A stretch of DNA of 64,000 nucleotides from Isosphaera pallida ATCC 43644 (GTDB taxonomy: Bacteria > Planctomycetota > Planctomycetia > Isosphaerales > Isosphaeraceae), in the NCBI RefSeq assembly GCF_000186345.1, contig NC_014962.1:1178001-1242000 (forward strand), written 5' to 3'. This document shows, one piece after another, positions 1-64,000 of this stretch. The position numbers were made by a program, and so were the translations under genes. The notes beneath the pieces were generated by a model. That model did no database searches. It was not told where the DNA came from and worked only from the letters and a program-made list of their open reading frames with translations. How positions within the stretch are numbered: position 1 is the stretch's first letter; every line of letters begins with the position of its first letter.

Positions 1-2
1 CG

Positions 3-2096
3 GCTGACGGCGGGGCGCCGATTGTCTCGCCCGATACCTTGGTGGGCACCGACAGCCACACCACCATGATCAACGGTCTGGGCGTGTTGGGCTGGGGCGT
101 TGGTGGCATCGAGGCCGAGGCCGCCATGTTGGGCCAACCAATCTCGATGCTGGTGCCGAAGGTCGTCGGCGTTCGTCTTCATGGCCAACTGCCCCAAGGC
201 GCGACCGCCACCGACTTGGTGCTGACCGTCACCCAGCTGCTACGTCGTCACGGTGTCGTCGGCAAGTTCGTCGAGTTCTACGGTCCCGGCCTCAACCATT
301 TGCCGCTGGCCGACCGCGCCACCTTGGCCAACATGGCTCCCGAATACGGCGCGACCTGCGGCATGTTCCCCATCGACGCGGAAACCATCAATTATCTCCG
401 ATTGACCGGACGCCCCGCCGAGGTCGTGACGCTGGCGGAGGCTTACGCCAAGGCGGCGGGGTTGTTCCGCGACGACTCGACCCCCGATCCCGTTTATTCC
501 GAATACGTTGATCTTGACCTGTCCACGGTTCAACCCAGTTTGGCCGGTCCCAAGCGTCCCCAGGACCGGGTCGCTTTGAGCGAGGTCAAAAACGGGTTCC
601 TCAAGTCCATCGAACCGATGAGGCCGGCCAGCTCTCCAGCTCCGGCGACCGACCGGCTCGATCATGGGTCAGTCGTGATCGCCGCGATCACCTCCTGCAC
701 CAACACCTCCAACCCTTCGGTCATGATCGCCGCAGGCTTGCTGGCCCGCAAGGCTGTGGCCAAAGGGTTGACCCCCAAGCCCTGGGTCAAGGCGAGTCTG
801 GCCCCGGGTTCGAAAGTGGTGACAGAATACCTGCGGGATTCAGGGCTGCTGGCCGACCTGGAGGCGCTACGGTTCCACGTAGTTGGTTATGGTTGCACGA
901 CCTGCATTGGTAACTCTGGTCCGTTAGCCGAAGCGATCTCCAAGGAGATTCATGAGCGGGAATTGGTGGCCGCAGCGGTGCTGTCGGGCAACCGTAACTT
1001 CGAGGGCCGAGTCAATCCCGACGTTCGAGCCAATTACCTGGCCTCCCCGCCCTTGGTCGTGGCCTACGCCCTGGCTGGGTCGGTGGCGATCGACCTGACC
1101 ACGGAACCCCTCGGGATCGGTTCCGACGGCCAGCCGGTGTATTTGCGCGACGTGTGGCCCACCCCGGTCGAAGTTCAAGAGACGATCCACCGCTCGGTCC
1201 GGTCGGATCTGTTCCGAACCCAGTACGCCGACGTCTTCCGCGGTGATCAACGCTGGCGCGATCTGCCGGTGCCTCAAGGCGACCTTTACCAGTGGGACGA
1301 AACGTCCACCTACGTCAAACATCCTCCCTACTTTGAGGGGATGACCCTGGAACCTCCCCCCGTCGAGGACATCCGGGGGGCTCGGGTGCTGGCGGTCCTG
1401 GGCGACAGCATCACCACGGACCACATCTCGCCGGCTGGTTCGATCAAACCAACAAGTCCCGCGGGACGCTATCTCAAAGCGCGCGGCGTTGAGGTCAAGG
1501 ACTTCAATTCCTATGGAGCGCGTCGCGGCAACCACGAGGTGATGGTGCGGGGCACCTTCGCCAACATCCGCCTACGCAATAAGATGGTGTCGGTCGAAGG
1601 GGGCGTCACCCTTCACCTGCCCTCCGGCGAGGAAATGGCGATCTACGACGCCGCCGAACGTTACGCCAGCGAGGGCGTGCCGCTGGTGATCCTGGCGGGC
1701 AAGGAATACGGCAGCGGCTCGTCGCGCGACTGGGCCGCCAAGGGAACCCGGCTGTTGGGAATCAAGGCGGTGCTGGCCGAGAGCTTCGAACGCATTCATC
1801 GCTCCAACTTGGTTGGAATGGGTGTCCTGCCGTTGCAGTTCCCCGAAGGCGTCAATGTCGAGACCCTGGGACTCAATGGCCACGAGGTGTTCTCGATTGA
1901 AGGATTGGCGGAAGGGATCGCCACGGAGTTCGCCGGCGGGCGCGAGGTGCGGGTTCAGGCGATCAAGCCGGATGGTACCACCGTGAGCTTCACCGCGCGA
2001 GTTCGCATCGACACACCCCAGGAGGTTCGCTACTATCGCCACGGCGGGATCATGCCATTCGTGCTTCGGCAGCTCTTGGCCACCTCGAACGCCTGA
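3..2096 (+). CDS. acnA: Aconitate hydratase, 5'-truncated by the window edge
   Basis: This is the C-terminal ~697 residues of an aconitase A/IRP1-type enzyme (about 890-900 residues in the family). It interconverts citrate and isocitrate in the TCA cycle using a [4Fe-4S] cluster in the cytosol. The frame is open from base 3 with no start, and the visible part begins at the conserved [13 protein letters not shown] substrate-binding motif. The three cluster cysteines are present: one in [11 protein letters not shown] (codon at 696) and two in [11 protein letters not shown] (codons at 894 and 903). The C-terminal swivel domain is complete, with [26 protein letters not shown] and [14 protein letters not shown]. 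The downstream genes encode pyruvate dehydrogenase, so the segment feeds and runs the TCA cycle. I see no damage other than the window cut. Confidence 0.96.
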
Positions 2097-2772
2097 TCCT
2101 CTGCCGTTCCTTTTGCCCTCGGTCGCTCGCGTCCGAAGGGCCGCGGTATGGCGTGGTTCCTCTGCCCAACCAACTCGGCCAGGTCGGCGTGGTCACCGGG
2201 GAACGGGACGGCAAGGTCAAGCAAGTCCGTCGCCGCGCCGCGTCGTTCCGCAGCCCAAGCCAACCCCGGGGTGGGTGGTGCTCAGCCGTCAGACGCCGCC
2301 CGTCTCCGCCCTCTGGAGCCGTCCGCTGGTGTGGAGTAAACTCAGGATGCTTTGGGTTCGGTCGGCAAAAACCAGGGAGGACCAAGTGGTTCCCCCTGGG
2401 TCCGGCTCCTTGGCATCCTCCTCTCCAACCCCCGCAGTCTCGTTCGGTGGCGGCGTGGCGTCAGATGTTCCTGAGACCGGGATCAAGGAATCATCCCCCT
2501 CGACGTGGAACGCCGCGGCTCCAACCATGTTGGACGACCTATGCCGACGTCGGGTCGCTTGGTTGCGATCGGTTCCCGACGAATCACCTCCCACTCTCAC
2601 CCCGATTCCGACCGCGACTTCGGAGGCCACCTCCACGGGCATCGCTTCCAACCCGGCCGTTGGGGATCGGCCCGCGCTGTCGTGGTCCTCGTCGGTGGTT
2701 GATATCACCACGTTGTCCCTGGCGTCCTCGTCCTTGTCCTCGTTTCCCAGGCCGAACTCGGAGTCGAATCGC
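2097..2772. other. Long leader between aconitase and pdhA, coding status uncertain
   Basis: The pdhA frame stays open back to 2113, but the residues it would add are Ser/Pro/Arg-rich, low in complexity and unlike any E1 alpha N-terminus. Two upstream ATG codons, at 2347 and 2527, are in frame. The one at 2347 has a GGAG 10 bases upstream, so a long N-terminal extension cannot be excluded. I see no terminator, RNA gene or repeat. Confidence 0.4.
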
Positions 2773-3951
2773 ATGTCCACCGCGTCGCCCGTGGCCGTAT
2801 CCCAGTCCGAATCGTCTGCCCCCGTCGGTTCGGCCTCTTCGGAACCCCATCGGGGTGCGCCGCCTAAGCATGGTTCGGATTCCCACCACGCCAACGGATC
2901 GACCGGCTCGGGAAGTGGGCCACGGACCGCTCCACCGGTGACCCGCGATCAAGCCATCGGCTGGTATCGCACCATGCTCCAGATTCGCCGATTCGAAGAA
3001 CGTTCGGCGATGTTGTACCAGCAGTCGAAAATCAAAGGCTTTCTGCACCTTTACAGTGGTCAGGAGCCCGTCGCAGTTGGTTCGATCGGCGCGTTGCGGC
3101 CGGATGACTATGTGATCACCGCCTACCGCGACCATGGCCACGCCCTGGCGCGGGGGATGAGCGCCAAAGCCGGCATGGCCGAAATGCTGGGCAAAGTCAC
3201 CGGCTGCGCACGGGGCAAGGGAGGCTCGATGCACTTCTTCGACGCCGCCAACCGTTTCCTGGGCGGCCACGCCATCGTCGGCGGCCATGTTCCCCTGGCG
3301 CTGGGGGTGGCGTTTGCCATGAAGTATCAAGGGCTTGATCAGGTTTGCCTTTGCTTTTTCGGCGACGGGGCAATGAATCAGGGTCCGGTCCACGAAGCGT
3401 TTAACATGGCGGCGATGTGGAAGTGCCCGGTGATCTTCGTCGTGGAGAACAACCTCTACTCGATGGGCACCTCGCTCGAGCGTTCCAGCTGCTTGACCGA
3501 CCTAACGATTCGAGGCGGCACGGCCTACGGTATCCCCGGTATCAAAGTCAACGGCAACGACGTGGAGGAAGTTTACCGGGTCACCTGGGAGGCGGCCGCC
3601 CGCGCCCGCGCTGGCGAAGGACCAAGCTTTTTGGAGATCATCACCTATCGGCATCGAGGACACTCGATGTCGGACCCGGGCAAGTATCGCACGGCTGAGG
3701 AACTCGAAGAGGCGAAGCGACGCGACCCCAACGTCGCCTACGGTCTCAAACTCAAAGAGCGCGGTTGGCTCGACGACGCTCAAATCGAAGCGCTTCACGA
3801 AGAGATCAAGCAGGAGATCGACGAGGCAATCGCCTTCGCCGAAGAGTCCCCCGAGCCACCGATGGAACAACTGTACCAAGATATCACGGTGGGTCCGTAT
3901 TATCCTCAAGAATCGGATCGTCCCGTTGGCTTTCGTCCCGACCTGGCCTGA
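2773..3951 (+). CDS. pdhA: Pyruvate dehydrogenase E1 component, alpha subunit
   Basis: This is the alpha subunit of a heterotetrameric thiamine-diphosphate E1, which decarboxylates pyruvate and passes the acetyl group to the E2 lipoyl arm. The family homology starts at ITRDQ-like VTRDQAIGWYRTMLQIRRFEE. The ThDP/Mg motif runs from GDGAMNQ (about residue 197) to ENN (226-227). The loop YRHRGHSMSDPGKYRT matches the E1 alpha phosphorylation-loop region. I chose ATG 2773 because it has a GGAG 10 bases upstream and gives 392 residues, close to the family size. It leaves a roughly 55-residue Ser/Gly/Pro-rich leader before the core. Longer starts are possible and would add a strange low-complexity extension. 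The E1 beta and E2 genes follow on the same strand. A branched-chain 2-oxoacid E1 is a less likely alternative. Confidence 0.9.
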   Translation: MSTASPVAVSQSESSAPVGSASSEPHRGAPPKHGSDSHHANGSTGSGSGPRTAPPVTRDQAIGWYRTMLQIRRFEERSAMLYQQSKIKGFLHLYSGQEPVAVGSIGALRPDDYVITAYRDHGHALARGMSAKAGMAEMLGKVTGCARGKGGSMHFFDAANRFLGGHAIVGGHVPLALGVAFAMKYQGLDQVCLCFFGDGAMNQGPVHEAFNMAAMWKCPVIFVVENNLYSMGTSLERSSCLTDLTIRGGTAYGIPGIKVNGNDVEEVYRVTWEAAARARAGEGPSFLEIITYRHRGHSMSDPGKYRTAEELEEAKRRDPNVAYGLKLKERGWLDDAQIEALHEEIKQEIDEAIAFAEESPEPPMEQLYQDITVGPYYPQESDRPVGFRPDLA

Positions 3952-4125
3952 ATGATCCGATTTGTCCTTCGTGATCCAGGGTGCGTTCATGGTCATGGTT
4001 TTGCGAGCGGCACGTCCCGGCCGTTTCGATCCCGCCAAGTCCGCTCGACTTCGTACGTCCGCGATCTCTTGAATTAAGAATCAGACTCGAATCAACTCCA
4101 TTCTTGTAATTGAGGCGAATGATTC

Positions 4126-5103
4126 ATGGCCGAACTGAGTTTCCGCGAAGCCCTGCGGCACGCGATGATCGAAGAGATGGAACGCGACGACCGCGTGTTC
4201 CTCATGGGTGAGGAAGTGGCCGAGTATAACGGAGCTTATAAAGTCTCCGAAGGCATGCTCGACCGTTTCGGGCCCAAACGGGTGATCGACGCCCCTATTT
4301 CGGAGGCTGGATTCGCCGGCCTGGGCGTCGGAGCCGCTATGGTTGGACTGCGGCCGATCATCGAGTTTATGACGTTCTCCTTCAGCCTGGTGGCGATCGA
4401 CCAGATCGTGAATAACGCCGCCAACATGCGTTATATGTCGGGCGGTCAATTTTCGGTACCGATTGTGTTTCGAGGCAACGCGGGTATGGGGACTGGCATT
4501 GGGGCGACCCACTCGCACCGTCTAGAAGCCTGGTACGCCCACATTCCCGGGTTGACGGTGATTTTGCCCGCCACGCCAGCCGACGCCAAGGGATTGCTCA
4601 AATCGGCCATTCGTTCCGACGACCCGGTGGTGTTCATTGAGCATGAAACCCTCTACGGCGTCAAAGGCGACGTCCCCGACGGTGACCACATCGTGCCGAT
4701 CGGCAAGGCTGACCTCAAGCGAACCGGTGATGATCTGACCATCTTAACCTATTCGAACTCGTTGACCGTCAGCCTCAAAGCGGCGGAACAATTGGCCGAG
4801 GAGGGGATCGAGTCCGACGTGGTGGACCTGCGAACCATTCGCCCGCTCGACCTGGAGACGATCCTCAAGTCGGTTGTCAAAACCCACCGGGTCGTCATTG
4901 TCGAGGAAAACTGGCCGTACTGCGGCATCGGCGCAGGCGTAGCCGACCGGATTTATCATCAGGTGTTCGACGAGCTGGATGCGCCGATTCGTCGGGTGAC
5001 CTGCCTCGACGCGCCGATTCCCTACGCCAAAAGCATGGAAATCCCCATGATGCCCAGCGTCGAACGAGTGATTCGAGCCGCCCACGAGGTTCTCTACCGT
5101 TGA
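4126..5103 (+). CDS. pdhB: Pyruvate dehydrogenase E1 component, beta subunit
   Basis: The 325-residue product has full family length. It is the beta half of the E1 heterotetramer, supplying the glutamate that activates the ThDP aminopyrimidine and forming the channel to the E2 lipoyl arm. Recognisable segments are GEEVAEYNGAYKVSEGM near residues 28-44, APISEAGFAGLGVGAA near 56-71, and the C-terminal transketolase domain with VVDLRTIRPLD and IVEENWP. ATG 4126 gives the canonical MAELSFREALR start. It lies 174 bases after pdhA and 326 bases before the E2 gene, so the cluster is loosely spaced as in other planctomycetes. The order alpha, beta, E2 supports pyruvate dehydrogenase; substrate specificity is inferred from that order. 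Confidence 0.94.
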   Translation: MAELSFREALRHAMIEEMERDDRVFLMGEEVAEYNGAYKVSEGMLDRFGPKRVIDAPISEAGFAGLGVGAAMVGLRPIIEFMTFSFSLVAIDQIVNNAANMRYMSGGQFSVPIVFRGNAGMGTGIGATHSHRLEAWYAHIPGLTVILPATPADAKGLLKSAIRSDDPVVFIEHETLYGVKGDVPDGDHIVPIGKADLKRTGDDLTILTYSNSLTVSLKAAEQLAEEGIESDVVDLRTIRPLDLETILKSVVKTHRVVIVEENWPYCGIGAGVADRIYHQVFDELDAPIRRVTCLDAPIPYAKSMEIPMMPSVERVIRAAHEVLYR

Positions 5104-5429
5104 TCGACCAATTCGCGTTTTGATTTTCAATGGTTTCCCGCTCGAGGGTTGGTTCACTGGTTCCGCCCATCCCCTCATAAGGTTGCGTCGCACGACACGG
5201 GCGAACACCACATCTGAGCCCCTTTCCCTCCGTTCGGACCACCTTTTTCCTCTTCTCGCCCACGCCCTCGCCCTTGCGAATTCAACAACGCTAACGTTTG
5301 GGAAACCATCGTTCCTCGCCCAAAGCCTCCGCCGACCATTGCATCGCAAGGCGGATAACTCGTGTTGTACTGCTTGGGGCCGATGGAGTTCGTGGTTGGG
5401 GTTCCCTACACCACCGGGAGTGATCCGCC
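5104..5429. other. Intergenic gap, pdhB to pdhC
   Basis: These 326 bases hold no reading frame I believe. I see no hairpin with a T-tract. The only recognisable element is a GGGAG at 5416-5420, nine bases before the GTG start of the E2 gene. Confidence 0.5.
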
Positions 5430-6779
5430 GTGCCGATCGAAGTGAAAATGGCCAAGCTCAGCCCTACGATGGAGAGCGGCCAAATGGTGCGCTGGCTGGT
5501 GAAGGTCGGCGACAAGGTTCAGGAGGGCCAGACCCTCGCCGAAGTGCAGACCGACAAGGCGATCATGCCGATGGAGTCGTTCGACGAGGGAGTGGTGGCC
5601 GTCCTCGACGTGAAGGAAGGGGACGACATCCAGTTGGGCCAACGGGTGATGGTGCTGGCCACCAAAGGGGAAAGCGTCGAGGAAGTGGCCTCCAAATACG
5701 GCGGTTCCAAAGCTCCCGCCGCTCCGCCTGCCAAGTCTGAAGCGGCCTCTGCACCCGCCAACGTGGAAGCATCATCTCCACCCGCCGCCCCTGCCAAACT
5801 CGAAGCCGCCCCCGCCGGTTCTAACGGCCATTCATCGGCTGTCGCGCCCGCGACCACCGGCCATGACGCCCCTGGTCGCGCTGGGGAACGTGTCAAATCG
5901 ACTCCACTCGCCCGCAAAATCGCCGCCGCCGCTAACCTGGACCTCAGCTTGGTGCCACCGAGTGGTCCAGGTGGACGGGTCATTCGTCGCGATGTGGAGG
6001 AATTTCTAAGTCAAGGCGGAGCCACGCGGGCGCGGGGAGCCGCCCGTGTAGCGGTTCCCGGCGCTTCGTCATCCGCGGCCCTGGCCGTGCCCTCGATCGA
6101 ACGCATTCCCCTGTCGCGGATTCGGGCCACTATCGCTAAGCGGATGGGGCAGGCCAAGCGCGAAGCGCCCGACATTCACTTGGTCATCGATGTCCAGCTC
6201 GACGCCGTGCTGACCCTGCGCGAGAAGCTCAACAAACAGCTCGAAGCGGAGAAGATCAAACTGTCGGTGAACGACTTCGTGACCAAGGCGGTGGCCATGG
6301 CGCTGCGTCGTCATCCCGAAATGAACGCCCACTTCACCGAAGAGGCAATTTTGAGGCACGCGGCAGTCAATATCGGCATCGCTGTGGCGTTGGATCAAGG
6401 TTTGATCGTGCCGGTTCTCAAAAACGCCGACCAACTGGGGCTCAAAGAGATTCGCCAAGGGACCGAGGCGTTGGCGACCGCCGCCCGCACCGGCAAACTG
6501 ACGCCGGATCAACTCAGCGGCGGCACTTTCACAATCAGCAATCTTGGGATGTTTGGCATTAAGCAATTCGACGCGATCCTCAACCTTCCTGAGGTTGGCA
6601 TTTTGGCTGTCGGGGCCGCGGAAAAACGTCCGGTTATCCAGGGCAACCAACTGACGATCGGCACCCTGATGACCTTGACCCTCACCGCCGATCACCGCGC
6701 TCTCGACGGGGCCGATGCCGCCCGATTCCTTCAGACCCTCAAGGGTTTCCTGGACGACCCGGCCACGATGCTGCTCTGA
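5430..6779 (+). CDS. pdhC: Dihydrolipoamide acetyltransferase (E2) of pyruvate dehydrogenase
   Basis: The 449-residue product has the E2 layout. A single lipoyl domain spans residues 1-77, with the lipoylated lysine at about K43 in VQTDKAIMPMES (the usual DKA motif followed by an unusual IMPMES). An Ala/Pro-rich flexible linker covers about 90-150, and a peripheral subunit-binding domain near 157-195 contains TPLARKIAAA and GPGGRVIRRDVEEFL. The C-terminal acyltransferase domain ends with DHRALDGADAARFL, carrying the catalytic histidine near residue 422 and its aspartate. The start is GTG 5430, with GGGAG nine bases upstream. It swings acetyl groups from E1 to CoA. No E3 (dihydrolipoamide dehydrogenase) gene is in the window, so E3 must be encoded elsewhere. 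Confidence 0.94.
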   Translation: MPIEVKMAKLSPTMESGQMVRWLVKVGDKVQEGQTLAEVQTDKAIMPMESFDEGVVAVLDVKEGDDIQLGQRVMVLATKGESVEEVASKYGGSKAPAAPPAKSEAASAPANVEASSPPAAPAKLEAAPAGSNGHSSAVAPATTGHDAPGRAGERVKSTPLARKIAAAANLDLSLVPPSGPGGRVIRRDVEEFLSQGGATRARGAARVAVPGASSSAALAVPSIERIPLSRIRATIAKRMGQAKREAPDIHLVIDVQLDAVLTLREKLNKQLEAEKIKLSVNDFVTKAVAMALRRHPEMNAHFTEEAILRHAAVNIGIAVALDQGLIVPVLKNADQLGLKEIRQGTEALATAARTGKLTPDQLSGGTFTISNLGMFGIKQFDAILNLPEVGILAVGAAEKRPVIQGNQLTIGTLMTLTLTADHRALDGADAARFLQTLKGFLDDPATMLL

Positions 6780-6789
6780 ACCAGCGAGC

Positions 6790-6826
6790 CGGGATCGGAT
6801 CCGATCCGATCGGTTCCGATCCGATA
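6790..6826. repeat. Cluster of CGATCCGAT/ATCGGATC repeats after pdhC
   Basis: Just downstream of the pdhC stop, a 37-base stretch is built of repeated ATCGGATC and GATCCGAT words. ATCGGATC (6793-6800) can pair with GATCCGAT (about 6817-6824), and shorter internal palindromes offer alternative pairings. No T-tract follows, so it is a weak candidate for a factor-dependent stop or an mRNA 3' stabiliser. Its role is unknown. Confidence 0.5.
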
Positions 6827-6988
6827 GAATCATCGAGGACGGCGAGGCAGAGGTATCCGACACAACGATGAGTGAAAAGACTCTCGTTCCCTAACCCAAT
6901 CATAAGCGATTCGGTCCCTTGCGCTTGTCTGTTCTCACAACCTTCGTCCTCTTCAACTTCGCGTATCGCCCCTGGTCAAGGACGGCCA

Positions 6989-8884
6989 ATGAACGCCCAA
7001 ATGGACGCGCCACGCGTCGAAGGCTGGACGCGCGTTGACAACATCCATCAACCACCCGTGACCGAGACCGACCGGCTTTGGCTCGGGATTGGTTGGGGGT
7101 TCGTGGCGCTAGGGACGCTGCTGCGTTTGGATCGCTGGTTGCTGGGATTTCCGCTTTGGATCGATGAATCGCGGCTGGCCGTGAGCGTGTTCGAGCGGGA
7201 TTTGGTCGCGCTGTTGTCGGAACCATTGGCCTACAAGCAACTTGCGCCACCTGGCTTCCTCGCTTTGGAGTGGCTGGCGACCCGAGCGTTGGGCTTCAAC
7301 GAGTGGGTGTTGCGGTTGATTCCGCTGCTAGCCTCCATCGTTGCGCTGTTGCTCATGCGTGGTTTGGCGTTCCAGCTAATCGGAGGCGCGGGGGCGGCGT
7401 TGGCGGTGGGCCTGCTTTCGGTCTCCTGGTGGCCGATCCGGTTTGGATCAGAGGTGAAACCCTACGCGTTGGATTTGCTGGTCTCACTGGCTTTGCTCGC
7501 CCTGGCTGCGCGGTGGTTACTCGACCCGTCGCGTCCGCGACCGCTCTGGCTGTTGTCTGTGGTTGGGCCGCTTGGTCTTACGCTTTCCTTCCCCGCGCTG
7601 CTGACGGCAGGCGCGGTGGGACTAGTCCTCATGGCCGCGGCGCTTGGTTCGGCGTGCCTGCCTCGACGAATCTTCGTCTTGGTTGCGTTGGGCCTCTTCG
7701 CGGTCACCATCTTGGCGACCTTCGGATTCCTGCTGCCTTATTACGCTCCCGAGCCGAGCGACGCCGCCTTCTATTACGACCTGTATTGGTCCAAAGCTTT
7801 TCCGCCGTGGGATCAGCCAGCCAAGCTGCCAGGTTGGTTGCTTGAAGTTCACACCGATGAAGGTTTTCACTACCCCGTCCAATTTCCTGGCCTAGGCGGC
7901 GGTCTGACGTTCACGCTGGTCTGCGTGGGAATCCTCGCCTGGGTGGGTCGATTGGGATGGCCCCTCTGCGTTAGCCGACATTCCTCCTCCAACGCGACCG
8001 CTGGGAGCGTGCTGGTTCTTCTTCTTGGTCCCTTCGCAATGGGTCTGATCGCCGCTGGTCTCAAGCGGTATCCTTACGGCGAACATATCCGCACGATGCA
8101 ATATCTCGCGGGTCCGATCTGTTTGCTCGCGGGACTAGGATTGCGCTGCATTCTGGTCGAGGCGGAGCGGCGCGCTGGTTTGCTGCCTCGTTTCGCAAGG
8201 TGGGTGCCGACCGCCGATCATGCGAGCGTGGGCGTGTGTGGGTTGTTTGTTCTGTTCGGGCTGATCAGCCATGGGGTTGACCTGGTCCGACCGGCCCGCG
8301 TTCCCGCCGACCAACGCCGCCGCGACTTTGCCCGCTGGTTCTGGGTCGAACAGGAACGCGCGGGAGTCGTGGTTTGTCCCCACACCGATCTTGGTCTGAT
8401 CTTTCGACCCGGCCATTGGCAAACCGCCTTCACCGAAGAATATCTCTGTTATCGAATGCTTTACGCGCCCCGATTCAACCGGGGCTTGCCACCGGACTGG
8501 GAATCGCTCTCTTCGGAACGTCCTCTGCGGGTCGTCTTCTTCAATGAGAACCCCGAGGAGCGACCCGTCAGCGCGAACTGGCTAGCGGAAATGAACCATC
8601 GCTGGGATTTCCGGGGGGTTTGGGAATACGTTGTCAGTGACGACATGAAACGGCCGTTTGGGCGCGATCCCGCCCGTCACGTTTACCGGGTTTATGAGTA
8701 CGCGCCGCCTCCAGGCGTGGACCCGGCTGCGTTAGTGAACGAGCAATTCCGCTCGGACCAGAAGCTTCGAGCTCAACTCGCCGAGATGTTCCGCGAACAT
8801 CCATTCGGGCCGCCGGATTGGGTCCGTCGCCGTCTGGAGCGTGTGTTAAATCAACCGATCCCAAATCTCCGTCGTCCTTTTTGA
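6989..8884 (+). CDS. GT-C-type membrane glycosyltransferase-like protein (ArnT/PMT, family 39-like)
   Basis: This 631-residue polytopic membrane protein has about ten hydrophobic segments in its first 430 residues and a soluble C-terminal region. The first external loop holds WIDESRLAVSVFERD, matching the acidic D-E motif that GT-C enzymes use with polyprenyl-phosphate sugar donors. The following PPGFLALEWLATR and repeated hydrophobic helices are typical of the family. It probably transfers a sugar from a lipid carrier to a cell-envelope acceptor. ATG 6989 was preferred over the longer GTG 6872 because AAGGA (6978-6982) lies six bases upstream. The gene stands alone, with no sugar-biosynthesis neighbours, so donor and acceptor cannot be inferred. 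Confidence 0.72.
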   Translation: MNAQMDAPRVEGWTRVDNIHQPPVTETDRLWLGIGWGFVALGTLLRLDRWLLGFPLWIDESRLAVSVFERDLVALLSEPLAYKQLAPPGFLALEWLATRALGFNEWVLRLIPLLASIVALLLMRGLAFQLIGGAGAALAVGLLSVSWWPIRFGSEVKPYALDLLVSLALLALAARWLLDPSRPRPLWLLSVVGPLGLTLSFPALLTAGAVGLVLMAAALGSACLPRRIFVLVALGLFAVTILATFGFLLPYYAPEPSDAAFYYDLYWSKAFPPWDQPAKLPGWLLEVHTDEGFHYPVQFPGLGGGLTFTLVCVGILAWVGRLGWPLCVSRHSSSNATAGSVLVLLLGPFAMGLIAAGLKRYPYGEHIRTMQYLAGPICLLAGLGLRCILVEAERRAGLLPRFARWVPTADHASVGVCGLFVLFGLISHGVDLVRPARVPADQRRRDFARWFWVEQERAGVVVCPHTDLGLIFRPGHWQTAFTEEYLCYRMLYAPRFNRGLPPDWESLSSERPLRVVFFNENPEERPVSANWLAEMNHRWDFRGVWEYVVSDDMKRPFGRDPARHVYRVYEYAPPPGVDPAALVNEQFRSDQKLRAQLAEMFREHPFGPPDWVRRRLERVLNQPIPNLRRPF

Positions 8885-9156
8885 CTCAACACCGTCTCGA
8901 CCGATCGATCGCGAGGGATTGACATCGCACCGGGTAGTCGAGAGTGATTCGGGTTGGGCTTCGCGGATGGTTCCATTTCTGCTAAAGACTTGGGCGACGC
9001 CGACCGAAAGCGGCCCTCTGCCGAACCGGAGCGCGGGAATCGCCCGCGTGGTCGTTGGTCGAGGAAAGGCTCAAGGAATCGGCTGGGATGGTGTGGATGG
9101 GGCGATTTGGATCGAGACGGGATCGATCGGGTCGGACAAACGGAGAACCAGGGACG

Positions 9157-12100
9157 ATGAGCGTCGAACCCCCCCGCATCGCAACAGGTTCGCACCTAGT
9201 CACGCGCTGGCGTCGCCGATTCCAGTGGACGATGGTCCTAGCAGCGCTCTTGGGAGGGTGGGGACTCCTTGAAAGGTTAGCGATCGCCCAGGAGGGGGTG
9301 ACGGCACCGGGTGGTCCACCGCTGTTGAAGGTTTGGCGCGACGGGATGGAAGGCCCGACGGTGAGCTGGAGTCGTTTGAGCGCGGAGGTCAACGCCACGA
9401 TCATCAGCCACGAACGTGTTCGCGATCGACCGCGTGAGGGGGAGTGGAGCGAGCGGATCGCGTTTCGGGCGGGGACGGCAGGAACCGGTTTGTATTATGG
9501 TCGTCCAACCCCGGTCATTCCGATTGGATCGGCCACCCGCGTTGCGTTGATGATCCGGTCCAACCGCGCTGGGATGCAGCTGCTGGCACGCGTGGTTTTG
9601 CCCAGCGATGTGGACCCAGACACCGGCCAACCCACCAGTCTAATCTTAGCGGGATCAGTCTATGATGACCCCGATCGCTGGCGACGGCTAGACCTGTTCG
9701 ACCTCCCTCTTAAGGCCGAGCGTCAAGCGCGGGTGCTGCGGGCTTCTTCGGGACGCCGGGTGTCGTTGGAAGGGGCCTATCTCGATCAAGTGATTGTGAA
9801 TCTCTATGGAGGACCGGGCGTCACCGTCGTGGACCTCGACGATCTGACGATTTCCCCGGTGCCAACCGCGGTGGAACGCGGCGAGAACCCGGTGGCCCGA
9901 ACCGAGCCGTCTCCCGAGGCGATGCCGGGCGCGTTTCCGGAACCCAACTCCGCGGCTGATGGTGTGGGTGAGGCGGCGGTTTCCCCGGAGGCCAGCACGA
10001 CCCCGTTTTGGAATCTGGTTAAGCTGGAGGACGGTCGTCTGAGCCGTCTGGATTCGGCGAGTTATCAATGGGTCGATTGGTCTCCCGCAGCGATCAGCGC
10101 GCCGGGTGCGGACGTGGAGGCGCTAGCGCGAGCCGGTTTCGACCTTTTGGCCCTACCTATGCCTGAGCCGGGGGCGGGGTCCGACGACCCCTCGCTGACT
10201 CAGGGCCGCGAGGCAGTGGAACGCGGGATGTTGCTGATGCTCGACGCTGGTCGTTGGGTGAGCGATCGGGCGTTGCGTCCCGATCGGGTGGTGGCGCGTC
10301 TGGGCGAGTTTCCGTTGCGTGACGCCACGGCCTTTTGGAACCTAGGGGATCGGTTGGGCGTTTCGATCGACCCAGTGGTTCGTCTGGCGGAGCGGGAACG
10401 GGTTCGTGAGGTCACTCGACTTATCCGCGAGTCGGCCAACGCGGAGCGCTCCGCACTAACCACGGGAATCCTTCGGGGGATGTTCCGCGAATACCACGAG
10501 GGGGCGGCTCCGCTCTCGGTCATTGGTCTGGCTCCCGCGGCCTGGGGTGGATCCCTGGGAACACGCGACCTGTTGGAGTGGTATGGACAACGTTACGACT
10601 TGGTTGCGCTAGGCAACGCCCGTCCTGTGTTCTTGGGTTGGACGCCCGCCACTGCGCCGTTGGAGGTCACTACGTCGATCTGGGGACCGGACGGCCCTCC
10701 CGAGTGGGGAGTGCCCTGGGTTCAACCGGATCAAGTTCGGCTCATGGTTTACGCCGGTTTAATGGCGGGTCATCCAGGGATCGCCATTCAAGCCGACGAA
10801 ACGCTGACCGATCCGGTCAACGCGGCGACTCTGCTGGAGACCGCCTTTCTCAATGCCGAGATCAAGCTGCTGAGTTCGATCCTGGCGCGCCGCCAAAACC
10901 GTCCGATACCGGTGCGGATCACGGTGGCTCCTCAACGGGTTTCGGCCAATCCCCGCGTTATCACACCCGAGGCCAAACCGCATCCCACTTTGATCGGTCG
11001 GGCGATTTCCACCAGCGACAGCCGGGGCAGTCTCGTGCTGATCGCCGATGCTCAGGAGGGTTCGCAGTGGCAGCCGGCGCAATTGGCTCACCGCGACGTG
11101 CGGGTCGTCGTGCCCGCGCCCGAAGATGCACAGGCGTTCGAGATTTCCCTGGGCGGGGTCCGCGTGCTCAATCGCTCGCGTACCGCTGGAGGCGTCCAGT
11201 TTGAACTTGAGGAGTTCGCCGTCACCGCCGCGGTTCTTGTGACGACCGATTTCGGGATGATTGAGCGTCTGAGGCAGGCGGTGGAGCGGATTCGTCCCCG
11301 CGCCATCACGATGGCGCTCGATCAGTCCAACGCGTTGATTCGACAGATTGCAGGCATCCACTCGCAACTTCAAGCGTTGGGTCGTGGCCAAGCCGAAGGG
11401 GATCTCTTGCTGGCCCGCGCGCAGAACCACCTTCAGGCGGCCGCGGCCGCACTTGAGCGGGAGGATTTCCAAGTCGCCTGGGAAGAAGCGCGACGTTCCT
11501 CCAGGCCATTACGTGTGTTGGCCCGCGCATATCATGATCAAATCCTTCGAGAACTGATCCGGGTGACGACTCCGACCGACCCGGAAGGGAAAGCGACGTT
11601 GATCACAGCGGTTTCCTGTCCACCAGCGGTGGCGTTGAACACCTTGCCGCAAGCGGCGGTTTGGATCGACTATTTGGCGCGTTGGCGTTTTGGCCGCAAT
11701 CGACTGCCTTCGGGCAACTTCAATGATCCCGACCGTCTGGCCACCGAAGGTTGGGAGGAAGTGGGCTACGGCCAAACCGAGCCGCCCGCCGAACTCGTCC
11801 TGCCCGCTCTGACCAACGACCGAAAAGACCGCGCTTTGAAGATCAGTGTTGGTCCTCGCGACGAAGCTCAACGCCGCGCCTTGTCGCCCTATCTCGACCA
11901 CGCTCCCATCGCCTTGAGAAGTCCCGGGATATCGATCCGATCCGGTCAAATGATTCGAGTGCGCGTCATGGTCCGCATGGAGCGTCCCATTTACCCAGGA
12001 GCCGGCGGGGTCTTCGTCCGTGATTCGATCGGCGGAGAGGCCCTCGAGTTTCGCACCCGCCAAGCCATTCCCGAATGGAGAGAGGTGGTGCTTTATCGTC

Positions 12101-12240
12101 GCGCCCCCGCCGACGGCCAACTCAAGGTGACCCTTGGTCTGGCCGGACACGGCGAAGCCTTCTTTGATAACCTGGTGGTCGAGACCATCGACGAACCGGA
12201 AGATGCCGCCGAAGCGCCGCCCGCTCGATCGGACCGCTGA
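9157..12240 (+). CDS. Large exported protein of unknown function, possible TIM-barrel-like core
   Basis: The 1027-residue product starts with a basic stretch, then a hydrophobic segment (WTMVLAALLGGWGLLERL) ending in AIAQEG, which reads as a signal peptide cleaved after AQ or AIA. Residues about 60-210 resemble a beta-rich carbohydrate-binding-like module. The middle (about 260-560) alternates helices and strands with segments such as RGMLLMLDAGRW, AFWNLGDRLG and VIGLAPAAWGG, reminiscent of glycoside-hydrolase-like barrels in planctomycetes. A helical region near 690-790 precedes a second beta-rich C-terminal module with GEAFFDNLVVETID. No catalytic pair could be assigned. ATG 9157 was chosen because it places the signal peptide near the N-terminus. 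The neighbouring genes are unrelated. Confidence 0.7.
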   Translation: MSVEPPRIATGSHLVTRWRRRFQWTMVLAALLGGWGLLERLAIAQEGVTAPGGPPLLKVWRDGMEGPTVSWSRLSAEVNATIISHERVRDRPREGEWSERIAFRAGTAGTGLYYGRPTPVIPIGSATRVALMIRSNRAGMQLLARVVLPSDVDPDTGQPTSLILAGSVYDDPDRWRRLDLFDLPLKAERQARVLRASSGRRVSLEGAYLDQVIVNLYGGPGVTVVDLDDLTISPVPTAVERGENPVARTEPSPEAMPGAFPEPNSAADGVGEAAVSPEASTTPFWNLVKLEDGRLSRLDSASYQWVDWSPAAISAPGADVEALARAGFDLLALPMPEPGAGSDDPSLTQGREAVERGMLLMLDAGRWVSDRALRPDRVVARLGEFPLRDATAFWNLGDRLGVSIDPVVRLAERERVREVTRLIRESANAERSALTTGILRGMFREYHEGAAPLSVIGLAPAAWGGSLGTRDLLEWYGQRYDLVALGNARPVFLGWTPATAPLEVTTSIWGPDGPPEWGVPWVQPDQVRLMVYAGLMAGHPGIAIQADETLTDPVNAATLLETAFLNAEIKLLSSILARRQNRPIPVRITVAPQRVSANPRVITPEAKPHPTLIGRAISTSDSRGSLVLIADAQEGSQWQPAQLAHRDVRVVVPAPEDAQAFEISLGGVRVLNRSRTAGGVQFELEEFAVTAAVLVTTDFGMIERLRQAVERIRPRAITMALDQSNALIRQIAGIHSQLQALGRGQAEGDLLLARAQNHLQAAAAALEREDFQVAWEEARRSSRPLRVLARAYHDQILRELIRVTTPTDPEGKATLITAVSCPPAVALNTLPQAAVWIDYLARWRFGRNRLPSGNFNDPDRLATEGWEEVGYGQTEPPAELVLPALTNDRKDRALKISVGPRDEAQRRALSPYLDHAPIALRSPGISIRSGQMIRVRVMVRMERPIYPGAGGVFVRDSIGGEALEFRTRQAIPEWREVVLYRRAPADGQLKVTLGLAGHGEAFFDNLVVETIDEPEDAAEAPPARSDR

Positions 12241-12496
12241 ATCGTCCGTCGCTCTCTCGCTCTCGTCTATGATCTCAGTTCTCAACGGTTCGGCTCGTCG
12301 CTCACGTCCATCGCGCTGACTCGGAACGTCCGCTCGATCCCCGCCCACCCGTCTTGATTCCCTTCCCCGCGTCAACCTGGTTGAGTCCAACCGACTCGGA
12401 TTTGTTGGTGATTCGAATCTCATTCCACTTAGGAGTGGGTGTCCCAGTTTCGCCGTCCGGAGGACGGCCGATCTTCATGGACAAGGATTGTCCCGC

Positions 12497-13648
12497 ATGA
12501 ACACCGCGTTGTCTTCCGGCGTGTTTCGGTGGGTCCGCGCGTCGGTCGTCGGTCTGCTCGCGGCGCTTCCAGGCCCAGCGACGTTTCCGACGTTGGCTTG
12601 GGGCGACTCCATTCCAACGTTCTCGGAGCGGTTCGAGAAGGTGATGTCCTGGCGCGGTCCGGAGTTCGAGATCACTGTCTCCTCTCCCTCATCGTCAAGC
12701 CGTTCCTCGTTTCAAACCGGAACCAGTTCATTTACTGATAGCTGGACCTTCACTCCAATCTGGTCGAGCAATCCGGCTTGGTCAACTGCGTCCTCTAGCA
12801 CCTCCACGTGGAGCGGTTCGAGATCGAGTGGATCCCCGCCACAGTCCGGCGTCTCCTCCACGACCCTCACGCCCCATGCGTTCATCAATATGGGGATGGG
12901 ACCTTATCCATTCGCAGAGAGCCTCACCACTGGGAACGCTCGGCCCTGGTACGAGAGTTCGGTGGCGCAACGGCTCTTTGGAGGGATGCCGGGGGCAAAC
13001 CAGATTCGAGCGTTCTCAGAATTAGTGCTGCAACGGGTTCAAGACGCCTACGAACGCAGCGGCGTTCCCAATCTTCGCTTAACCCTCAATCCCGACGCCG
13101 GAGCGCCCCGCACGTTGAGCGTGGTGTCTCACACCCGTTATGGACCTATTCCCCAGGCGGCGGGCGTGGCTCTCTCCGGCTTCAGCGGTTTCAGTTTTAT
13201 TGACGCCTTCTCGGATGCCCGCAACGTTGACGAATTGGGTTGGCTGGTGGCCCACAATATCGCTCACGAACTTATGCATACGTTTGGCGTCGATCACCAC
13301 GACACCACAGGGAACTTTTTGGATTCAGGGGTGACCAACTGGAGTACGATGTTGGACCCTCAAGCCACCTTCAGCGCGTCGGCGGTGGCCGACCTCAACT
13401 CACGCGACTTCAATCAGGTTGGACACGCGACCCGGTTCTCTCTTGCCAATGGTCAGCAAATTGGGGATATGGGTGATGTCTCATGGTCATGCCGACATTG
13501 TCAGATGTTGGCCTTCGCTCAACAACTCGGTGGTCCCGATGTCTTCCCAGCCGCTGAAGTTGCGCCGGTTTCCGAACCGGCCTCGGTGATGGGTTGGGGA
13601 ATGCTAATCAGCTTCGCCGCCTGGGTCGTCCGACGACGTTCGGCGTGA
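12497..13648 (+). CDS. Metzincin-like zinc protease with PEP-CTERM-type anchor
   Basis: The 383-residue product opens with a signal peptide (about residues 1-35), followed by a Ser/Thr-rich stretch. The zinc motif HELMHTFGVDH (H257, E258, H261, G264, H267) fits HExxHxxGxxH. A downstream NWSTMLDP is positioned like a metzincin Met-turn, so an active protease is likely. The C-terminus ends with SEPAS, a transmembrane helix and RRRSA, which is the PEP-CTERM sorting architecture, although the box reads SEPAS rather than the textbook VPEPS. The protein is therefore expected to be processed by an exosortase and displayed at the surface. ATG 12497 has AAGGA (12483-12487) nine bases upstream; the longer TTG start at 12488 overlaps that site. 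Substrate unknown. Confidence 0.85.
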   Translation: MNTALSSGVFRWVRASVVGLLAALPGPATFPTLAWGDSIPTFSERFEKVMSWRGPEFEITVSSPSSSSRSSFQTGTSSFTDSWTFTPIWSSNPAWSTASSSTSTWSGSRSSGSPPQSGVSSTTLTPHAFINMGMGPYPFAESLTTGNARPWYESSVAQRLFGGMPGANQIRAFSELVLQRVQDAYERSGVPNLRLTLNPDAGAPRTLSVVSHTRYGPIPQAAGVALSGFSGFSFIDAFSDARNVDELGWLVAHNIAHELMHTFGVDHHDTTGNFLDSGVTNWSTMLDPQATFSASAVADLNSRDFNQVGHATRFSLANGQQIGDMGDVSWSCRHCQMLAFAQQLGGPDVFPAAEVAPVSEPASVMGWGMLISFAAWVVRRRSA

Positions 13649-13851
13649 CATGAAGCCACTCAGAGGGAAAACAGGACACGTCGGTGGTGGTCCGAATCAC
13701 CCACCTTTCGTCTCGGCTTCGAAGGGGTTGAGGAGTGATTCGTGTAGAGTCGGCGGGAGATCCAGTGGGGGTCAAAGTGTTGCAGGAGAATCGACGCGAC
13801 GAGATCAGATTGTTGGATGGGCGATGGCGGCGACGACAGCTGAGTTGAGGA

Positions 13852-14169
13852 TTAATCCGCTTCGCCGTCGCCGTCCAGGTCAAGGTCGTCCAGCTCGTCG
13901 TCGGGAGATTCGGGGATCAGAATGATAGGCGGGGCATTGTCCAGGTCGATCTCGATGCGGTCGCCAATCATCATCTGACGGCGTTTGCGGATTTCGACAG
14001 CTCCGTTGACCTTGACGATTCCATCGCTGATCCAAGCTTTGGCCTCGCTGCCGTTGAGAACAACCCCTGCGAGCTTGAGAACCTGTGTCAGATTGATGGG
14101 TTTTGCGTGGGAGCCGGGCGGCGAGTTGGAGATCACCAAGCGGATCGGCTCGGGTCGTCTTGAACTCAT
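13852..14169 (-). CDS. Small S4-domain RNA-binding protein (YbcJ-like)
   Basis: This 105-residue protein has a compact S4 fold at about residues 25-80: INLTQVLKLAGVVLNGSEAK, then VKVNGAVEIRKRRQM and IGDRIEID. Single-domain S4 proteins of this type bind structured RNA, often ribosomal. The C-terminal 20 residues are highly acidic (DDELDDLDLDGDGEAD), an addition not typical of YbcJ. The start codon overlaps the stop of the upstream CvpA-like gene in an ATGA (14166-14169), so translation is probably coupled. The family assignment is fairly confident; the RNA target is unknown. Confidence 0.85.
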   Translation of the reverse strand: MSSRRPEPIRLVISNSPPGSHAKPINLTQVLKLAGVVLNGSEAKAWISDGIVKVNGAVEIRKRRQMMIGDRIEIDLDNAPPIILIPESPDDELDDLDLDGDGEAD

Positions 14170-14882
14170 CGGGGAACTCTCGAGGAGGCGGGGGATTGGT
14201 CGCCACTGATTAGGGAATCCAACAAGGCGTTGCCCTCGCGTCGAAGGCGATCGCGGACCTCGCGATGAACTGCGCGGCGAATGGAGTCCTCGCTGGTGGG
14301 TTGGGTTCCAAGTTCCTGGAACCGCGGCGTGCTGGTTTCTTCCCAGGGCGGCGGGACATGGGTTGATTGGGTTTCGATTGGAGGGGGCGAGGCAGAAGGA
14401 GCCAGCGGATCGACGACCTGGCGGACCGGCTCGGGCAAGCTGGGTCGCAGCAGTTCAATGAGACGATCAGCAACCTGGCCCGAGGGGCTGGCCTGGATGA
14501 TGGCCCGCGAAGAGGGGGCCACGGCAATGGCCGCCAGAGTTAAGGATAGACCAAGCGCCACGCCCGCCATCGCGCCGACGATCGTGCCCAGATGCCGATC
14601 CCAGTCCTTGAGATTGGCCTTGCGAAGGATGGTTCGGAACAGGTTGGCGGCCAGGAAGACGCCCAACGAAATGAGGACATAGCCCAAACCCAGGGCGATC
14701 CAGTCGCCCATGGGGGCAGACAGCGTCAGCAACGCGGCGATTGGTTGGGCCACTGGTCGGGCGAAGAGGTAACCCAGCACGATCGAGGATCCGGTGGCCA
14801 GTTGAAGCGTGAATCCCTTGGAGCCGCCCCAGAGGGCTCCCAGCGCCACCAGGGCGAGCATGATCCAGTCGTAGGCGGTCAT
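14166..14882 (-). CDS. CvpA family membrane protein
   Basis: The 238-residue product has four hydrophobic helices in the first ~130 residues. They start with YDWIMLALVALGALWGGSKGF and include a GxxGxxLGxxL-like segment (GTIVGAMAGVALGLSL), the CvpA pattern. A Pro-rich cytoplasmic or periplasmic tail and a charged C-terminal helix (IRRAVHREVRDRLRREG) follow. CvpA proteins are inner-membrane proteins linked to colicin V production, envelope homeostasis and, in some species, purine metabolism; the molecular role is unsettled. It is the first gene of a two-gene unit with the S4 protein (4-base overlap). Confidence 0.85.
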   Translation of the reverse strand: MTAYDWIMLALVALGALWGGSKGFTLQLATGSSIVLGYLFARPVAQPIAALLTLSAPMGDWIALGLGYVLISLGVFLAANLFRTILRKANLKDWDRHLGTIVGAMAGVALGLSLTLAAIAVAPSSRAIIQASPSGQVADRLIELLRPSLPEPVRQVVDPLAPSASPPPIETQSTHVPPPWEETSTPRFQELGTQPTSEDSIRRAVHREVRDRLRREGNALLDSLISGDQSPASSRVPR

Positions 14883-15075
14883 TGCGGGCGGGCTCTCAGG
14901 TTGTGGTCGTCACACGTCGAAACAGAACGCGGCGGCGTTGGAGTCGGGAAAAGCGGAGAAACGAGGGTGACGCAAGGTGAACAGGGATGAGGATTAGCGC
15001 AATCACAGGCGGCCTTGGCCGCCGTACGGTTAGATCACCTCGAATGGGGCTGGTGGAAACAAGAACAAGTTTAGC

Positions 15076-16134
15076 TCAACGAGTCGAGGTCGCCGAGGGG
15101 GACGAAGCGCGACCAGGAGAAGCCTCATGGGAGCGGTTCTGCTGGGAATCGGGTGGCGTGGGGTTAAGATGAGCGTGGCGAGCGACCACGACTTTATGCC
15201 AGGCGCGCCAGGCGCGATCCAGTTCACGAACGCTGGCAAATCCGTAGTGAACCTGCACTGCCTTGTCCCAGTTGCCGGACGACCCATCGCCCACGAACTT
15301 GAGGAAACGGGGCTTGCCGCCGGTTTCGATGAGGAAACGGGAGACGGAGTAGCCTTGACCGTAAAAACTCATCAGGTCACGGGGGTAGTCCTCGGTGCGG
15401 AACAACGTGGAAAGCGGCAGCGCTTTGCCTTGAGTCAACGCCCGATGAGCGAACTGGTCGTGACGGCGGCGTTCCTCGTCGCATTCACTGCAAAGCGCGG
15501 CCCCCTCGTCGGCCCAACGCGGCATGGGTCCACCGAAATGGTCGGCTAGGACGGTGTGAGTGACTTCATGAGGCAACGCGGATGTGAGGATGCGTTCCAG
15601 AGCGCCTTCGACACTCATGTCGCGGTCGATGACACCGGAGTTGTCGAAGCCAAAGGAGGTCAGGCCGCCGGGAGGGCCGCCGGTGAGTTTGACCACGATG
15701 CGGCAGGGTTGGGACCAGCGGGGCAGTTCGCGTCCCAACCAGTCCAGGGCTTGCTGGCGACGACACTCCTCGGCCCGTTTGGCCACCGCTCGGGCCGCTT
15801 CGATGGTGGGGGCCACCACAAGGAAGTTGGGTGTCCGCAAGGGAGCGACCCGCCGCGAGGCTGTGGGCGCAGCGGAGCCCGCAGGCAAAGTCTCGGGAGA
15901 CGGGTGGAGTTCGGGGTGGGACGGCCTGTGAACCTGGAGCCAGCCGCAGCGACAGCCGCCGTCGATTCCCGCGGTGGTGGGGCCCAGAAAAGATCCCGTC
16001 GAAGGTTGCGAAGCCGGCAAGGCCAACCACCACAACAGCAACGCCGCCAGCAGCGTCGTCACAGTGGCCCATCGCCTCGCGGATCCAAACCAAGGGGATT
16101 GTGCGGTGTCAAACCGCGCGCCATCCTCGCGCAT
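15076..16134 (-). CDS. Membrane-anchored gluzincin-like protease (peptidase MA-like)
   Basis: The 352-residue product has one N-terminal transmembrane helix (about residues 23-40, WATVTTLLAALLLWWLALP) and an extracytoplasmic domain. The zinc-binding HEVTH is at 189-193, and a downstream glutamate in RWADEGAAL (E210) is placed as the third ligand, which is the gluzincin arrangement of the peptidase-MA-like group. A short cysteine-rich stretch (CRCGW) follows the helix. The C-terminal part, including SFYGQGYSVSRFLIETGG, is typical of these single-domain proteases. It is a lone gene on the minus strand with 193 bases to the CvpA gene. Substrate unknown. Confidence 0.78.
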   Translation of the reverse strand: MREDGARFDTAQSPWFGSARRWATVTTLLAALLLWWLALPASQPSTGSFLGPTTAGIDGGCRCGWLQVHRPSHPELHPSPETLPAGSAAPTASRRVAPLRTPNFLVVAPTIEAARAVAKRAEECRRQQALDWLGRELPRWSQPCRIVVKLTGGPPGGLTSFGFDNSGVIDRDMSVEGALERILTSALPHEVTHTVLADHFGGPMPRWADEGAALCSECDEERRRHDQFAHRALTQGKALPLSTLFRTEDYPRDLMSFYGQGYSVSRFLIETGGKPRFLKFVGDGSSGNWDKAVQVHYGFASVRELDRAWRAWHKVVVARHAHLNPTPPDSQQNRSHEASPGRASSPSATSTR

Positions 16135-16846
16135 CGGGGCACCTCATGGAGCGGAGAAAGTCGATTCGTCCCTGAATCGGCGTGAGAGAGTTGGAACGGT
16201 TTGATGGAAGAGTGAAAAATGTTCTTCGACGAACATCTCCTCCGCCGGATGAACTTGCGTCGCTGAACTGGTCGCGCTCCGACCGATTCGGTCGAGGACG
16301 ACCCCTACGCGGAGCGTATCTAACACACCAGAGCAAAATCGTCTTCCCTGATTTTTCGGTTGGCGGCGTGAGTGTGGTTGAGGATGGGTCGCGCTGTGGG
16401 TATTCGTGGTGAAAGCGACGAAAACGCGGAAATTTCGCTGAATGGACGGGCGATTCATCTTGACACGCGCGATCGGTCGAATTGGCTCATCCCGTCCCAA
16501 GCGACGATCCGAAACGTTGAGTGTCGCCGAGGCGTTTCGCCATCGAGGTGGACACCTCGGCCCGGTGGCGTCGCATTTCGCGTCGGAGGGAAAGGGCGAG
16601 GTTGGGTTCCGAATCATCGGGACGGACCACTCGATTCGACTTCAAGCGGTTGGCATGAATTGGTCCGGTCCCCGTCCCGACTTTCAGCGGGACGGGTGGA
16701 CATCATGGCATGGAAACCCGACTGAGCGGGAGCGTGCGGCGAGAGTCGGTACGATTGGGTTAGGTGACGACTCGACATGGGCCGATACGGCGCGGGACGC
16801 CTCGGAATCCCGATGAGGTTGGTTTGGTTTGCAAGGAGGTTGGGCG
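16135..16846. other. Long intergenic region with one 9-bp hairpin
   Basis: The region separates the minus-strand protease from the plus-strand 89-residue gene and should hold both promoters. Several short frames exist, but none has protein-like composition. A perfect inverted repeat CCCGTCCCG/CGGGACGGG sits at 16671-16679 and 16688-16696 with an eight-base loop; no T-tract follows it. The last bases hold a strong ribosome-binding site. Confidence 0.45.
16833..16840 (+). promoter_or_regulatory. Strong Shine-Dalgarno site of the 89-residue gene
   Basis: AAGGAGGT matches the anti-Shine-Dalgarno sequence fully and lies six bases before ATG 16847. Such strong sites are rare in this window, and this one decides the start and supports the short gene being real. 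Confidence 0.8.
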
Positions 16847-17116
16847 ATGGAGTCGAAGCGCCGTCGGGTGGTGCAAGGCGGTTCGGGCTTTTGGAGTGTG
16901 GGGGAGTGTCGGGACGAATCGGACGTCAGCCCGGCGGTCCCCCCCGCTCCCGCGGTGGTGCCGATTCGCCTGGCCGACCTGTTCCCGGCCCTGACGCGAG
17001 CCTCGCAGGATGGGTTCCAATGGCTGAGGGATTTTGAGGATGATCATCTCATGGTCAGTGAGGATCTCTTCGAGGTTCTTCGGGCCTTCCAGGCGGTCGA
17101 GCTTCCGGCTGGTTGA
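16847..17116 (+). CDS. Conserved-looking small protein of unknown function, 89 residues
   Basis: I do not recognise the family. The product begins with a basic MESKRRRVVQGG segment. It then has a Pro-rich linker and, from about residue 42, an amphipathic helical region (VPIRLADLFPALTRAS, then DGFQWLRDFEDDHLMVSEDLFEVL) with protein-like periodicity and acidic character. The strong ribosome-binding site and the codon use of the second half argue that it is translated. A STAS-domain gene starts 179 bases downstream on the same strand, so the two may be co-transcribed. A partner or regulator role for the STAS protein is only a guess. Confidence 0.62.
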   Translation: MESKRRRVVQGGSGFWSVGECRDESDVSPAVPPAPAVVPIRLADLFPALTRASQDGFQWLRDFEDDHLMVSEDLFEVLRAFQAVELPAG

Positions 17117-17295
17117 GAGGGTTTCGATCTTCACAATGGCCAGAGGCTCGCAATCGGGTGGCCGACCACGAGCCTCTTGCCGGGTCAATCGGCCGCGACT
17201 ACTTTTGAGCGCCCAGCTCCAAGCGGACGACGCGCCTCCAGACCGCCCGTCGCCACGCTCCGCAACCAGGCCGATCTGCGACGCGGGTGTGATCC

Positions 17296-17670
17296 ATGAG
17301 CGTTCCTGAGAACCCCGACGTTTTCACTATCGAGCGACGCGGCGGTGTGACGATCTTCGTCGCCTCGCCCGAATTGGAGAGGATTGACTTCGCTTTGTTC
17401 GACGAGGCGGGGGATATCCTGTTTGAACCGTTGCGCAACGATCCCTCGCCCTTGGTGTTGATCGACTTGAGTCAGGTTGACTACTTCGGCTCGATGTTCG
17501 TGGCGATCCTGCTGAAGTGCTTCAAACTCGTCGAAAGCCGCGGTGGCATGATGGCGTTGTGCGGGGTTTCGCCCCGCGCCAGCGAGTTGCTCAGGGTGAC
17601 CGCGCTGGCGACAGTTTGGCCGATTTACGCGACGCGCCGCGAAGCCCTGGAGGCGATGCTGTCGGAGTGA
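17296..17670 (+). CDS. STAS-domain protein (anti-sigma factor antagonist-like)
   Basis: This 124-residue protein consists of one STAS domain. The segment LVLIDLSQVDYFGSMFVAIL matches the strand and helix around the phosphorylatable serine of SpoIIAA-type antagonists; here it is S66 in DYFGSMF. Such proteins bind or release an anti-sigma kinase depending on phosphorylation, so a partner-switching role is expected. No anti-sigma kinase, phosphatase or sigma factor is adjacent; the nearest neighbours are the 89-residue gene upstream and a rhomboid protease 221 bases downstream. A non-phosphorylated structural STAS protein remains possible. Confidence 0.85.
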   Translation: MSVPENPDVFTIERRGGVTIFVASPELERIDFALFDEAGDILFEPLRNDPSPLVLIDLSQVDYFGSMFVAILLKCFKLVESRGGMMALCGVSPRASELLRVTALATVWPIYATRREALEAMLSE

Positions 17671-17891
17671 CCGCCCTACGCTCTCGACATCATGGTCGTC
17701 GGTGTTTCACCCGTTTACGCCACGAGGCGCGGAAGATTGGCAAGCCCACGTTGACTTCGGACGGGTCGCGGACCATCATCATTTTAGTGCGAACTCGCGT
17801 CCGATTGATCGTGACGAGGGACCGACTGGGGACCTTCGACGAATCCTCGGCCGCTTGGACGATTCTCGGAGGCGCGCTTGGCGCGTCGGCT

Positions 17892-18887
17892 ATGGGCATT
17901 TACGACCGCGATTACCTTCAGGACGAGTCGAGCCGGTTCGGCGCGTTCTTCCAGGTCATGCCCGCGACCAAGACGCTGATTCTGGTTTGCGTCGCGGTCT
18001 TCCTCCTCCAAACGCTGGGGACCGAGAAGGGCCAGCCGGTCATCGCCACCTTCGGTCTGGAATTAGACTCCCAAGCGGTTTTGAATCAGTTCCAGGTTTG
18101 GCGGCTGATCACCTCGATTTTCCTGCACGAGGGGCCGTTTCACCTGCTATTCAACATGCTGGTGCTGTTCTTTATCGGGCGGATTCTGGAACATGAATTG
18201 GGCACCCGCGAGTTCGTGATGGTCTTTTTGGTCTCTGGGTTGGTGGGGTCCCTCGCTCAGACAGCGTTCTACGCGTTGACCGGTCCAGGGCTCTGTCTGG
18301 GAGCGTCGGGCGCGGTCTCCGGTTTGTTTGGGCTGCTGGCGTTGAGGATGCCCAACCTCCAGGTATTGCTGTTTTTCATCATTCCCGTCACGATGCGCAA
18401 CGCCCTGATCGCTTTTATCGTGATCGACGTGATCTTCACCTTCCTGCCTGGCACCACGGCGACCCTTGCCCATTTGGGCGGGTTGAGCGTGGGCATGGCC
18501 CACTCATACTTCAACCTGAACTTCAGCGGCTGGAGCACGGGTGACTTGAGGATTCGTCGTTCACCTCGGTTCCGAGTCGTGGCCGATGAGGAGGACGAGC
18601 GGCCCTCCCGGGGTTGGTCGAGCGGTTGGGGGGGGGTCAACGCGTTGCGACGAGGACAGGACACCAAGACCGCCTCCTCGGTTAAGACTCGCTCGGGGGG
18701 GGGATGGCTGAATCTTGAGGACTCCGCGTCTCGGTCGTCCGCCAGCCGCGACGATCTCGACGATCAACTCGACCATCTGCTAGCCAAAATCGCGCGCGAC
18801 GGTTTGGAATCGCTCACCGATCAGGAACGCGCATTTCTCGATCGAGCTAGCCGCGAGGTCCGCAATCGTCGGAATACCCGCCGATGA
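17892..18887 (+). CDS. Rhomboid family intramembrane serine protease
   Basis: The 331-residue product has six or so transmembrane helices and cleaves single-pass membrane proteins within the bilayer. The catalytic serine is in GASGAVSGLFG (S139) and the catalytic histidine in AHLGGLSVG (H194), a spacing close to that of E. coli GlpG. FHLLFNMLVLFF is the usual helix-2 motif with its HxxxN. After a Ser/Arg/Gly-rich linker, the C-terminal 45 residues form a helix (LDDQLDHLLAKIARDG, LTDQERAFLDRAS) matching the small cytosolic tail domain seen on planctomycete and Bacteroidetes rhomboids. ATG 17892 gives MGIYDRDYLQDE, a typical start. The stop overlaps the next gene in an ATGA. Confidence 0.92.
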   Translation: MGIYDRDYLQDESSRFGAFFQVMPATKTLILVCVAVFLLQTLGTEKGQPVIATFGLELDSQAVLNQFQVWRLITSIFLHEGPFHLLFNMLVLFFIGRILEHELGTREFVMVFLVSGLVGSLAQTAFYALTGPGLCLGASGAVSGLFGLLALRMPNLQVLLFFIIPVTMRNALIAFIVIDVIFTFLPGTTATLAHLGGLSVGMAHSYFNLNFSGWSTGDLRIRRSPRFRVVADEEDERPSRGWSSGWGGVNALRRGQDTKTASSVKTRSGGGWLNLEDSASRSSASRDDLDDQLDHLLAKIARDGLESLTDQERAFLDRASREVRNRRNTRR

Positions 18888-19411
18888 CCACGTTCAGGTT
18901 GCTGATCCGTCCCGCCCGACCCGACGACGCGCCCCGATTGATCGAGTTCAACCAACGTCTCGCCCGCGAAACCGAAGGCCTGGAGTTGGACCCGCATGTG
19001 CTTGCCGGGGGAGTCGCCGCCGCGTTGAGCGACCCCGATCGCCTCCGCTACATTGTGGCCGAACTCGATGGAGCGGTCGTGGGACAAACCGCCGTCACCC
19101 GCGAATGGAGCGACTGGCGCGGCGGTTGGTTCTGGTGGCTGCAGAGTGTTTACGTCCTCCCCGAAGCGCGCCGTCATGGCGTTTTCCGACACCTACACCT
19201 GGCCGTGCGTGAAGCCGCTCGAAGCCATCCCGACGTGGTGGGTTTGCGTCTCTACGTCGAGCGCTACAACCAAACCGCCCGCACGGCTTATGAACGTCTT
19301 GGCTTGAGCGACGGTGGTTATCTCGTCATGGAGGAGGTTTGGGCCAATCGTCCCGGTCGCGCCGCCTGCGATTTCGATGAGTCGTCCGGGGCGATCGACC
19401 ACCGCTCTTGA
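18884..19411 (+). CDS. GNAT family N-acetyltransferase
   Basis: The 175-residue product is a single GNAT domain, which transfers an acetyl group from acetyl-CoA. The N-terminal LLIRPARPDDAPRLIEFNQR is the typical beta1-alpha1 region. The central strand WWLQSVYVLPEARRHGVFRHL contains the pyrophosphate-binding loop in a slightly degenerate form, RRHGVF in place of the common RGxGxG/A. The C-terminal RLYVERYNQTARTAYERLGL is the strand-helix that closes the CoA site. Its ATG overlaps the rhomboid stop by four bases, indicating coupling. Substrate unknown. Confidence 0.9.
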   Translation: MTTFRLLIRPARPDDAPRLIEFNQRLARETEGLELDPHVLAGGVAAALSDPDRLRYIVAELDGAVVGQTAVTREWSDWRGGWFWWLQSVYVLPEARRHGVFRHLHLAVREAARSHPDVVGLRLYVERYNQTARTAYERLGLSDGGYLVMEEVWANRPGRAACDFDESSGAIDHRS

Positions 19412-19437
19412 AATCAATCTCATTGTTCATGCTGGCG

Positions 19438-20130
19438 TCACGGGATGATGGGCCACGCCAGGGGCCATCCCATGTTCAAGTTCCCAGTTCCGTTTCCGTT
19501 GGGCACGAAGCCAAAGAGAGGCCCATAAGGACCCACCGCCAGAATCCCTATCCGCCCAGCGCGCGATGGTTCCTGGAAGGGGTTAGGAGCTTGAACCCGC
19601 GCTGCGTTGAAGGCACGGCTGTTCAACGGGCTGACGGTGGACGAACTCGGTGGAGCGGCCGAGAGCCTCGGGACTGCTTGGCTGAGAGGCTCGGTTACCA
19701 AACTGAATCCCGACGGGACACCGCTGGGTTCGGGACGCGACGGAAGAAGTTGCATCCGCGTGCGCGACACGAATTCCGGTTGCCGACCAACCCCGCTGGG
19801 GTTAGCGTACACCCCGCGTGTCTTGGGAGGCGCTGCCCGCGAGGCTGGCGAGATTAACGGGTAGCGACTGCGTGAGGGGTTCGATCGAGCTTCCCGCGGG
19901 TTGGGCCGACGCGACACGTCCACAGAATCCGATCGCAGGGAACGTCGATCCTCGGCGAGCCGTGGTTCGTGGAACCGCACGGGCGGATCGGTTCGCCCGA
20001 CCTCCCGAGCTTGGACGGTCGGGTCTTGGAACCACGCCATCAGGATCAGGATCGTCGTGAGGATGCCAAACCAGGCCACTGTTGTTCGCACACCACGTTG
20101 GGTCGAGAGAGGCATGGTCGTTTTTTTCAT
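19438..20130 (-). CDS. Secreted or membrane-anchored low-complexity protein, unknown function
   Basis: The 230-residue product has one N-terminal hydrophobic segment (about residues 17-34, TVAWFGILTTILILMAWF) followed by DPTVQA, readable as a signal peptide or anchor. The rest is Arg/Pro/Ser-rich without obvious domains and ends with a hydrophobic, Gly/Asn/Pro-rich tail (GPLFGFVPNGNGTGNLNMG, PLAWPIIP). I recognise no family. The start has no convincing ribosome-binding site. It lies convergent to the GNAT gene with 26 bases between the stops. Confidence 0.6.
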   Translation of the reverse strand: MKKTTMPLSTQRGVRTTVAWFGILTTILILMAWFQDPTVQAREVGRTDPPVRFHEPRLAEDRRSLRSDSVDVSRRPNPREARSNPSRSRYPLISPASRAAPPKTRGVYANPSGVGRQPEFVSRTRMQLLPSRPEPSGVPSGFSLVTEPLSQAVPRLSAAPPSSSTVSPLNSRAFNAARVQAPNPFQEPSRAGRIGILAVGPYGPLFGFVPNGNGTGNLNMGWPLAWPIIP

Positions 20131-20256
20131 CCCAGTTGGTGAAAGCGGGTTGGCTACCCTTACTCATGAATCATAGCGGTCGGACCAACCCCATGGGATT
20201 GTCGCACGGTCGCCTGGACGTCTTCCTCGCGTATCCTGTCTCAAGCTGATGGTTCA

Positions 20257-20841
20257 ATGACCACCACGCTCGACCACGAACTGCTGATCGTCGCCTTGGC
20301 GGTCGATCTGCGCTTCGCCGAAGCCGAACCAATGGCCCGTGCAGTGGGGCGTTGGCTCGCGGTGGGACGGGGTTCGTTGGAACGTTGGTTGGCTGAACAG
20401 AACGTCCTGTCCTCCGCGCGGTTTCGGAGTCTCGAACTCACGGCCGCCCTTTGGATTCGGGATCAAGGTGATCCTCAAGCCGCTGCTCAGCGTCTTCGCT
20501 TGGACCCCCACGAGCGCGCGATTTTGGCTCGGATTCATCCTGCAGCCGCCCGACTTCTGACAACGCCCACGCTCGCCGTCCCTTCCCCGGTCGAGCGTGG
20601 TCAACATCATGCCAAAGGGCCGCTTCTGACCCTGCTTGCCTGGAGCCGGTCAACCACTCTCGCCTGGTTGGTGACCGCCTTGGTGGCATCGACTTCGGCT
20701 TGGCGAATCCAGACACTTCGGCACCTGCTGGAGACCACCGATGGGAGATCGACTCCTCATGTCGAGCCGAGCCAACTCGACCGGCTTGAGCCTTCTCCCA
20801 CGCTCCGAACTACGCCTCCGACTCCTGGCGCTCAACCCTGA
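20257..20841 (+). CDS. Single-pass membrane protein of unknown function
   Basis: The 194-residue product has a helical N-terminal domain (about 1-95). Its pattern, ALAVDLRFAEAEPMARAVGRWL followed by LAEQNVLS and several Leu-rich helices, resembles the short domain that precedes the kinase domain in many planctomycete Ser/Thr kinases. That resemblance is from memory and weak, and no kinase follows. A transmembrane segment lies at about 128-147 (LLAWSRSTTLAWLVTALVAS), and the tail is Thr/Pro-rich. ATG 20257 is the natural start. No operon partner is visible. Confidence 0.65.
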   Translation: MTTTLDHELLIVALAVDLRFAEAEPMARAVGRWLAVGRGSLERWLAEQNVLSSARFRSLELTAALWIRDQGDPQAAAQRLRLDPHERAILARIHPAAARLLTTPTLAVPSPVERGQHHAKGPLLTLLAWSRSTTLAWLVTALVASTSAWRIQTLRHLLETTDGRSTPHVEPSQLDRLEPSPTLRTTPPTPGAQP

Positions 20842-20947
20842 CGCTTTTCCCCGATCCCTTGCGAGTCGATTCACCGGTGTTTGGAGCGAATGCTTGAGCA
20901 ATCCAGGGGAGCGGGAAGTCGCCTTGATGTCGGAACGCCGGGACGGC

Positions 20948-21304
20948 TCAATCCTCTTCGTCCAATTCCTCGCCGGCGAGTTCGGGATCGAGATCGTTCA
21001 GGTCGTCGTCGGTATGAACTTCGAATCCGAGTTGGACTGCGGCCTGGCGCACTGCATGGGCAGCGTCGTGGTGGTCGATGCCGGGCAATTCGAAGTTGAT
21101 CGCCTCGACGGTTGGACCCGCTCGTTCGACGTAGCCGCGAATCCCGAGTTCGGCCACTTCGAGCCAACGTCCCGAATCGGTCTCGACGACCTCCTTGGCC
21201 TGGTACCCTAGGTGTTTGAAAGCGTCGATCCACTCGGCGAGGGTGCGTGGGGGTTGGTCCCAACCCGGAGTCGCAATCAGCTCATACGGCTTGGAGGTGG
21301 ACAT
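20948..21304 (-). CDS. Conserved-looking hypothetical protein, 118 residues, acidic tail
   Basis: I do not recognise the family. The protein is small, soluble and compact, with alternating helix and strand segments: PPRTLAEWIDAFKHLGYQAK, WLEVAELGIRGYVE and DAAHAVRQAAVQLGFEV. It ends in an acidic run (DDDLNDLDPELAGEELDEED). No cysteines, signal peptide or membrane segment are present. It may be an adaptor or nucleic-acid-free regulatory protein, but nothing in the context supports a role. It is convergent with the upstream plus-strand gene. Confidence 0.7.
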   Translation of the reverse strand: MSTSKPYELIATPGWDQPPRTLAEWIDAFKHLGYQAKEVVETDSGRWLEVAELGIRGYVERAGPTVEAINFELPGIDHHDAAHAVRQAAVQLGFEVHTDDDLNDLDPELAGEELDEED

Positions 21305-21481
21305 CAGCGGTTGTCTCGTTAGGGAAATGGAAAAGAGGGTCCGGAATGGCGATGGTCCGGTTTCCCGGTTCGTCTCGGAGGAATTTTGAAATGGTTGATA
21401 ACCGATTGCTCAGATGCAACATCGGGCGGCCACTGTCAATGCCTCTCATTCACTTGAGGTATTGACTTGAAGGACAAGAAC

Positions 21482-22342
21482 TCAAAGGTCGTCCCAGCTT
21501 GAAATGAAATGTGGTGGATCGGTAGGCGAGATGAGCAGGCAAGCGGTGAGAGGACCATAACCGCCGCTGGTGTCGATGCGGATGCGCACGGGGTTGGCGT
21601 CGGGTCGGGGAACCTGACAATGTCCGGTGACTTGGATCTTGGTTGGGTGACGGAGGGGATGATTCGACAAGCCGCGGTCGGCACCCAGCCAGACCGGATA
21701 ATCCGGCTGCCAATAGAGATCGGTGGTGGTTCCCGGCTTGGGGCTGAGAAGTGAACGGTCCCAACATCGCCGCTTCATCGCCTCGACCTGGGCGAGGGCG
21801 TCGGCGTCGAGTTCGGGGGAGAGGCCACAATGCAAAAACAGATGACCGGACGCTTCCACAACCCAAGGCAGTTCGGCAAGGAAACGCCGATGCGTCTCCG
21901 GCATGGCGGCTCGCAGATCCTCCAGCAACGCAAGGCGCACTTCCTCCTCGTCCTCGAAGCTCCAGGTTCGTCCCACGTAGGATCGCACGGTGGTCGCGGC
22001 GTCGTAAACCGAAAGGTAACGCTCCAACCAATAATGGTGGGGGGGAGGTTCGGGACTCCTCAGACGAGCGGCGTGGACCAGCGCGAGGTCGTGGTTGCCC
22101 ATCACTGCTGCGCCTCCGGGCGGACGCTCGAGAATCTCCAGCACTCGGTCGATGACTTTTCGGGAGTCGGGTCCGCGATCCACGAAGTCGCCTAGGAACA
22201 CCACTGCGCAGTCCGGCCACTCGGCGAGTCGATCCACTCGGTCCAACAACCGATCGAACTCCTCGGATTGGCCGTGGAGATCCCCGATCGCTAGGATAGG
22301 GTAGGACAATGACGCCACCGCGTTGGGCGAGGCCGAACACAT
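21482..22342 (-). CDS. PPP-family metallophosphoesterase (calcineurin-like)
   Basis: The 286-residue product carries all signature blocks of the PPP phosphoesterases: GDLHGQ near residue 18, GDFVDRG near 50, GNHD near 82, and the later metal-binding histidines in FLHCGLSPEL and VTGHCQVP. It binds two metal ions and hydrolyses phosphoesters; candidates are phosphoprotein phosphatases or diadenosine-tetraphosphatase-like enzymes. ATG 22342 was preferred to the longer frame (22456) because GGAG lies ten bases upstream and the catalytic domain then starts at the usual distance. The gene stands alone. Confidence 0.85.
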   Translation of the reverse strand: MCSASPNAVASLSYPILAIGDLHGQSEEFDRLLDRVDRLAEWPDCAVVFLGDFVDRGPDSRKVIDRVLEILERPPGGAAVMGNHDLALVHAARLRSPEPPPHHYWLERYLSVYDAATTVRSYVGRTWSFEDEEEVRLALLEDLRAAMPETHRRFLAELPWVVEASGHLFLHCGLSPELDADALAQVEAMKRRCWDRSLLSPKPGTTTDLYWQPDYPVWLGADRGLSNHPLRHPTKIQVTGHCQVPRPDANPVRIRIDTSGGYGPLTACLLISPTDPPHFISSWDDL

Positions 22343-22881
22343 GATGGCTATGCTCCATGATCGGTCGTCCGTTGTGGATGTGTTCGATTCGATTCGGACT
22401 GGTGAGACTCCGTTTTTGGCACCTGGCGTTTCCTCGTTGAGGAATCCTCCCTTCATCTCATATGAACTTAGTCAAGCGGATCGGACGATTTTTTCCGCGA
22501 AGGTTTTCAATTTCCGACATGCGCCATCGAGAAGTTTTGTTGGACAAGCGAACCCGTGTTCCAAAGGAGCAGACAACAGGGGGGATGTGGTCTAGGTCTA
22601 GGTTGGCCAACAAAGAGTCCTCGTACGGGATCGACCTCCGGCGACGCGACTTGGTTCGAGGTGTTGGGCCGCCATGAGACAAGCGATCGTCCCCCTTTAC
22701 GGAGGGAAGGTTGGGCGTCACAATGAGTAGCTGACCACACGGCCTGCGTTGCCGTCCGTTGCCCACCGACCGGGAATAGAAGAGAAACAAAGTGGAAGTG
22801 AATGGTGGGTGGGGTCAGTACGGAACGCTGAGTCCGTGAGGGATTGAATGGGTAGGATTTGGTTTGAGGATGTCACTCGCT
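22343..22881. other. Divergent intergenic region
   Basis: This stretch lies between the minus-strand phosphoesterase and the plus-strand FabZ-like gene and should carry both promoters. It is more AT-rich than its surroundings in places (a GATTTTTTCC run near 22487). I checked it for tRNA-like TPsiC arms and found none, and the short frames have non-protein composition. No clear promoter hexamers could be assigned. Confidence 0.4.
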
Positions 22882-23412
22882 ATGCCTCCGGTTGCTCTTC
22901 TCGATCCGGCCTTAATCGACACCAGCCGCGTTCTGGTGGACCAGGAGGGGATTCGCGCCAAGAATCCCCAACGCTTCGAAATGGAGCAACTCACGGCGAT
23001 TGTGTATCTGGACGGCGAGCGTCACATCATCGCGGGCTACAAGGATATCGGAACCGACGAGTTCTGGATTCGTGGCCACATGCCCGGCTTTCCGCTGATG
23101 CCAGGGGTGTTGCTTTGCGAGGCAGCCGCCCAACTGGCGAGTTTCTATACCCACTCCCAAGACTTGTTGCCCGAAGGCTGCTTCATGGGGTTCGCCGGCA
23201 TGGAGGAAGTACGGTTCCGCGGTCAGGTCAAGCCTGGGGATCGTCTGGTCTTAGTGGGTCAAGCGGTCAAGCTCTCGCGTCGTCAGTCCATTTTCGAGAC
23301 TCAAGGGTTTGTCAACGGTGACATGGTGTTTCAAGCCCGAATTCTAGGCATTGCCATTCACGGCCAGGTTAACGCAACTCCCAAAACGGCGGCTTCCGCT
23401 TCCGCCTCCTGA
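22882..23412 (+). CDS. FabZ/FabA-like hotdog-fold 3-hydroxyacyl-ACP dehydratase
   Basis: The 176-residue product has the FabZ active-site block FWIRGHMPGFPLMPGVLLCE, with the catalytic histidine in GHMPGFP and the catalytic glutamate in CEAAAQL. FabZ dehydrates beta-hydroxyacyl-ACP in fatty acid elongation. The sequence is longer than E. coli FabZ at the N-terminus, with NPQRFEMEQLTAIVYLD, a layout common in planctomycetes where several FabZ-like paralogs exist. It may therefore be a specialised paralog rather than the main enzyme. ATG 22882 has GAGGA 11 bases upstream; ATG 22870 is the alternative. No other fatty-acid gene is near. Confidence 0.85.
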   Translation: MPPVALLDPALIDTSRVLVDQEGIRAKNPQRFEMEQLTAIVYLDGERHIIAGYKDIGTDEFWIRGHMPGFPLMPGVLLCEAAAQLASFYTHSQDLLPEGCFMGFAGMEEVRFRGQVKPGDRLVLVGQAVKLSRRQSIFETQGFVNGDMVFQARILGIAIHGQVNATPKTAASASAS

Positions 23413-23563
23413 TTTCGGTTCCTTCCCGCTATTCCATGTCTCCAGTTCCATCACTGGGGCGTCGCGGTCATGGAAAAATGAGTTGCGGCGTCTCTGCCAC
23501 GCGGTTCGTTCGCCTCGTCGCTAGCTGGGTCCGTGTCGTGACGTTTTCGCCCAACCGTTCGCT

Positions 23564-24349
23564 ATGCTCGAGCCCAAACCCCGAACCTCGTTGGATCTGA
23601 CCCCGTACACCTTCGATTACGACCCCCGCCACGATCCTCCCATCGCTTCTTGGGCCGACGTGTTTGGAGCGGAGAGTCCCGACCGGCCGGTCGAACTGGA
23701 AGTGGGCTGCGGCAAAGGCTTGTTCCTCGCCAACGAATCAACGCGACGGCCCGACGTCCGTTTTCTGGGGGTCGAGATCTCTAAAAAGTACGCCCTACGG
23801 GCGCGGGAGCGGATGGCCAAGCATCGGTTGTCCCAGGTTCGCATTCTGGCCGGCGACGCGGTCGCTCTGTTGGGGCGTTGCCTGCCGCCCCGTTGCCTTC
23901 AGGCGGTTCACATCTATTTCCCCGACCCCTGGTGGAAAAAGAAGCATCGCAAGCGGCGCATCTTTACGCCCTGGTTCGTCGGACGCGTGGCCGAGCTTCT
24001 GCAACCGGAGGGCCAGCTGCGTTTCGCCTCCGACGTCGCCGACTACTTTGCCGTTATGATGGCACTGACAGCCGCCTCCGGACGATTCGACCCGCTTCCC
24101 ACGCCTCCCGAAACCATCCCTCAACACGACCTCGACTACTTGACCAACTTCGAACGCAAGTTCCGTATCGAAGGCCGCCCGATTCAACGCGCCGCCTGGC
24201 AGGTGCGCAACCCGGAATACTGGACGGAGCCTCGTCCCATCGACCAATCCGAAATCGAGAAGGCTTGGCGCAACCCGGCCGCCGAACGGACTGCAAAGTC
24301 AACCAATTTGGATTTGGAAGTGGCTCAAGGCGTCGAGGGGTCAGAATAA
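23564..24349 (+). CDS. trmB: tRNA (guanine-N7)-methyltransferase
   Basis: The 261-residue product is a class I SAM-dependent methyltransferase that makes m7G46 in tRNA variable loops. The SAM motif is LEVGCGKGLFLANE. The family signature is HIYFPDPWWKKKHRKRR, with the conserved aspartate and basic cluster. ASDVADYF and the C-terminal TNFERKF are also TrmB hallmarks. The C-terminal tail (about 30 residues) is longer than usual and Glu/Lys-rich. The last 25 bases overlap the 3' end of the convergent YXWGXW gene. Confidence 0.94.
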   Translation: MLEPKPRTSLDLTPYTFDYDPRHDPPIASWADVFGAESPDRPVELEVGCGKGLFLANESTRRPDVRFLGVEISKKYALRARERMAKHRLSQVRILAGDAVALLGRCLPPRCLQAVHIYFPDPWWKKKHRKRRIFTPWFVGRVAELLQPEGQLRFASDVADYFAVMMALTAASGRFDPLPTPPETIPQHDLDYLTNFERKFRIEGRPIQRAAWQVRNPEYWTEPRPIDQSEIEKAWRNPAAERTAKSTNLDLEVAQGVEGSE

Positions 24350-27189
24350 CCGACGCTGCCGGGCACGCTTGCGTCGAGCAAGGGGGGCACGCGAACCGGA
24401 GCGTAAGGGTCGATCGTGGAGGCGCGGGGAATCTCGGCGGGTCGAATCGTGGCGGGTGGCAACACCGCGCCCGAGGCCCAGGGCATCGGTGGGACGAAGG
24501 GATGACCCAGCGGCGCGCCGTTGTCAAGCCCGTCAACGAATGCCGAGTTGGTTGAGCGAGAGCCGGTTTGGATGAGGTTGCGAGGCGTGGTTCGGACCAA
24601 ACGCGAAGTGGTTTGAACACTTCGGGGCGACGTGTTTTGACGCTGGCGTTCCCAATCCCGCGCGGTTTGGGAGGCCATCGAGGAGATCAAGTCACCCGAC
24701 CGCGCGCGAACGCGCGGCGCGGTCGGGTTGCGATTGGCAACCATATGGGTATTGGCGTGAGAAGGGGTCGTCAAATTGACGCGGTTGCGATGGTCGGGTT
24801 GGTCGTAATTCTGGTCCCGGTTCCGAGGGTTGGATGGGATGGTGGGACGGTTGGGATTGAGAATCGTTGGTGGTCTGGGAGATTCCCGACCTGGATTGAT
24901 CGGTGGTTGTGATCCCCTCAACCCCGGCGGGTTGACCGAGGAGGGACGGCTTGGACCGACTTGCGTAGGATTGACCACGCCGTTGGGCCGAACTCGCGCC
25001 GTAGCTGGACGATTGATACCAGGCGGCGTGGGACGCGTGGCAGGATTGACGTTGGCAGCAGGTGGTGGATTGAGGGTAACGCCAGGATTGACTCGTGGCA
25101 CGACTGGTCGATCCAACGGACGATTGGGATTCGGAGTCGTGGGAGCATTCGAACGTGGAGACGTGGGCCGAGGAACGGGTTGAGCTGCAATTTGATCGGG
25201 AGATTGATTGGGATTCATCTGAGCCGGGGTCGGCGAGTTGACGTCGGACCGGGGACGCGCGACCGGATTGGGTTGCGGCCGTGCGGCTGGTCTGGGTTGA
25301 GGTTGTCCCGATCGCGGTTGCCCCGGCTGAACCAAAGGCGACGCACCGGGTGGTCTGAACGCTTCAGGAAGCCGTCGAGTCGGAGTGGTGTCGGCGGCCA
25401 GGGCGGGATTGGGCCGAGCCGCGGTGTTGTTGGGGGGGACTCGATTGACCACCGGACGCGGTCGCGCGGCGATGGGGGATCCAGGGAGCCTCACCACGCG
25501 AGGGGCCGAAGGTGCTTGGGGTTCGACCTGACGGCCTCGGAGCTCCTGAGCGCGTGCGTCGGCTTGCGCGTTGCGTGCGTCGCGGGCCGCCTGGACCAGT
25601 TCTTGGCGGCCTTGAACCAGGTTTTGCCGACCTTGGATCGCTTCCAACCGCCGCTCGCCGGCGCGGTCGGCGTTGCTCAAACGTTGGGCACGAAGTTCGA
25701 GGGCGGCGTTGCGCTCAGCTTCCAAGCGGCGTTCCCGAAACGCACGGAGTTCCTGAGCGCGTTGAACGACCACGTCGCGGCGCTCCCGCTCCAAGGTGAC
25801 CAAACGAGTGGCGACTGGGCCGGGTCGCGCGGCCATTTCAGCCAGGGGACGTCCCAGCGCGAGGGCTTGACGGTTCGATTCGGCAACATCGACCACGACC
25901 TCGGCGTTGCCGCCCTCGGCCGCGTCCGCCCGCGCGTTTACCACGGTTGAGTTGATAAAACGGTTGATGGTTGGTTGATTGAGAATCGTGACGTTCCGAT
26001 TCACGATCGTAGGTGAGTTGATCCGGTTTTCGACAACTGTGAGTTGCTGGTTGAAGGTGGGAGGGGGTCGAAACAAGGGATCGTTGCGTCGCGTTTCGAA
26101 GACGAAGTTCAGGTGAAGGTTCCAACCCGGTTCGAACGTGCGGATGTTGGACCAGTAGAAGTTGAACAGGGGGTCGAAGCCCCGGGAGTTCAGTCCAAAC
26201 CCGGCCCACCAGATGAAGCCGCGATCGACAAAGGCAGGCTCGTAGTAGTCGCCGAAGTAGTAGTGGCCGAAACTGGGACGGCAAAACAGATGTTCCACCA
26301 AACCCGAGGAGACGATCACCACGCTCGGGGTGAACCGGAAGACCGGGCGAATCACCTCGACGGCGCGGATGTGAGTGAACCGCACTGGCGCGAACAGAAC
26401 GCCGCGAATGGCTAAGGGGTAATCCCAATAGCCGTCGGTGAAGACGTAGCCGCTGGGAGTGGCGTGATAGCACGGCGGCACCCACACCCAGCGTGGCGTG
26501 GTCCGCACCCAGGTTCCGGGACGCCAGACGTAGCGATCGTTGGTCCAGTACCAGCAGCCCGGAGCCCAGAAATAATCCTCGCCTGGCGCGGGGATGTTGG
26601 GACCGGCCTCTAGCGAGGCGGGTGGTTCAGGCAGATAGCGGATGGCTTGAGACTCAGCGCGGTCTTCAGCGTTGGGGTCCACCGCCGCCCAAAAACCCGA
26701 GACCCATTGCGCTGAGCCGTCCTCCAACTCGTACCAATAACCGGGCACCCATTGGCGACCGGGCGGAAGATTGCGCCAGATGCCCGACACCCAGAGAAAC
26801 TCGTTACGTTCGTCGTCCCAATGCCAGTAGCCCGCGATCCATTCCACCGCATCGCCTTCGGGGCGCTGATCGGGGGGGATTTCCTCAACCGGTTCGGGTG
26901 GTACTCGTGGCGCGATTGGTCCCGGTTGGGGATCGAAGCTGATCGGTTCGGCCCAGGCTTCATGCACGGGGCCGCGGGTTAGAACCTCTGGCTCGTATCC
27001 ATTGGGATTAGAATGAGAGGCGGTCTGAGCCAAGGTCTTGTTGGTCAAACCCAACGCCAGCAAGGTCGCCAGCGCGAGGCTTGCGACCCCGACGCAGTGT
27101 CCGGGACGATTCCTGGAGCTCCGTTCCAGCCTCAAAGTCGAGCAGGATGTTGCGCTGTGACACCCTAATTCCGCGATGAGCCTGTTCAT
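24325..27189 (-). CDS. YXWGXW-repeat exported protein with long Pro/Asn/Arg-rich tail
   Basis: The 954-residue product has an N-terminal hydrophobic segment (VGVASLALATLLALGL, then NKTLAQTA) read as a signal peptide. From about residue 100 to 250 come repeated W-x-x-G-x-W motifs (WIAGYWHW, WVSGIW, WVPGYWY, WVSGFW, WAPGCWYW, WRPGTW), the YXWGXW repeat family common in planctomycetes. A Tyr/Phe-rich region, a coiled-coil-like Arg/Glu/Ala segment (about 470-560) and a roughly 330-residue Pro/Asn/Arg-rich disordered tail follow. The function is unknown; a cell-envelope structural or matrix role is plausible. ATG 27189 has GAGG closely upstream and places the signal peptide properly; the longest frame would begin at 27306. 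Its 3' end overlaps trmB. Confidence 0.8.
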   Translation of the reverse strand: MNRLIAELGCHSATSCSTLRLERSSRNRPGHCVGVASLALATLLALGLTNKTLAQTASHSNPNGYEPEVLTRGPVHEAWAEPISFDPQPGPIAPRVPPEPVEEIPPDQRPEGDAVEWIAGYWHWDDERNEFLWVSGIWRNLPPGRQWVPGYWYELEDGSAQWVSGFWAAVDPNAEDRAESQAIRYLPEPPASLEAGPNIPAPGEDYFWAPGCWYWTNDRYVWRPGTWVRTTPRWVWVPPCYHATPSGYVFTDGYWDYPLAIRGVLFAPVRFTHIRAVEVIRPVFRFTPSVVIVSSGLVEHLFCRPSFGHYYFGDYYEPAFVDRGFIWWAGFGLNSRGFDPLFNFYWSNIRTFEPGWNLHLNFVFETRRNDPLFRPPPTFNQQLTVVENRINSPTIVNRNVTILNQPTINRFINSTVVNARADAAEGGNAEVVVDVAESNRQALALGRPLAEMAARPGPVATRLVTLERERRDVVVQRAQELRAFRERRLEAERNAALELRAQRLSNADRAGERRLEAIQGRQNLVQGRQELVQAARDARNAQADARAQELRGRQVEPQAPSAPRVVRLPGSPIAARPRPVVNRVPPNNTAARPNPALAADTTPTRRLPEAFRPPGASPLVQPGQPRSGQPQPRPAARPQPNPVARPRSDVNSPTPAQMNPNQSPDQIAAQPVPRPTSPRSNAPTTPNPNRPLDRPVVPRVNPGVTLNPPPAANVNPATRPTPPGINRPATARVRPNGVVNPTQVGPSRPSSVNPPGLRGSQPPINPGRESPRPPTILNPNRPTIPSNPRNRDQNYDQPDHRNRVNLTTPSHANTHMVANRNPTAPRVRARSGDLISSMASQTARDWERQRQNTSPRSVQTTSRLVRTTPRNLIQTGSRSTNSAFVDGLDNGAPLGHPFVPPMPWASGAVLPPATIRPAEIPRASTIDPYAPVRVPPLLDASVPGSVGYSDPSTP

Positions 27190-27351
27190 GTCCGCCTCGA
27201 ATTCACGATTGGGCCGTGCATTCGCTTGAGGTTGAGACGAGCGCCGGCCGGCTTGAGGTCGCGCCGGTTTCGAAGAATTGACGCGATTCCAGAAACTCAG
27301 CGACAAACCGGGGCAATGATGCCCCGTGTCCTCTTCCGCGTCGAGGCGCGT

Positions 27352-28896
27352 TTATCCGTCATCCCGGGGCAATTTTTCAGCTTCGGGGGTTGGAGAGGGA
27401 GACGGGACCGGTGGAGAGGGGGGATCGTTCGGTTGGAGCGGCGAGGCTTGGAATTCGGCGATGGGTTGGAGATCGCTCAGGTTCCAGACCTTGACGACTC
27501 CGCCATGCCCGCCAACCGCCAGGCGTTGGGCGTTGGGCGAGATCGTCAAGGCGTTGATCCAATCGCCGGGGCCGTCGAGGGTCGCGTTGATCGCGCCGTT
27601 GGCGGGGTTGATGAGGCGAACTTTGCCGTCAATTCCGGCAGATGCCAGGATCGAGCCATCAGGCGTCACGGCCAGGCGAAAAATCGCGCCGCCCAGACCA
27701 TCAACCTGACGGAGTTGATTGCCCTCTTGATCGGCGTTCCAAATCCGTACCAAACCGTCACCGCCCGCCGAGGCAACGGTGGCGTTATCGCCTACGAAAA
27801 CTGCCGCGTGAACCGGCTGACCGTGGTTGGGGAAGGTCGCTAGCGATTCCCGACGCGCCAGGTCGAAAACCTTGGAGGTCTTGTCGCGCGAGCCGGTCGC
27901 CAGACGAGTCGCGTCGGGCGAGAAGGCCAGATCGAGAATCCAATCGGCGTGATCTTCAATCACATGAGTTGGTGTAGGAGGCGAATCTTCTGCATTGGCC
28001 GATTCGGACGTGTCGAGGTCGGCCAGATTCCAGACCCGCACTGCGCGGTCGGTGCCGCCGGCGGCCAGTTGGTTGCCGTCGGGCGAGAAGGCGACCGCCA
28101 ATTGAGCATCGGGCGTGGTGAGGATTCGCCGCTCGAAGACCGCGCGGCCTTCCGGTTCCAGACGATACAGGAGCACGGCCCCGGAGCGTCCCGGAGCGCC
28201 CACGGCGGCGGCCATGCGAGTGCCTTGGGCGTTGATGGCCAGGTCGAAGACCCGTTCGCCGGCGGTGACGCCTCGTGGTCCCAGGGTCGCCTCGGGCAAG
28301 ACGAAGTCCAGAATCTCCGCGTAGCCGGAACTCCAAAGCCGCGCGCCATCGGGTGAAAAGGCCAAAGCAGTCACGGGCAAGGGACGAGGATAGACCTCCG
28401 GAGCCTTCAACGGTTTTGCCGCGGCCCGGGCGGCGAGAATCGCGGTCCAGGGGGCGGCGGGGTCGTGGCCGTCGTACTTGGCTCCCTCGGCCACCCAACG
28501 TTCCAACAACGCGAGCTCGTTGGCCGGAAGCGGTTCCAGCTTCCAGGGCATCCGAGGCTCGCCGTCGGGTCGGACGAGTTCAATGAAATAACTTTCGTCG
28601 GGTTGACCGGGGACGATTGTGGGTTCGCCGTCGGCGTAGGTGCCGCCCGTGAGGAGCTTTTGATAACTGCTCAGGTCGTAACGATTCTCGGCCTTGCGTT
28701 CGTTGTGGCAGCCGACGCAGCGGCGTTGCAAAATCGGCGCGACGTCGTCGAGAAACGACACCGGCGGGGTCTCTTGGCGGCCGGCGATCGTGGCGGGATG
28801 GGCGAGGACGCCTCGGACACCGTCCAGAGCGATACCACCAGTCAGCGCGATGCTCATCACCTTGAGAAGGATTCGGGAAGATGATGATAGGCTCAT
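27352..28896 (-). CDS. Planctomycete-type cytochrome c domain fused to a WD40 propeller
   Basis: The 514-residue product starts with a signal peptide (about 1-32). A c-type heme site CVGCH follows in the planctomycete cytochrome C layout (LQRRCVGCHNERKAENRYDL), with GEPRMPW supplying a likely axial methionine and LLERWVAEGA closing the domain. The rest contains seven WD40-like blades with repeated LAFSPDGxxLA and VRVWNL motifs, enough to close one propeller. It acts outside the cytoplasmic membrane, probably as a redox- or binding-scaffold protein. Its start overlaps the stop of the upstream PPC-domain gene in an ATGA (28893-28896). Planctomycete genomes hold many such pairs of unknown role. 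Confidence 0.87.
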   Translation of the reverse strand: MSLSSSSRILLKVMSIALTGGIALDGVRGVLAHPATIAGRQETPPVSFLDDVAPILQRRCVGCHNERKAENRYDLSSYQKLLTGGTYADGEPTIVPGQPDESYFIELVRPDGEPRMPWKLEPLPANELALLERWVAEGAKYDGHDPAAPWTAILAARAAAKPLKAPEVYPRPLPVTALAFSPDGARLWSSGYAEILDFVLPEATLGPRGVTAGERVFDLAINAQGTRMAAAVGAPGRSGAVLLYRLEPEGRAVFERRILTTPDAQLAVAFSPDGNQLAAGGTDRAVRVWNLADLDTSESANAEDSPPTPTHVIEDHADWILDLAFSPDATRLATGSRDKTSKVFDLARRESLATFPNHGQPVHAAVFVGDNATVASAGGDGLVRIWNADQEGNQLRQVDGLGGAIFRLAVTPDGSILASAGIDGKVRLINPANGAINATLDGPGDWINALTISPNAQRLAVGGHGGVVKVWNLSDLQPIAEFQASPLQPNDPPSPPVPSPSPTPEAEKLPRDDG

Positions 28897-31280
28897 GGCG
28901 TCACCTTGACCTCGAAGGGGATGGGCGGGTTGGGGTAGGTTTCGTTGCCGACTGGCGCGAGGAGGCCGATGGTGGCTTGAACCTGAGCGGCGGCGGCGTC
29001 GGGTGCGGCCTTGAGGGTGAGGTTGAACATGTCGCGGTCGACGGGGATAGGCTCGGGGGTTGGGTCGAGGGTGACGCCGGGAGGCAGGTTGGCCACGACC
29101 AGGGTCAGAGGACCAGCGTAACCGCCTCGACGGGTCGCCTTGCCGCTGAGGGTGGCGGTGCCGCCGGGCTTGAGTTCCACGCGGGGGGTGTTGAGTTCCA
29201 TGACGACAGGAGTGACCACCTCAACCGTCACGGCGGGAAAGAACAGAGTTGTCGGTTGGCCCGCGAGGGTACCCTGAGCGCGGGGGATGATCGTGCACAG
29301 ACCGCCAGGTGTGGGTAGACCCGCAGTGAGGGTCCAGACCGGTTTGGCCTGGGCGACGCCGGCGGCGATCTCGATTTCCGGGAGGTTGAGACCGGGCGTG
29401 GGTGGAGTGAAGGGACCAATGTTCCAGGGACCGTCCCCGGCGGCTTCCAGGTCGCGGGCGAATCCCAGTGGGATCTCGACCTTGCCGCCAATCCCCAGTA
29501 ACAACGGCTCGGTCGAAGGAGCGGTCAAGCGGATTGGAACGCTTCGCGCGGGTGCGACGATCAGGCCGGGTTGGTGATCGAACTCGGTGGGAACGCCGCC
29601 GGGGCGGGAGAAGACCTCGACCCGGCCCACGAGGACCGTTCGACCGTCGGGCAACCGGGCGGCCAGCTTGACTAATTGAGGCGCGATCGGTTCGGACGAG
29701 TCATCGGCTTGGTGGTCCCACGTCAGGGTCGCTCCCCCGGTGGTGACACCAGGGGGGATGTGCCCACCTTCCAGGCTTATTCCTGTAGGCGGGTCGATCA
29801 GAGTCAGGGCGATTGGTCCGTCCTCTCCCTGACGGGTGAGGGTCACGCTCAACCCCCCTCGGCCGCCCTGGGGAACGGCGATCTGCCCTTCATTGAGTTG
29901 AACGTCGATCGCGGCCTCGATTGGTTCGATTCGCAAGCGATACGCTAGGTCGGGTCCACCGCGTCCATGAAGGTCGCGCACCTCGGCGACAATCCGCCCG
30001 ACATCGCCGGGCACCGCCAGTGTCAGCAAGGGGTCGGCGGTGATCAAACCAGCCGGCCAACGTCCCAGCGCGAGGTTGCCGATGGTGGTGTCGTCGGCCT
30101 CGGCGAGCGTTTCGCCGGTTTCCCTACGGACGGTCAGGACCGCGTCGAGGGGCGAACCCAGGGTGGCCGCCTCGATAGTGAGGCGATAGGAGCGTCCCGG
30201 TTCGACCTGGAAGCGATGACGACGCCGTTGGCCCGGCGTGATTATGCGGTCCAGCACCAGCGCGGGGGGGACGATTTGGGCGGTCTCCGGCGGGGTGACA
30301 AGGCTCCACACGGTGTCGATGGGCAGCCGCGGCACCGATTCCAGGCGGGGCGTTTCCCAAGCTAAAGCATGACGTTCGTACCAACCCGCGGGGTCGTCGG
30401 CCTTGGCGAATGGGTTGGTCAAGGTTTGAGCAAACAGTCCCGTCGGAGCGTTGGGTTGAGTCGGGGCAAACCATTCAAAGGCAAGAGTTCGACCGGCAGG
30501 CGCGCCTGGTGGAAACAGGCCAAACGGGGAGGGGACCACAAAGCCCTCAACCGGCGCGATGGTCAAACGGTAGCGTCCCCGGTCGCCGTCGGGACCTTGC
30601 GAGCGAGTGTCGGCCAGTTCTAGCAGCCAATCCTCGTCGGCTTCGGGGATGACGAGCAGGCGAGCGTCTCTGCCGAGTCCCGGAGTGTCGTCATCAGAGG
30701 CGACGAAGCGTCCCGAAGGAGTGGTCAGACGCAGAACCGGATCGAGGTCAGAGCCGATTCGCCCACAACGGGCGTCGATCAGGATCGGAACTCCCCGGCG
30801 CACGGGGAACCGGACGCGGTCGATCTCGCTTCCCTCCACGCGTCCTTCGACCACCACGGGGAGACGTTCCAGCGTCTGCACACCATTGGGCAAGTGGTTT
30901 AAAGTGGGAAACGCGGACACCTCGAACAGGAGGGGGTTGGAAAGGCCGTCGAGAGTCTGGATCCGAAGGGGATGAACTCCAGTGGCAGTCTCGGGCGGCA
31001 GGGTGAACCGCAGACCGATTGACGAGGGATCAGCCAAGTCAAACGCTTCGACCGGCCCGTTGACGGGGAAGGGGGTGATCAAGCGCGGTTGGCGCGACAA
31101 GTGAGCTCCCCGCAGCCGCAACTCCAGGGTCGTCCCGCGTTGACCGCCACCGGGATCAAGACTGGAAAGGGTTGGCGGAGGGGCGTGGTGGCCCCAAATG
31201 ACCGGAGAATGCGCGAAGATGAGGAAAACTCCCAACAAAACCGGGAGGGGAATGCGTATCAACTTCCAGAACGTGAGCAT
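28893..31280 (-). CDS. Exported protein with TIG/IPT-like and pre-peptidase C-terminal (PPC)-like domains
   Basis: The 795-residue product opens with a signal peptide (about 1-28, IPLPVLLGVFLIFAHSPVIWG). An IPT/TIG-like beta domain follows (LSSLDPGGGQRGTTLELRLRG). Two PPC-like beta-sandwiches are visible, one with VRFPVRRGVPILIDARC and LRLTTPSGRFVASDDD and a second with HRFQVEPGRSYRLTIEA and EAD-type calcium-binding loops. The C-terminal third is further beta-rich Ig-like modules. It is a surface or periplasmic adhesive scaffold by architecture. It is translationally coupled to the cytochrome/WD40 gene, so the two proteins probably act together. ATG 31280 has a GGAG about eight bases upstream. 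Confidence 0.82.
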   Translation of the reverse strand: MLTFWKLIRIPLPVLLGVFLIFAHSPVIWGHHAPPPTLSSLDPGGGQRGTTLELRLRGAHLSRQPRLITPFPVNGPVEAFDLADPSSIGLRFTLPPETATGVHPLRIQTLDGLSNPLLFEVSAFPTLNHLPNGVQTLERLPVVVEGRVEGSEIDRVRFPVRRGVPILIDARCGRIGSDLDPVLRLTTPSGRFVASDDDTPGLGRDARLLVIPEADEDWLLELADTRSQGPDGDRGRYRLTIAPVEGFVVPSPFGLFPPGAPAGRTLAFEWFAPTQPNAPTGLFAQTLTNPFAKADDPAGWYERHALAWETPRLESVPRLPIDTVWSLVTPPETAQIVPPALVLDRIITPGQRRRHRFQVEPGRSYRLTIEAATLGSPLDAVLTVRRETGETLAEADDTTIGNLALGRWPAGLITADPLLTLAVPGDVGRIVAEVRDLHGRGGPDLAYRLRIEPIEAAIDVQLNEGQIAVPQGGRGGLSVTLTRQGEDGPIALTLIDPPTGISLEGGHIPPGVTTGGATLTWDHQADDSSEPIAPQLVKLAARLPDGRTVLVGRVEVFSRPGGVPTEFDHQPGLIVAPARSVPIRLTAPSTEPLLLGIGGKVEIPLGFARDLEAAGDGPWNIGPFTPPTPGLNLPEIEIAAGVAQAKPVWTLTAGLPTPGGLCTIIPRAQGTLAGQPTTLFFPAVTVEVVTPVVMELNTPRVELKPGGTATLSGKATRRGGYAGPLTLVVANLPPGVTLDPTPEPIPVDRDMFNLTLKAAPDAAAAQVQATIGLLAPVGNETYPNPPIPFEVKVTP

Positions 31281-31717
31281 GGGCGGGTCTCCGCGAATCG
31301 ATCGGTCCCATGTCGTACCGGTCGATTTGGAACGGAGGAAAGCGGCGTGCCGCAAGGCGGGTCGTTGGGGTGGGTGGAACGAACCTATCGTTCTATCGCG
31401 TCCCAAGATTTGTCAAGCCTCGTGTCGCAAGGTCGGAGCCTCGCCCCCCTGGATGGACGGGTCCGCCCTCTCTCGTCGCGCCTGAGTGGTTGGTGACGCC
31501 CAATCCACGGTGGACGTCGGAATCGTTGGAGTGTCTGTTGTGGTTCAGCGGTTCTCAAGCATGCCGATGTTCCACCTGGGTTCGTGCCCATCACCAAAAA
31601 TTCCTTTCTCATCACGCGATCCGTGGTGAGGCCGAGACGGGTGGCGTTGTTGATCCACGATTCACCACCTGGATTGGTTTTCCAATTCGATTTCACCTGA
31701 TTTGGAGTCTGTCGAGC
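31281..31717. other. Divergent intergenic region
   Basis: This gap separates the minus-strand PPC gene and the plus-strand helical lipoprotein gene. The right half is more AT-rich than the surrounding genes, as expected for promoters, but no hexamer pair is convincing. GGAG at 31704-31707 is the ribosome-binding site of the lipoprotein gene. Confidence 0.4.
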
Positions 31718-32284
31718 ATGAATTCCCTGAGCAAACTGCTAGCTTGCGCCTTGATGGCGTGTGTTTCGATGGGTCTGGTGGTCGGATGCAACTCCGAGCA
31801 AGGCAAGAAAGCTGGCGACGCGGTCAAGCAAGGCGGTGCCAAGGCGGGCGAGGCCATTGACAAGGCGGGTGAGTCCGCCGGCAAGGCCATTTCCGAAAAC
31901 GTCAACCAGAAGGCCGGCGAAATCGTGGACGCCGCGGGTGAAAAGACCGGTCAGCTCGTTGAGAAAGCGGGCGAAAAGCTCGGCGAGGGCCTGGAGAAGA
32001 CCGGTGAGGTTGCCGAGAAAGCGGGCGAAGTGATCAAGGAAAAGACCGACGAACTCAAGGAGAAGGCTGGACAGGCTCTTGAGTCCGCCAAGGAGAAGGC
32101 TAGCCAGCTGATCGAAAACGCCACCGGCAAGGCCGAGGAAGCCGAGGAAGCTGCAGAGAAGAAGGCCGAGGAGATCAAGGAGGCCGTTGAAAACAAGGTC
32201 GAGGAAGCCAAGGAGGCTGCGGAGAAGAAGGCCGAAGAGATCAAAGAGGCCGTCGAGAAGAAGGCTGACGGCAACACTCAATAA
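31718..32284 (+). CDS. Helical Ala/Lys/Glu-rich lipoprotein, LEA-like
   Basis: The 188-residue product has a lipoprotein signal ending in LVVGC (cysteine 25), so it should be lipidated. The mature part is almost wholly Ala, Lys, Glu and Gly, arranged as imperfect 11-residue helical repeats (KAGEAIDKAGE, KAGEIVDAAGE, KAEEIKEAVE), as in group 3 LEA and apolipoprotein-like proteins. The last third contains two near-identical copies of an AAEKKAEEIKEAVE unit. Group 3 LEA proteins are disordered when hydrated and protect membranes or proteins on drying; a structural periplasmic rod is an alternative. ATG 31718 has GGAG ten bases upstream. Confidence 0.83.
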   Translation: MNSLSKLLACALMACVSMGLVVGCNSEQGKKAGDAVKQGGAKAGEAIDKAGESAGKAISENVNQKAGEIVDAAGEKTGQLVEKAGEKLGEGLEKTGEVAEKAGEVIKEKTDELKEKAGQALESAKEKASQLIENATGKAEEAEEAAEKKAEEIKEAVENKVEEAKEAAEKKAEEIKEAVEKKADGNTQ

Positions 32285-32484
32285 CCTGTCATCTCGATGT
32301 TCCCCGCCCTTGCGTGTTTCATGGATGGGACGACGCGAACGCGGCGTGGTTCGGCGCTTCATGGTGCCAAACCACGCCGCGCGGCGTTTGTCGATCAATG
32401 AATTGTCGTGGACCCTTTGGCCCCTGACACTCAACATGGCGGCGGAATAACGACCAATCACACGACTCAACGTTGAGCGGATTC

Positions 32485-33477
32485 TCATCCAAGCGGCGCA
32501 AACGAGGAGAAGGCGTCGTTTCTGGGCTTGGCAAGGTCCTGGACTTCGACCTTCTCAAGCGAAGACGAGTGGAGTTGGGAAGGAGCGGTGCGATCGATTT
32601 CAAAGTTGCAGCGCCTTGCGGCCGCCACGCAAAGCAAGTTGACAAACGAAGCAATGAGCAGCAACAACAGAGATTGCGCGAGAAAAATGAGGATCAGCAC
32701 CTCGTCCCGAATCGGCCGGGGTTGGAAGGGGAATCCAGCGTTCCAATCAACCCGGCCCACGAACAAGACGAGCCAAAGGCCCAGTCCCAGAACCGCCAGC
32801 CCCCAGGGCAACCGCGACGCACCCAACGCGGAAGGTCCGCCCACCAGACGATAACCTGCAATCCAGTCCTCCACCGGCAGCAACGCGAGTTGGGCCTGAG
32901 CTTCCGTGTCCCATCTGTCGGTCGAGCCGGGTTCGGCGTGGTGGTGTTCCACTACTTCCAGCGCCAGACCAGCGATTAGCGCGAGTTCGATCCAGCCCGA
33001 GAAGGCTCCAAATTGAGACAGGCTCCAGGCGTAATCCTGCGGCAGCAGCGGTTCAATGCCGAGGACGCCGGCGTGGTCCTGCAACCACAGGAGCACATCG
33101 AGAATCCCCAGAAACGCCAACGGGATCGCTTTGCGGTTCCAACTAGTTTGGGTCCAGCGGTTGGGCATCATGAGCATTCCTCCCACCGAGCCAACCAGGA
33201 TCCCCACGCTCATCGACCACCGCCAGACGGGGTTCTCCAGCAATGCGATCAGGGCCGGACGGAGTCCCGGCAAATCCACTATGATGACCAACAGGAACAG
33301 GAACGAATCGACCATCACCAAGCTCAAAGCAATCACCAAGAGACGAAAGCCCCAAGCTGTGATTTGGTAGGAACGCCTCAAAGCGCGTTGCGGAGCGTTG
33401 GAGTCATCGTCGAAGGGAGAGTCGTCGGTGAAGGGGGAGGACATGGTCATCGAAGGCGTGGGTCTCTGAAAACTCAT
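32485..33477 (-). CDS. Six-helix membrane protein of unknown function, downstream of the CcoN-like gene
   Basis: I do not recognise the family. The 330-residue product has about six transmembrane helices, an N-terminal Asp/Ser/Pro-rich cytosolic leader and a hydrophilic C-terminal tail. Between helices 4 and 5 is a His/Glu-rich stretch (EVVEHHHAEPG) that could bind a metal. It is the third gene of a minus-strand series after a diheme cytochrome c and a CcoN-like protein, spaced 180 bases from the latter, so it may be an additional subunit of the same complex. The start at 33477 is chosen by position; the ribosome-binding site is weak, and 33444 and 33450 are alternatives. Confidence 0.65.
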   Translation of the reverse strand: MSFQRPTPSMTMSSPFTDDSPFDDDSNAPQRALRRSYQITAWGFRLLVIALSLVMVDSFLFLLVIIVDLPGLRPALIALLENPVWRWSMSVGILVGSVGGMLMMPNRWTQTSWNRKAIPLAFLGILDVLLWLQDHAGVLGIEPLLPQDYAWSLSQFGAFSGWIELALIAGLALEVVEHHHAEPGSTDRWDTEAQAQLALLPVEDWIAGYRLVGGPSALGASRLPWGLAVLGLGLWLVLFVGRVDWNAGFPFQPRPIRDEVLILIFLAQSLLLLLIASFVNLLCVAAARRCNFEIDRTAPSQLHSSSLEKVEVQDLAKPRNDAFSSFAPLG

Positions 33478-33657
33478 CCCATCGGAATCCAACACGAATC
33501 GGAAAAATCTCCGACGTGCGGGAACGGGATCGCCCGCGACGCCTCCCGAAACGGGAAACGACGCGGGCGTTGGGTCCTGAGGTTGGGGGTGCGGGAGGAA
33601 CAAGGGGATTCGGTCTCGAAGTCTTGTTTCTCCCACGGTTCGCGGACTCTTAGGGAC

Positions 33658-35493
33658 TCAAGGTTGCAACGCGGTGGACGCTGGGGCTGCCAAGGCGGTG
33701 GTGGCCTGCGCGGGGTCGATCGAATACGGCATCGCTGCGTCCGGGAAGATGGCAATCACCAGCAAGGTAGAAATCACGCAGGTCGGTACCAGCATGGCGA
33801 AAATCCAGCGACCCTCGTATTTGAGGTACATCATGTACCAGGCGATCAAAATCACATAGGTGGCCGCTAAACTCACCAAAATGGCGATCATTGGTAAACG
33901 GCCCAGACCTTGCAAGAAGGTGGCGACTAGGAACTGGCTGACCAACACTGCGGCCAGGCCGCCGAAAATCACCAACGAGGTGGATTGAACGTGACGGGAG
34001 CGGCGACTGGGGAGCGGCTCAGCCAAGGGGATGGCCGCCGCGGCGCGGGGACCAAGCCGAAGAACGCAGGAGGTGGTCGTGGCCAAAAAGGTTAACGCTC
34101 CCAACAGCAACGCGCCAAGACCCAGACTGACCCCCCAGAAGAAGACCAGGGATTCCGACTGAATTTGCGCGAAGCTGATCGAGGGAGTGTTGATGGCCAC
34201 CCCTTGAGCGATGCCTCGAAGGGTCAACGCCAACCAGATCAGCGTGACGCCACCCAAGGCGGTGGTCAAATGCAGCTTGATCGGGGCCACTGATGGCCAT
34301 TCCCAGCCAGTCAGCCTGGGCACGATCCAATAAATCGCCCCGGCCATTGCCCAGGTGTAAAGCCCCAGCATTGCCAACCAAGCTTGACCTTCGGAATACA
34401 GGCTGAACTGAACGACTGCCGAGACACTGCGCGTCGTTTGCAGACCCAGCAGCACCGTCGTTATTGGGAAGGCGATTGCCGCAAAGGTACAAAAACGGGC
34501 CACGGGCGAGATCCGAAACGCCGTGCCCGAACCAGCCAGCGTGATCAACAGGCTCAAAGTCAGCAACGCCACCCCAAATCCAGCCATCGTCCGCGCCACG
34601 GTGCTTAAGGCCACCAGCCCCGTGGGCAACGCGGTGGTCGCCAGGTTGAGCGGACCCATCAAGTTGTAGCTCAACACGAAGGTCCACATCCCTAGGAAGG
34701 CGAACGAGTAGGCTGACACTGGCCGGTTGATCGCCTTGGGAAACACGAAGAACAATGACGCTAGGGACAGGGGGGCGATCCAAAGGCCGAATCCGGCCGA
34801 GAGATACCATTGATGAATCGCCACGGCTGACAGGCCGGTGATCGTCAGGTCGAACAACAGTGCCCGCGCCGCCACAAAGACAGTAGGGAACACCACCAAG
34901 GCAATAGCGATAAGCCATTGACTTAGGTAAAGGTTGGCTCGGTCGCTGGTGAAGAGGGTCGCCAGCGTCCAGCTGGCCATGATTCCCATGGCCGCCGCCA
35001 GCATCATGGATGGAACGCGGGGGAATTCCAAGAAGGGGACGCCCGTGCCATAACCCGCCAGGATTCCCACCACCCCGATTGCCACCGCGGCATTCCAAAG
35101 CAGCGTGGCCAGCTTGGGCAGCACGGCGAGCCGGTCGGGGCGACGAGCCATCCGAGGGGTGGCCCAGACCGCCAAACCGAGGCCAGAAAGGCCAACCCAA
35201 CCGTAAGCCAACGCCTGCCAACCCGCCGCGTGAACCCGCCCGTAGGTCAAGAAGCCGATTCCGTCCAGGAAGTCGGGCGAATGGGTTTTGATCGAAGCGA
35301 TCAAGGTCAAACTCAGGCCCACTACCAACCAGACCAACGCGCTGACCATCAAGGCCAACACCGGAGCCTTGGTAGTCGCGTCGATCGCCGCCCGCATCGT
35401 CGTGAGCGTTGCGGACGCGCCGATTGCGACACCGTTAGACTCAGGGACTGAGGACGAGGAGGAAGGGGCTGAGGCTGCCGCCGCGTGAGTCAT
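33658..35493 (-). CDS. CcoN-like heme-copper oxidase subunit I homolog lacking the canonical histidine ligands
   Basis: The 611-residue membrane protein has 12 or more helices. Its backbone matches cbb3 oxidase subunit I (CcoN): TYGRVHAAGWQALAYGW aligns with the helix II motif, FPKAINRPVSAYS with PKQAERPVYSY, GPLNLATTALP with GPHHLHYTALP, AIYWIVPRL with the post-heme segment, and RGIAQG is conserved. At the ligand positions, however, I read G91 for the low-spin heme histidine (H88 lies three residues earlier), S232, L282 and N283 for the three CuB histidines, and Q370 and W372 for the heme histidine pair. It is therefore unlikely to reduce oxygen. It follows a diheme cytochrome c gene on the same strand and diverges from a complete cytochrome c oxidase operon. 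Possible roles are quinol binding, electron transfer or complex assembly. Confidence 0.75.
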   Translation of the reverse strand: MTHAAAASAPSSSSSVPESNGVAIGASATLTTMRAAIDATTKAPVLALMVSALVWLVVGLSLTLIASIKTHSPDFLDGIGFLTYGRVHAAGWQALAYGWVGLSGLGLAVWATPRMARRPDRLAVLPKLATLLWNAAVAIGVVGILAGYGTGVPFLEFPRVPSMMLAAAMGIMASWTLATLFTSDRANLYLSQWLIAIALVVFPTVFVAARALLFDLTITGLSAVAIHQWYLSAGFGLWIAPLSLASLFFVFPKAINRPVSAYSFAFLGMWTFVLSYNLMGPLNLATTALPTGLVALSTVARTMAGFGVALLTLSLLITLAGSGTAFRISPVARFCTFAAIAFPITTVLLGLQTTRSVSAVVQFSLYSEGQAWLAMLGLYTWAMAGAIYWIVPRLTGWEWPSVAPIKLHLTTALGGVTLIWLALTLRGIAQGVAINTPSISFAQIQSESLVFFWGVSLGLGALLLGALTFLATTTSCVLRLGPRAAAAIPLAEPLPSRRSRHVQSTSLVIFGGLAAVLVSQFLVATFLQGLGRLPMIAILVSLAATYVILIAWYMMYLKYEGRWIFAMLVPTCVISTLLVIAIFPDAAMPYSIDPAQATTALAAPASTALQP

Positions 35494-35773
35494 GGTTCAA
35501 CGCTCGAATCGGGACCAAGAGATTCGTCAAGTCATCGCGTGGCGGGAGGCGGCCCGAGTTGATCAACTCTTGTGGATCTTGAGCCGCCGTCCCGGACGAC
35601 AAGGGGGACGTGAGAAAGGATCTGGATCAGATGGGATCGGGTGCGATTCTCTTGAGCAAATCAACACCGAACCGAACTGGATCACATGAAATCAAACAGA
35701 ATCGACGAGCCGCATTGAGGTGGAAGCTCGATCAGGAGAAGTCATCAACCAAGGGTCGCTGATCGACCCGAGG

Positions 35774-37579
35774 TCAAGAACGCAGCGGGGTGTCGGGATC
35801 ACCGTCGAGTTCGTCCAAGACATTTTCGGTGGTGCGGCGGACACCGTCGGATAAGTCACGAGCGATCGCCCACATCAGACCGAGCAACACGCCAAGACCC
35901 AGCATCATGGTCAGCGCCGAGCGACTGGTTTCTTGTTCCTGAAGCAAGGCGGTGTCGGTGGTGGTCGCCTGAGCCTCCGCTTGGGAGATCGGTTCGTCCC
36001 GAGCTTGGGGACTGGAGGCGTCCGCGTTGGCGTTGGCGTTGGCCAGCAGATCGGGTTGGTAGGGGAGGCTGAGAACGAAGTTGACCACGTCCCAAACCTG
36101 GTCGGATGTGCTGAGTTGTCCAGGATAGTGGGCAGGCATCTTACCGTGGTTGAAGCCGTAGGCGATTCGCAGGTAGACTCCCTTGGCGATCCGCTCGCGG
36201 TCCTCGGCGGTCAGGTTGTCGGCGTGTCCGCCCTTGTAGTAGCCCAGGTAGAGGTTAGCGGGACGCACCATGTCGCCCCACTCGGTCTTGGAGTCGTTCC
36301 AAAGCTGCGTTTTGGCGTTGACGAACGCCTCGAGGTCGAGGTCCGGTTTGCGGCCTTGAGCCACGAGGTCGGCATAGGTGTTGCGGATCGCGGTGTCAAC
36401 CGTTTCGCCTTGAAGATAAACGCGGTCGAAAATGGCCCGGTCGATGAAGCTCTCGCCGTTGCCGTTGCCGTTGACCCCGTGGCAGCCGACGCAGCCAGCC
36501 ACAGCGTAAAGCTGGCGGCCTCGCTCGATGCTCTCCCGGGTGGCCGGAACCCGGGGCGGGATCGGCACCACCTTGGAGGGGGCGGCATTCCACTCGGAAA
36601 GCACCTGAGTCACCGTCTCCCGGGGATCGGCTCCGAGCAAGTCCTCTAGGGTTTCGGCCTCCTCGTCAGCCGGGAAGGCAGCGAGTTGCAACAGCTTGCG
36701 CTCGGTTTCGCCGCGCATCGAGAGATAAATCGTGTAATCCACCACAGCGTTGAGATCCTCGGGACTCAACACGTCGCCAAACGCAGGCATTGATACATTC
36801 TTATAAATGTTTTTGAAGCCATATTTGATCGAGAGGTAGAGGTCGTCGCGCAGTGGCTTGTCGCGTTCCTTGGTGGAGACGAAGTTGAACACGCCGATGG
36901 TAAAGTTGCGGGGAACCGAGACGTAGGCCTGGGCGGAGGGACCGTTGCCCGCCCCGGCCGAACCATGACAATTGGCGCAGTATTGGGCGTACACCTTGGC
37001 GCCGCGTTGGAGAACTGGACGGTGGTTGGGGTTGGCCAGGAGGGTAGTGAGGGCATCTGGGGGGGCGTTTTCCAGGGCAGGCACGACCGCCTCGCGGGGG
37101 GACAAGCCAAAGGTTTCGCCGACGAACTGACCGATCAATTCCAAACCTTTGTCGGGGATCGGTTCGCCCTTGGCCTCTTGTTGGGCGAGGAAGGGTTGAT
37201 TGGGGGGGAAGGGTTGGGCGAGGGCATCCGCGACCTCGGGTTCGGGAGCGGCTTTGGCCGTGGCGTCCTGGGGTTGGTTGGCCAGCAACTCCATCGCCAA
37301 GGTGACCGGGGGCGCGACAGTTCGGTTGCGGGGATCAATCACCCGCCCCTGTTCCAGTTCGGCGGTCTCGGCGGCCCGCAGGGCCACCAAGGCGGCGTTG
37401 TCGCGTAGGTCAGCGGGATCGGTGGGACGGGCAGTCACCAACCCTTGGACGCCGACCACAATGACCGCGACTGAGGCAGCCAAGCCTAAAACTGCCAGCA
37501 CCACTGGCACCACCCCAGATCCTCGGCCGGCGGAGGCCGAGGAATTGGGCTCGCTCGTCGGCACACTTGTCATCGACAT
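35774..37579 (-). CDS. Membrane-anchored diheme cytochrome c
   Basis: The 601-residue product has an N-terminal transmembrane helix (about 22-45), a large extracytoplasmic part and a second C-terminal helix (about 555-575). Two c-type heme sites are present: CANCH near residue 202 with MPAF as the likely axial methionine, and CVGCH near 363 with KMPAHYPG. The two domains align throughout with the plus-strand diheme lipoprotein starting at 38375 (shared VDYTIYLSMRGETE, VRPANL and QVWDVVNFVLSLP). It probably passes electrons to or from the CcoN-like complex and the aa3-type oxidase. ATG 37579 has GGGAG ten bases upstream; an in-frame TTG at 37585 precedes it. Confidence 0.85.
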   Translation of the reverse strand: MSMTSVPTSEPNSSASAGRGSGVVPVVLAVLGLAASVAVIVVGVQGLVTARPTDPADLRDNAALVALRAAETAELEQGRVIDPRNRTVAPPVTLAMELLANQPQDATAKAAPEPEVADALAQPFPPNQPFLAQQEAKGEPIPDKGLELIGQFVGETFGLSPREAVVPALENAPPDALTTLLANPNHRPVLQRGAKVYAQYCANCHGSAGAGNGPSAQAYVSVPRNFTIGVFNFVSTKERDKPLRDDLYLSIKYGFKNIYKNVSMPAFGDVLSPEDLNAVVDYTIYLSMRGETERKLLQLAAFPADEEAETLEDLLGADPRETVTQVLSEWNAAPSKVVPIPPRVPATRESIERGRQLYAVAGCVGCHGVNGNGNGESFIDRAIFDRVYLQGETVDTAIRNTYADLVAQGRKPDLDLEAFVNAKTQLWNDSKTEWGDMVRPANLYLGYYKGGHADNLTAEDRERIAKGVYLRIAYGFNHGKMPAHYPGQLSTSDQVWDVVNFVLSLPYQPDLLANANANADASSPQARDEPISQAEAQATTTDTALLQEQETSRSALTMMLGLGVLLGLMWAIARDLSDGVRRTTENVLDELDGDPDTPLRS

Positions 37580-38374
37580 CGACAATTCACTCCCTCAATC
37601 CACGACGGCAGGGGGAAAGTTGGGGCGGACGGTCTTCCCCCTTCGCTTTGCGGGGATCGAATCAGACTGGAAACCCGGCAGAACCCAAAGAACGGGCATG
37701 TCGGTTCACAACGCCGTCGCAACGGAGCGGAAGACTCAAAACGAAAAAAGAAGACGAGACGACGTGGAACGACGGTTCGACTTGGTTGGAGGCGCAGTCA
37801 GACAACGCCGCCTCGGCAATCGATCACTCCATCCGATACGACGCCATCCCGCCTCATCATCTTCATGGTATCGGATCACCACGACCCGCGCCAATGGTCA
37901 CCACCGCGAACCAAGAGTCTTCTTGAATTTCAAAAGTTTCGAAAGGATTGAAATGGCTGGTCTGTCTTGTTCCAAGGCGGGGGCCTTATTATGATTTGCC
38001 GCGGGGAGGTCCACGCGCTCAACTGCGATCATCAATCTTCGTCCATCCTGTCGTGACCACGTCAGATTACGTCCCTCGCAGACGCCGCCCCGCATGTCAC
38101 GGCGATGGATGCTTCCGCCCCTCCCCCTGGCCGCTCAATTCCCAAGCTGATTCCACCGTTCGACTCCGCCCCGCTCCTCACCGTAACGGTCGAACCAGTT
38201 GATGGATTGATTCGTCTCCGCATTGTCCGCATGTTCGACATGATCCCACGCAGGAACGGCCGTCTGAACCCTTCCCAGCCGCGTGTCGCCGCCCTGAATG
38301 AGATTCGGGCTCGTTCGCCGCACGTTGGTGGGTCGATTTCGGTTGGAATTCTCGCGTGTCGAGGAGGTTGCGAC
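37580..38374. other. Divergent control region between the two cytochrome c genes
   Basis: These 795 bases separate the two arms of the respiratory cluster and must hold the promoters for both. Frames crossing it have non-protein composition. A TATTAT at about 37985 lies in a locally AT-rich patch but has no matching -35 element at normal spacing. I could not find a palindromic FNR- or Rex-like operator by eye. Confidence 0.4.
38361..38367 (+). promoter_or_regulatory. Shine-Dalgarno site fixing a GTG start
   Basis: GAGGAGG seven bases before GTG 38375 decides the start of the diheme cytochrome c lipoprotein. It removes about 90 residues of unsupported N-terminal extension and leaves a proper lipoprotein signal. 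Confidence 0.75.
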
Positions 38375-40318
38375 GTGACCAGACGGGTCCCCTTGTCATT
38401 GTTCCTTTGGATTTGCCTGTTGACGCTCGTCGGCTGCGGCGAGTCTGGCAGGTTGCGTTACTCAGAAAGTCCCCGCTATGCCCAACTCGGTGATCAACGG
38501 GTGAACCTTAAGGCTAAGGTCAAGACCGCGGTGGACGAACTCTTCGGCGCGGCTCCCAACCAAATCCTCGTTCCTGAAGGCAGCTCGCTCGTGGGCGAGC
38601 GTGGCACCGGAATCCGTGCCGCCGGCATCTACCTGGCAGGGCTGACCAAGACCGAGACGGGCGAACTGGCCAGCATCCACGAACAGTCGAAAGACGACCC
38701 GGCGATCAAAGGGGGATACGCCCTGTATCGCCGTCATTGCCTTCATTGCCACGGCGTTTCGGGAGACGGCAACGGTCCTACTGCGCCGTTTTTGTACCCC
38801 AAGCCCCGCGACTTCCGCCCCGGCGTGTACAAGTTCACCTCGACTAATGGGGTCAAGCCAACTCGGGCTGATCTATACAAGACCATCAAGGAAGGTCTGC
38901 ACGGCACCTCGATGCCATCGTTCGACGCCCTCATGACGGATGACGAGATTCAGCAGGTCATCGATTACACCTTGTATCTCTCGATCCGCGGCGAAACCGA
39001 AGCCAAACTGATCCAAGAGGCCCAACTCTCGGTTGCCGACATGTTGGAACCCGGCCAGGACGTGGCCGCGGACGCCAACCTGGTGGATCTGTTCGAGGAG
39101 GCCGGCTCGTCCCTGGTGCCCAAAGAGTTGCCCGCTCAGATCGCCCAGGAGTGGTTCGAGACCGACCAGAACGTGACCCGTCCTGTGGTCTCCCGCCCCG
39201 GTATCACCGCGGCGAGCATCGAACGCGGACGCGATCTCTACTTCTCCGTCGGCTGCAATGCCTGTCACGGCGACCTCGGCGACAGTGGCGGCGAGAGCTT
39301 CCTCGATCAAGAGATGTACAATGCCATCGTCTTCGCGCGTCAACCGGTGCACGTGGCGGCCGTCAAACGATTCGCCGAGGAACGAACCCGCAAAACGCAG
39401 GCCGAAGAGACGGCCCTCCGCCTGGTTCGGCTCGGCTCCAACCGCCATCGGGCCTTGGAATCGTTGCGAGCGAACCCGGCGCTGCAGCCCTATGCCGACG
39501 AGGCAGTTGACCACGCCCTTCAAGCCAAAGCGCAAGGCAAACTCGACTCCCAAAGCGGTCATTCCCCGTTCCGGCCCGAGCTGCAAAGCGCCGTCGAGGT
39601 GGCCAAGTTTCTGGTGGAGAACGACATTGCCCTCAAATATGTCTTCGACCCAGTCGGTTGGACGGCCGCGCCCCGCAACTTCAACCCTCAACAGGGTTCT
39701 CCTATCCTGACCACCGAGCAACTCCGAGGACTCGAAACGTTCCGAGCGGAACTAACCCTGGCCGCCGCCGAAAACCGCGATGAAGCCCGCGCCCAGATCG
39801 AGGCCAAGATGAACGAAGCTCGGCAACGGAACCAGGCTGAGCCCTCCGACGAAACCCAAGCGGCCTTGGAGGAAGCCCTGGCGGAACTGAAACGATGGGA
39901 GAACGCTCCCGCTACCATTGATCGAGTGCTGAGCTGGATTCCCGAACTGAGGGACCCCGGCTTCCAAGCCTATTTCGTCAACGCGCTGACCAAGTGGAGC
40001 TACAGCCGCGACGAGGTCTGGTTCAACCCCATCCGTCCGGCGAACCTCCGCAAAGGGGTCTACAAAGGCGGCCGTCGTCCCTACGACCTCTGGCTCCGGA
40101 TCGCTAATGGCATCCAACCGGTGAAGATGCCTGGTTATCTCGGCGAGGGAGAGGGCAAGCTCAACCAAGAGCAAATCTGGGACGTGGTCAACTTCGTGCT
40201 GGCGCTTCCGTCCAACACCGGGTTACTAGACCATCACCAACCCCCCGCACCCCACCGCCACTCAGACTCCGAAATGGAACCCGCAGCCGGCGCGGCTATC
40301 GCCGCTCGCCACGAGTGA
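38375..40318 (+). CDS. Diheme cytochrome c lipoprotein
   Basis: The 647-residue product starts with a lipoprotein signal (LSLFLWICLLTLVGC), so it should be tethered to the membrane by a lipidated cysteine. Heme sites are CLHCH (122-126) with MPSF as probable axial ligand and CNACH (294-298) with KMPGY. A helical insert (about residues 330-560), rich in Glu, Ala and Arg, separates heme domain 2 from the closing segment IRPANLRKGVYKGG and QIWDVVNFVLALP. It is a paralog of the minus-strand diheme protein at 35774. Its position 403 bases before subunit II suggests that it donates electrons to the CuA site of the oxidase. The very C-terminal tail is His/Pro-rich. Confidence 0.85.
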   Translation: MTRRVPLSLFLWICLLTLVGCGESGRLRYSESPRYAQLGDQRVNLKAKVKTAVDELFGAAPNQILVPEGSSLVGERGTGIRAAGIYLAGLTKTETGELASIHEQSKDDPAIKGGYALYRRHCLHCHGVSGDGNGPTAPFLYPKPRDFRPGVYKFTSTNGVKPTRADLYKTIKEGLHGTSMPSFDALMTDDEIQQVIDYTLYLSIRGETEAKLIQEAQLSVADMLEPGQDVAADANLVDLFEEAGSSLVPKELPAQIAQEWFETDQNVTRPVVSRPGITAASIERGRDLYFSVGCNACHGDLGDSGGESFLDQEMYNAIVFARQPVHVAAVKRFAEERTRKTQAEETALRLVRLGSNRHRALESLRANPALQPYADEAVDHALQAKAQGKLDSQSGHSPFRPELQSAVEVAKFLVENDIALKYVFDPVGWTAAPRNFNPQQGSPILTTEQLRGLETFRAELTLAAAENRDEARAQIEAKMNEARQRNQAEPSDETQAALEEALAELKRWENAPATIDRVLSWIPELRDPGFQAYFVNALTKWSYSRDEVWFNPIRPANLRKGVYKGGRRPYDLWLRIANGIQPVKMPGYLGEGEGKLNQEQIWDVVNFVLALPSNTGLLDHHQPPAPHRHSDSEMEPAAGAAIAARHE

Positions 40319-40721
40319 CAAGGGGAAACCTCCGCCCGCTCCCCTCCCCACCACCCCATCCCTCGACTCATCGAGGAACTTGGTAAGGGGGCGGGTCGAA
40401 GTCTGAGCGAGCGAACGCAACTCCCAGCGTCCTCGCCACTGGTGACCCATCCGTCAAGCCCAGGCTCGCCCTTGATTCGATTGTCGGCGGCTTGCGAAAC
40501 GGACCGCGTCCTCGTCCAACGTATTGCGACCGGATCGCCAGCTCGCTCTCGCCGTCGTCTCGGAATCAGTTGATCATCCGCACCGTTTTGACCACTCCAA
40601 GTCGAATCGAATTCACCCCTCATCCCTCGGCCGTCCACCTTGGCCGGGTCGCAACCCCATCGAGCCGTCCGACGGTTTGCCGGTCCCGCCGACCGGTCCC
40701 CGGACGCGGGAGAATCCAACC
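40319..40721. other. Gap between the diheme lipoprotein and coxB
   Basis: This stretch carries a short perfect hairpin (CCTCGA/TCGAGG around 40362-40377) flanked by C-rich and G-rich runs that could extend the pairing. No T-tract follows. It may be a weak stop or a processing site that sets different levels of cytochrome and oxidase. I see no gene; GGGAG at 40708-40712 is the coxB ribosome-binding site. Confidence 0.4.
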
Positions 40722-41644
40722 GTGCGATTGTGGAGCGTCTTCTTCGCCGTGATGTCGGTAGCGTTGTTAGGGATTTACCTCTACGCTCCGACCAACCCCG
40801 AATGGTGGCTACCCAACACTTACCACACCCTGGGCGCTCACGAGCCCCAAGTGGCCGAGCAGTCGGTGGCCGCCCTGGGTCGGGAAGTCGATCACTTGTT
40901 CATGATTGTTCTTTGGTTGACCGGGATCACCTTTGTTCTGGTGTCGGTGGTGTTCTGCTACGTTGCGTGGAAGTTCGGCGACGAACCGGGCCGCAAATCG
41001 ACCTACACCCACGGCAGCACGACCCTGGAGGTGGTCTGGACGGCGGTGCCGGCGCTCATTTTGGTGTTCATCGCGGTGTACCAACTTAGTACCTGGGCCC
41101 ACATCAAATATCGATCTAACGCGCCGTCCGGTCCAGTGCTGGCAGAGGTGACCGCCCGCCAGTTCCAATGGATCACCCGTTACGCCGGTCCTGATGGGAA
41201 ACTGCGAACCCCGGACGACATCATCACGATCAACGACTTCCACTTCTACGCCGACGAGGAGATCGACGAATCCGGGCGAGTGGTGGCGACTAAAGGCGTT
41301 CCCACCAAAATCCTGCTGCGCTCGGAGGATGTGCTGCATTCCTTTTTCCTACCCCAGTTGCGAATCAAGCAGGACGCGGTCCCCGGTTTGACCATCCCGG
41401 TTTGGTTTGACGCCGACCGCCCTGGTGAATACGAACTGGTGTGCGCCGAGTTGTGCGGTTGGGGCCACTACAAGATGCGCAGCAAAATGGTGGTCCACCG
41501 CAACAAGGCCGAGTTCGAGCAATGGCTGGCTGACCAGCAGAAGCGTCAATTCGAGGACGGCACCGGCAACGCCCAGGTCGGTTCGCCCGAATCGTCCCCC
41601 CCCAACTCTAACCCCGACCCGACCACGACGGGAGGAATCGCGGA

Positions 41645-41648
<4 letters not shown>
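40722..41648 (+). CDS. coxB: Cytochrome c oxidase subunit II
   Basis: The 308-residue product has a first hydrophobic segment (signal or anchor), then two subunit II helices (about 55-80 and 100-122) and an extracytoplasmic cupredoxin domain. All CuA ligands are present: H206 in VLHSFF, then C241, E243, C245, H249 and M252 in CAELCGWGHYKM. CuA accepts electrons from cytochrome c and passes them to heme a. No cytochrome c domain is fused to the C-terminus, which instead ends in a Pro/Ser/Asn tail; the separate diheme protein upstream may fill that role. The start is GTG 40722 with GGGAG nine bases upstream. Its stop overlaps coxA by four bases. Confidence 0.95.
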
Positions 41649-43525
<1,877 letters not shown>

Positions 43526-43785
43526 GGCAACGGCCCGTCGGTTAGGTTCGTTGTTGCTGAAGTGAGTCTTCAAAGGTGGTCGCGCGGCTCGTGTGTGGGG
43601 CTCGGCCGACCACCTGCCTCGTCGATCCCTCACCCAGTCGCGTCGCACCGCGACCTGGCGACGGCGGACGCCTGACCGCTCCGCCGCCGCATTGCGACCC
43701 CCAAGCGCTGCCGCGGTTCAGCCGCCATCCACACTTCACGGGTCGAACCGTCTTCCAAGACCCCGTCAACCCTCAACCCCCCCCA

Positions 43786-44895
43786 ATGCTCATGGCCACG
43801 GTGCTCGCGGAACCCCGGCCTTCCTCGCCCGACGCTCCGTCAGATCGGCCCGAGTCCACCGCTTCTCAAGCGAACCCGGTTCGGCCCGATGCGGTGCTTC
43901 CCTCCCTTCAGTCCTGCACGTATCGATATAAACCTATACCCTTCTGGTTATCGGTCGGCGCGGTGGCATTCACTTGGCCCTTGCTCTTTGTAGGTGGTTT
44001 AGTGACCACCTACGGCGTCGGCATGGCGGTGCCCGATTGGCCCACCACCTTTGGCGATAACATGTTCCTCTACGACATGACGGAGGCCGCCTGGGGCGTG
44101 TTCATCGAACACGGCCACCGGCTCTACGGAGCGGCGGTCGGTTTGTGTGTGTTGGCGTTGACGATCTGGATGGTCGCGTTTGAGACCCGCCGGGTGGTCC
44201 TCTACACCAGTTTGGCCGCGTTGGTGGCGGTGCTGCTCCAGGGACTTCTGGGCGGTCAACGGGTTTTAGCCAACTCCACCACCCTGGCCATGGTTCACGG
44301 CGGGTTCGGTCAAGCCACCTTCGCGTTGATGGTGGCGCTGGCAACCGTGACCTCGCGCGCCTGGACCGAGGGAGGGGGCCTGTTCCAACGTCATGTCGCC
44401 GCCGCGTCCCCGCCGGTTCGGGTGTCGGATCCCGCGGGTTTGCGTTGGCTTGCTCCTGCGCTGGTGGCTTTGGTGTATGGACAGATCCTTCTGGGCGGTT
44501 GGATTCGCCACTTTCTGGATCCCCCGGCCTTCTGGATTCACGGCGGTGGGTCCTTCGTGGTCCTGACCACCACGGGTCTCCTGCTTTACCAGGTGGAACG
44601 GCATCGTCACACGCTCAAGGGAACTGGTCTGGTGACCGCCAGCCGCTGGTTTGGCGCAGCGGTCTTGGGCCAGTTCGTGTTGGGCTTGACCGTGGCGGTG
44701 GTGCTCTGGCCGTTTGACGGGATGCCGCACGAGATCACGATTCCCGGCGTCTGGACCCGCACCGGGCATGTCGCTCTGGGGGCGATGGTGCTGGGTCTGG
44801 CGGTGGTGGTGTCCTTGCTGGCCCGGCGTCGTCTCGTCGCTCAATCCAAGTCCCCCGATCCTTCGTCGTGTCGGATGGAAGGAGCTGTTGCATGA
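43786..44895 (+). CDS. ctaA: Heme A synthase (CtaA/COX15)
   Basis: The 369-residue product has eight transmembrane helices and oxidises the heme O methyl group to the formyl group of heme A. The conserved heme ligands are present: the EHGHR motif (E108, H109, H111), H171 in MVHGGFGQ, H242 in IRHFLDP and H328 in RTGHVALG. VVPDWPTTFG-like VPDWPTTFGDNM follows helix 1 as in the family. About 60 Ser/Pro/Ala-rich residues precede the first helix, and there is no clear ribosome-binding site (C-rich leader), so the exact ATG (43786 or 43792) is uncertain. The stop overlaps the ctaB start. Confidence 0.92.
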   Translation: MLMATVLAEPRPSSPDAPSDRPESTASQANPVRPDAVLPSLQSCTYRYKPIPFWLSVGAVAFTWPLLFVGGLVTTYGVGMAVPDWPTTFGDNMFLYDMTEAAWGVFIEHGHRLYGAAVGLCVLALTIWMVAFETRRVVLYTSLAALVAVLLQGLLGGQRVLANSTTLAMVHGGFGQATFALMVALATVTSRAWTEGGGLFQRHVAAASPPVRVSDPAGLRWLAPALVALVYGQILLGGWIRHFLDPPAFWIHGGGSFVVLTTTGLLLYQVERHRHTLKGTGLVTASRWFGAAVLGQFVLGLTVAVVLWPFDGMPHEITIPGVWTRTGHVALGAMVLGLAVVVSLLARRRLVAQSKSPDPSSCRMEGAVA

Positions 44896-45944
44896 GCTTG
44901 ACCACCCTCGGCCCGCCTCCCTCCCACGAGTCGTTGGGACCCGAGGGGGATCTGGGTCCCGCGGTCGCGTCGGCGGCGGATTCTTCGACCGCAGCGTTGC
45001 CGTTGTCTCCAGCATGGGGCGGTCCCTCCCGCCCCCTCACCCAACCGCGTGCGAGCATCTCCCATCGTTCCCACTGGAAACATCTGGTTAGCCTCACCAA
45101 GCCGCGGCTCACCTTGATGGTGTTGGTGACGGTCGCCGTAGGGTTCGCTGCCGCTGACCGTTTGCGGGGCGACACGCCATTCCGTCTCCTGGAATTGACC
45201 ACCGCCGTGCTAGGCACCGGCCTGGTCGCCGGTGCCGCCGGAGCGTGGAACATGCTTTTGGAGCGCGACCGCGACGCCCGGATGCGCCGAACTGCGCAGC
45301 GCCCCCTGCCCAGCGGAGCATTGAGCCCCTTCGAGGCGGGCTTGTTCGGAACGTTGCTTCTCGTGGTGGGATGCTCGATTCTTGGTTTGTTCAACAACGT
45401 GCTGGCCGCGGCAATGGCGTTGCTGACCTTTTTGCTGTATGTAGGAGTCTACACTCCTCTCAAGGCACGAACTACCCTCAATACCGCGATGGGGGCGATC
45501 CCAGGCGCGTTGCCGCCGGCGATCGGCTGGGCGGCGGCCACCGGCCAACTTGGTCTTGAACCGCTTTGCCTGTTCCTGATCGTTTTCCTGTGGCAATTCC
45601 CCCACTTCCTGGCCATCGCATGGCTGCACCGCCACGACTACGCCCAGGCGGGGTACCGGATGCTCACCCATCCCGACCTCGACCCCAAAGGACGGATCAC
45701 TGGCCGTCAGGCGTTGTTCCATGCGCTGGCTTTGGTGCCGGTCGGGTTACTGCCCTCGGTAGTGGGACTCACTGGCAGCTGGTACTTCATCGGAGCCCTG
45801 GCGCTGGGGACCCACTACTTGGCCGCCTCGGCCCACTTTCACCATCAACCAGGGGACGCTACGGCTCGTCGTCTGCTCAAAGCGTCGTTCCTTTATCTTC
45901 CACTGTTGCTGAGTTTGCTCATCTACGACCGCTTGCCGATCTGA
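44892..45944 (+). CDS. ctaB: Protoheme IX farnesyltransferase (heme O synthase)
   Basis: The 350-residue product is a UbiA-superfamily prenyltransferase with about eight helices after a 65-residue Ser/Pro-rich leader. It adds a farnesyl group to heme B, giving heme O, the substrate of CtaA. The first diphosphate-binding motif is NMLLERDRDARMRRTAQRPL, and the second aspartate-rich region is WLHRHDYAQAGYRML. YTPLKARTTLNT is another signature. ATG 44892 overlaps the ctaA stop (ATGA) and has AAGGAG (44879-44884) upstream. CtaA and CtaB together supply heme A to the adjacent oxidase. Confidence 0.94.
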   Translation: MSLTTLGPPPSHESLGPEGDLGPAVASAADSSTAALPLSPAWGGPSRPLTQPRASISHRSHWKHLVSLTKPRLTLMVLVTVAVGFAAADRLRGDTPFRLLELTTAVLGTGLVAGAAGAWNMLLERDRDARMRRTAQRPLPSGALSPFEAGLFGTLLLVVGCSILGLFNNVLAAAMALLTFLLYVGVYTPLKARTTLNTAMGAIPGALPPAIGWAAATGQLGLEPLCLFLIVFLWQFPHFLAIAWLHRHDYAQAGYRMLTHPDLDPKGRITGRQALFHALALVPVGLLPSVVGLTGSWYFIGALALGTHYLAASAHFHHQPGDATARRLLKASFLYLPLLLSLLIYDRLPI

Positions 45945-46053
45945 AGACCTGATTCAACGGTTGCGACCCCGTCCCCGCCCCTAGACCGGTTCCACTGCGT
46001 TCCTCGTCGCTCAAACCTTTTTCCACACCCGCTCGACCCGAAGGTAACCTCCG

Positions 46054-46818
46054 ATGGCCGACGCCGCACTCAACCCCGCCGTCCTCGCCGGTGCCGCCGT
46101 CCCAACGGGACACGCCGCTTCCACCTCACCGTTTCAGTTCAAAATGGCCCCCAAGGTGGCGATGTGGTTGTTCCTGGGGACCGAAGTGATGTTCTTCACT
46201 GGACTCATCGGTTCCTACCTGGTGCTTCGCGCCGGCAGCCCGGCGACCGCCTACAGCGCTGTGTATCCTCCCAACGCCGCCCCGGCCGTCGCTAAGGCCA
46301 ACGTCGATGATCCCATCTATGGCTTCACCTCTTGGCCCCGACCCTACGACAGCGCGACTAACCCGCTCAATATCCCCATGACCTGGGCCAACACCCTGAT
46401 CCTCATGTCCTCCTCGGTGACGCTGAGTCTGGCGATCATGGCCATCCAGCGCGGCAAACGCGCTCAATTCCTCACGCTGCTGGTCGCCACACTATTGCTA
46501 GGCAGCACCTTCCTCGGAATCCAAATTTTTGAATACTATGAATTGATGTTCCCTCATGAACCTTATCCCATTGGGGTTTCACCTACTGGTGCCTTCACGC
46601 CCGACGTGAGCCTATTCGCCTCGGCCTTCTTCGTGATGACTGGTTTCCACGGGATGCACGTCTTCGCCGGGGCGATTCTGCTGCTCTGGATCACCACGCG
46701 GGCTTTCCTGGGCTATTACACCAAGGACAACCATATCTCGGTCGAAATCGCCGCGCTCTACTGGCACTTCGTCGATTTGGTGTGGATCGTCCTTTTCACG
46801 GTGGTTTACCTGATCTAA
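46054..46818 (+). CDS. coxC: Cytochrome c oxidase subunit III
   Basis: The 254-residue product has five transmembrane helices, as in the short bacterial subunit III without the first two helices. MWLFLGTEVMFFTGLIGSYL contains the conserved acidic residue near the lipid-binding cleft, and FHGMHVFAGAILLLW and YWHFVDLVWIVLF are the standard closing motifs. It stabilises subunit I during turnover. It is the last gene of the plus-strand oxidase operon, about 110 bases after ctaB and just before a strong terminator. No subunit IV gene was seen. Confidence 0.94.
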   Translation: MADAALNPAVLAGAAVPTGHAASTSPFQFKMAPKVAMWLFLGTEVMFFTGLIGSYLVLRAGSPATAYSAVYPPNAAPAVAKANVDDPIYGFTSWPRPYDSATNPLNIPMTWANTLILMSSSVTLSLAIMAIQRGKRAQFLTLLVATLLLGSTFLGIQIFEYYELMFPHEPYPIGVSPTGAFTPDVSLFASAFFVMTGFHGMHVFAGAILLLWITTRAFLGYYTKDNHISVEIAALYWHFVDLVWIVLFTVVYLI

Positions 46819-46920
46819 CCCAACTGTCCGGTTGACGACGCAAACTCCACCGTCCCACCCGGTTTCGAGGCCATTCCGCGTTTCACAATCTCGTTTCCGT
46901 CCTCTCGTGGTAGTGCTCCC

Positions 46921-46952
46921 GACCCGCCCTTGCCGGCGGGTCGGTTTCTTTT
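46921..46952 (+). terminator. Rho-independent terminator of the cox operon
   Basis: A perfect 8-bp stem, GACCCGCC (46921-46928) with GGCGGGTC (46935-46942), has a six-base loop and is followed by GGTTTCTTTT. It lies 103 bases after the coxC stop and before bioA, so it separates respiration from biotin synthesis. Confidence 0.85.
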
Positions 46953-46983
46953 CTCGATCCGTCCCACGACGAACGCACGCCCA

Positions 46984-48411
46984 ATGACCCCACCTCTCGA
47001 ACCTTCCCTCGCCACGTCAGCTCGACGATCCAAGGGCTCCGCTCCCGAACTCGACCCCGTTCGGCTGGCCGAGTGGGATCATGCTCATGTCTGGCACCCC
47101 TTCACTGCGCGCGATTGGTGGGAAAGCCGCGAGCCGCTCATAATCCACGCCGCCGAAGGTGTCGAATTGATCGACCTTCAGGGCCGTCGCTATCTCGACG
47201 GCGTTTCGTCGCTTTGGTGCAATGTCCACGGCCACCGTCACCCTGTCATCGACCAGGCGATCCGCGACCAACTCGATCGTCTGGCCCACTCTACCCTGCT
47301 CGGCGTCACCCACCCTCCCGCCATTGAACTGGCCAAACGTCTGGCCGACCTCGCCCCTCCTGGTCTGACTCGCGTCTTTTTCTCCGACAACGGCTCCACT
47401 GCTGTGGAGAGCGCGGTGAAAATGGCGTTCCAATACTGGCGCAACAAGCCCGACCCCGAACCAGATCGCACCCTCTTTATGACCTTGGGCGACGCCTATC
47501 ACGGCGACACCCTCGGCGACGTAAGCCTCGGCGGGATCGAGCTGTTTCACGCCGCCTTTGGGCCGTTGCTGTTCCCTACCCTACGCATCCCCACGCCCCA
47601 CCCCTACCGCGACCCCCAACGACGTTCCCCCGACCAGGTCCGCGACCATTGCCTGGGCGTTGCCGAACGTCTGTTTCAGACCCACGGCCCGCAAGTAGCC
47701 GCCGTCGTCGCCGAACCATTGATCCAGGGAGCCGCCGGTCTCCTCGTCCACCCTCCCGGCTTCCTCAAGGGCTTGCGCGACCTTTGCGACCACTACGGGA
47801 CCCTCCTCATCTGCGACGAGGTGGCCGTTGGCTTTGGACGAACTGGTACGATGTTTGCGTGCGAGCAAGAAAAGGTGATTCCGGATTTCCTCTGCCTTGC
47901 CAAAGGGATCACCGCGGGGTACCTGCCCTTGGCCGCCACCTTGACCCACGAACGGATCTACAACGCTTTTTTGGGTTCTCCTGAGTGCCCAAAAACCTTC
48001 TATCATGGCCATACGTTTTCAGGAAATCCGCTGGCGGCCGCGGCGGCCCTGGCGTCGCTGAGGGTCTTCGAGGAGGAGAAGACGCTGGAGACTCTGCCGC
48101 CCAAGATTGCCCATCTGCGTCACCGTCTGGAGCGGTTCGCGCGGTTGCCCCAAGTGGGGGATGTTCGCGGCGTCGGTCTGATGGCTGGGATTGAACTGGT
48201 CGAAAATGTCGAGACCCGCGCGAGTTTCCCGCCGGCGTGGCGCATCGGCGCGCGTGTGTGTCAACGGGCGAGGGATTACGGGGTGTTGACTCGTCCTCTG
48301 GGGGACGTGTTGGTGATCGTACCGCCGTTGGTCGTGACGATCGCCGATCTCGATCGGTTGTTCGACGCGCTGGAGGCGGCCTGGAATGACGTGCGGGAGG
48401 GCCGGGCGTGA
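46984..48411 (+). CDS. bioA: Adenosylmethionine-8-amino-7-oxononanoate aminotransferase
   Basis: The 475-residue product is a fold-type I PLP aminotransferase that converts KAPA to DAPA in biotin synthesis, normally with SAM as amino donor. HVWHPFT near residue 35 is the BioA N-terminal motif, GDAYHGDTLGD holds the substrate-contact region, LICDEVAVGFGRTG carries the PLP-ring aspartate, and AKGITAGYLPL carries the PLP lysine (K307). Length fits the family. ATG 46984 was chosen as the first sensible start; an in-frame start at 46930 would read through the terminator. It is followed by bioD with a four-base overlap. Confidence 0.95.
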   Translation: MTPPLEPSLATSARRSKGSAPELDPVRLAEWDHAHVWHPFTARDWWESREPLIIHAAEGVELIDLQGRRYLDGVSSLWCNVHGHRHPVIDQAIRDQLDRLAHSTLLGVTHPPAIELAKRLADLAPPGLTRVFFSDNGSTAVESAVKMAFQYWRNKPDPEPDRTLFMTLGDAYHGDTLGDVSLGGIELFHAAFGPLLFPTLRIPTPHPYRDPQRRSPDQVRDHCLGVAERLFQTHGPQVAAVVAEPLIQGAAGLLVHPPGFLKGLRDLCDHYGTLLICDEVAVGFGRTGTMFACEQEKVIPDFLCLAKGITAGYLPLAATLTHERIYNAFLGSPECPKTFYHGHTFSGNPLAAAAALASLRVFEEEKTLETLPPKIAHLRHRLERFARLPQVGDVRGVGLMAGIELVENVETRASFPPAWRIGARVCQRARDYGVLTRPLGDVLVIVPPLVVTIADLDRLFDALEAAWNDVREGRA

Positions 48412-49175
48412 CGGTTATGCGGACCAACGAACCCCAACCCCTGACGTTGCCAGGCCTCTTCGTCACCGGCACTGATACCGGCGTGGGCAAAACCCAGATC
48501 ACCGCTGCGCTGGTCGGGGCTGCGATCGCTCAAGGACGACGACCCGCTGCCCTCAAGCCGGTGGGCAGCGGAGCCAAACGGGACGCTGAGGGCCAATGGC
48601 GTCACCCTGACGTCGAAATGCTCGCCCAGGCGCTGGGCGACCCCGAACTCGATCGAAGCCTTATCTGTCAATGGATGCTGGAGCTGCCGCTGGCTCCCTG
48701 CGTGGCGGCTCGTGAGGTGGGCCAACCGCTCGAGTGGCCTCGGTTGCGTCAACGGTTGGACCAGTCTTTGAACTCGTGGCGCGAGCGGGGTTGCGACCTG
48801 GCGATCGTCGAGGGGGTTGGCGGCTTGCTCTGCCCTCTGACCGACGAGACCACCGTGGCCGACTTGGCCGCCTGGCTCGATTATCCCGTGCTGATCGTGG
48901 CGCGTCGGGGCTTGGGCACGCTCAATCACACCTTGATGACCGTCGAAGCGGCGCGGCTGCGGGGTCTGCGACTGGCTGGGCTGATCCTGAACGACCCCGA
49001 GACACCCACCGACCCGCTCACCGCCCGCACCAACGCCGAGGAACTCAGCCGACGCCTGCCCGACTTGCCGATCTGGGGCGAACTCGACCACCACCCCGCC
49101 GAAGCTGACTCTATGCGTGCATGGTCGGAGACGATAAACTGGTTCGACCTAGCCGCGTCGCCGCGGGGTCGTTGA
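48408..49175 (+). CDS. bioD: Dethiobiotin synthetase
   Basis: The 255-residue product is an ATP-dependent carboxylase that closes the ureido ring of dethiobiotin from DAPA and CO2. The P-loop GTDTGVGKT (K28) and KPVGSGA are the family motifs, and VEGVGGLLCPL is the switch-like segment. The start is GTG 48408, overlapping the bioA stop as GTGA, with GGGAGGG about seven bases upstream; ATG 48417 is an alternative. bioB and bioF are not in the window, so the biotin pathway is split. Confidence 0.95.
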   Translation: MTVMRTNEPQPLTLPGLFVTGTDTGVGKTQITAALVGAAIAQGRRPAALKPVGSGAKRDAEGQWRHPDVEMLAQALGDPELDRSLICQWMLELPLAPCVAAREVGQPLEWPRLRQRLDQSLNSWRERGCDLAIVEGVGGLLCPLTDETTVADLAAWLDYPVLIVARRGLGTLNHTLMTVEAARLRGLRLAGLILNDPETPTDPLTARTNAEELSRRLPDLPIWGELDHHPAEADSMRAWSETINWFDLAASPRGR

Positions 49176-49493
49176 AGTTCCAAGGGGTGGCTCTGAGCCT
49201 AACTCATTCTCAGTCTCGCACGCGCTGCCCCTTTGATTGATGCTGCAAACGCCCGGTCGTGGGTCGCGCCGCGGGGATCTGAGGATTGCACCAACATTCT
49301 CCTGCTCCAGGACCGAATTCGGCGGGATCGACTCCGTCGGGTTCAAGTTCCGTCGTGTTCGCGCCGGATCGCTCGATCTGTTCCATCGCTCTCCCTGTGA
49401 CGAGCAGAGGGCGACGGATGAGGAGCCGGATCCCTCCATTGTGATCTTTCAACCGATCTGGTCTGGTTCGATGCGTTCAAACGGAGTGGCCCC
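49176..49493. other. Gap after bioD
   Basis: These 318 bases carry no believable gene, terminator hairpin or repeat. A promoter for the next gene is expected here but no hexamer pair stands out. Confidence 0.4.
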
Positions 49494-50666
49494 ATGTCCC
49501 AATCCCAAGGCGAATCCCGACCTGACGAGGCTTCGGCGAGTTCCAAGCCTCCCGCGCCGCCGGCGGTGCGGTCCGAAGATCGCTTCGTCCCCTTGCCCGA
49601 TACACCTGAATCGCGTTTCTTCTTCGAACCAATCGACGCGCCCGAGTCCCCCACCCCGGTTAAACTCGCGGGCGACACCTGGATTGAAAACCCCGAGGAG
49701 ATGAGGAGGCATCTGGAACAACATCCTGACGTTCCAGCGTCCCTTTCAATCAGCACGCCCAACGAGGTTCTGAGTCTCGACACGTCCACGCATGGGGAAC
49801 CTCACGTCATCTCGGTCCAGCCTTCCGACTCATCGTTATCGTCCACCCAAACGCCTGTGTGCGAGAATTCCCCGCCAGCGACGGTGGATGATTCGCAACC
49901 CATTATCGAATCACCCTCAACCCAGGAATTCTCCACGTATCACATCGAGCACGTGCGCGAGTCAAACCCTGAACGAACACATTCCAGTCACTCTGCCTCT
50001 GACGAATCAAGTCGCCAACACCAGATGCGCTGCGAGGGAACCATGCCAAGCCTTCCTACCAGCGATCCCGACATCCCCCAGGCTTCCGTCCCGCTCCAGG
50101 TCGCGGGCGAGTCCAGTTCCCCCCCCTCCGACCCCGCGCGGGTCGGATTCTCGCCGCCCACCCGTCCCGACTTCGATTTTGCGAACCTTGCCACCTCCTC
50201 TGCCGCCAACCCAACCCCTCCCCACGACGGACTCGATCTAGGCATCACCCTCGACCCCTCGGCCGTGGCTTCGACGGCCTCCAACGACTTGGGTTCTGGC
50301 TCGTTCGAGTTCCTCAACCAACTCAACGTCCCCTCCGCCCCGACCCGCCAACCTCTCTCCTCCACCGAGGCGATGTTCGCCCTGCAAGGCAGCCCCGCCA
50401 GCGTCTCGTCCGCGGCGGACGCGAATTTGAACGAATCCTCCTCTTCGAATTCCTCCACGTCCGACGATGACCTGGAAAACGCCCCACCAGCGCGTTCCGG
50501 CCCGCCTTCCTGGGTGCTGATCGCCCTTGCGAACTACGCCAGCATCATGACCATTCTGTGCATTTATTTCTATGTGCAATGGTCGCGTGCCACTTCGATC
50601 CAATCGGTTGATGAGATTGTGGGCCAGGAGACCCCTGGCGTGCCGGATATACCGCTCAAGCGTTAA
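49494..50666 (+). CDS. Tail-anchored, low-complexity protein of unknown function
   Basis: The 390-residue product is Ser/Pro/Asp/Glu-rich and predicted to be disordered over most of its length. A short conserved-looking segment near residue 35-50 (FVPLPDTPESRFFFEPID) precedes the repetitive part. One transmembrane helix sits near the C-terminus (about 340-362, PSWVLIALANYASIMTILCIYFYVQW), followed by a 28-residue tail. The absence of an N-terminal signal suggests a tail-anchored protein with its bulk in the cytoplasm. I know no family for it. Confidence 0.68.
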   Translation: MSQSQGESRPDEASASSKPPAPPAVRSEDRFVPLPDTPESRFFFEPIDAPESPTPVKLAGDTWIENPEEMRRHLEQHPDVPASLSISTPNEVLSLDTSTHGEPHVISVQPSDSSLSSTQTPVCENSPPATVDDSQPIIESPSTQEFSTYHIEHVRESNPERTHSSHSASDESSRQHQMRCEGTMPSLPTSDPDIPQASVPLQVAGESSSPPSDPARVGFSPPTRPDFDFANLATSSAANPTPPHDGLDLGITLDPSAVASTASNDLGSGSFEFLNQLNVPSAPTRQPLSSTEAMFALQGSPASVSSAADANLNESSSSNSSTSDDDLENAPPARSGPPSWVLIALANYASIMTILCIYFYVQWSRATSIQSVDEIVGQETPGVPDIPLKR

Positions 50667-51049
50667 GGGGAGGTTCATGCCGTCCTGACGCTCTACCATC
50701 CTGGCGTTCCCGATGGCGAAGTCGTTGATGGCTTGGCGGCTTGGGGGCGTTGTGTTACCTTGAATGAGGTGACGCTGTGGTAGCGTAGGGCGTCGGCTTG
50801 ATTTTGGGCGGTGACGGGAGGTCGTCATAAGTCGTGAGGGAAAGATTGTGTGGAAACGTGAAAAATTTGAAGAAGGGGAGTTGAGCCGCGTCCGGTTTCC
50901 AAGGTCGGTGACGTAGTACAAGTTGCCTGGTCGCGCAATTTTTTTAAAGTGTTGCAAGGTGAAGTCACGGACTTTCCATTGGATTTCGGAGGGTGTCTCG
51001 GCAATCTCGCTGGTCGAGCCCCTTGGGAACTGTTCAAAGGAGGAGCGTG
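50667..51049. other. Upstream region of the giant repeat protein
   Basis: The gap is AT-richer than its surroundings, with a TTTTTTTAAA run at about 50939-50948, suggesting a promoter region. I could not assign -35/-10 hexamers at normal spacing. It ends in a strong ribosome-binding site. Confidence 0.4.
51036..51045 (+). promoter_or_regulatory. Strong Shine-Dalgarno site of the giant repeat protein
   Basis: AAAGGAGGAG lies four bases before ATG 51050 (six from the GGAGG core). It fixes the start and implies high translation. Confidence 0.8.
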
Positions 51050-54000
51050 ATGAAAGTCAACCGGGAGTGGTTGGACACGAGGACCGATGGTCGATCGAGC
51101 CGGCGTCTGGCCACGCGGTCATCGGGGCTGGGACGTTCGGGGCGTCGTTTCCGTCCCTGGTGTGATGTGGGTGAGGGGCAGTGCGAGCCACGCGTGCTGC
51201 TGTCGCTGTCGGAATTCCGGGTCAACGAGGTGACCTTGAACAACCAGGATGAGGCTCGCGTGGCAGTCAACGCAGTAACGGGCGACTTCGTGGTGGTCTG
51301 GGAGAGCTACACTCAGGACGGCTGGGCAGACGGCGTGTACGCGCGGCGTTACAGCGTCTCAGGCGTTCCGTTGGGGGGCGAGTTCCAGGTCCACACCTAC
51401 ACCACAAACGCGCAACGCAATGCTAGCGTGGCGATGAACGCGGCGGGCGATTTTGTGGTGGTCTGGCAGAGCTACACTCAGGACGGCTCGGGTTACGGGG
51501 TGTACGCGCAGCGGTTCGACGCCTCGGGCAACCCAGTGGGGGGCGAGTTTCAGGTCAATACCTACACCACGAGCTTCCAAGTCAATCCCCACGTGGCGAT
51601 GAACGGGGCGGGCGATTTTGTGGTGGTCTGGCAGAGCTACACTCAGGACGGCTCGGGTTACGGGGTGTACGCGCAGCGGTTCGACGCCTCGGGCAACCCA
51701 GTGGGGGGCGAGTTTCAGGTCAATACCTACACCACGGGCTGGCAGCGCAATCCCCGCGTGGCGATGAACGCGGCGGGCGATTTTGTGGTGGTCTGGGAGA
51801 GCTTTTACCAGGACGGCTCGGGTTACGGGGTGTACGCGCAGCGGTTCGACGCCTTGGGTAACCCAGTGGGCAGCGAGTTCCAGGTCCACACCTACACCAC
51901 AAACGTGCAACGCAATGCTAGCGTGGCGATGAACGCGGCGGGCGATTTTGTGGTGGTCTGGCAGAGCTACACTCAGGACGGCTTGGGTTTTGGGGTGTAC
52001 GCGCAGCGGTTCGACGCCTCGGGCAACCCAGTGGGGGGCGAGTTTCAGGTCAATACCTACACCACGAGCTTCCAAGTCAATCCCCACGTGGCAGTCAACG
52101 CAGTAACGGGCGACTTCGTGGTGGTCTGGCAGAGCTTTTACCAGGACGGCTCGGGTTACGGGGTGTACGCGCAGCGGTTCGACGCCTCGGGTAACGCGGT
52201 GGGGGGCGAGTTCCAGGTCCACACCTACACGACGAGCAATCAACGCATTCCCCACGTGGCGATGAACGCGGCGGGCGATTTTGTAGTGGCCTGGGAGAGC
52301 GACTCTCAGGACAGCTCGAGTTACGGGGTGTATCTGGCGCGTTACGCCTCCAGCACGCTGCCGTCCTTGCTGGATGTAATGGCGGTCCACACCCTGGACG
52401 ACCAACTCATTCCGTTGAACGCCTCGTTGGACCGCGACGACGTGTCTCATCTGGTGGTGACATTTTCGCGTCAACCCGATTCGGCGGCCTCCAACGTGGC
52501 CAACTGGAGTTTGTCACGCAATGGCCAGCTTCAGATTGGGGCGATCACCGGAGTGAGCGTGTCACTGGATCCGTTGCGGAATCGTTACGTGGCGACGCTG
52601 AGTCTTTCCGGGGCGTTGACGCCTGGTCTGTACAGTCTGGAGGCCAAGCCAATCATTCGTGATTTGAACAACCGTGGTTTGGACGGGGACACGAATGGTC
52701 AAGCGGGTGGGGCGTTTCGGCATTCGTTTCGGGTGATGTCCACTGGGAAAGAGGGGGATGAGTTCCAGGTTCACACCTATACCACATTCAACCAACGCAA
52801 TGCCCACGTGGCAGTCAACGCAGTAACAGGCGACTTCGTGGTGGTCTGGCAGAGCTTTTACCAGGACGGCTTGGGTTACGGGGTGTACGCGCAGCGGTTC
52901 GACGCCTCGGGCAACCCAGTGGGCAGCGAGTTTCAGGTCAATACCTACACCACGAACAACCAAGTCAATCCCCACGTGGCAGTCAACGCAGTAACAGGCG
53001 ACTTCGTGGTGGTCTGGCAGAGCTTTTACCAGGACGGCTTGGGTTACGGGGTGTACGCGCAGCGGTTCGACGCCTCGGGCAACCCAGTGGGCAGCGAGTT
53101 TCAGGTCAATACCTACACCACGAACTGGCAGCTCAATCCCCACGTGGCGATGAACGCGGCGGGCGATTTTGTGGTGGTCTGGCAGAGCTTTTACCAGGAC
53201 GGCTCGGGTTACGGGGTGTACGCGCAGCGGTTCGACGCCTCGGGCAACCCAGTGGGGGGCGAGTTTCAGGTCAATACCTACACCACGAGCTCCCAAGCCA
53301 ATCCCCACGTGGCGATGAACGCGGCGGGCGATTTTGTGGTGGTCTGGCAGAGCTTTTACCAGGACGGCTTGGGTTTTGGGGTGTACGCGCAGCGGTTCGA
53401 CGCCTCGGGCAACCCAGTGGGGGGCGAGTTTCAGGTCAATACCTACACCACGAGCTCCCAAGCCAATCCCCACGTGGCGATGAACGCGGCGGGCGATTTT
53501 GTGGTGGCCTGGCAGAGCTACACTCAGGACGGCTGGGGTTACGGGGTGTACGCGCAGCGGTTCGACGCCTCGGGCAACCCAGTGGGGGGCGAGTTTCAGG
53601 TCAATACCTACACCACGAACTGGCAGCTCAATCCCGGCTTGGCGATGAACCCAATGACGGGCGACTTCGTGGTGGTCTGGCAGAGTTTTGGTCAGGACGG
53701 CTCGGGTTTTGGGGTGTACGCGCAGCGGTTCGACGCCTCGGGCAACCCAGTGGGGGGCGAGTTTCAGGTCAATACCTACACCACGAACTGGCAGCTCAAT
53801 CCCGGCTTGGCGATGAACGGGGCGGGCGATTTTGTGGTGGTCTGGGAGAGCTACTCTCAGGACGGCTGGGGTTACGGGGTGTACGCGCAGCGGTACCGTC
53901 CCCTGGTCGCCGGCGAGTTCGCTCAGGTGACCGATGTGCGGGTCAACTGGGGAAGCTCCGGCAACGCCTCGATCCTGGCATTGGGGGCCGCCTCGGTGCC

Positions 54001-54469
54001 GGTGGCCAACCTCAACGCCGTGGAGGTGCGGTTCTCCACCGATGTCAATGTCTCGATCAGCGACCTGAGCCTGACCCGCCAGCTGGGTGGCCCGGTGACC
54101 ATCACCGGGTTCACCTATGATCCGGTCACCTTCACAGCGCGTTGGAGCTTCGCGTCGCTGGGGAACGTGGCGGACACCTTCACACTGAGTCTGCCCACCA
54201 CCCTGACGACCAACCCCGGCGGGTATCCAGTGTTCGCCACTCCTTACCAGTACGAGTTCAGCGTGGTGACGGGGGACTTCAACGGCGATGGGGTGGTGAC
54301 GATCGCCGACGCGCAGTTCCAACGTCAATACCTGGGTCAAAATCCGCTGTTGGCGACGGCGGCGCAGTTTTATCGTGCATTCGCCAACATCGACGGCGAC
54401 ACGGACATCGACACGAGCGACTTCAACCTGATCCGGGCGCGGATTGGGTTCAAGAGGCCGGGTCTCTAA
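51050..54469 (+). CDS. Giant surface protein: LEPR-XLL-like N-terminus, 2 x 7 repeats, dockerin-like C-terminus
   Basis: The 1139-residue product lacks a classical signal peptide. It begins with a basic leader and CEPRVLLS (45-52), the planctomycete LEPR-XLL-type N-terminal motif linked to export. Seven tandem repeats of 55/56 residues (about 55-436) have the core GDFVVVWQSYTQDG-x-GYGVYAQRFDASGN, then an Ig-like region (about 437-570), then seven more repeats (571-949). A second Ig-like module follows. The C-terminal 63 residues form a dockerin-like pair of calcium loops, DFNGDGVVTIADAQ and NIDGDTDIDTSDFN. Seven beta-rich repeats per block suggest two seven-bladed propellers. It is probably a secreted or surface binding protein. 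Ligand unknown. Confidence 0.85.
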   Translation: MKVNREWLDTRTDGRSSRRLATRSSGLGRSGRRFRPWCDVGEGQCEPRVLLSLSEFRVNEVTLNNQDEARVAVNAVTGDFVVVWESYTQDGWADGVYARRYSVSGVPLGGEFQVHTYTTNAQRNASVAMNAAGDFVVVWQSYTQDGSGYGVYAQRFDASGNPVGGEFQVNTYTTSFQVNPHVAMNGAGDFVVVWQSYTQDGSGYGVYAQRFDASGNPVGGEFQVNTYTTGWQRNPRVAMNAAGDFVVVWESFYQDGSGYGVYAQRFDALGNPVGSEFQVHTYTTNVQRNASVAMNAAGDFVVVWQSYTQDGLGFGVYAQRFDASGNPVGGEFQVNTYTTSFQVNPHVAVNAVTGDFVVVWQSFYQDGSGYGVYAQRFDASGNAVGGEFQVHTYTTSNQRIPHVAMNAAGDFVVAWESDSQDSSSYGVYLARYASSTLPSLLDVMAVHTLDDQLIPLNASLDRDDVSHLVVTFSRQPDSAASNVANWSLSRNGQLQIGAITGVSVSLDPLRNRYVATLSLSGALTPGLYSLEAKPIIRDLNNRGLDGDTNGQAGGAFRHSFRVMSTGKEGDEFQVHTYTTFNQRNAHVAVNAVTGDFVVVWQSFYQDGLGYGVYAQRFDASGNPVGSEFQVNTYTTNNQVNPHVAVNAVTGDFVVVWQSFYQDGLGYGVYAQRFDASGNPVGSEFQVNTYTTNWQLNPHVAMNAAGDFVVVWQSFYQDGSGYGVYAQRFDASGNPVGGEFQVNTYTTSSQANPHVAMNAAGDFVVVWQSFYQDGLGFGVYAQRFDASGNPVGGEFQVNTYTTSSQANPHVAMNAAGDFVVAWQSYTQDGWGYGVYAQRFDASGNPVGGEFQVNTYTTNWQLNPGLAMNPMTGDFVVVWQSFGQDGSGFGVYAQRFDASGNPVGGEFQVNTYTTNWQLNPGLAMNGAGDFVVVWESYSQDGWGYGVYAQRYRPLVAGEFAQVTDVRVNWGSSGNASILALGAASVPVANLNAVEVRFSTDVNVSISDLSLTRQLGGPVTITGFTYDPVTFTARWSFASLGNVADTFTLSLPTTLTTNPGGYPVFATPYQYEFSVVTGDFNGDGVVTIADAQFQRQYLGQNPLLATAAQFYRAFANIDGDTDIDTSDFNLIRARIGFKRPGL
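51212..52350 (+). repeat. Repeat block 1: seven units of 165/168 bp
   Basis: Units begin at 51212, 51380, 51545, 51710, 51875, 52040 and 52208. Period is 165 bp, or 168 bp where the unit carries the extra codon of VNAVTGD in place of MNAAGD. Middle units are nearly identical at the DNA level; the first and last diverge, as expected for array ends. Confidence 0.95.
52760..53895 (+). repeat. Repeat block 2: seven units of 165/168 bp
   Basis: Units begin at 52760, 52928, 53096, 53261, 53426, 53591 and 53759. They share the sequence of block 1, including long identical stretches such as the region encoding GVYAQRFDASGNPVG. The two blocks are separated by 410 bases of non-repeat, Ig-like coding sequence. 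Confidence 0.95.
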
Positions 54470-54624
54470 GCTCAGGTGGTTTGGTTCCCGAATCGTCAAT
54501 TTCACCCCACGGCGGCTCAACGCGAGGAGAATCGCTCCCCGCGTTGGGTCGCGGCCAGCGGCCAGTCGTTTGGCTTCTGTTGGCACCTCTTGCTGATTTG
54601 GATACTCCGGGAGTCTTTTGAGTC

Positions 54625-55326
54625 ATGACGTTGAATCGTTTTTGTTGGCGTGCATTCGTGATGCCGCTAGCCATCTGCTTGGTGACGGCAGGTTCGGCAG
54701 CTTGCCGAGGGGAAATCATCCTCACGTTCGATGGTCCACCGCTGACGGTGATTCAAGGTCAAGTGGGAGCGAGCTTCAATCTTCTGTTCGTGCGTAACGA
54801 TGGTTTGGGGCCGGCAGGGACCGACCTGAACGCTTTTTCGCTGGTGCTGGGCCATCCCGATCTGATTTTCACGGGAGCAACGGTTTATTCAGGAATCAAT
54901 GGGTATGTGTTTAATGGTATTCCCTCGTTGGGGTTCCTGGTTACAGTGAATAGTCCCGGCCCTGGCAACATTTCGTTGAGCGATCTTGGCAATACACCAG
55001 CGGATGTGCGTTCGTTTGTCAATGATGGGGACTTCTATGGCGTGGCGACCGTGACCTTCAACGTGTCGCCGACGGCGACGGTGGGAACGATTCCGTTGAC
55101 GAGTCTGTTGCTTTCGGGGACGGATTTGTCTCGAGGCGATGGGACGCCCATCAACGACTCGGGGACGGTCAGCGCACCGATTTCGCAATTTCTGCGGATT
55201 GAACCTCAAAACGGGTCGGGCGATGCGATTCCCGAGCCTGGTGTGGCGTTGCTAAGCGTGGTGGTTGGTATGGGTGGCGCATGGTGGTTGAGACGTCGTG
55301 GGCGAAACGCCGTGGGCGTGGGCTGA
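54625..55326 (+). CDS. PEP-CTERM surface protein
   Basis: The 233-residue product has a signal peptide (about 1-30, MPLAICLVTAGSAACRGE) and a beta-rich body resembling a cohesin- or Ig-like fold, with regular hydrophobic strands (NLLFVRNDG, FSLVLGHPDLIFTGATVY, GVATVTFNVSPTATVG). The C-terminus has the complete PEP-CTERM anchor: IPEPGVALL, a Gly-rich transmembrane helix and RRRGRN. It should be processed by an exosortase encoded elsewhere. It follows the dockerin-bearing giant protein by 155 bases; because the body looks cohesin-like, the pair could be partners, but this is an inference from fold impression only. Confidence 0.85.
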   Translation: MTLNRFCWRAFVMPLAICLVTAGSAACRGEIILTFDGPPLTVIQGQVGASFNLLFVRNDGLGPAGTDLNAFSLVLGHPDLIFTGATVYSGINGYVFNGIPSLGFLVTVNSPGPGNISLSDLGNTPADVRSFVNDGDFYGVATVTFNVSPTATVGTIPLTSLLLSGTDLSRGDGTPINDSGTVSAPISQFLRIEPQNGSGDAIPEPGVALLSVVVGMGGAWWLRRRGRNAVGVG

Positions 55327-55437
55327 TTGGGACCGCGGCAACCGGCCATGATGGGTCAGGATGCGTGAGGTGGTGGGCAAAGGATTGATGCCGTGTGGTG
55401 AGCTCGGCGGTCCGCCTTGCGATGCCACAGGGGACTG

Positions 55438-55475
55438 CGGGTTGAACCCCCAGGAGGGCGGGGTTCAACCCGTTT
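55438..55475 (+). terminator. Perfect 13-bp hairpin after the PEP-CTERM gene
   Basis: CGGGTTGAACCCC (55438-55450) pairs fully with GGGGTTCAACCCG (55460-55472) across a nine-base loop, followed by TTT. The stem is very stable but the T-tract is short, so termination is likely but not certain. It precedes the TIGR03032-like gene by about 70 bases. Confidence 0.65.
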
Positions 55476-55546
55476 GAAGCCCCACCGACGTGTTTTGCGA
55501 TGGACAATTGATTCGATTGGAAAAGCTTCCACGAAACGAGTGCGTG

Positions 55547-56776
55547 ATGAATCCTCCCACGATCAGATTGAACAATCCCGCTGCGCCCCCGACTCCGCCG
55601 CCGACGATGCTGCAATGCCGTTGCGACGAGGGGTTCGCCGCCTGGTTGCAGGAGTCGGGCGGATCGGTGGCGGTTTCAACCTACCAGGCCGGTATGGTGG
55701 TCATGGTCGGTTGGGACGGCAAGCTCAACGGCGGGGCCGGCGGGGTGTCGATTCTGCCACGCCGCTTCGATAAGCCGATGGGTATGGCCGTGCAATGCGA
55801 CGGCGCTGGTCGCGCTGAGCGGATCGCGCTGGCGACTCGGCGCTCGTTGGCGTTGCTGGCCGATTCGCGGTTGTTGGCCTATGAATATCAGCCGGGCGAC
55901 ATTGCACGGTTCGATGGGTTGTTTTTGATGCGAGTGTCGTGGCACACCAACGACATCTTTCCACATGATTTGGCATTTGCCAGCGATGGACAAATCTGGG
56001 TGGTCAACACCCGTTTCAGTTGTCTGGCGACGCCGAGCGAGCGTCATGCGTTCGAACCCCGCTGGCGGCCCACGTTCATCTCCGACCTAGTACCCGAGGA
56101 TCGTTGCCACCTCAACGGGTTAGCAATGGTCGAGGGCCGACCGCGTTACGTCACTGCGCTTGGGGAGACCGACACAGCGGGCGGTTGGCGGCCTACCAAG
56201 AACGGCGGCGGGGTGGTCATCGACGTGAGGACCGGCGAAACGGTCTCGCGGGGTTACTCGATGCCGCACTCGCCCCGCTGGCACGACGGACGGTTGGAAT
56301 TGCTCAACTCCGGTACCGGCGAATATGGTTTCATGGACACCGACACCGGGCGGTTCGAGCCGATCGCCGCCTTGCCCGGCTATCTGCGCGGTCTTTGCGC
56401 GGTTGGACCTCACGCGCTGGTGGGGATGTGCATGATCCGCGAAAAGCACATTTTCGGCGGGTTGCCGGTCTCGCAACGCTGGCCGGCGCTGAAGTCGGGG
56501 GTGGCGGTGGTCGATCGCACCACGGGCCGGGTCCTAGGTGAGTTGGAGTTCACCTCGGGATGTCAAGAGGTTTTCGAGGTTCGCTTCCTTCCGGGGGTCC
56601 GCCACGCCAACATCCTGAACCTCGAACGTCCCGAGGCGGCTGATGCATTTCCGCTTCCCGCGCCTTACGGCTCCTACTGGCTGCGTCCCGACAAAATGAT
56701 CGCCGACGATCCATTGGCGCAACGGAACCAGCAACTCGACACCTTTGCCGATCGGGATGGAGATCCGGGCCGATGA
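55547..56776 (+). CDS. TIGR03032-like protein
   Basis: The 409-residue soluble product matches what I know of the TIGR03032 (DUF4915) family. An N-terminal LPRRFDKPMGMAVQ segment is followed by repeated beta-strand motifs: HDLAFASDGQIWVVNTRFSCL, CHLNGLAMVEGRPRYVTALG, SMPHSPRWHDGRLELLNSGTG and LPGYLRGLCAVG. The pattern suggests a beta-propeller-like fold. The biochemical role is not established. ATG 55547 follows GTG and gives MNPPTIRL; the longer frame from 55490 runs into the hairpin tail region. The stop overlaps the next gene in ATGA, so it is coupled to an OGT-like glycosyltransferase. Confidence 0.82.
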   Translation: MNPPTIRLNNPAAPPTPPPTMLQCRCDEGFAAWLQESGGSVAVSTYQAGMVVMVGWDGKLNGGAGGVSILPRRFDKPMGMAVQCDGAGRAERIALATRRSLALLADSRLLAYEYQPGDIARFDGLFLMRVSWHTNDIFPHDLAFASDGQIWVVNTRFSCLATPSERHAFEPRWRPTFISDLVPEDRCHLNGLAMVEGRPRYVTALGETDTAGGWRPTKNGGGVVIDVRTGETVSRGYSMPHSPRWHDGRLELLNSGTGEYGFMDTDTGRFEPIAALPGYLRGLCAVGPHALVGMCMIREKHIFGGLPVSQRWPALKSGVAVVDRTTGRVLGELEFTSGCQEVFEVRFLPGVRHANILNLERPEAADAFPLPAPYGSYWLRPDKMIADDPLAQRNQQLDTFADRDGDPGR

Positions 56777-58893
56777 CCCGCGCGGCTCCCAAATTTACCG
56801 AGGCGCTGGCGGCGTTTCAAAGCGGCCGCAACGCAGAGGCGGAACGACTCGCGCGGGCAATTCTGGCGGTCCAGCCCGATCACTCCGACGCCTGGCAGCT
56901 TCTGGGGTTGATTGCCCAAGCCAGCGACCGCAAAGCGCTGGCGGTCGAAGCGTTGGGGCGGGTGGCGGCCCTCCGCGCGGGTGATCCGCTGGCCTGGTGT
57001 AACCTGGGCGAGTCGAAGCGGCGTCTGGGCGACCTGGACGGGGCCGTAATGGCTCTGGAGCGGTCGATCGAGCTCAATCCCAACCTTCCTGAGGCTCATT
57101 TCAACCTCGCTAACGTGCTTTATGCGTTGGGTCCGACGCGGTTCGAGGAGGCGGCCCGCCACTATGAACGCGCAGTGGCACTGCGGCCCCACTTCGCCAA
57201 GGCGCTGTACAATTATGGCAACCTCAAGCTGGAGCGGGGTTTGAGTCGAGGCGCAGTAGATCTGTTTCGCCGCGCTGTCGCGCTTCAACCGGAATGGATC
57301 GACGCGCGGGTGAATTTGGCCGTGTCGCTGGAACTCGACCACGCTTGGAACGAGGCCGAAGCCGCCTGGACCGACGTTCTCAAGCGCGACCCTGGCCGTC
57401 TGGAGGCGCGCGAGAGCTTGGGGATGCTCAAAGCCAAGCGGGGCGACGTGGCCGGTGGAGTCGCCGAGTTCGATCGGTTGATCGAGGATTCGATTCCCCG
57501 AGCCGGTGCCGATCGGCGCACGTTGTTAGAGCTTTGGTTGCGGCGGTTGCGTCGGGCCTGCTTGATCGAAACCGTGACGCCCGACGACGCCTACGCCGAT
57601 CAGATCCGAGCCGAACTGGACGCGACGTTGGATCGGATCGGTCCCTGTCCCCGTTTGCCGGAGGGTGAGGAGGGGGACCGGATCGGTTTGGTCGAACCGC
57701 CGATGTTCCTGGCCTACCACGCCCGCGACGACCGACGGTTGTGGGAGAAATTCCAAGCCGCCTACGACTCAGCACTTCCCGACCTCGACCCGCCCAACAA
57801 GCCCGCGGGCGGACCGGTTCGTCTGGGCGTGGTGGTCACGCATGGGCATGAAGGGGTGTTTGCCCAATGCGCCGGCCCGCTCGTGGCTCGTTTGGCGTGC
57901 GACGGTCTGGAGGTGGCGATTGCCTGCGTCTCCGGGGCGCGTCCCTGGTTGCTGGAGCGTTTGGGACCACCCGCCGCTTCGCTCGACTGGATCCTTCTGC
58001 CTAGAGGACTGCGTGCCGCGGCCCAGACCTTGCGTGCCGCCAAGCTCGACGTGATTTGGTACTGGGAATCGGGCACCGACGCGCTCAACCATTTTCTGCC
58101 GTTGCTCCGACCCGCCCCCCGACAATATAACGGTTGGGGTTGGCCGATGACCTGCGGGCATCGAAGGATGACGGGATTCTTGACGTGTCGCGGTCTTGAT
58201 CCGTCACCGGAGTCCGACGCCTCTTTCACCGAGCCGCTGGCGCGGTTGGCGTCGGCTCCAACCTACTTTTTACGCTCGGCGTTTGATCGAGTCGTGTTGC
58301 CCGAGGCCGGCGCGTTTGGCATCGACCCGCACACCCCGCTGATCACCTGTTTGCAACGTCCGCTCAAGTTACAACCGGAGTTTGACCAAGTCGCCGCGAC
58401 CATCCTTCAAGCGGTGCCAAACGCTCGTCTTATGGTGACGGCTGATGTTCATCCTCGCGTCAACGCCGATCTCAAAGCGCGGATGGCGCGATCTCTGGGT
58501 GATGCGATCGACCGCGTGGTGTTTCTGCCCAGTCAGGACCGGCCCAATTATCTTGGTTGGCTCGCACGGGCTTCGTTAGCGCTAGACCCGATCGGCTACG
58601 GCGGCGGAGCTAACACGACTTACGACGCGGTGGGGGTAGGAACGCCGGTGGTCACCCGTCCGGGACGGTTCCACCGGGGACGTTGGGCCGTCATGACGTT
58701 GGAGCGTTTAGGGATGAACGAACTGGTTGGCGACGACCCAGCCACGATCGCCGTGAGCTTGTTGGGCCAGCCCGAGCGTTTGAGGACCACCCGCGCGCGT
58801 CTGAACGACAGGGCGGAGTCGCTTTGGGAGGATCCCAACGTCATCGCCGAACACCGCGACTTGTTTTTGAATGGGACCGTGTCAAACTTTTGA
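56773..58893 (+). CDS. TPR protein with O-GlcNAc-transferase (SPINDLY-like) C-terminal domain
   Basis: The 706-residue product begins with about six TPR units (1-240), such as AWCNLGESKRRLGDLDGAV and AHFNLANVLYALG. A linker follows, then a two-lobed GT-B domain of the OGT/SPINDLY type (about 350-700). LDPIGYGGGANTTYDAVGVGTPVVT matches the donor-binding segment of OGT (usually with GG-TT-xDAL-xGVPVVT). It probably transfers a sugar to Ser/Thr of cytosolic or exported proteins, with the TPRs reading the target. It is coupled by four bases to the TIGR03032-like gene and lies after two surface-protein genes that could be substrates. Confidence 0.85.
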   Translation: MTRAAPKFTEALAAFQSGRNAEAERLARAILAVQPDHSDAWQLLGLIAQASDRKALAVEALGRVAALRAGDPLAWCNLGESKRRLGDLDGAVMALERSIELNPNLPEAHFNLANVLYALGPTRFEEAARHYERAVALRPHFAKALYNYGNLKLERGLSRGAVDLFRRAVALQPEWIDARVNLAVSLELDHAWNEAEAAWTDVLKRDPGRLEARESLGMLKAKRGDVAGGVAEFDRLIEDSIPRAGADRRTLLELWLRRLRRACLIETVTPDDAYADQIRAELDATLDRIGPCPRLPEGEEGDRIGLVEPPMFLAYHARDDRRLWEKFQAAYDSALPDLDPPNKPAGGPVRLGVVVTHGHEGVFAQCAGPLVARLACDGLEVAIACVSGARPWLLERLGPPAASLDWILLPRGLRAAAQTLRAAKLDVIWYWESGTDALNHFLPLLRPAPRQYNGWGWPMTCGHRRMTGFLTCRGLDPSPESDASFTEPLARLASAPTYFLRSAFDRVVLPEAGAFGIDPHTPLITCLQRPLKLQPEFDQVAATILQAVPNARLMVTADVHPRVNADLKARMARSLGDAIDRVVFLPSQDRPNYLGWLARASLALDPIGYGGGANTTYDAVGVGTPVVTRPGRFHRGRWAVMTLERLGMNELVGDDPATIAVSLLGQPERLRTTRARLNDRAESLWEDPNVIAEHRDLFLNGTVSNF

Positions 58894-58896
58894 AGG

Positions 58897-58937
58897 GAAG
58901 CGGGCGACGTGACGCGACGCGACGCTCCGCCCGCTTC
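58897..58937. terminator. 10-bp hairpin between convergent OGT-like and thiC genes
   Basis: GAAGCGGGCG (58897-58906) pairs perfectly with CGCCCGCTTC (58928-58937), leaving a 21-base GACGC-rich loop. It lies between converging stops and may end both transcripts. Neither side has a good T-tract, so function is tentative. Confidence 0.5.
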
Positions 58938-58983
58938 CGCTTCCGACTTGTTCGGATGGTGGGGTTGGGATCTTGGAGGTCAC

Positions 58984-61024
<2,041 letters not shown>

Positions 61025-62632
61025 TCAAACCCTGACCGGCCCGGAAGGTAATGCCGCAGGTGCCCGCGAATCCTCTGAAGGATGTTGAGAAGGGGGAAAC
61101 GTGGTCGGGGCGTCGTTTGGTTTCGGGGTCGATTCGACAGGTCGCTTGGTGTCGGCAGGTTCGGTCGAGGGAGGGTCGATGGCGAGCTTGACGGTCTCCA
61201 AACGTCCGGCTAGATGGGTCCAGAAGACCAAAAGGGCGGTGCCAGTCACCACGAGACCCAACGTCAACCCGATCCAAAGGCCCGTGACGTTCAGACCTTG
61301 ACGGAAGGCCAGCCACCAGCCCAGCGGCAGACCAATCATCCAGTGGGCCACTCCGTTGACGAACATCGGAATCTGGGTTTCGCCCGCCCCGCGCATCAAG
61401 CCGGTGGCGATCACCTGAACGCCGTCGAAGAGCTGAAAAAGCGCAGCGAGGAACAGCAACGCCGCTGCCAGTTCGATCAAGTTGGGGTCGCTGGTGTAGG
61501 CCGACATCAGAGTCCGAGGCAGAAGCAGGAAGGCGACCGCCGCTCCAAACATGAACACGACCCCCAACGTCATGGCGGTCCAACCCGCGCGACGGGCTTG
61601 CCCGGGTCGACCCGCGCCCAGGTTGTGGCCCACCCGGACGGCTCCGGCAGCCCCGATTCCCAGAGGGACCATGAAGGTGAGGCTGGAGAGGTTCATCGCC
61701 AGTTGATGGGCCGCCAGCGGCATCTCCCCAAGCGTGCCGGCCATGAGGGTGGCAGTGCCAAACGCCCCCATCTCCAAAAGGAACTGGCCGGCCGTGGGCA
61801 AACCCAGACGGAACAGCCTAGCGACCCGCGACCATTCCAGCACGCCCCAAACCAAACCCTCCATCCAGGCGGTTGGCCGCCCCGCCAACGCCGAGTCGAT
61901 CGGGCCAGTCTCCCGATGATAAAGTCGGATGCAAACCAGTAAACCTATTGACATGAACACTCTTGATCCAAACGTGGCCCATCCTGCCCCGGCCACCCCT
62001 AACGCGGGCAGACCCAGACCGCCGAACACCAGCCAGACATCGAGCGCGGCGTTGATCACGTTGGCCGCAATCATCACCACCATGACCGAGCGGACGATTC
62101 CCACGCCTTGAAGGTAGCGTCTCCAGGCGACGTAGAGCATCAGCGGCAAGGTGCTGAAATTGAGGCCCAGGAGGTAGGAGCGGGTCGCCTCGGCCAGTTC
62201 CGGCTCGATACCCCAGGGTTCCAGAAGGTGGCTTACTGCCCAGACGATCAGCATCATCGGGGCGGTCATGGCGATGGCGAGCCAACCGCCGTGAAACAGG
62301 GTCTGGCGGGCGTCGCGACGTTCGCCCGCGCCATGGGCTTGCGAGACCATTGGATCCATGCCGGCCAGCAAGCCCATGCCAACAATGATGGTCATAAAAT
62401 GGAGCGTGGAGCCAAGGCTCGCCGCGGCGATCGCCTTGACGCCCACCCGTCCTAGAACGAGCAGGTCCACCAGATTCATGGTCGCCCAGGCGAGTTCCGA
62501 AGCAGCCACGGGCAGGGCCAGTTTCCAAACCGAACCCAACTCGCTCAACCAGGAATCCGTTCGCGCGGGTCGTCGTTTCAATCCGAGGAGGTTGGGTCGC
62601 CGAGGCGGGGGGAGCGGATGATCCGAGGTCAT
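61025..62632 (-). CDS. MATE family efflux transporter
   Basis: The 535-residue product has 12 transmembrane helices, in two six-helix halves, of a multidrug and toxin extrusion antiporter (Na+ or H+ driven). LALPVAASELAWATMNLVDLLVLG is the usual first helix, and GMDPMVSQAHGAGERRDAR and VRVGHNLGAGRPGQARRAG are the two symmetry-related loop motifs. An 80-residue Pro/Thr-rich tail follows the last helix, longer than typical. The start at 62632 places the first helix correctly; a longer frame to 62767 adds a Pro/Thr-rich stretch with no support. Substrate unknown. Confidence 0.92.
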   Translation of the reverse strand: MTSDHPLPPPRRPNLLGLKRRPARTDSWLSELGSVWKLALPVAASELAWATMNLVDLLVLGRVGVKAIAAASLGSTLHFMTIIVGMGLLAGMDPMVSQAHGAGERRDARQTLFHGGWLAIAMTAPMMLIVWAVSHLLEPWGIEPELAEATRSYLLGLNFSTLPLMLYVAWRRYLQGVGIVRSVMVVMIAANVINAALDVWLVFGGLGLPALGVAGAGWATFGSRVFMSIGLLVCIRLYHRETGPIDSALAGRPTAWMEGLVWGVLEWSRVARLFRLGLPTAGQFLLEMGAFGTATLMAGTLGEMPLAAHQLAMNLSSLTFMVPLGIGAAGAVRVGHNLGAGRPGQARRAGWTAMTLGVVFMFGAAVAFLLLPRTLMSAYTSDPNLIELAAALLFLAALFQLFDGVQVIATGLMRGAGETQIPMFVNGVAHWMIGLPLGWWLAFRQGLNVTGLWIGLTLGLVVTGTALLVFWTHLAGRLETVKLAIDPPSTEPADTKRPVESTPKPNDAPTTFPPSQHPSEDSRAPAALPSGPVRV

Positions 62633-62938
62633 GCTTCGATCGTCTGGAGTGCTTGAGTTTTGGGAAGGTGGAACCTGCTCGCGTGACGGATCGAGCGCGA
62701 CGTCGAGACGAGGTGTCGCGGTTGGGCGAGCGATCCCCAGTCGGGTTTTGGCGGTGGTTTGGGGCACGCGCGTCGTCGATTACTCTGGAAGCGGTGACCT
62801 GGTTGGCGTGTTCGGGACACGGTGGAAGCCCTGTGTTGCGCTTGGGGGACATGGTGGGGATTCACGCAGAGGTTCACTCGACCCGCGTCGTTAGCCTCCG
62901 ACAGTTGCCTGCCGCGATGGGGAGGATTGGGTTCACGT
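62633..62938. other. Gap between the FlhB-like gene and the MATE gene
   Basis: Nothing recognisable lies here apart from the expected promoter region for the MATE gene. Frames on both strands have non-protein composition. Confidence 0.4.
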
Positions 62939-63871
62939 TCAGGAGGCGCTTTCGCCGGGGTCTCGGCGTCCAATCGAACCAATAGGAAGGGACGGATCGG
63001 CGGGACGTTCGAGGTTGGAGGGAACACTCAGCGAGGGGGGGGTGGCGGCGAGGTTGGCGGTGCGATCCTGACGGGGATCGAGGCGAAGTCCACGCTGTCG
63101 GGCCAGTTCACGCCGTCGCGCCCTCCAGGCTGGGTTGCTTTCCGAGGAGCGTCGTTCGTCCCGATTTTCCTCGGGCGTTCGCATCAGTCGTCGTTCCACG
63201 TCCCGCCAGCGCCAGGCGAATTCCAGAAGACCCAGGATTGCCAACCCCGCAGTCAAACTCAACGACCAGCGCCAGGTAAGTTGGACGGCCTGGGCAAATC
63301 GGCTAGGCAAGGCGTTAGGAAGGGGGAACGTGGTCATGGTCTCCGAAACGTGATCGACAGCCATCAGACCCCAGCCCACCACGCCGATCGTTGCGCCGAG
63401 GAATCCCAAGAATCGCAATGCTTCGCCGACACCCCGGCCGAGGGCTGTTCCCATGCCCAATTCCTCCCAATGATGGGGCCGCCAGAGTCGGCGGGGGTCT
63501 GGGATGAGGCGAGCGGGGGTGATATTCCCGAGGGTCTGGGTGACATGAATCAACGTCATCGCCACGACAGGTGCCAGAATGATGTTGAGCGTTGGGGTGA
63601 CAGTGGCCAGGACCAAGCTTGTAACTGAGGTGGTGGCGTGGTTGATTGAGAGCGGGGCGTGGGAGGGAGGGTTGAGCATGAGGTCGGACCAGGAGCGGGT
63701 GGCCAGACCGATCCAGCCGCTTGCGGCCGCGTTGCCCCAGGCGGCCAGCCCAACCAGCCCAGCGGCCAGTCCGGCGGCGGCGGTGAGGTTGGGCGCGAAG
63801 GGAACCAGGCCGTTGCGACGTGCTTCGGCCCGCTGCCGGGGCGTGGGTGCTTGAGTCCGTTCTTCCGACAT
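62939..63871 (-). CDS. FlhB/YscU-like export-gate membrane protein lacking the NPTH autocleavage domain
   Basis: The 310-residue product begins with SEERTQAPTPRQRAEARRNG, closely matching the FlhB start (EDRTEKPTPRRL-type). It has four hydrophobic segments and then the FlhB linker, recognisable as RDVERRLMRTPEENRDERRSSE followed by NPAWRARRRELAR. In FlhB and YscU this leads into a cytoplasmic domain with the self-cleaving NPTH loop, which sets substrate specificity of type III export. Here the sequence instead runs into a Pro/Ser-rich tail with no NPTH. The start at 63871 has a GGAGG about nine bases upstream. The rest of any flagellar or export operon would lie beyond the right edge. Confidence 0.78.
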   Translation of the reverse strand: MSEERTQAPTPRQRAEARRNGLVPFAPNLTAAAGLAAGLVGLAAWGNAAASGWIGLATRSWSDLMLNPPSHAPLSINHATTSVTSLVLATVTPTLNIILAPVVAMTLIHVTQTLGNITPARLIPDPRRLWRPHHWEELGMGTALGRGVGEALRFLGFLGATIGVVGWGLMAVDHVSETMTTFPLPNALPSRFAQAVQLTWRWSLSLTAGLAILGLLEFAWRWRDVERRLMRTPEENRDERRSSESNPAWRARRRELARQRGLRLDPRQDRTANLAATPPSLSVPSNLERPADPSLPIGSIGRRDPGESAS

Positions 63872-64000
63872 CCCTGAGAGCCTCCCCTTCCCTCCAGCAG
63901 CGCCCACAATGAGGCATGAAATTGTGTCGCGACGTTCTGATCCAGGCCGATTCCGTAGTGGGGAATCGACTTAGGTTGGCTCGGAACGCGAAGGCGAAGC

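Follow-up and report, generated by a model that had tools for sequence, protein, structure and literature searches.

The window analyzed here, i.e., the whole stretch of 64,000 nucleotides, comes from the genome of Isosphaera pallida, a hot-spring bacterium (5,529,304 bases in two contigs). It contains an intact open reading frame of 611 codons with an ATG start, located on the minus strand, which an earlier interpretation made from the letters alone (hereafter, the sequence-only reading) had not given. The frame encodes a CcoN-like domain joined by a linker of about 25 residues (478–501) to a C-terminal domain of cytochrome c oxidase subunit IV (COX4) that had been overlooked in that reading (Table 1). 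Residues 45–458 of the protein matched the Pfam COX1 model (E = 1.2e-38), and its nearest relative within the COX1 family was subunit I of cbb3 oxidases, CcoN (6e-12 against P. stutzeri CcoN 3mk7 with phmmer), with a score of 58.3 bits to the NCBIfam ccoN model, below the cut-off of 583.15. There are four COX1-family genes in the I. pallida genome, namely the fusion, two CcoN with the six histidines, and the COX1 of a caa3-type oxidase. Both canonical CcoN loci of this genome (L055 and L056) have CcoO, and no CcoO match was found beside the fusion gene in the 20-kb piece of the window that surrounds it (L065). A diheme cytochrome c gene lies 280 bp upstream of the fusion gene on the same strand. 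A promoter and terminator scan gave results no better than those of shuffled sequences.

Table 1. Coordinates within the window of the fusion gene, its domains, the replaced ligand positions, and the neighbouring oxidase genes
Feature	Positions	Strand	Remarks
Fusion protein of 611 aa, His-less CcoN-like domain plus COX4 domain	33658–35493	-	
CcoN-like domain, residues ~32–487	34033–35400	-	modelled with 12 membrane helices; heme/CuB ligands absent
COX4_pro-like domain, residues ~502–591	33721–33990	-	three helices at low model confidence
G91, replacing a low-spin heme b His	35221–35223	-	phmmer and MAFFT alignments
S232, replacing CuB His207	34798–34800	-	alignments; numbering according to PMC3578206
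L282 and N283, replacing CuB His257/His258	34645–34650	-	alignments; numbering according to PMC3578206
Q370, replacing the heme b3 His	34384–34386	-	phmmer and MAFFT alignments
W372, replacing a low-spin heme b His	34378–34380	-	phmmer and MAFFT alignments
Diheme cytochrome c, paralogue of the caa3-operon cytochrome c	35774–37585	-	a hydrophobic segment at either end (by eye)
Cytochrome c, head of the divergent caa3 operon	38105–40318	+	two CxxCH (by eye)
COX2 of caa3-type oxidase	40524–41648	+	
COX1 of caa3-type oxidase	41645–43525	+	ligand motifs present (translation, by eye)
CtaA-like heme A synthase	43576–44895	+	Pfam COX15-CtaA
CtaB heme O synthase	44868–45944	+	
COX3	46054–46818	+	bioA (46930) next after 111 bp

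All six histidines that bind heme or CuB in CcoN are replaced in the fusion protein, as the sequence-only reading had claimed, and the same residues (G91, S232, L282, N283, Q370, and W372) occupied these positions in the alignment with 3mk7 and in every MAFFT set. We take His60, His345, and His347 to be the P. stutzeri counterparts of G91, Q370, and W372, respectively. The six ligands were kept in all 27 other proteins of a 28-protein alignment, in all 49 same-class homologs of a 50-protein alignment, in 79 of 80 homologs from named genomes (81 proteins including the fusion; the exception, L134, has one missing), and in nine of nine further homologs from the phylum search (L190–L198), with the sets of 28, 50, and 81 proteins overlapping and several named records representing the same contigs as others. 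The named set comprises 80 of the 209 confirmed relatives, and in the class search the ligand columns were checked for the loci obtained, the matches listed there including many more places than loci. Because these named relatives were identified by patterns taken from His-bearing CcoN, one lacking the histidines could have escaped notice. The fusion protein itself has six histidines (3, 71, 88, 227, 408, and 501), and the ligand positions hold none of them. Three of these, H88, H227, and H408, had been named in the sequence-only reading as potential ligands that a structure-based alignment might reveal. Each was considered as a shifted ligand and rejected: H88 aligns with a conserved Arg off the ligand columns, H227 lies five residues ahead of a ligand column, and H408, like H71, aligns with a conserved non-ligand His.

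An AlphaFold2 model of the protein was built with 69 sequences, and its alignment included 68 of the 80 named loci (left out were L095 and L149, whose frames contain stops or breaks, and ten others, L134 among them). The block-mean pLDDT was at least 80 over residues 31–260 and 331–480, and 61–77 over residues 261–330, the region of the lost CuB pair L282/N283. The COX4 part, built without COX4 relatives, was poorly modelled (pLDDT at most 52 over residues 501–600). Comparison with VIA-align gave Z 51.6 against CcoN of 8smr (448 residues, 2.0 Å) and Z 51.5 against CcoN of 3mk7 (442 residues, 1.7 Å), five CcoN chains being found at Z 49.8–51.6, and the seven best Foldseek rows were all CcoN chains; these rows hardly test the COX4 part. 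The 12-helix heme-copper oxidase fold thus seems to be retained in the model, which is biased to the CcoN fold because canonical CcoN were present in its alignment.

In a maximum-likelihood tree of 42 rows (out of the 50 of the class alignment, with eight distant rows left out), the fusion protein was placed inside the planctomycete CcoN clade with support 100/99. Its branch measured 4.44 changes per column compared to a median end branch of 0.2, and its sister lacks resolution; the placement of so long a row, with a residue make-up unlike the other rows, is unsure. Neither an orthologue nor a second CcoN-COX4 fusion was found in 45 family, 297 class, and 392 phylum genomes, and a contig scan with the fusion protein as query returned no orthologue either. 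The class and phylum genomes were drawn from larger groups, and in each genome the best few candidates were scored (at most 4 in the class and 3 in the phylum). No single match spanned both the CcoN part and the COX4 domain, whether in the family, in the class at E 1e-20, or in the phylum at 1e-30, cut-offs that would hide weak lone COX4 matches but not a close fusion orthologue. Five class matches (G076, G153, G180, G219, and G258) reached residues 518–535, i.e., 16–33 past the usual CcoN end; these matches had 25–31% identity, two of them ran over stops, and none covered the COX4 domain, most of which lies beyond their ends. The whole case rests on one finished genome.

In aa3 and caa3 oxidases, subunit IV has a structural role. 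When the 45 genomes of the family (that of I. pallida included) were searched with the fusion protein, the matches in the other genomes were of two kinds, either CcoN (extending to residue ~502) or small proteins (starting at ~462). The latter are stand-alone COX4 and, counted by eye, occurred in 42 of these 44 genomes, with no matches shown in G006 and G044. PF03626 scored above its cut-off in all seven small proteins of relatives that were tested, and TIGR02229 in one of five, the rest being below. The fusion tail aligned over its length with 22 distinct COX4 relatives; against PF03626 itself it scored 19.3 bits, under the 28.9-bit cut-off, a sub-threshold value that was nevertheless the best for this family in the I. 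pallida genome. A search of this genome with a relative's COX4 gave the fusion as the sole match (E 3.5e-14). A separate COX4 elsewhere was considered for a 14-bit PF03626 match at C2:3972421, which was taken as noise. Judged by these similarity searches, the I. pallida genome has no recognised COX4 other than that of the fusion. In the fused domain, Tyr replaces the His of an MH-x-(K/R) motif that is kept in 22 of 22 distinct aligned COX4 relatives; this loss of a conserved His in the COX4 half as well, like the sub-threshold Pfam score, counts against the proposal made below.

The order of the caa3 genes in relatives was cytochrome c, COX2, COX1, CtaA, CtaB, COX3, and COX4 in seven of seven whole loci (six from the family and one from the class), and an eighth locus, cut by the contig end, had the same order from COX1 to COX4. 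The caa3 operon in the window follows this order up to COX3, after which comes bioA, and the COX4 slot is empty. Because of this empty slot, and because the fusion is the only recognised COX4, the fusion is most probably part of the adjacent caa3 oxidase. With moderate confidence, we propose that a CcoN without cofactors has been reshaped into a structural component and attached to the caa3 oxidase via the fused subunit IV. In its stricter wording, i.e., that a heme-copper oxidase subunit I devoid of any cofactor captured the subunit IV gene of another heme-copper oxidase and thereby became an obligate, stoichiometric part of that enzyme's structure, the proposal stands, in our estimation, at an even chance. 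In such a scenario, a planctomycete CcoN would have been duplicated, and one copy would have lost its hemes and CuB while retaining the 12-helix membrane fold. The C-terminus of this dead copy would have joined the caa3 subunit IV gene, now missing after COX3. Assembly of subunit IV with COX1, COX2, and COX3 would then bring the dead CcoN core along, cofactor-free, beside the caa3 oxidase, as no other source of subunit IV was recognised. The diheme cytochrome c encoded upstream would perhaps be near the dead core and may share its assembly. The sequence-only reading had suggested a structural or quinone-binding subunit of a new respiratory complex. A structural role remains the best reading, whereas a new complex is not favoured, because the only recognised COX4 of the genome ties the fusion to the adjacent and otherwise complete caa3 oxidase.

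The CcoN part of the fusion protein has changed extensively. With conservation defined as 95% across 31 canonical relatives, it keeps 73 of 143 columns, while each canonical relative in a leave-one-out comparison kept 136–143 of 143–149. The losses were heaviest on His (2 of 14 kept, 12 lost) and Tyr/Phe (8 of 24 kept, 16 lost), and lighter on Gly/Pro (21 of 29 kept, 8 lost). The disappearance of half of the conserved columns, together with the very long branch and the lack of an orthologue to reveal site-by-site constraint, could mean that only COX4 matters and that the CcoN part is a passenger, tolerated as an in-frame hydrophobic leader that orients COX4 to the membrane. We consider this unlikely, though worth weighing seriously. 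Neutral decay of the genome's own canonical gene, simulated as substitutions without indels, produced a mean of 11.9 stops at 33% identity (minimum 5 in 200 runs) and a mean of 9.1 at 51% identity (minimum 2). Since the downstream COX4 domain would itself purge stops, a second simulation let the sequence drift while eliminating stops (150 runs, six starting genes, and membrane boundaries that we drew from the model). The membrane columns of the fusion contain 7 charged residues, compared to 16–43 under this drift and 3–8 in the canonical relatives, and their hydropathy (1.51) is higher than in all 31 canonical relatives (1.17–1.40) and all 150 simulations (0.30–1.02). The kept counts of Trp (8), Gly+Pro (21), and His (2) were within the drift ranges (3–10, 11–22, and 2–12, respectively). 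This null purges stops only, and selection for hydrophobic helices alone would pass it. Also at odds with a mere leader are the retention of about twelve helices where none would be needed and loop stretches (e.g., PRLTGWEW) that still match CcoN.

Neither stops, frameshifts, nor loss of membrane character, the usual marks of a pseudogene, were found, and third-position G+C of the open reading frame resembles that of the neighbouring genes. The view of the sequence-only reading that the protein is maintained and not a decaying pseudogene therefore gains support, indirect because no orthologue for a dN/dS comparison was found among the searched genomes, from the absence of stops, the CcoN fold in the model, and the constraint on membrane segments. 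That reading had named, as a pattern that would count against it, homologs with intact histidines together with random decay of this copy. Half of this pattern was seen: the homologs do have their histidines intact, but random decay of the fusion protein is not apparent.

Another explanation would be residual binding of heme, another metal, or quinone via non-canonical residues (e.g., H88, H227, H71, and H408), with a function in redox reactions or sensing. H88 and H227 are indeed only three and five residues, respectively, from lost ligands, and H71, H408, and Y276 (in the column six before His257, presumably that of the cross-linking Tyr) are kept. However, no His pair is left at the canonical positions, 2 of 14 conserved His are kept, and the membrane segments are more hydrophobic than in canonical relatives, so that residual binding appears improbable. 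Under the structural-subunit proposal, this extra hydrophobicity of the core would be expected if the emptied heme pockets had been filled.

A complex of the fusion with the upstream diheme cytochrome c, separate from the caa3 oxidase, would fit the adjacency of the two genes on the same strand. We find it more doubtful still, given the 280-bp gap between them, the COX4 domain that points to caa3, and the fact that the placeable top matches of this cytochrome in relatives (G020, G014, and G002) are caa3-operon cytochromes. The caa3-operon cytochrome of relatives was closer to the window's own operon cytochrome than to the upstream diheme one. These two cytochromes of the same family stand head to head in I. 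pallida, while each of seven relative operons has one, at its head. A sequencing or assembly artefact, for which no support was seen, is highly improbable in a 611-codon open frame with neighbour-like third-position G+C from a complete chromosome covered 109.5x by Illumina and 31.2x by pyrosequence reads (PMC3072084).

With canonical cbb3-type (C-family) CcoN, the fusion shares the modelled fold, the sequence family, and the planctomycete clade, and differs in the six ligands, the adjacent CcoO, and the C-terminal COX4 that CcoN does not have. With COX4_pro, the caa3 subunit IV (PF03626, TIGR02229), its C-terminus aligns over its length, although in relatives this is a separate gene after COX3 and here it is fused, sited elsewhere, and sub-threshold for Pfam. 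A similar role to the one proposed is played by CydB of cytochrome bd, a cofactor-free paralogue of a heme subunit that acts as structural partner; its fold is unrelated to CcoN, and it is ancient and widespread. COX1-COX4 fusions have been described in COX operons of type a-II (Degli Esposti 2014, PMC4013037). There, as here, COX4 is C-terminal to a COX1-superfamily protein, but in those operons it is joined to COX1 itself, which is catalytic judging by its family, whereas in I. pallida it is joined to a CcoN paralogue with no ligands, and COX1 has a gene of its own in the operon. Orphan CcoN subunits of Pseudomonas aeruginosa are likewise encoded by additional genes that do not belong to a complete cbb3 operon, but such a subunit is reported to support growth within a cbb3 oxidase (PMC5697931), while the protein described here has no ligands.

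A literature search over openly available titles and the starts of abstracts, with few subscription papers, retrieved no ligand-free heme-copper oxidase core and no CcoN-COX4 fusion, and two I. pallida genome papers (PMC3072084, PMC5352709) contain neither "cytochrome" nor "oxidase". Fusion of COX4 to COX1 is already in print (PMC4013037). The ligand histidines are regarded as present throughout the superfamily, and for CuB this is stated explicitly, copper being bound by three histidines in all members of the heme-copper oxidase family (PMC3578206). A fold seemingly kept without ligands, beside three core genes that keep theirs, would suggest a route from oxidase core to scaffold, and, if our proposal is true, a dead oxidase core has been built into a live oxidase. 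The fusion would provide a native apo-fold for separating folding residues from cofactor residues, and it would allow a clear-cut test of the idea that dead paralogues are captured as new subunits of oxidases.

The exception among the named homologs (L134:410-1774, on Chthoniobacter flavus MAG contig DYRS01000203.1) is a CcoN homologue in which Ser replaces one CuB His, and Cys stands in for the Tyr normally found six residues ahead of the CuB His pair; on such a short MAG contig, either an error of assembly or a second case of a degenerate CcoN may explain this. Downstream of the fusion gene, after 21 bp, a membrane protein is encoded (32485–33636, minus strand) with homologues in 40 of the 45 family genomes, that of I. 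pallida included. It was considered as a partner and rejected, as its relatives in seven genomes inspected by eye (G009, G020, G049, G050, G052, G056, and G058) lie either on a different contig than the COX4 matches or hundreds of kilobases away from them, and it is probably a chance neighbour. Further along, the open reading frame at 31310–32284 (plus strand) has an internal lipoprotein-like start and a Lys/Glu/Ala-rich repeat tail, with helices that by eye resemble those of LEA proteins or apolipoproteins.
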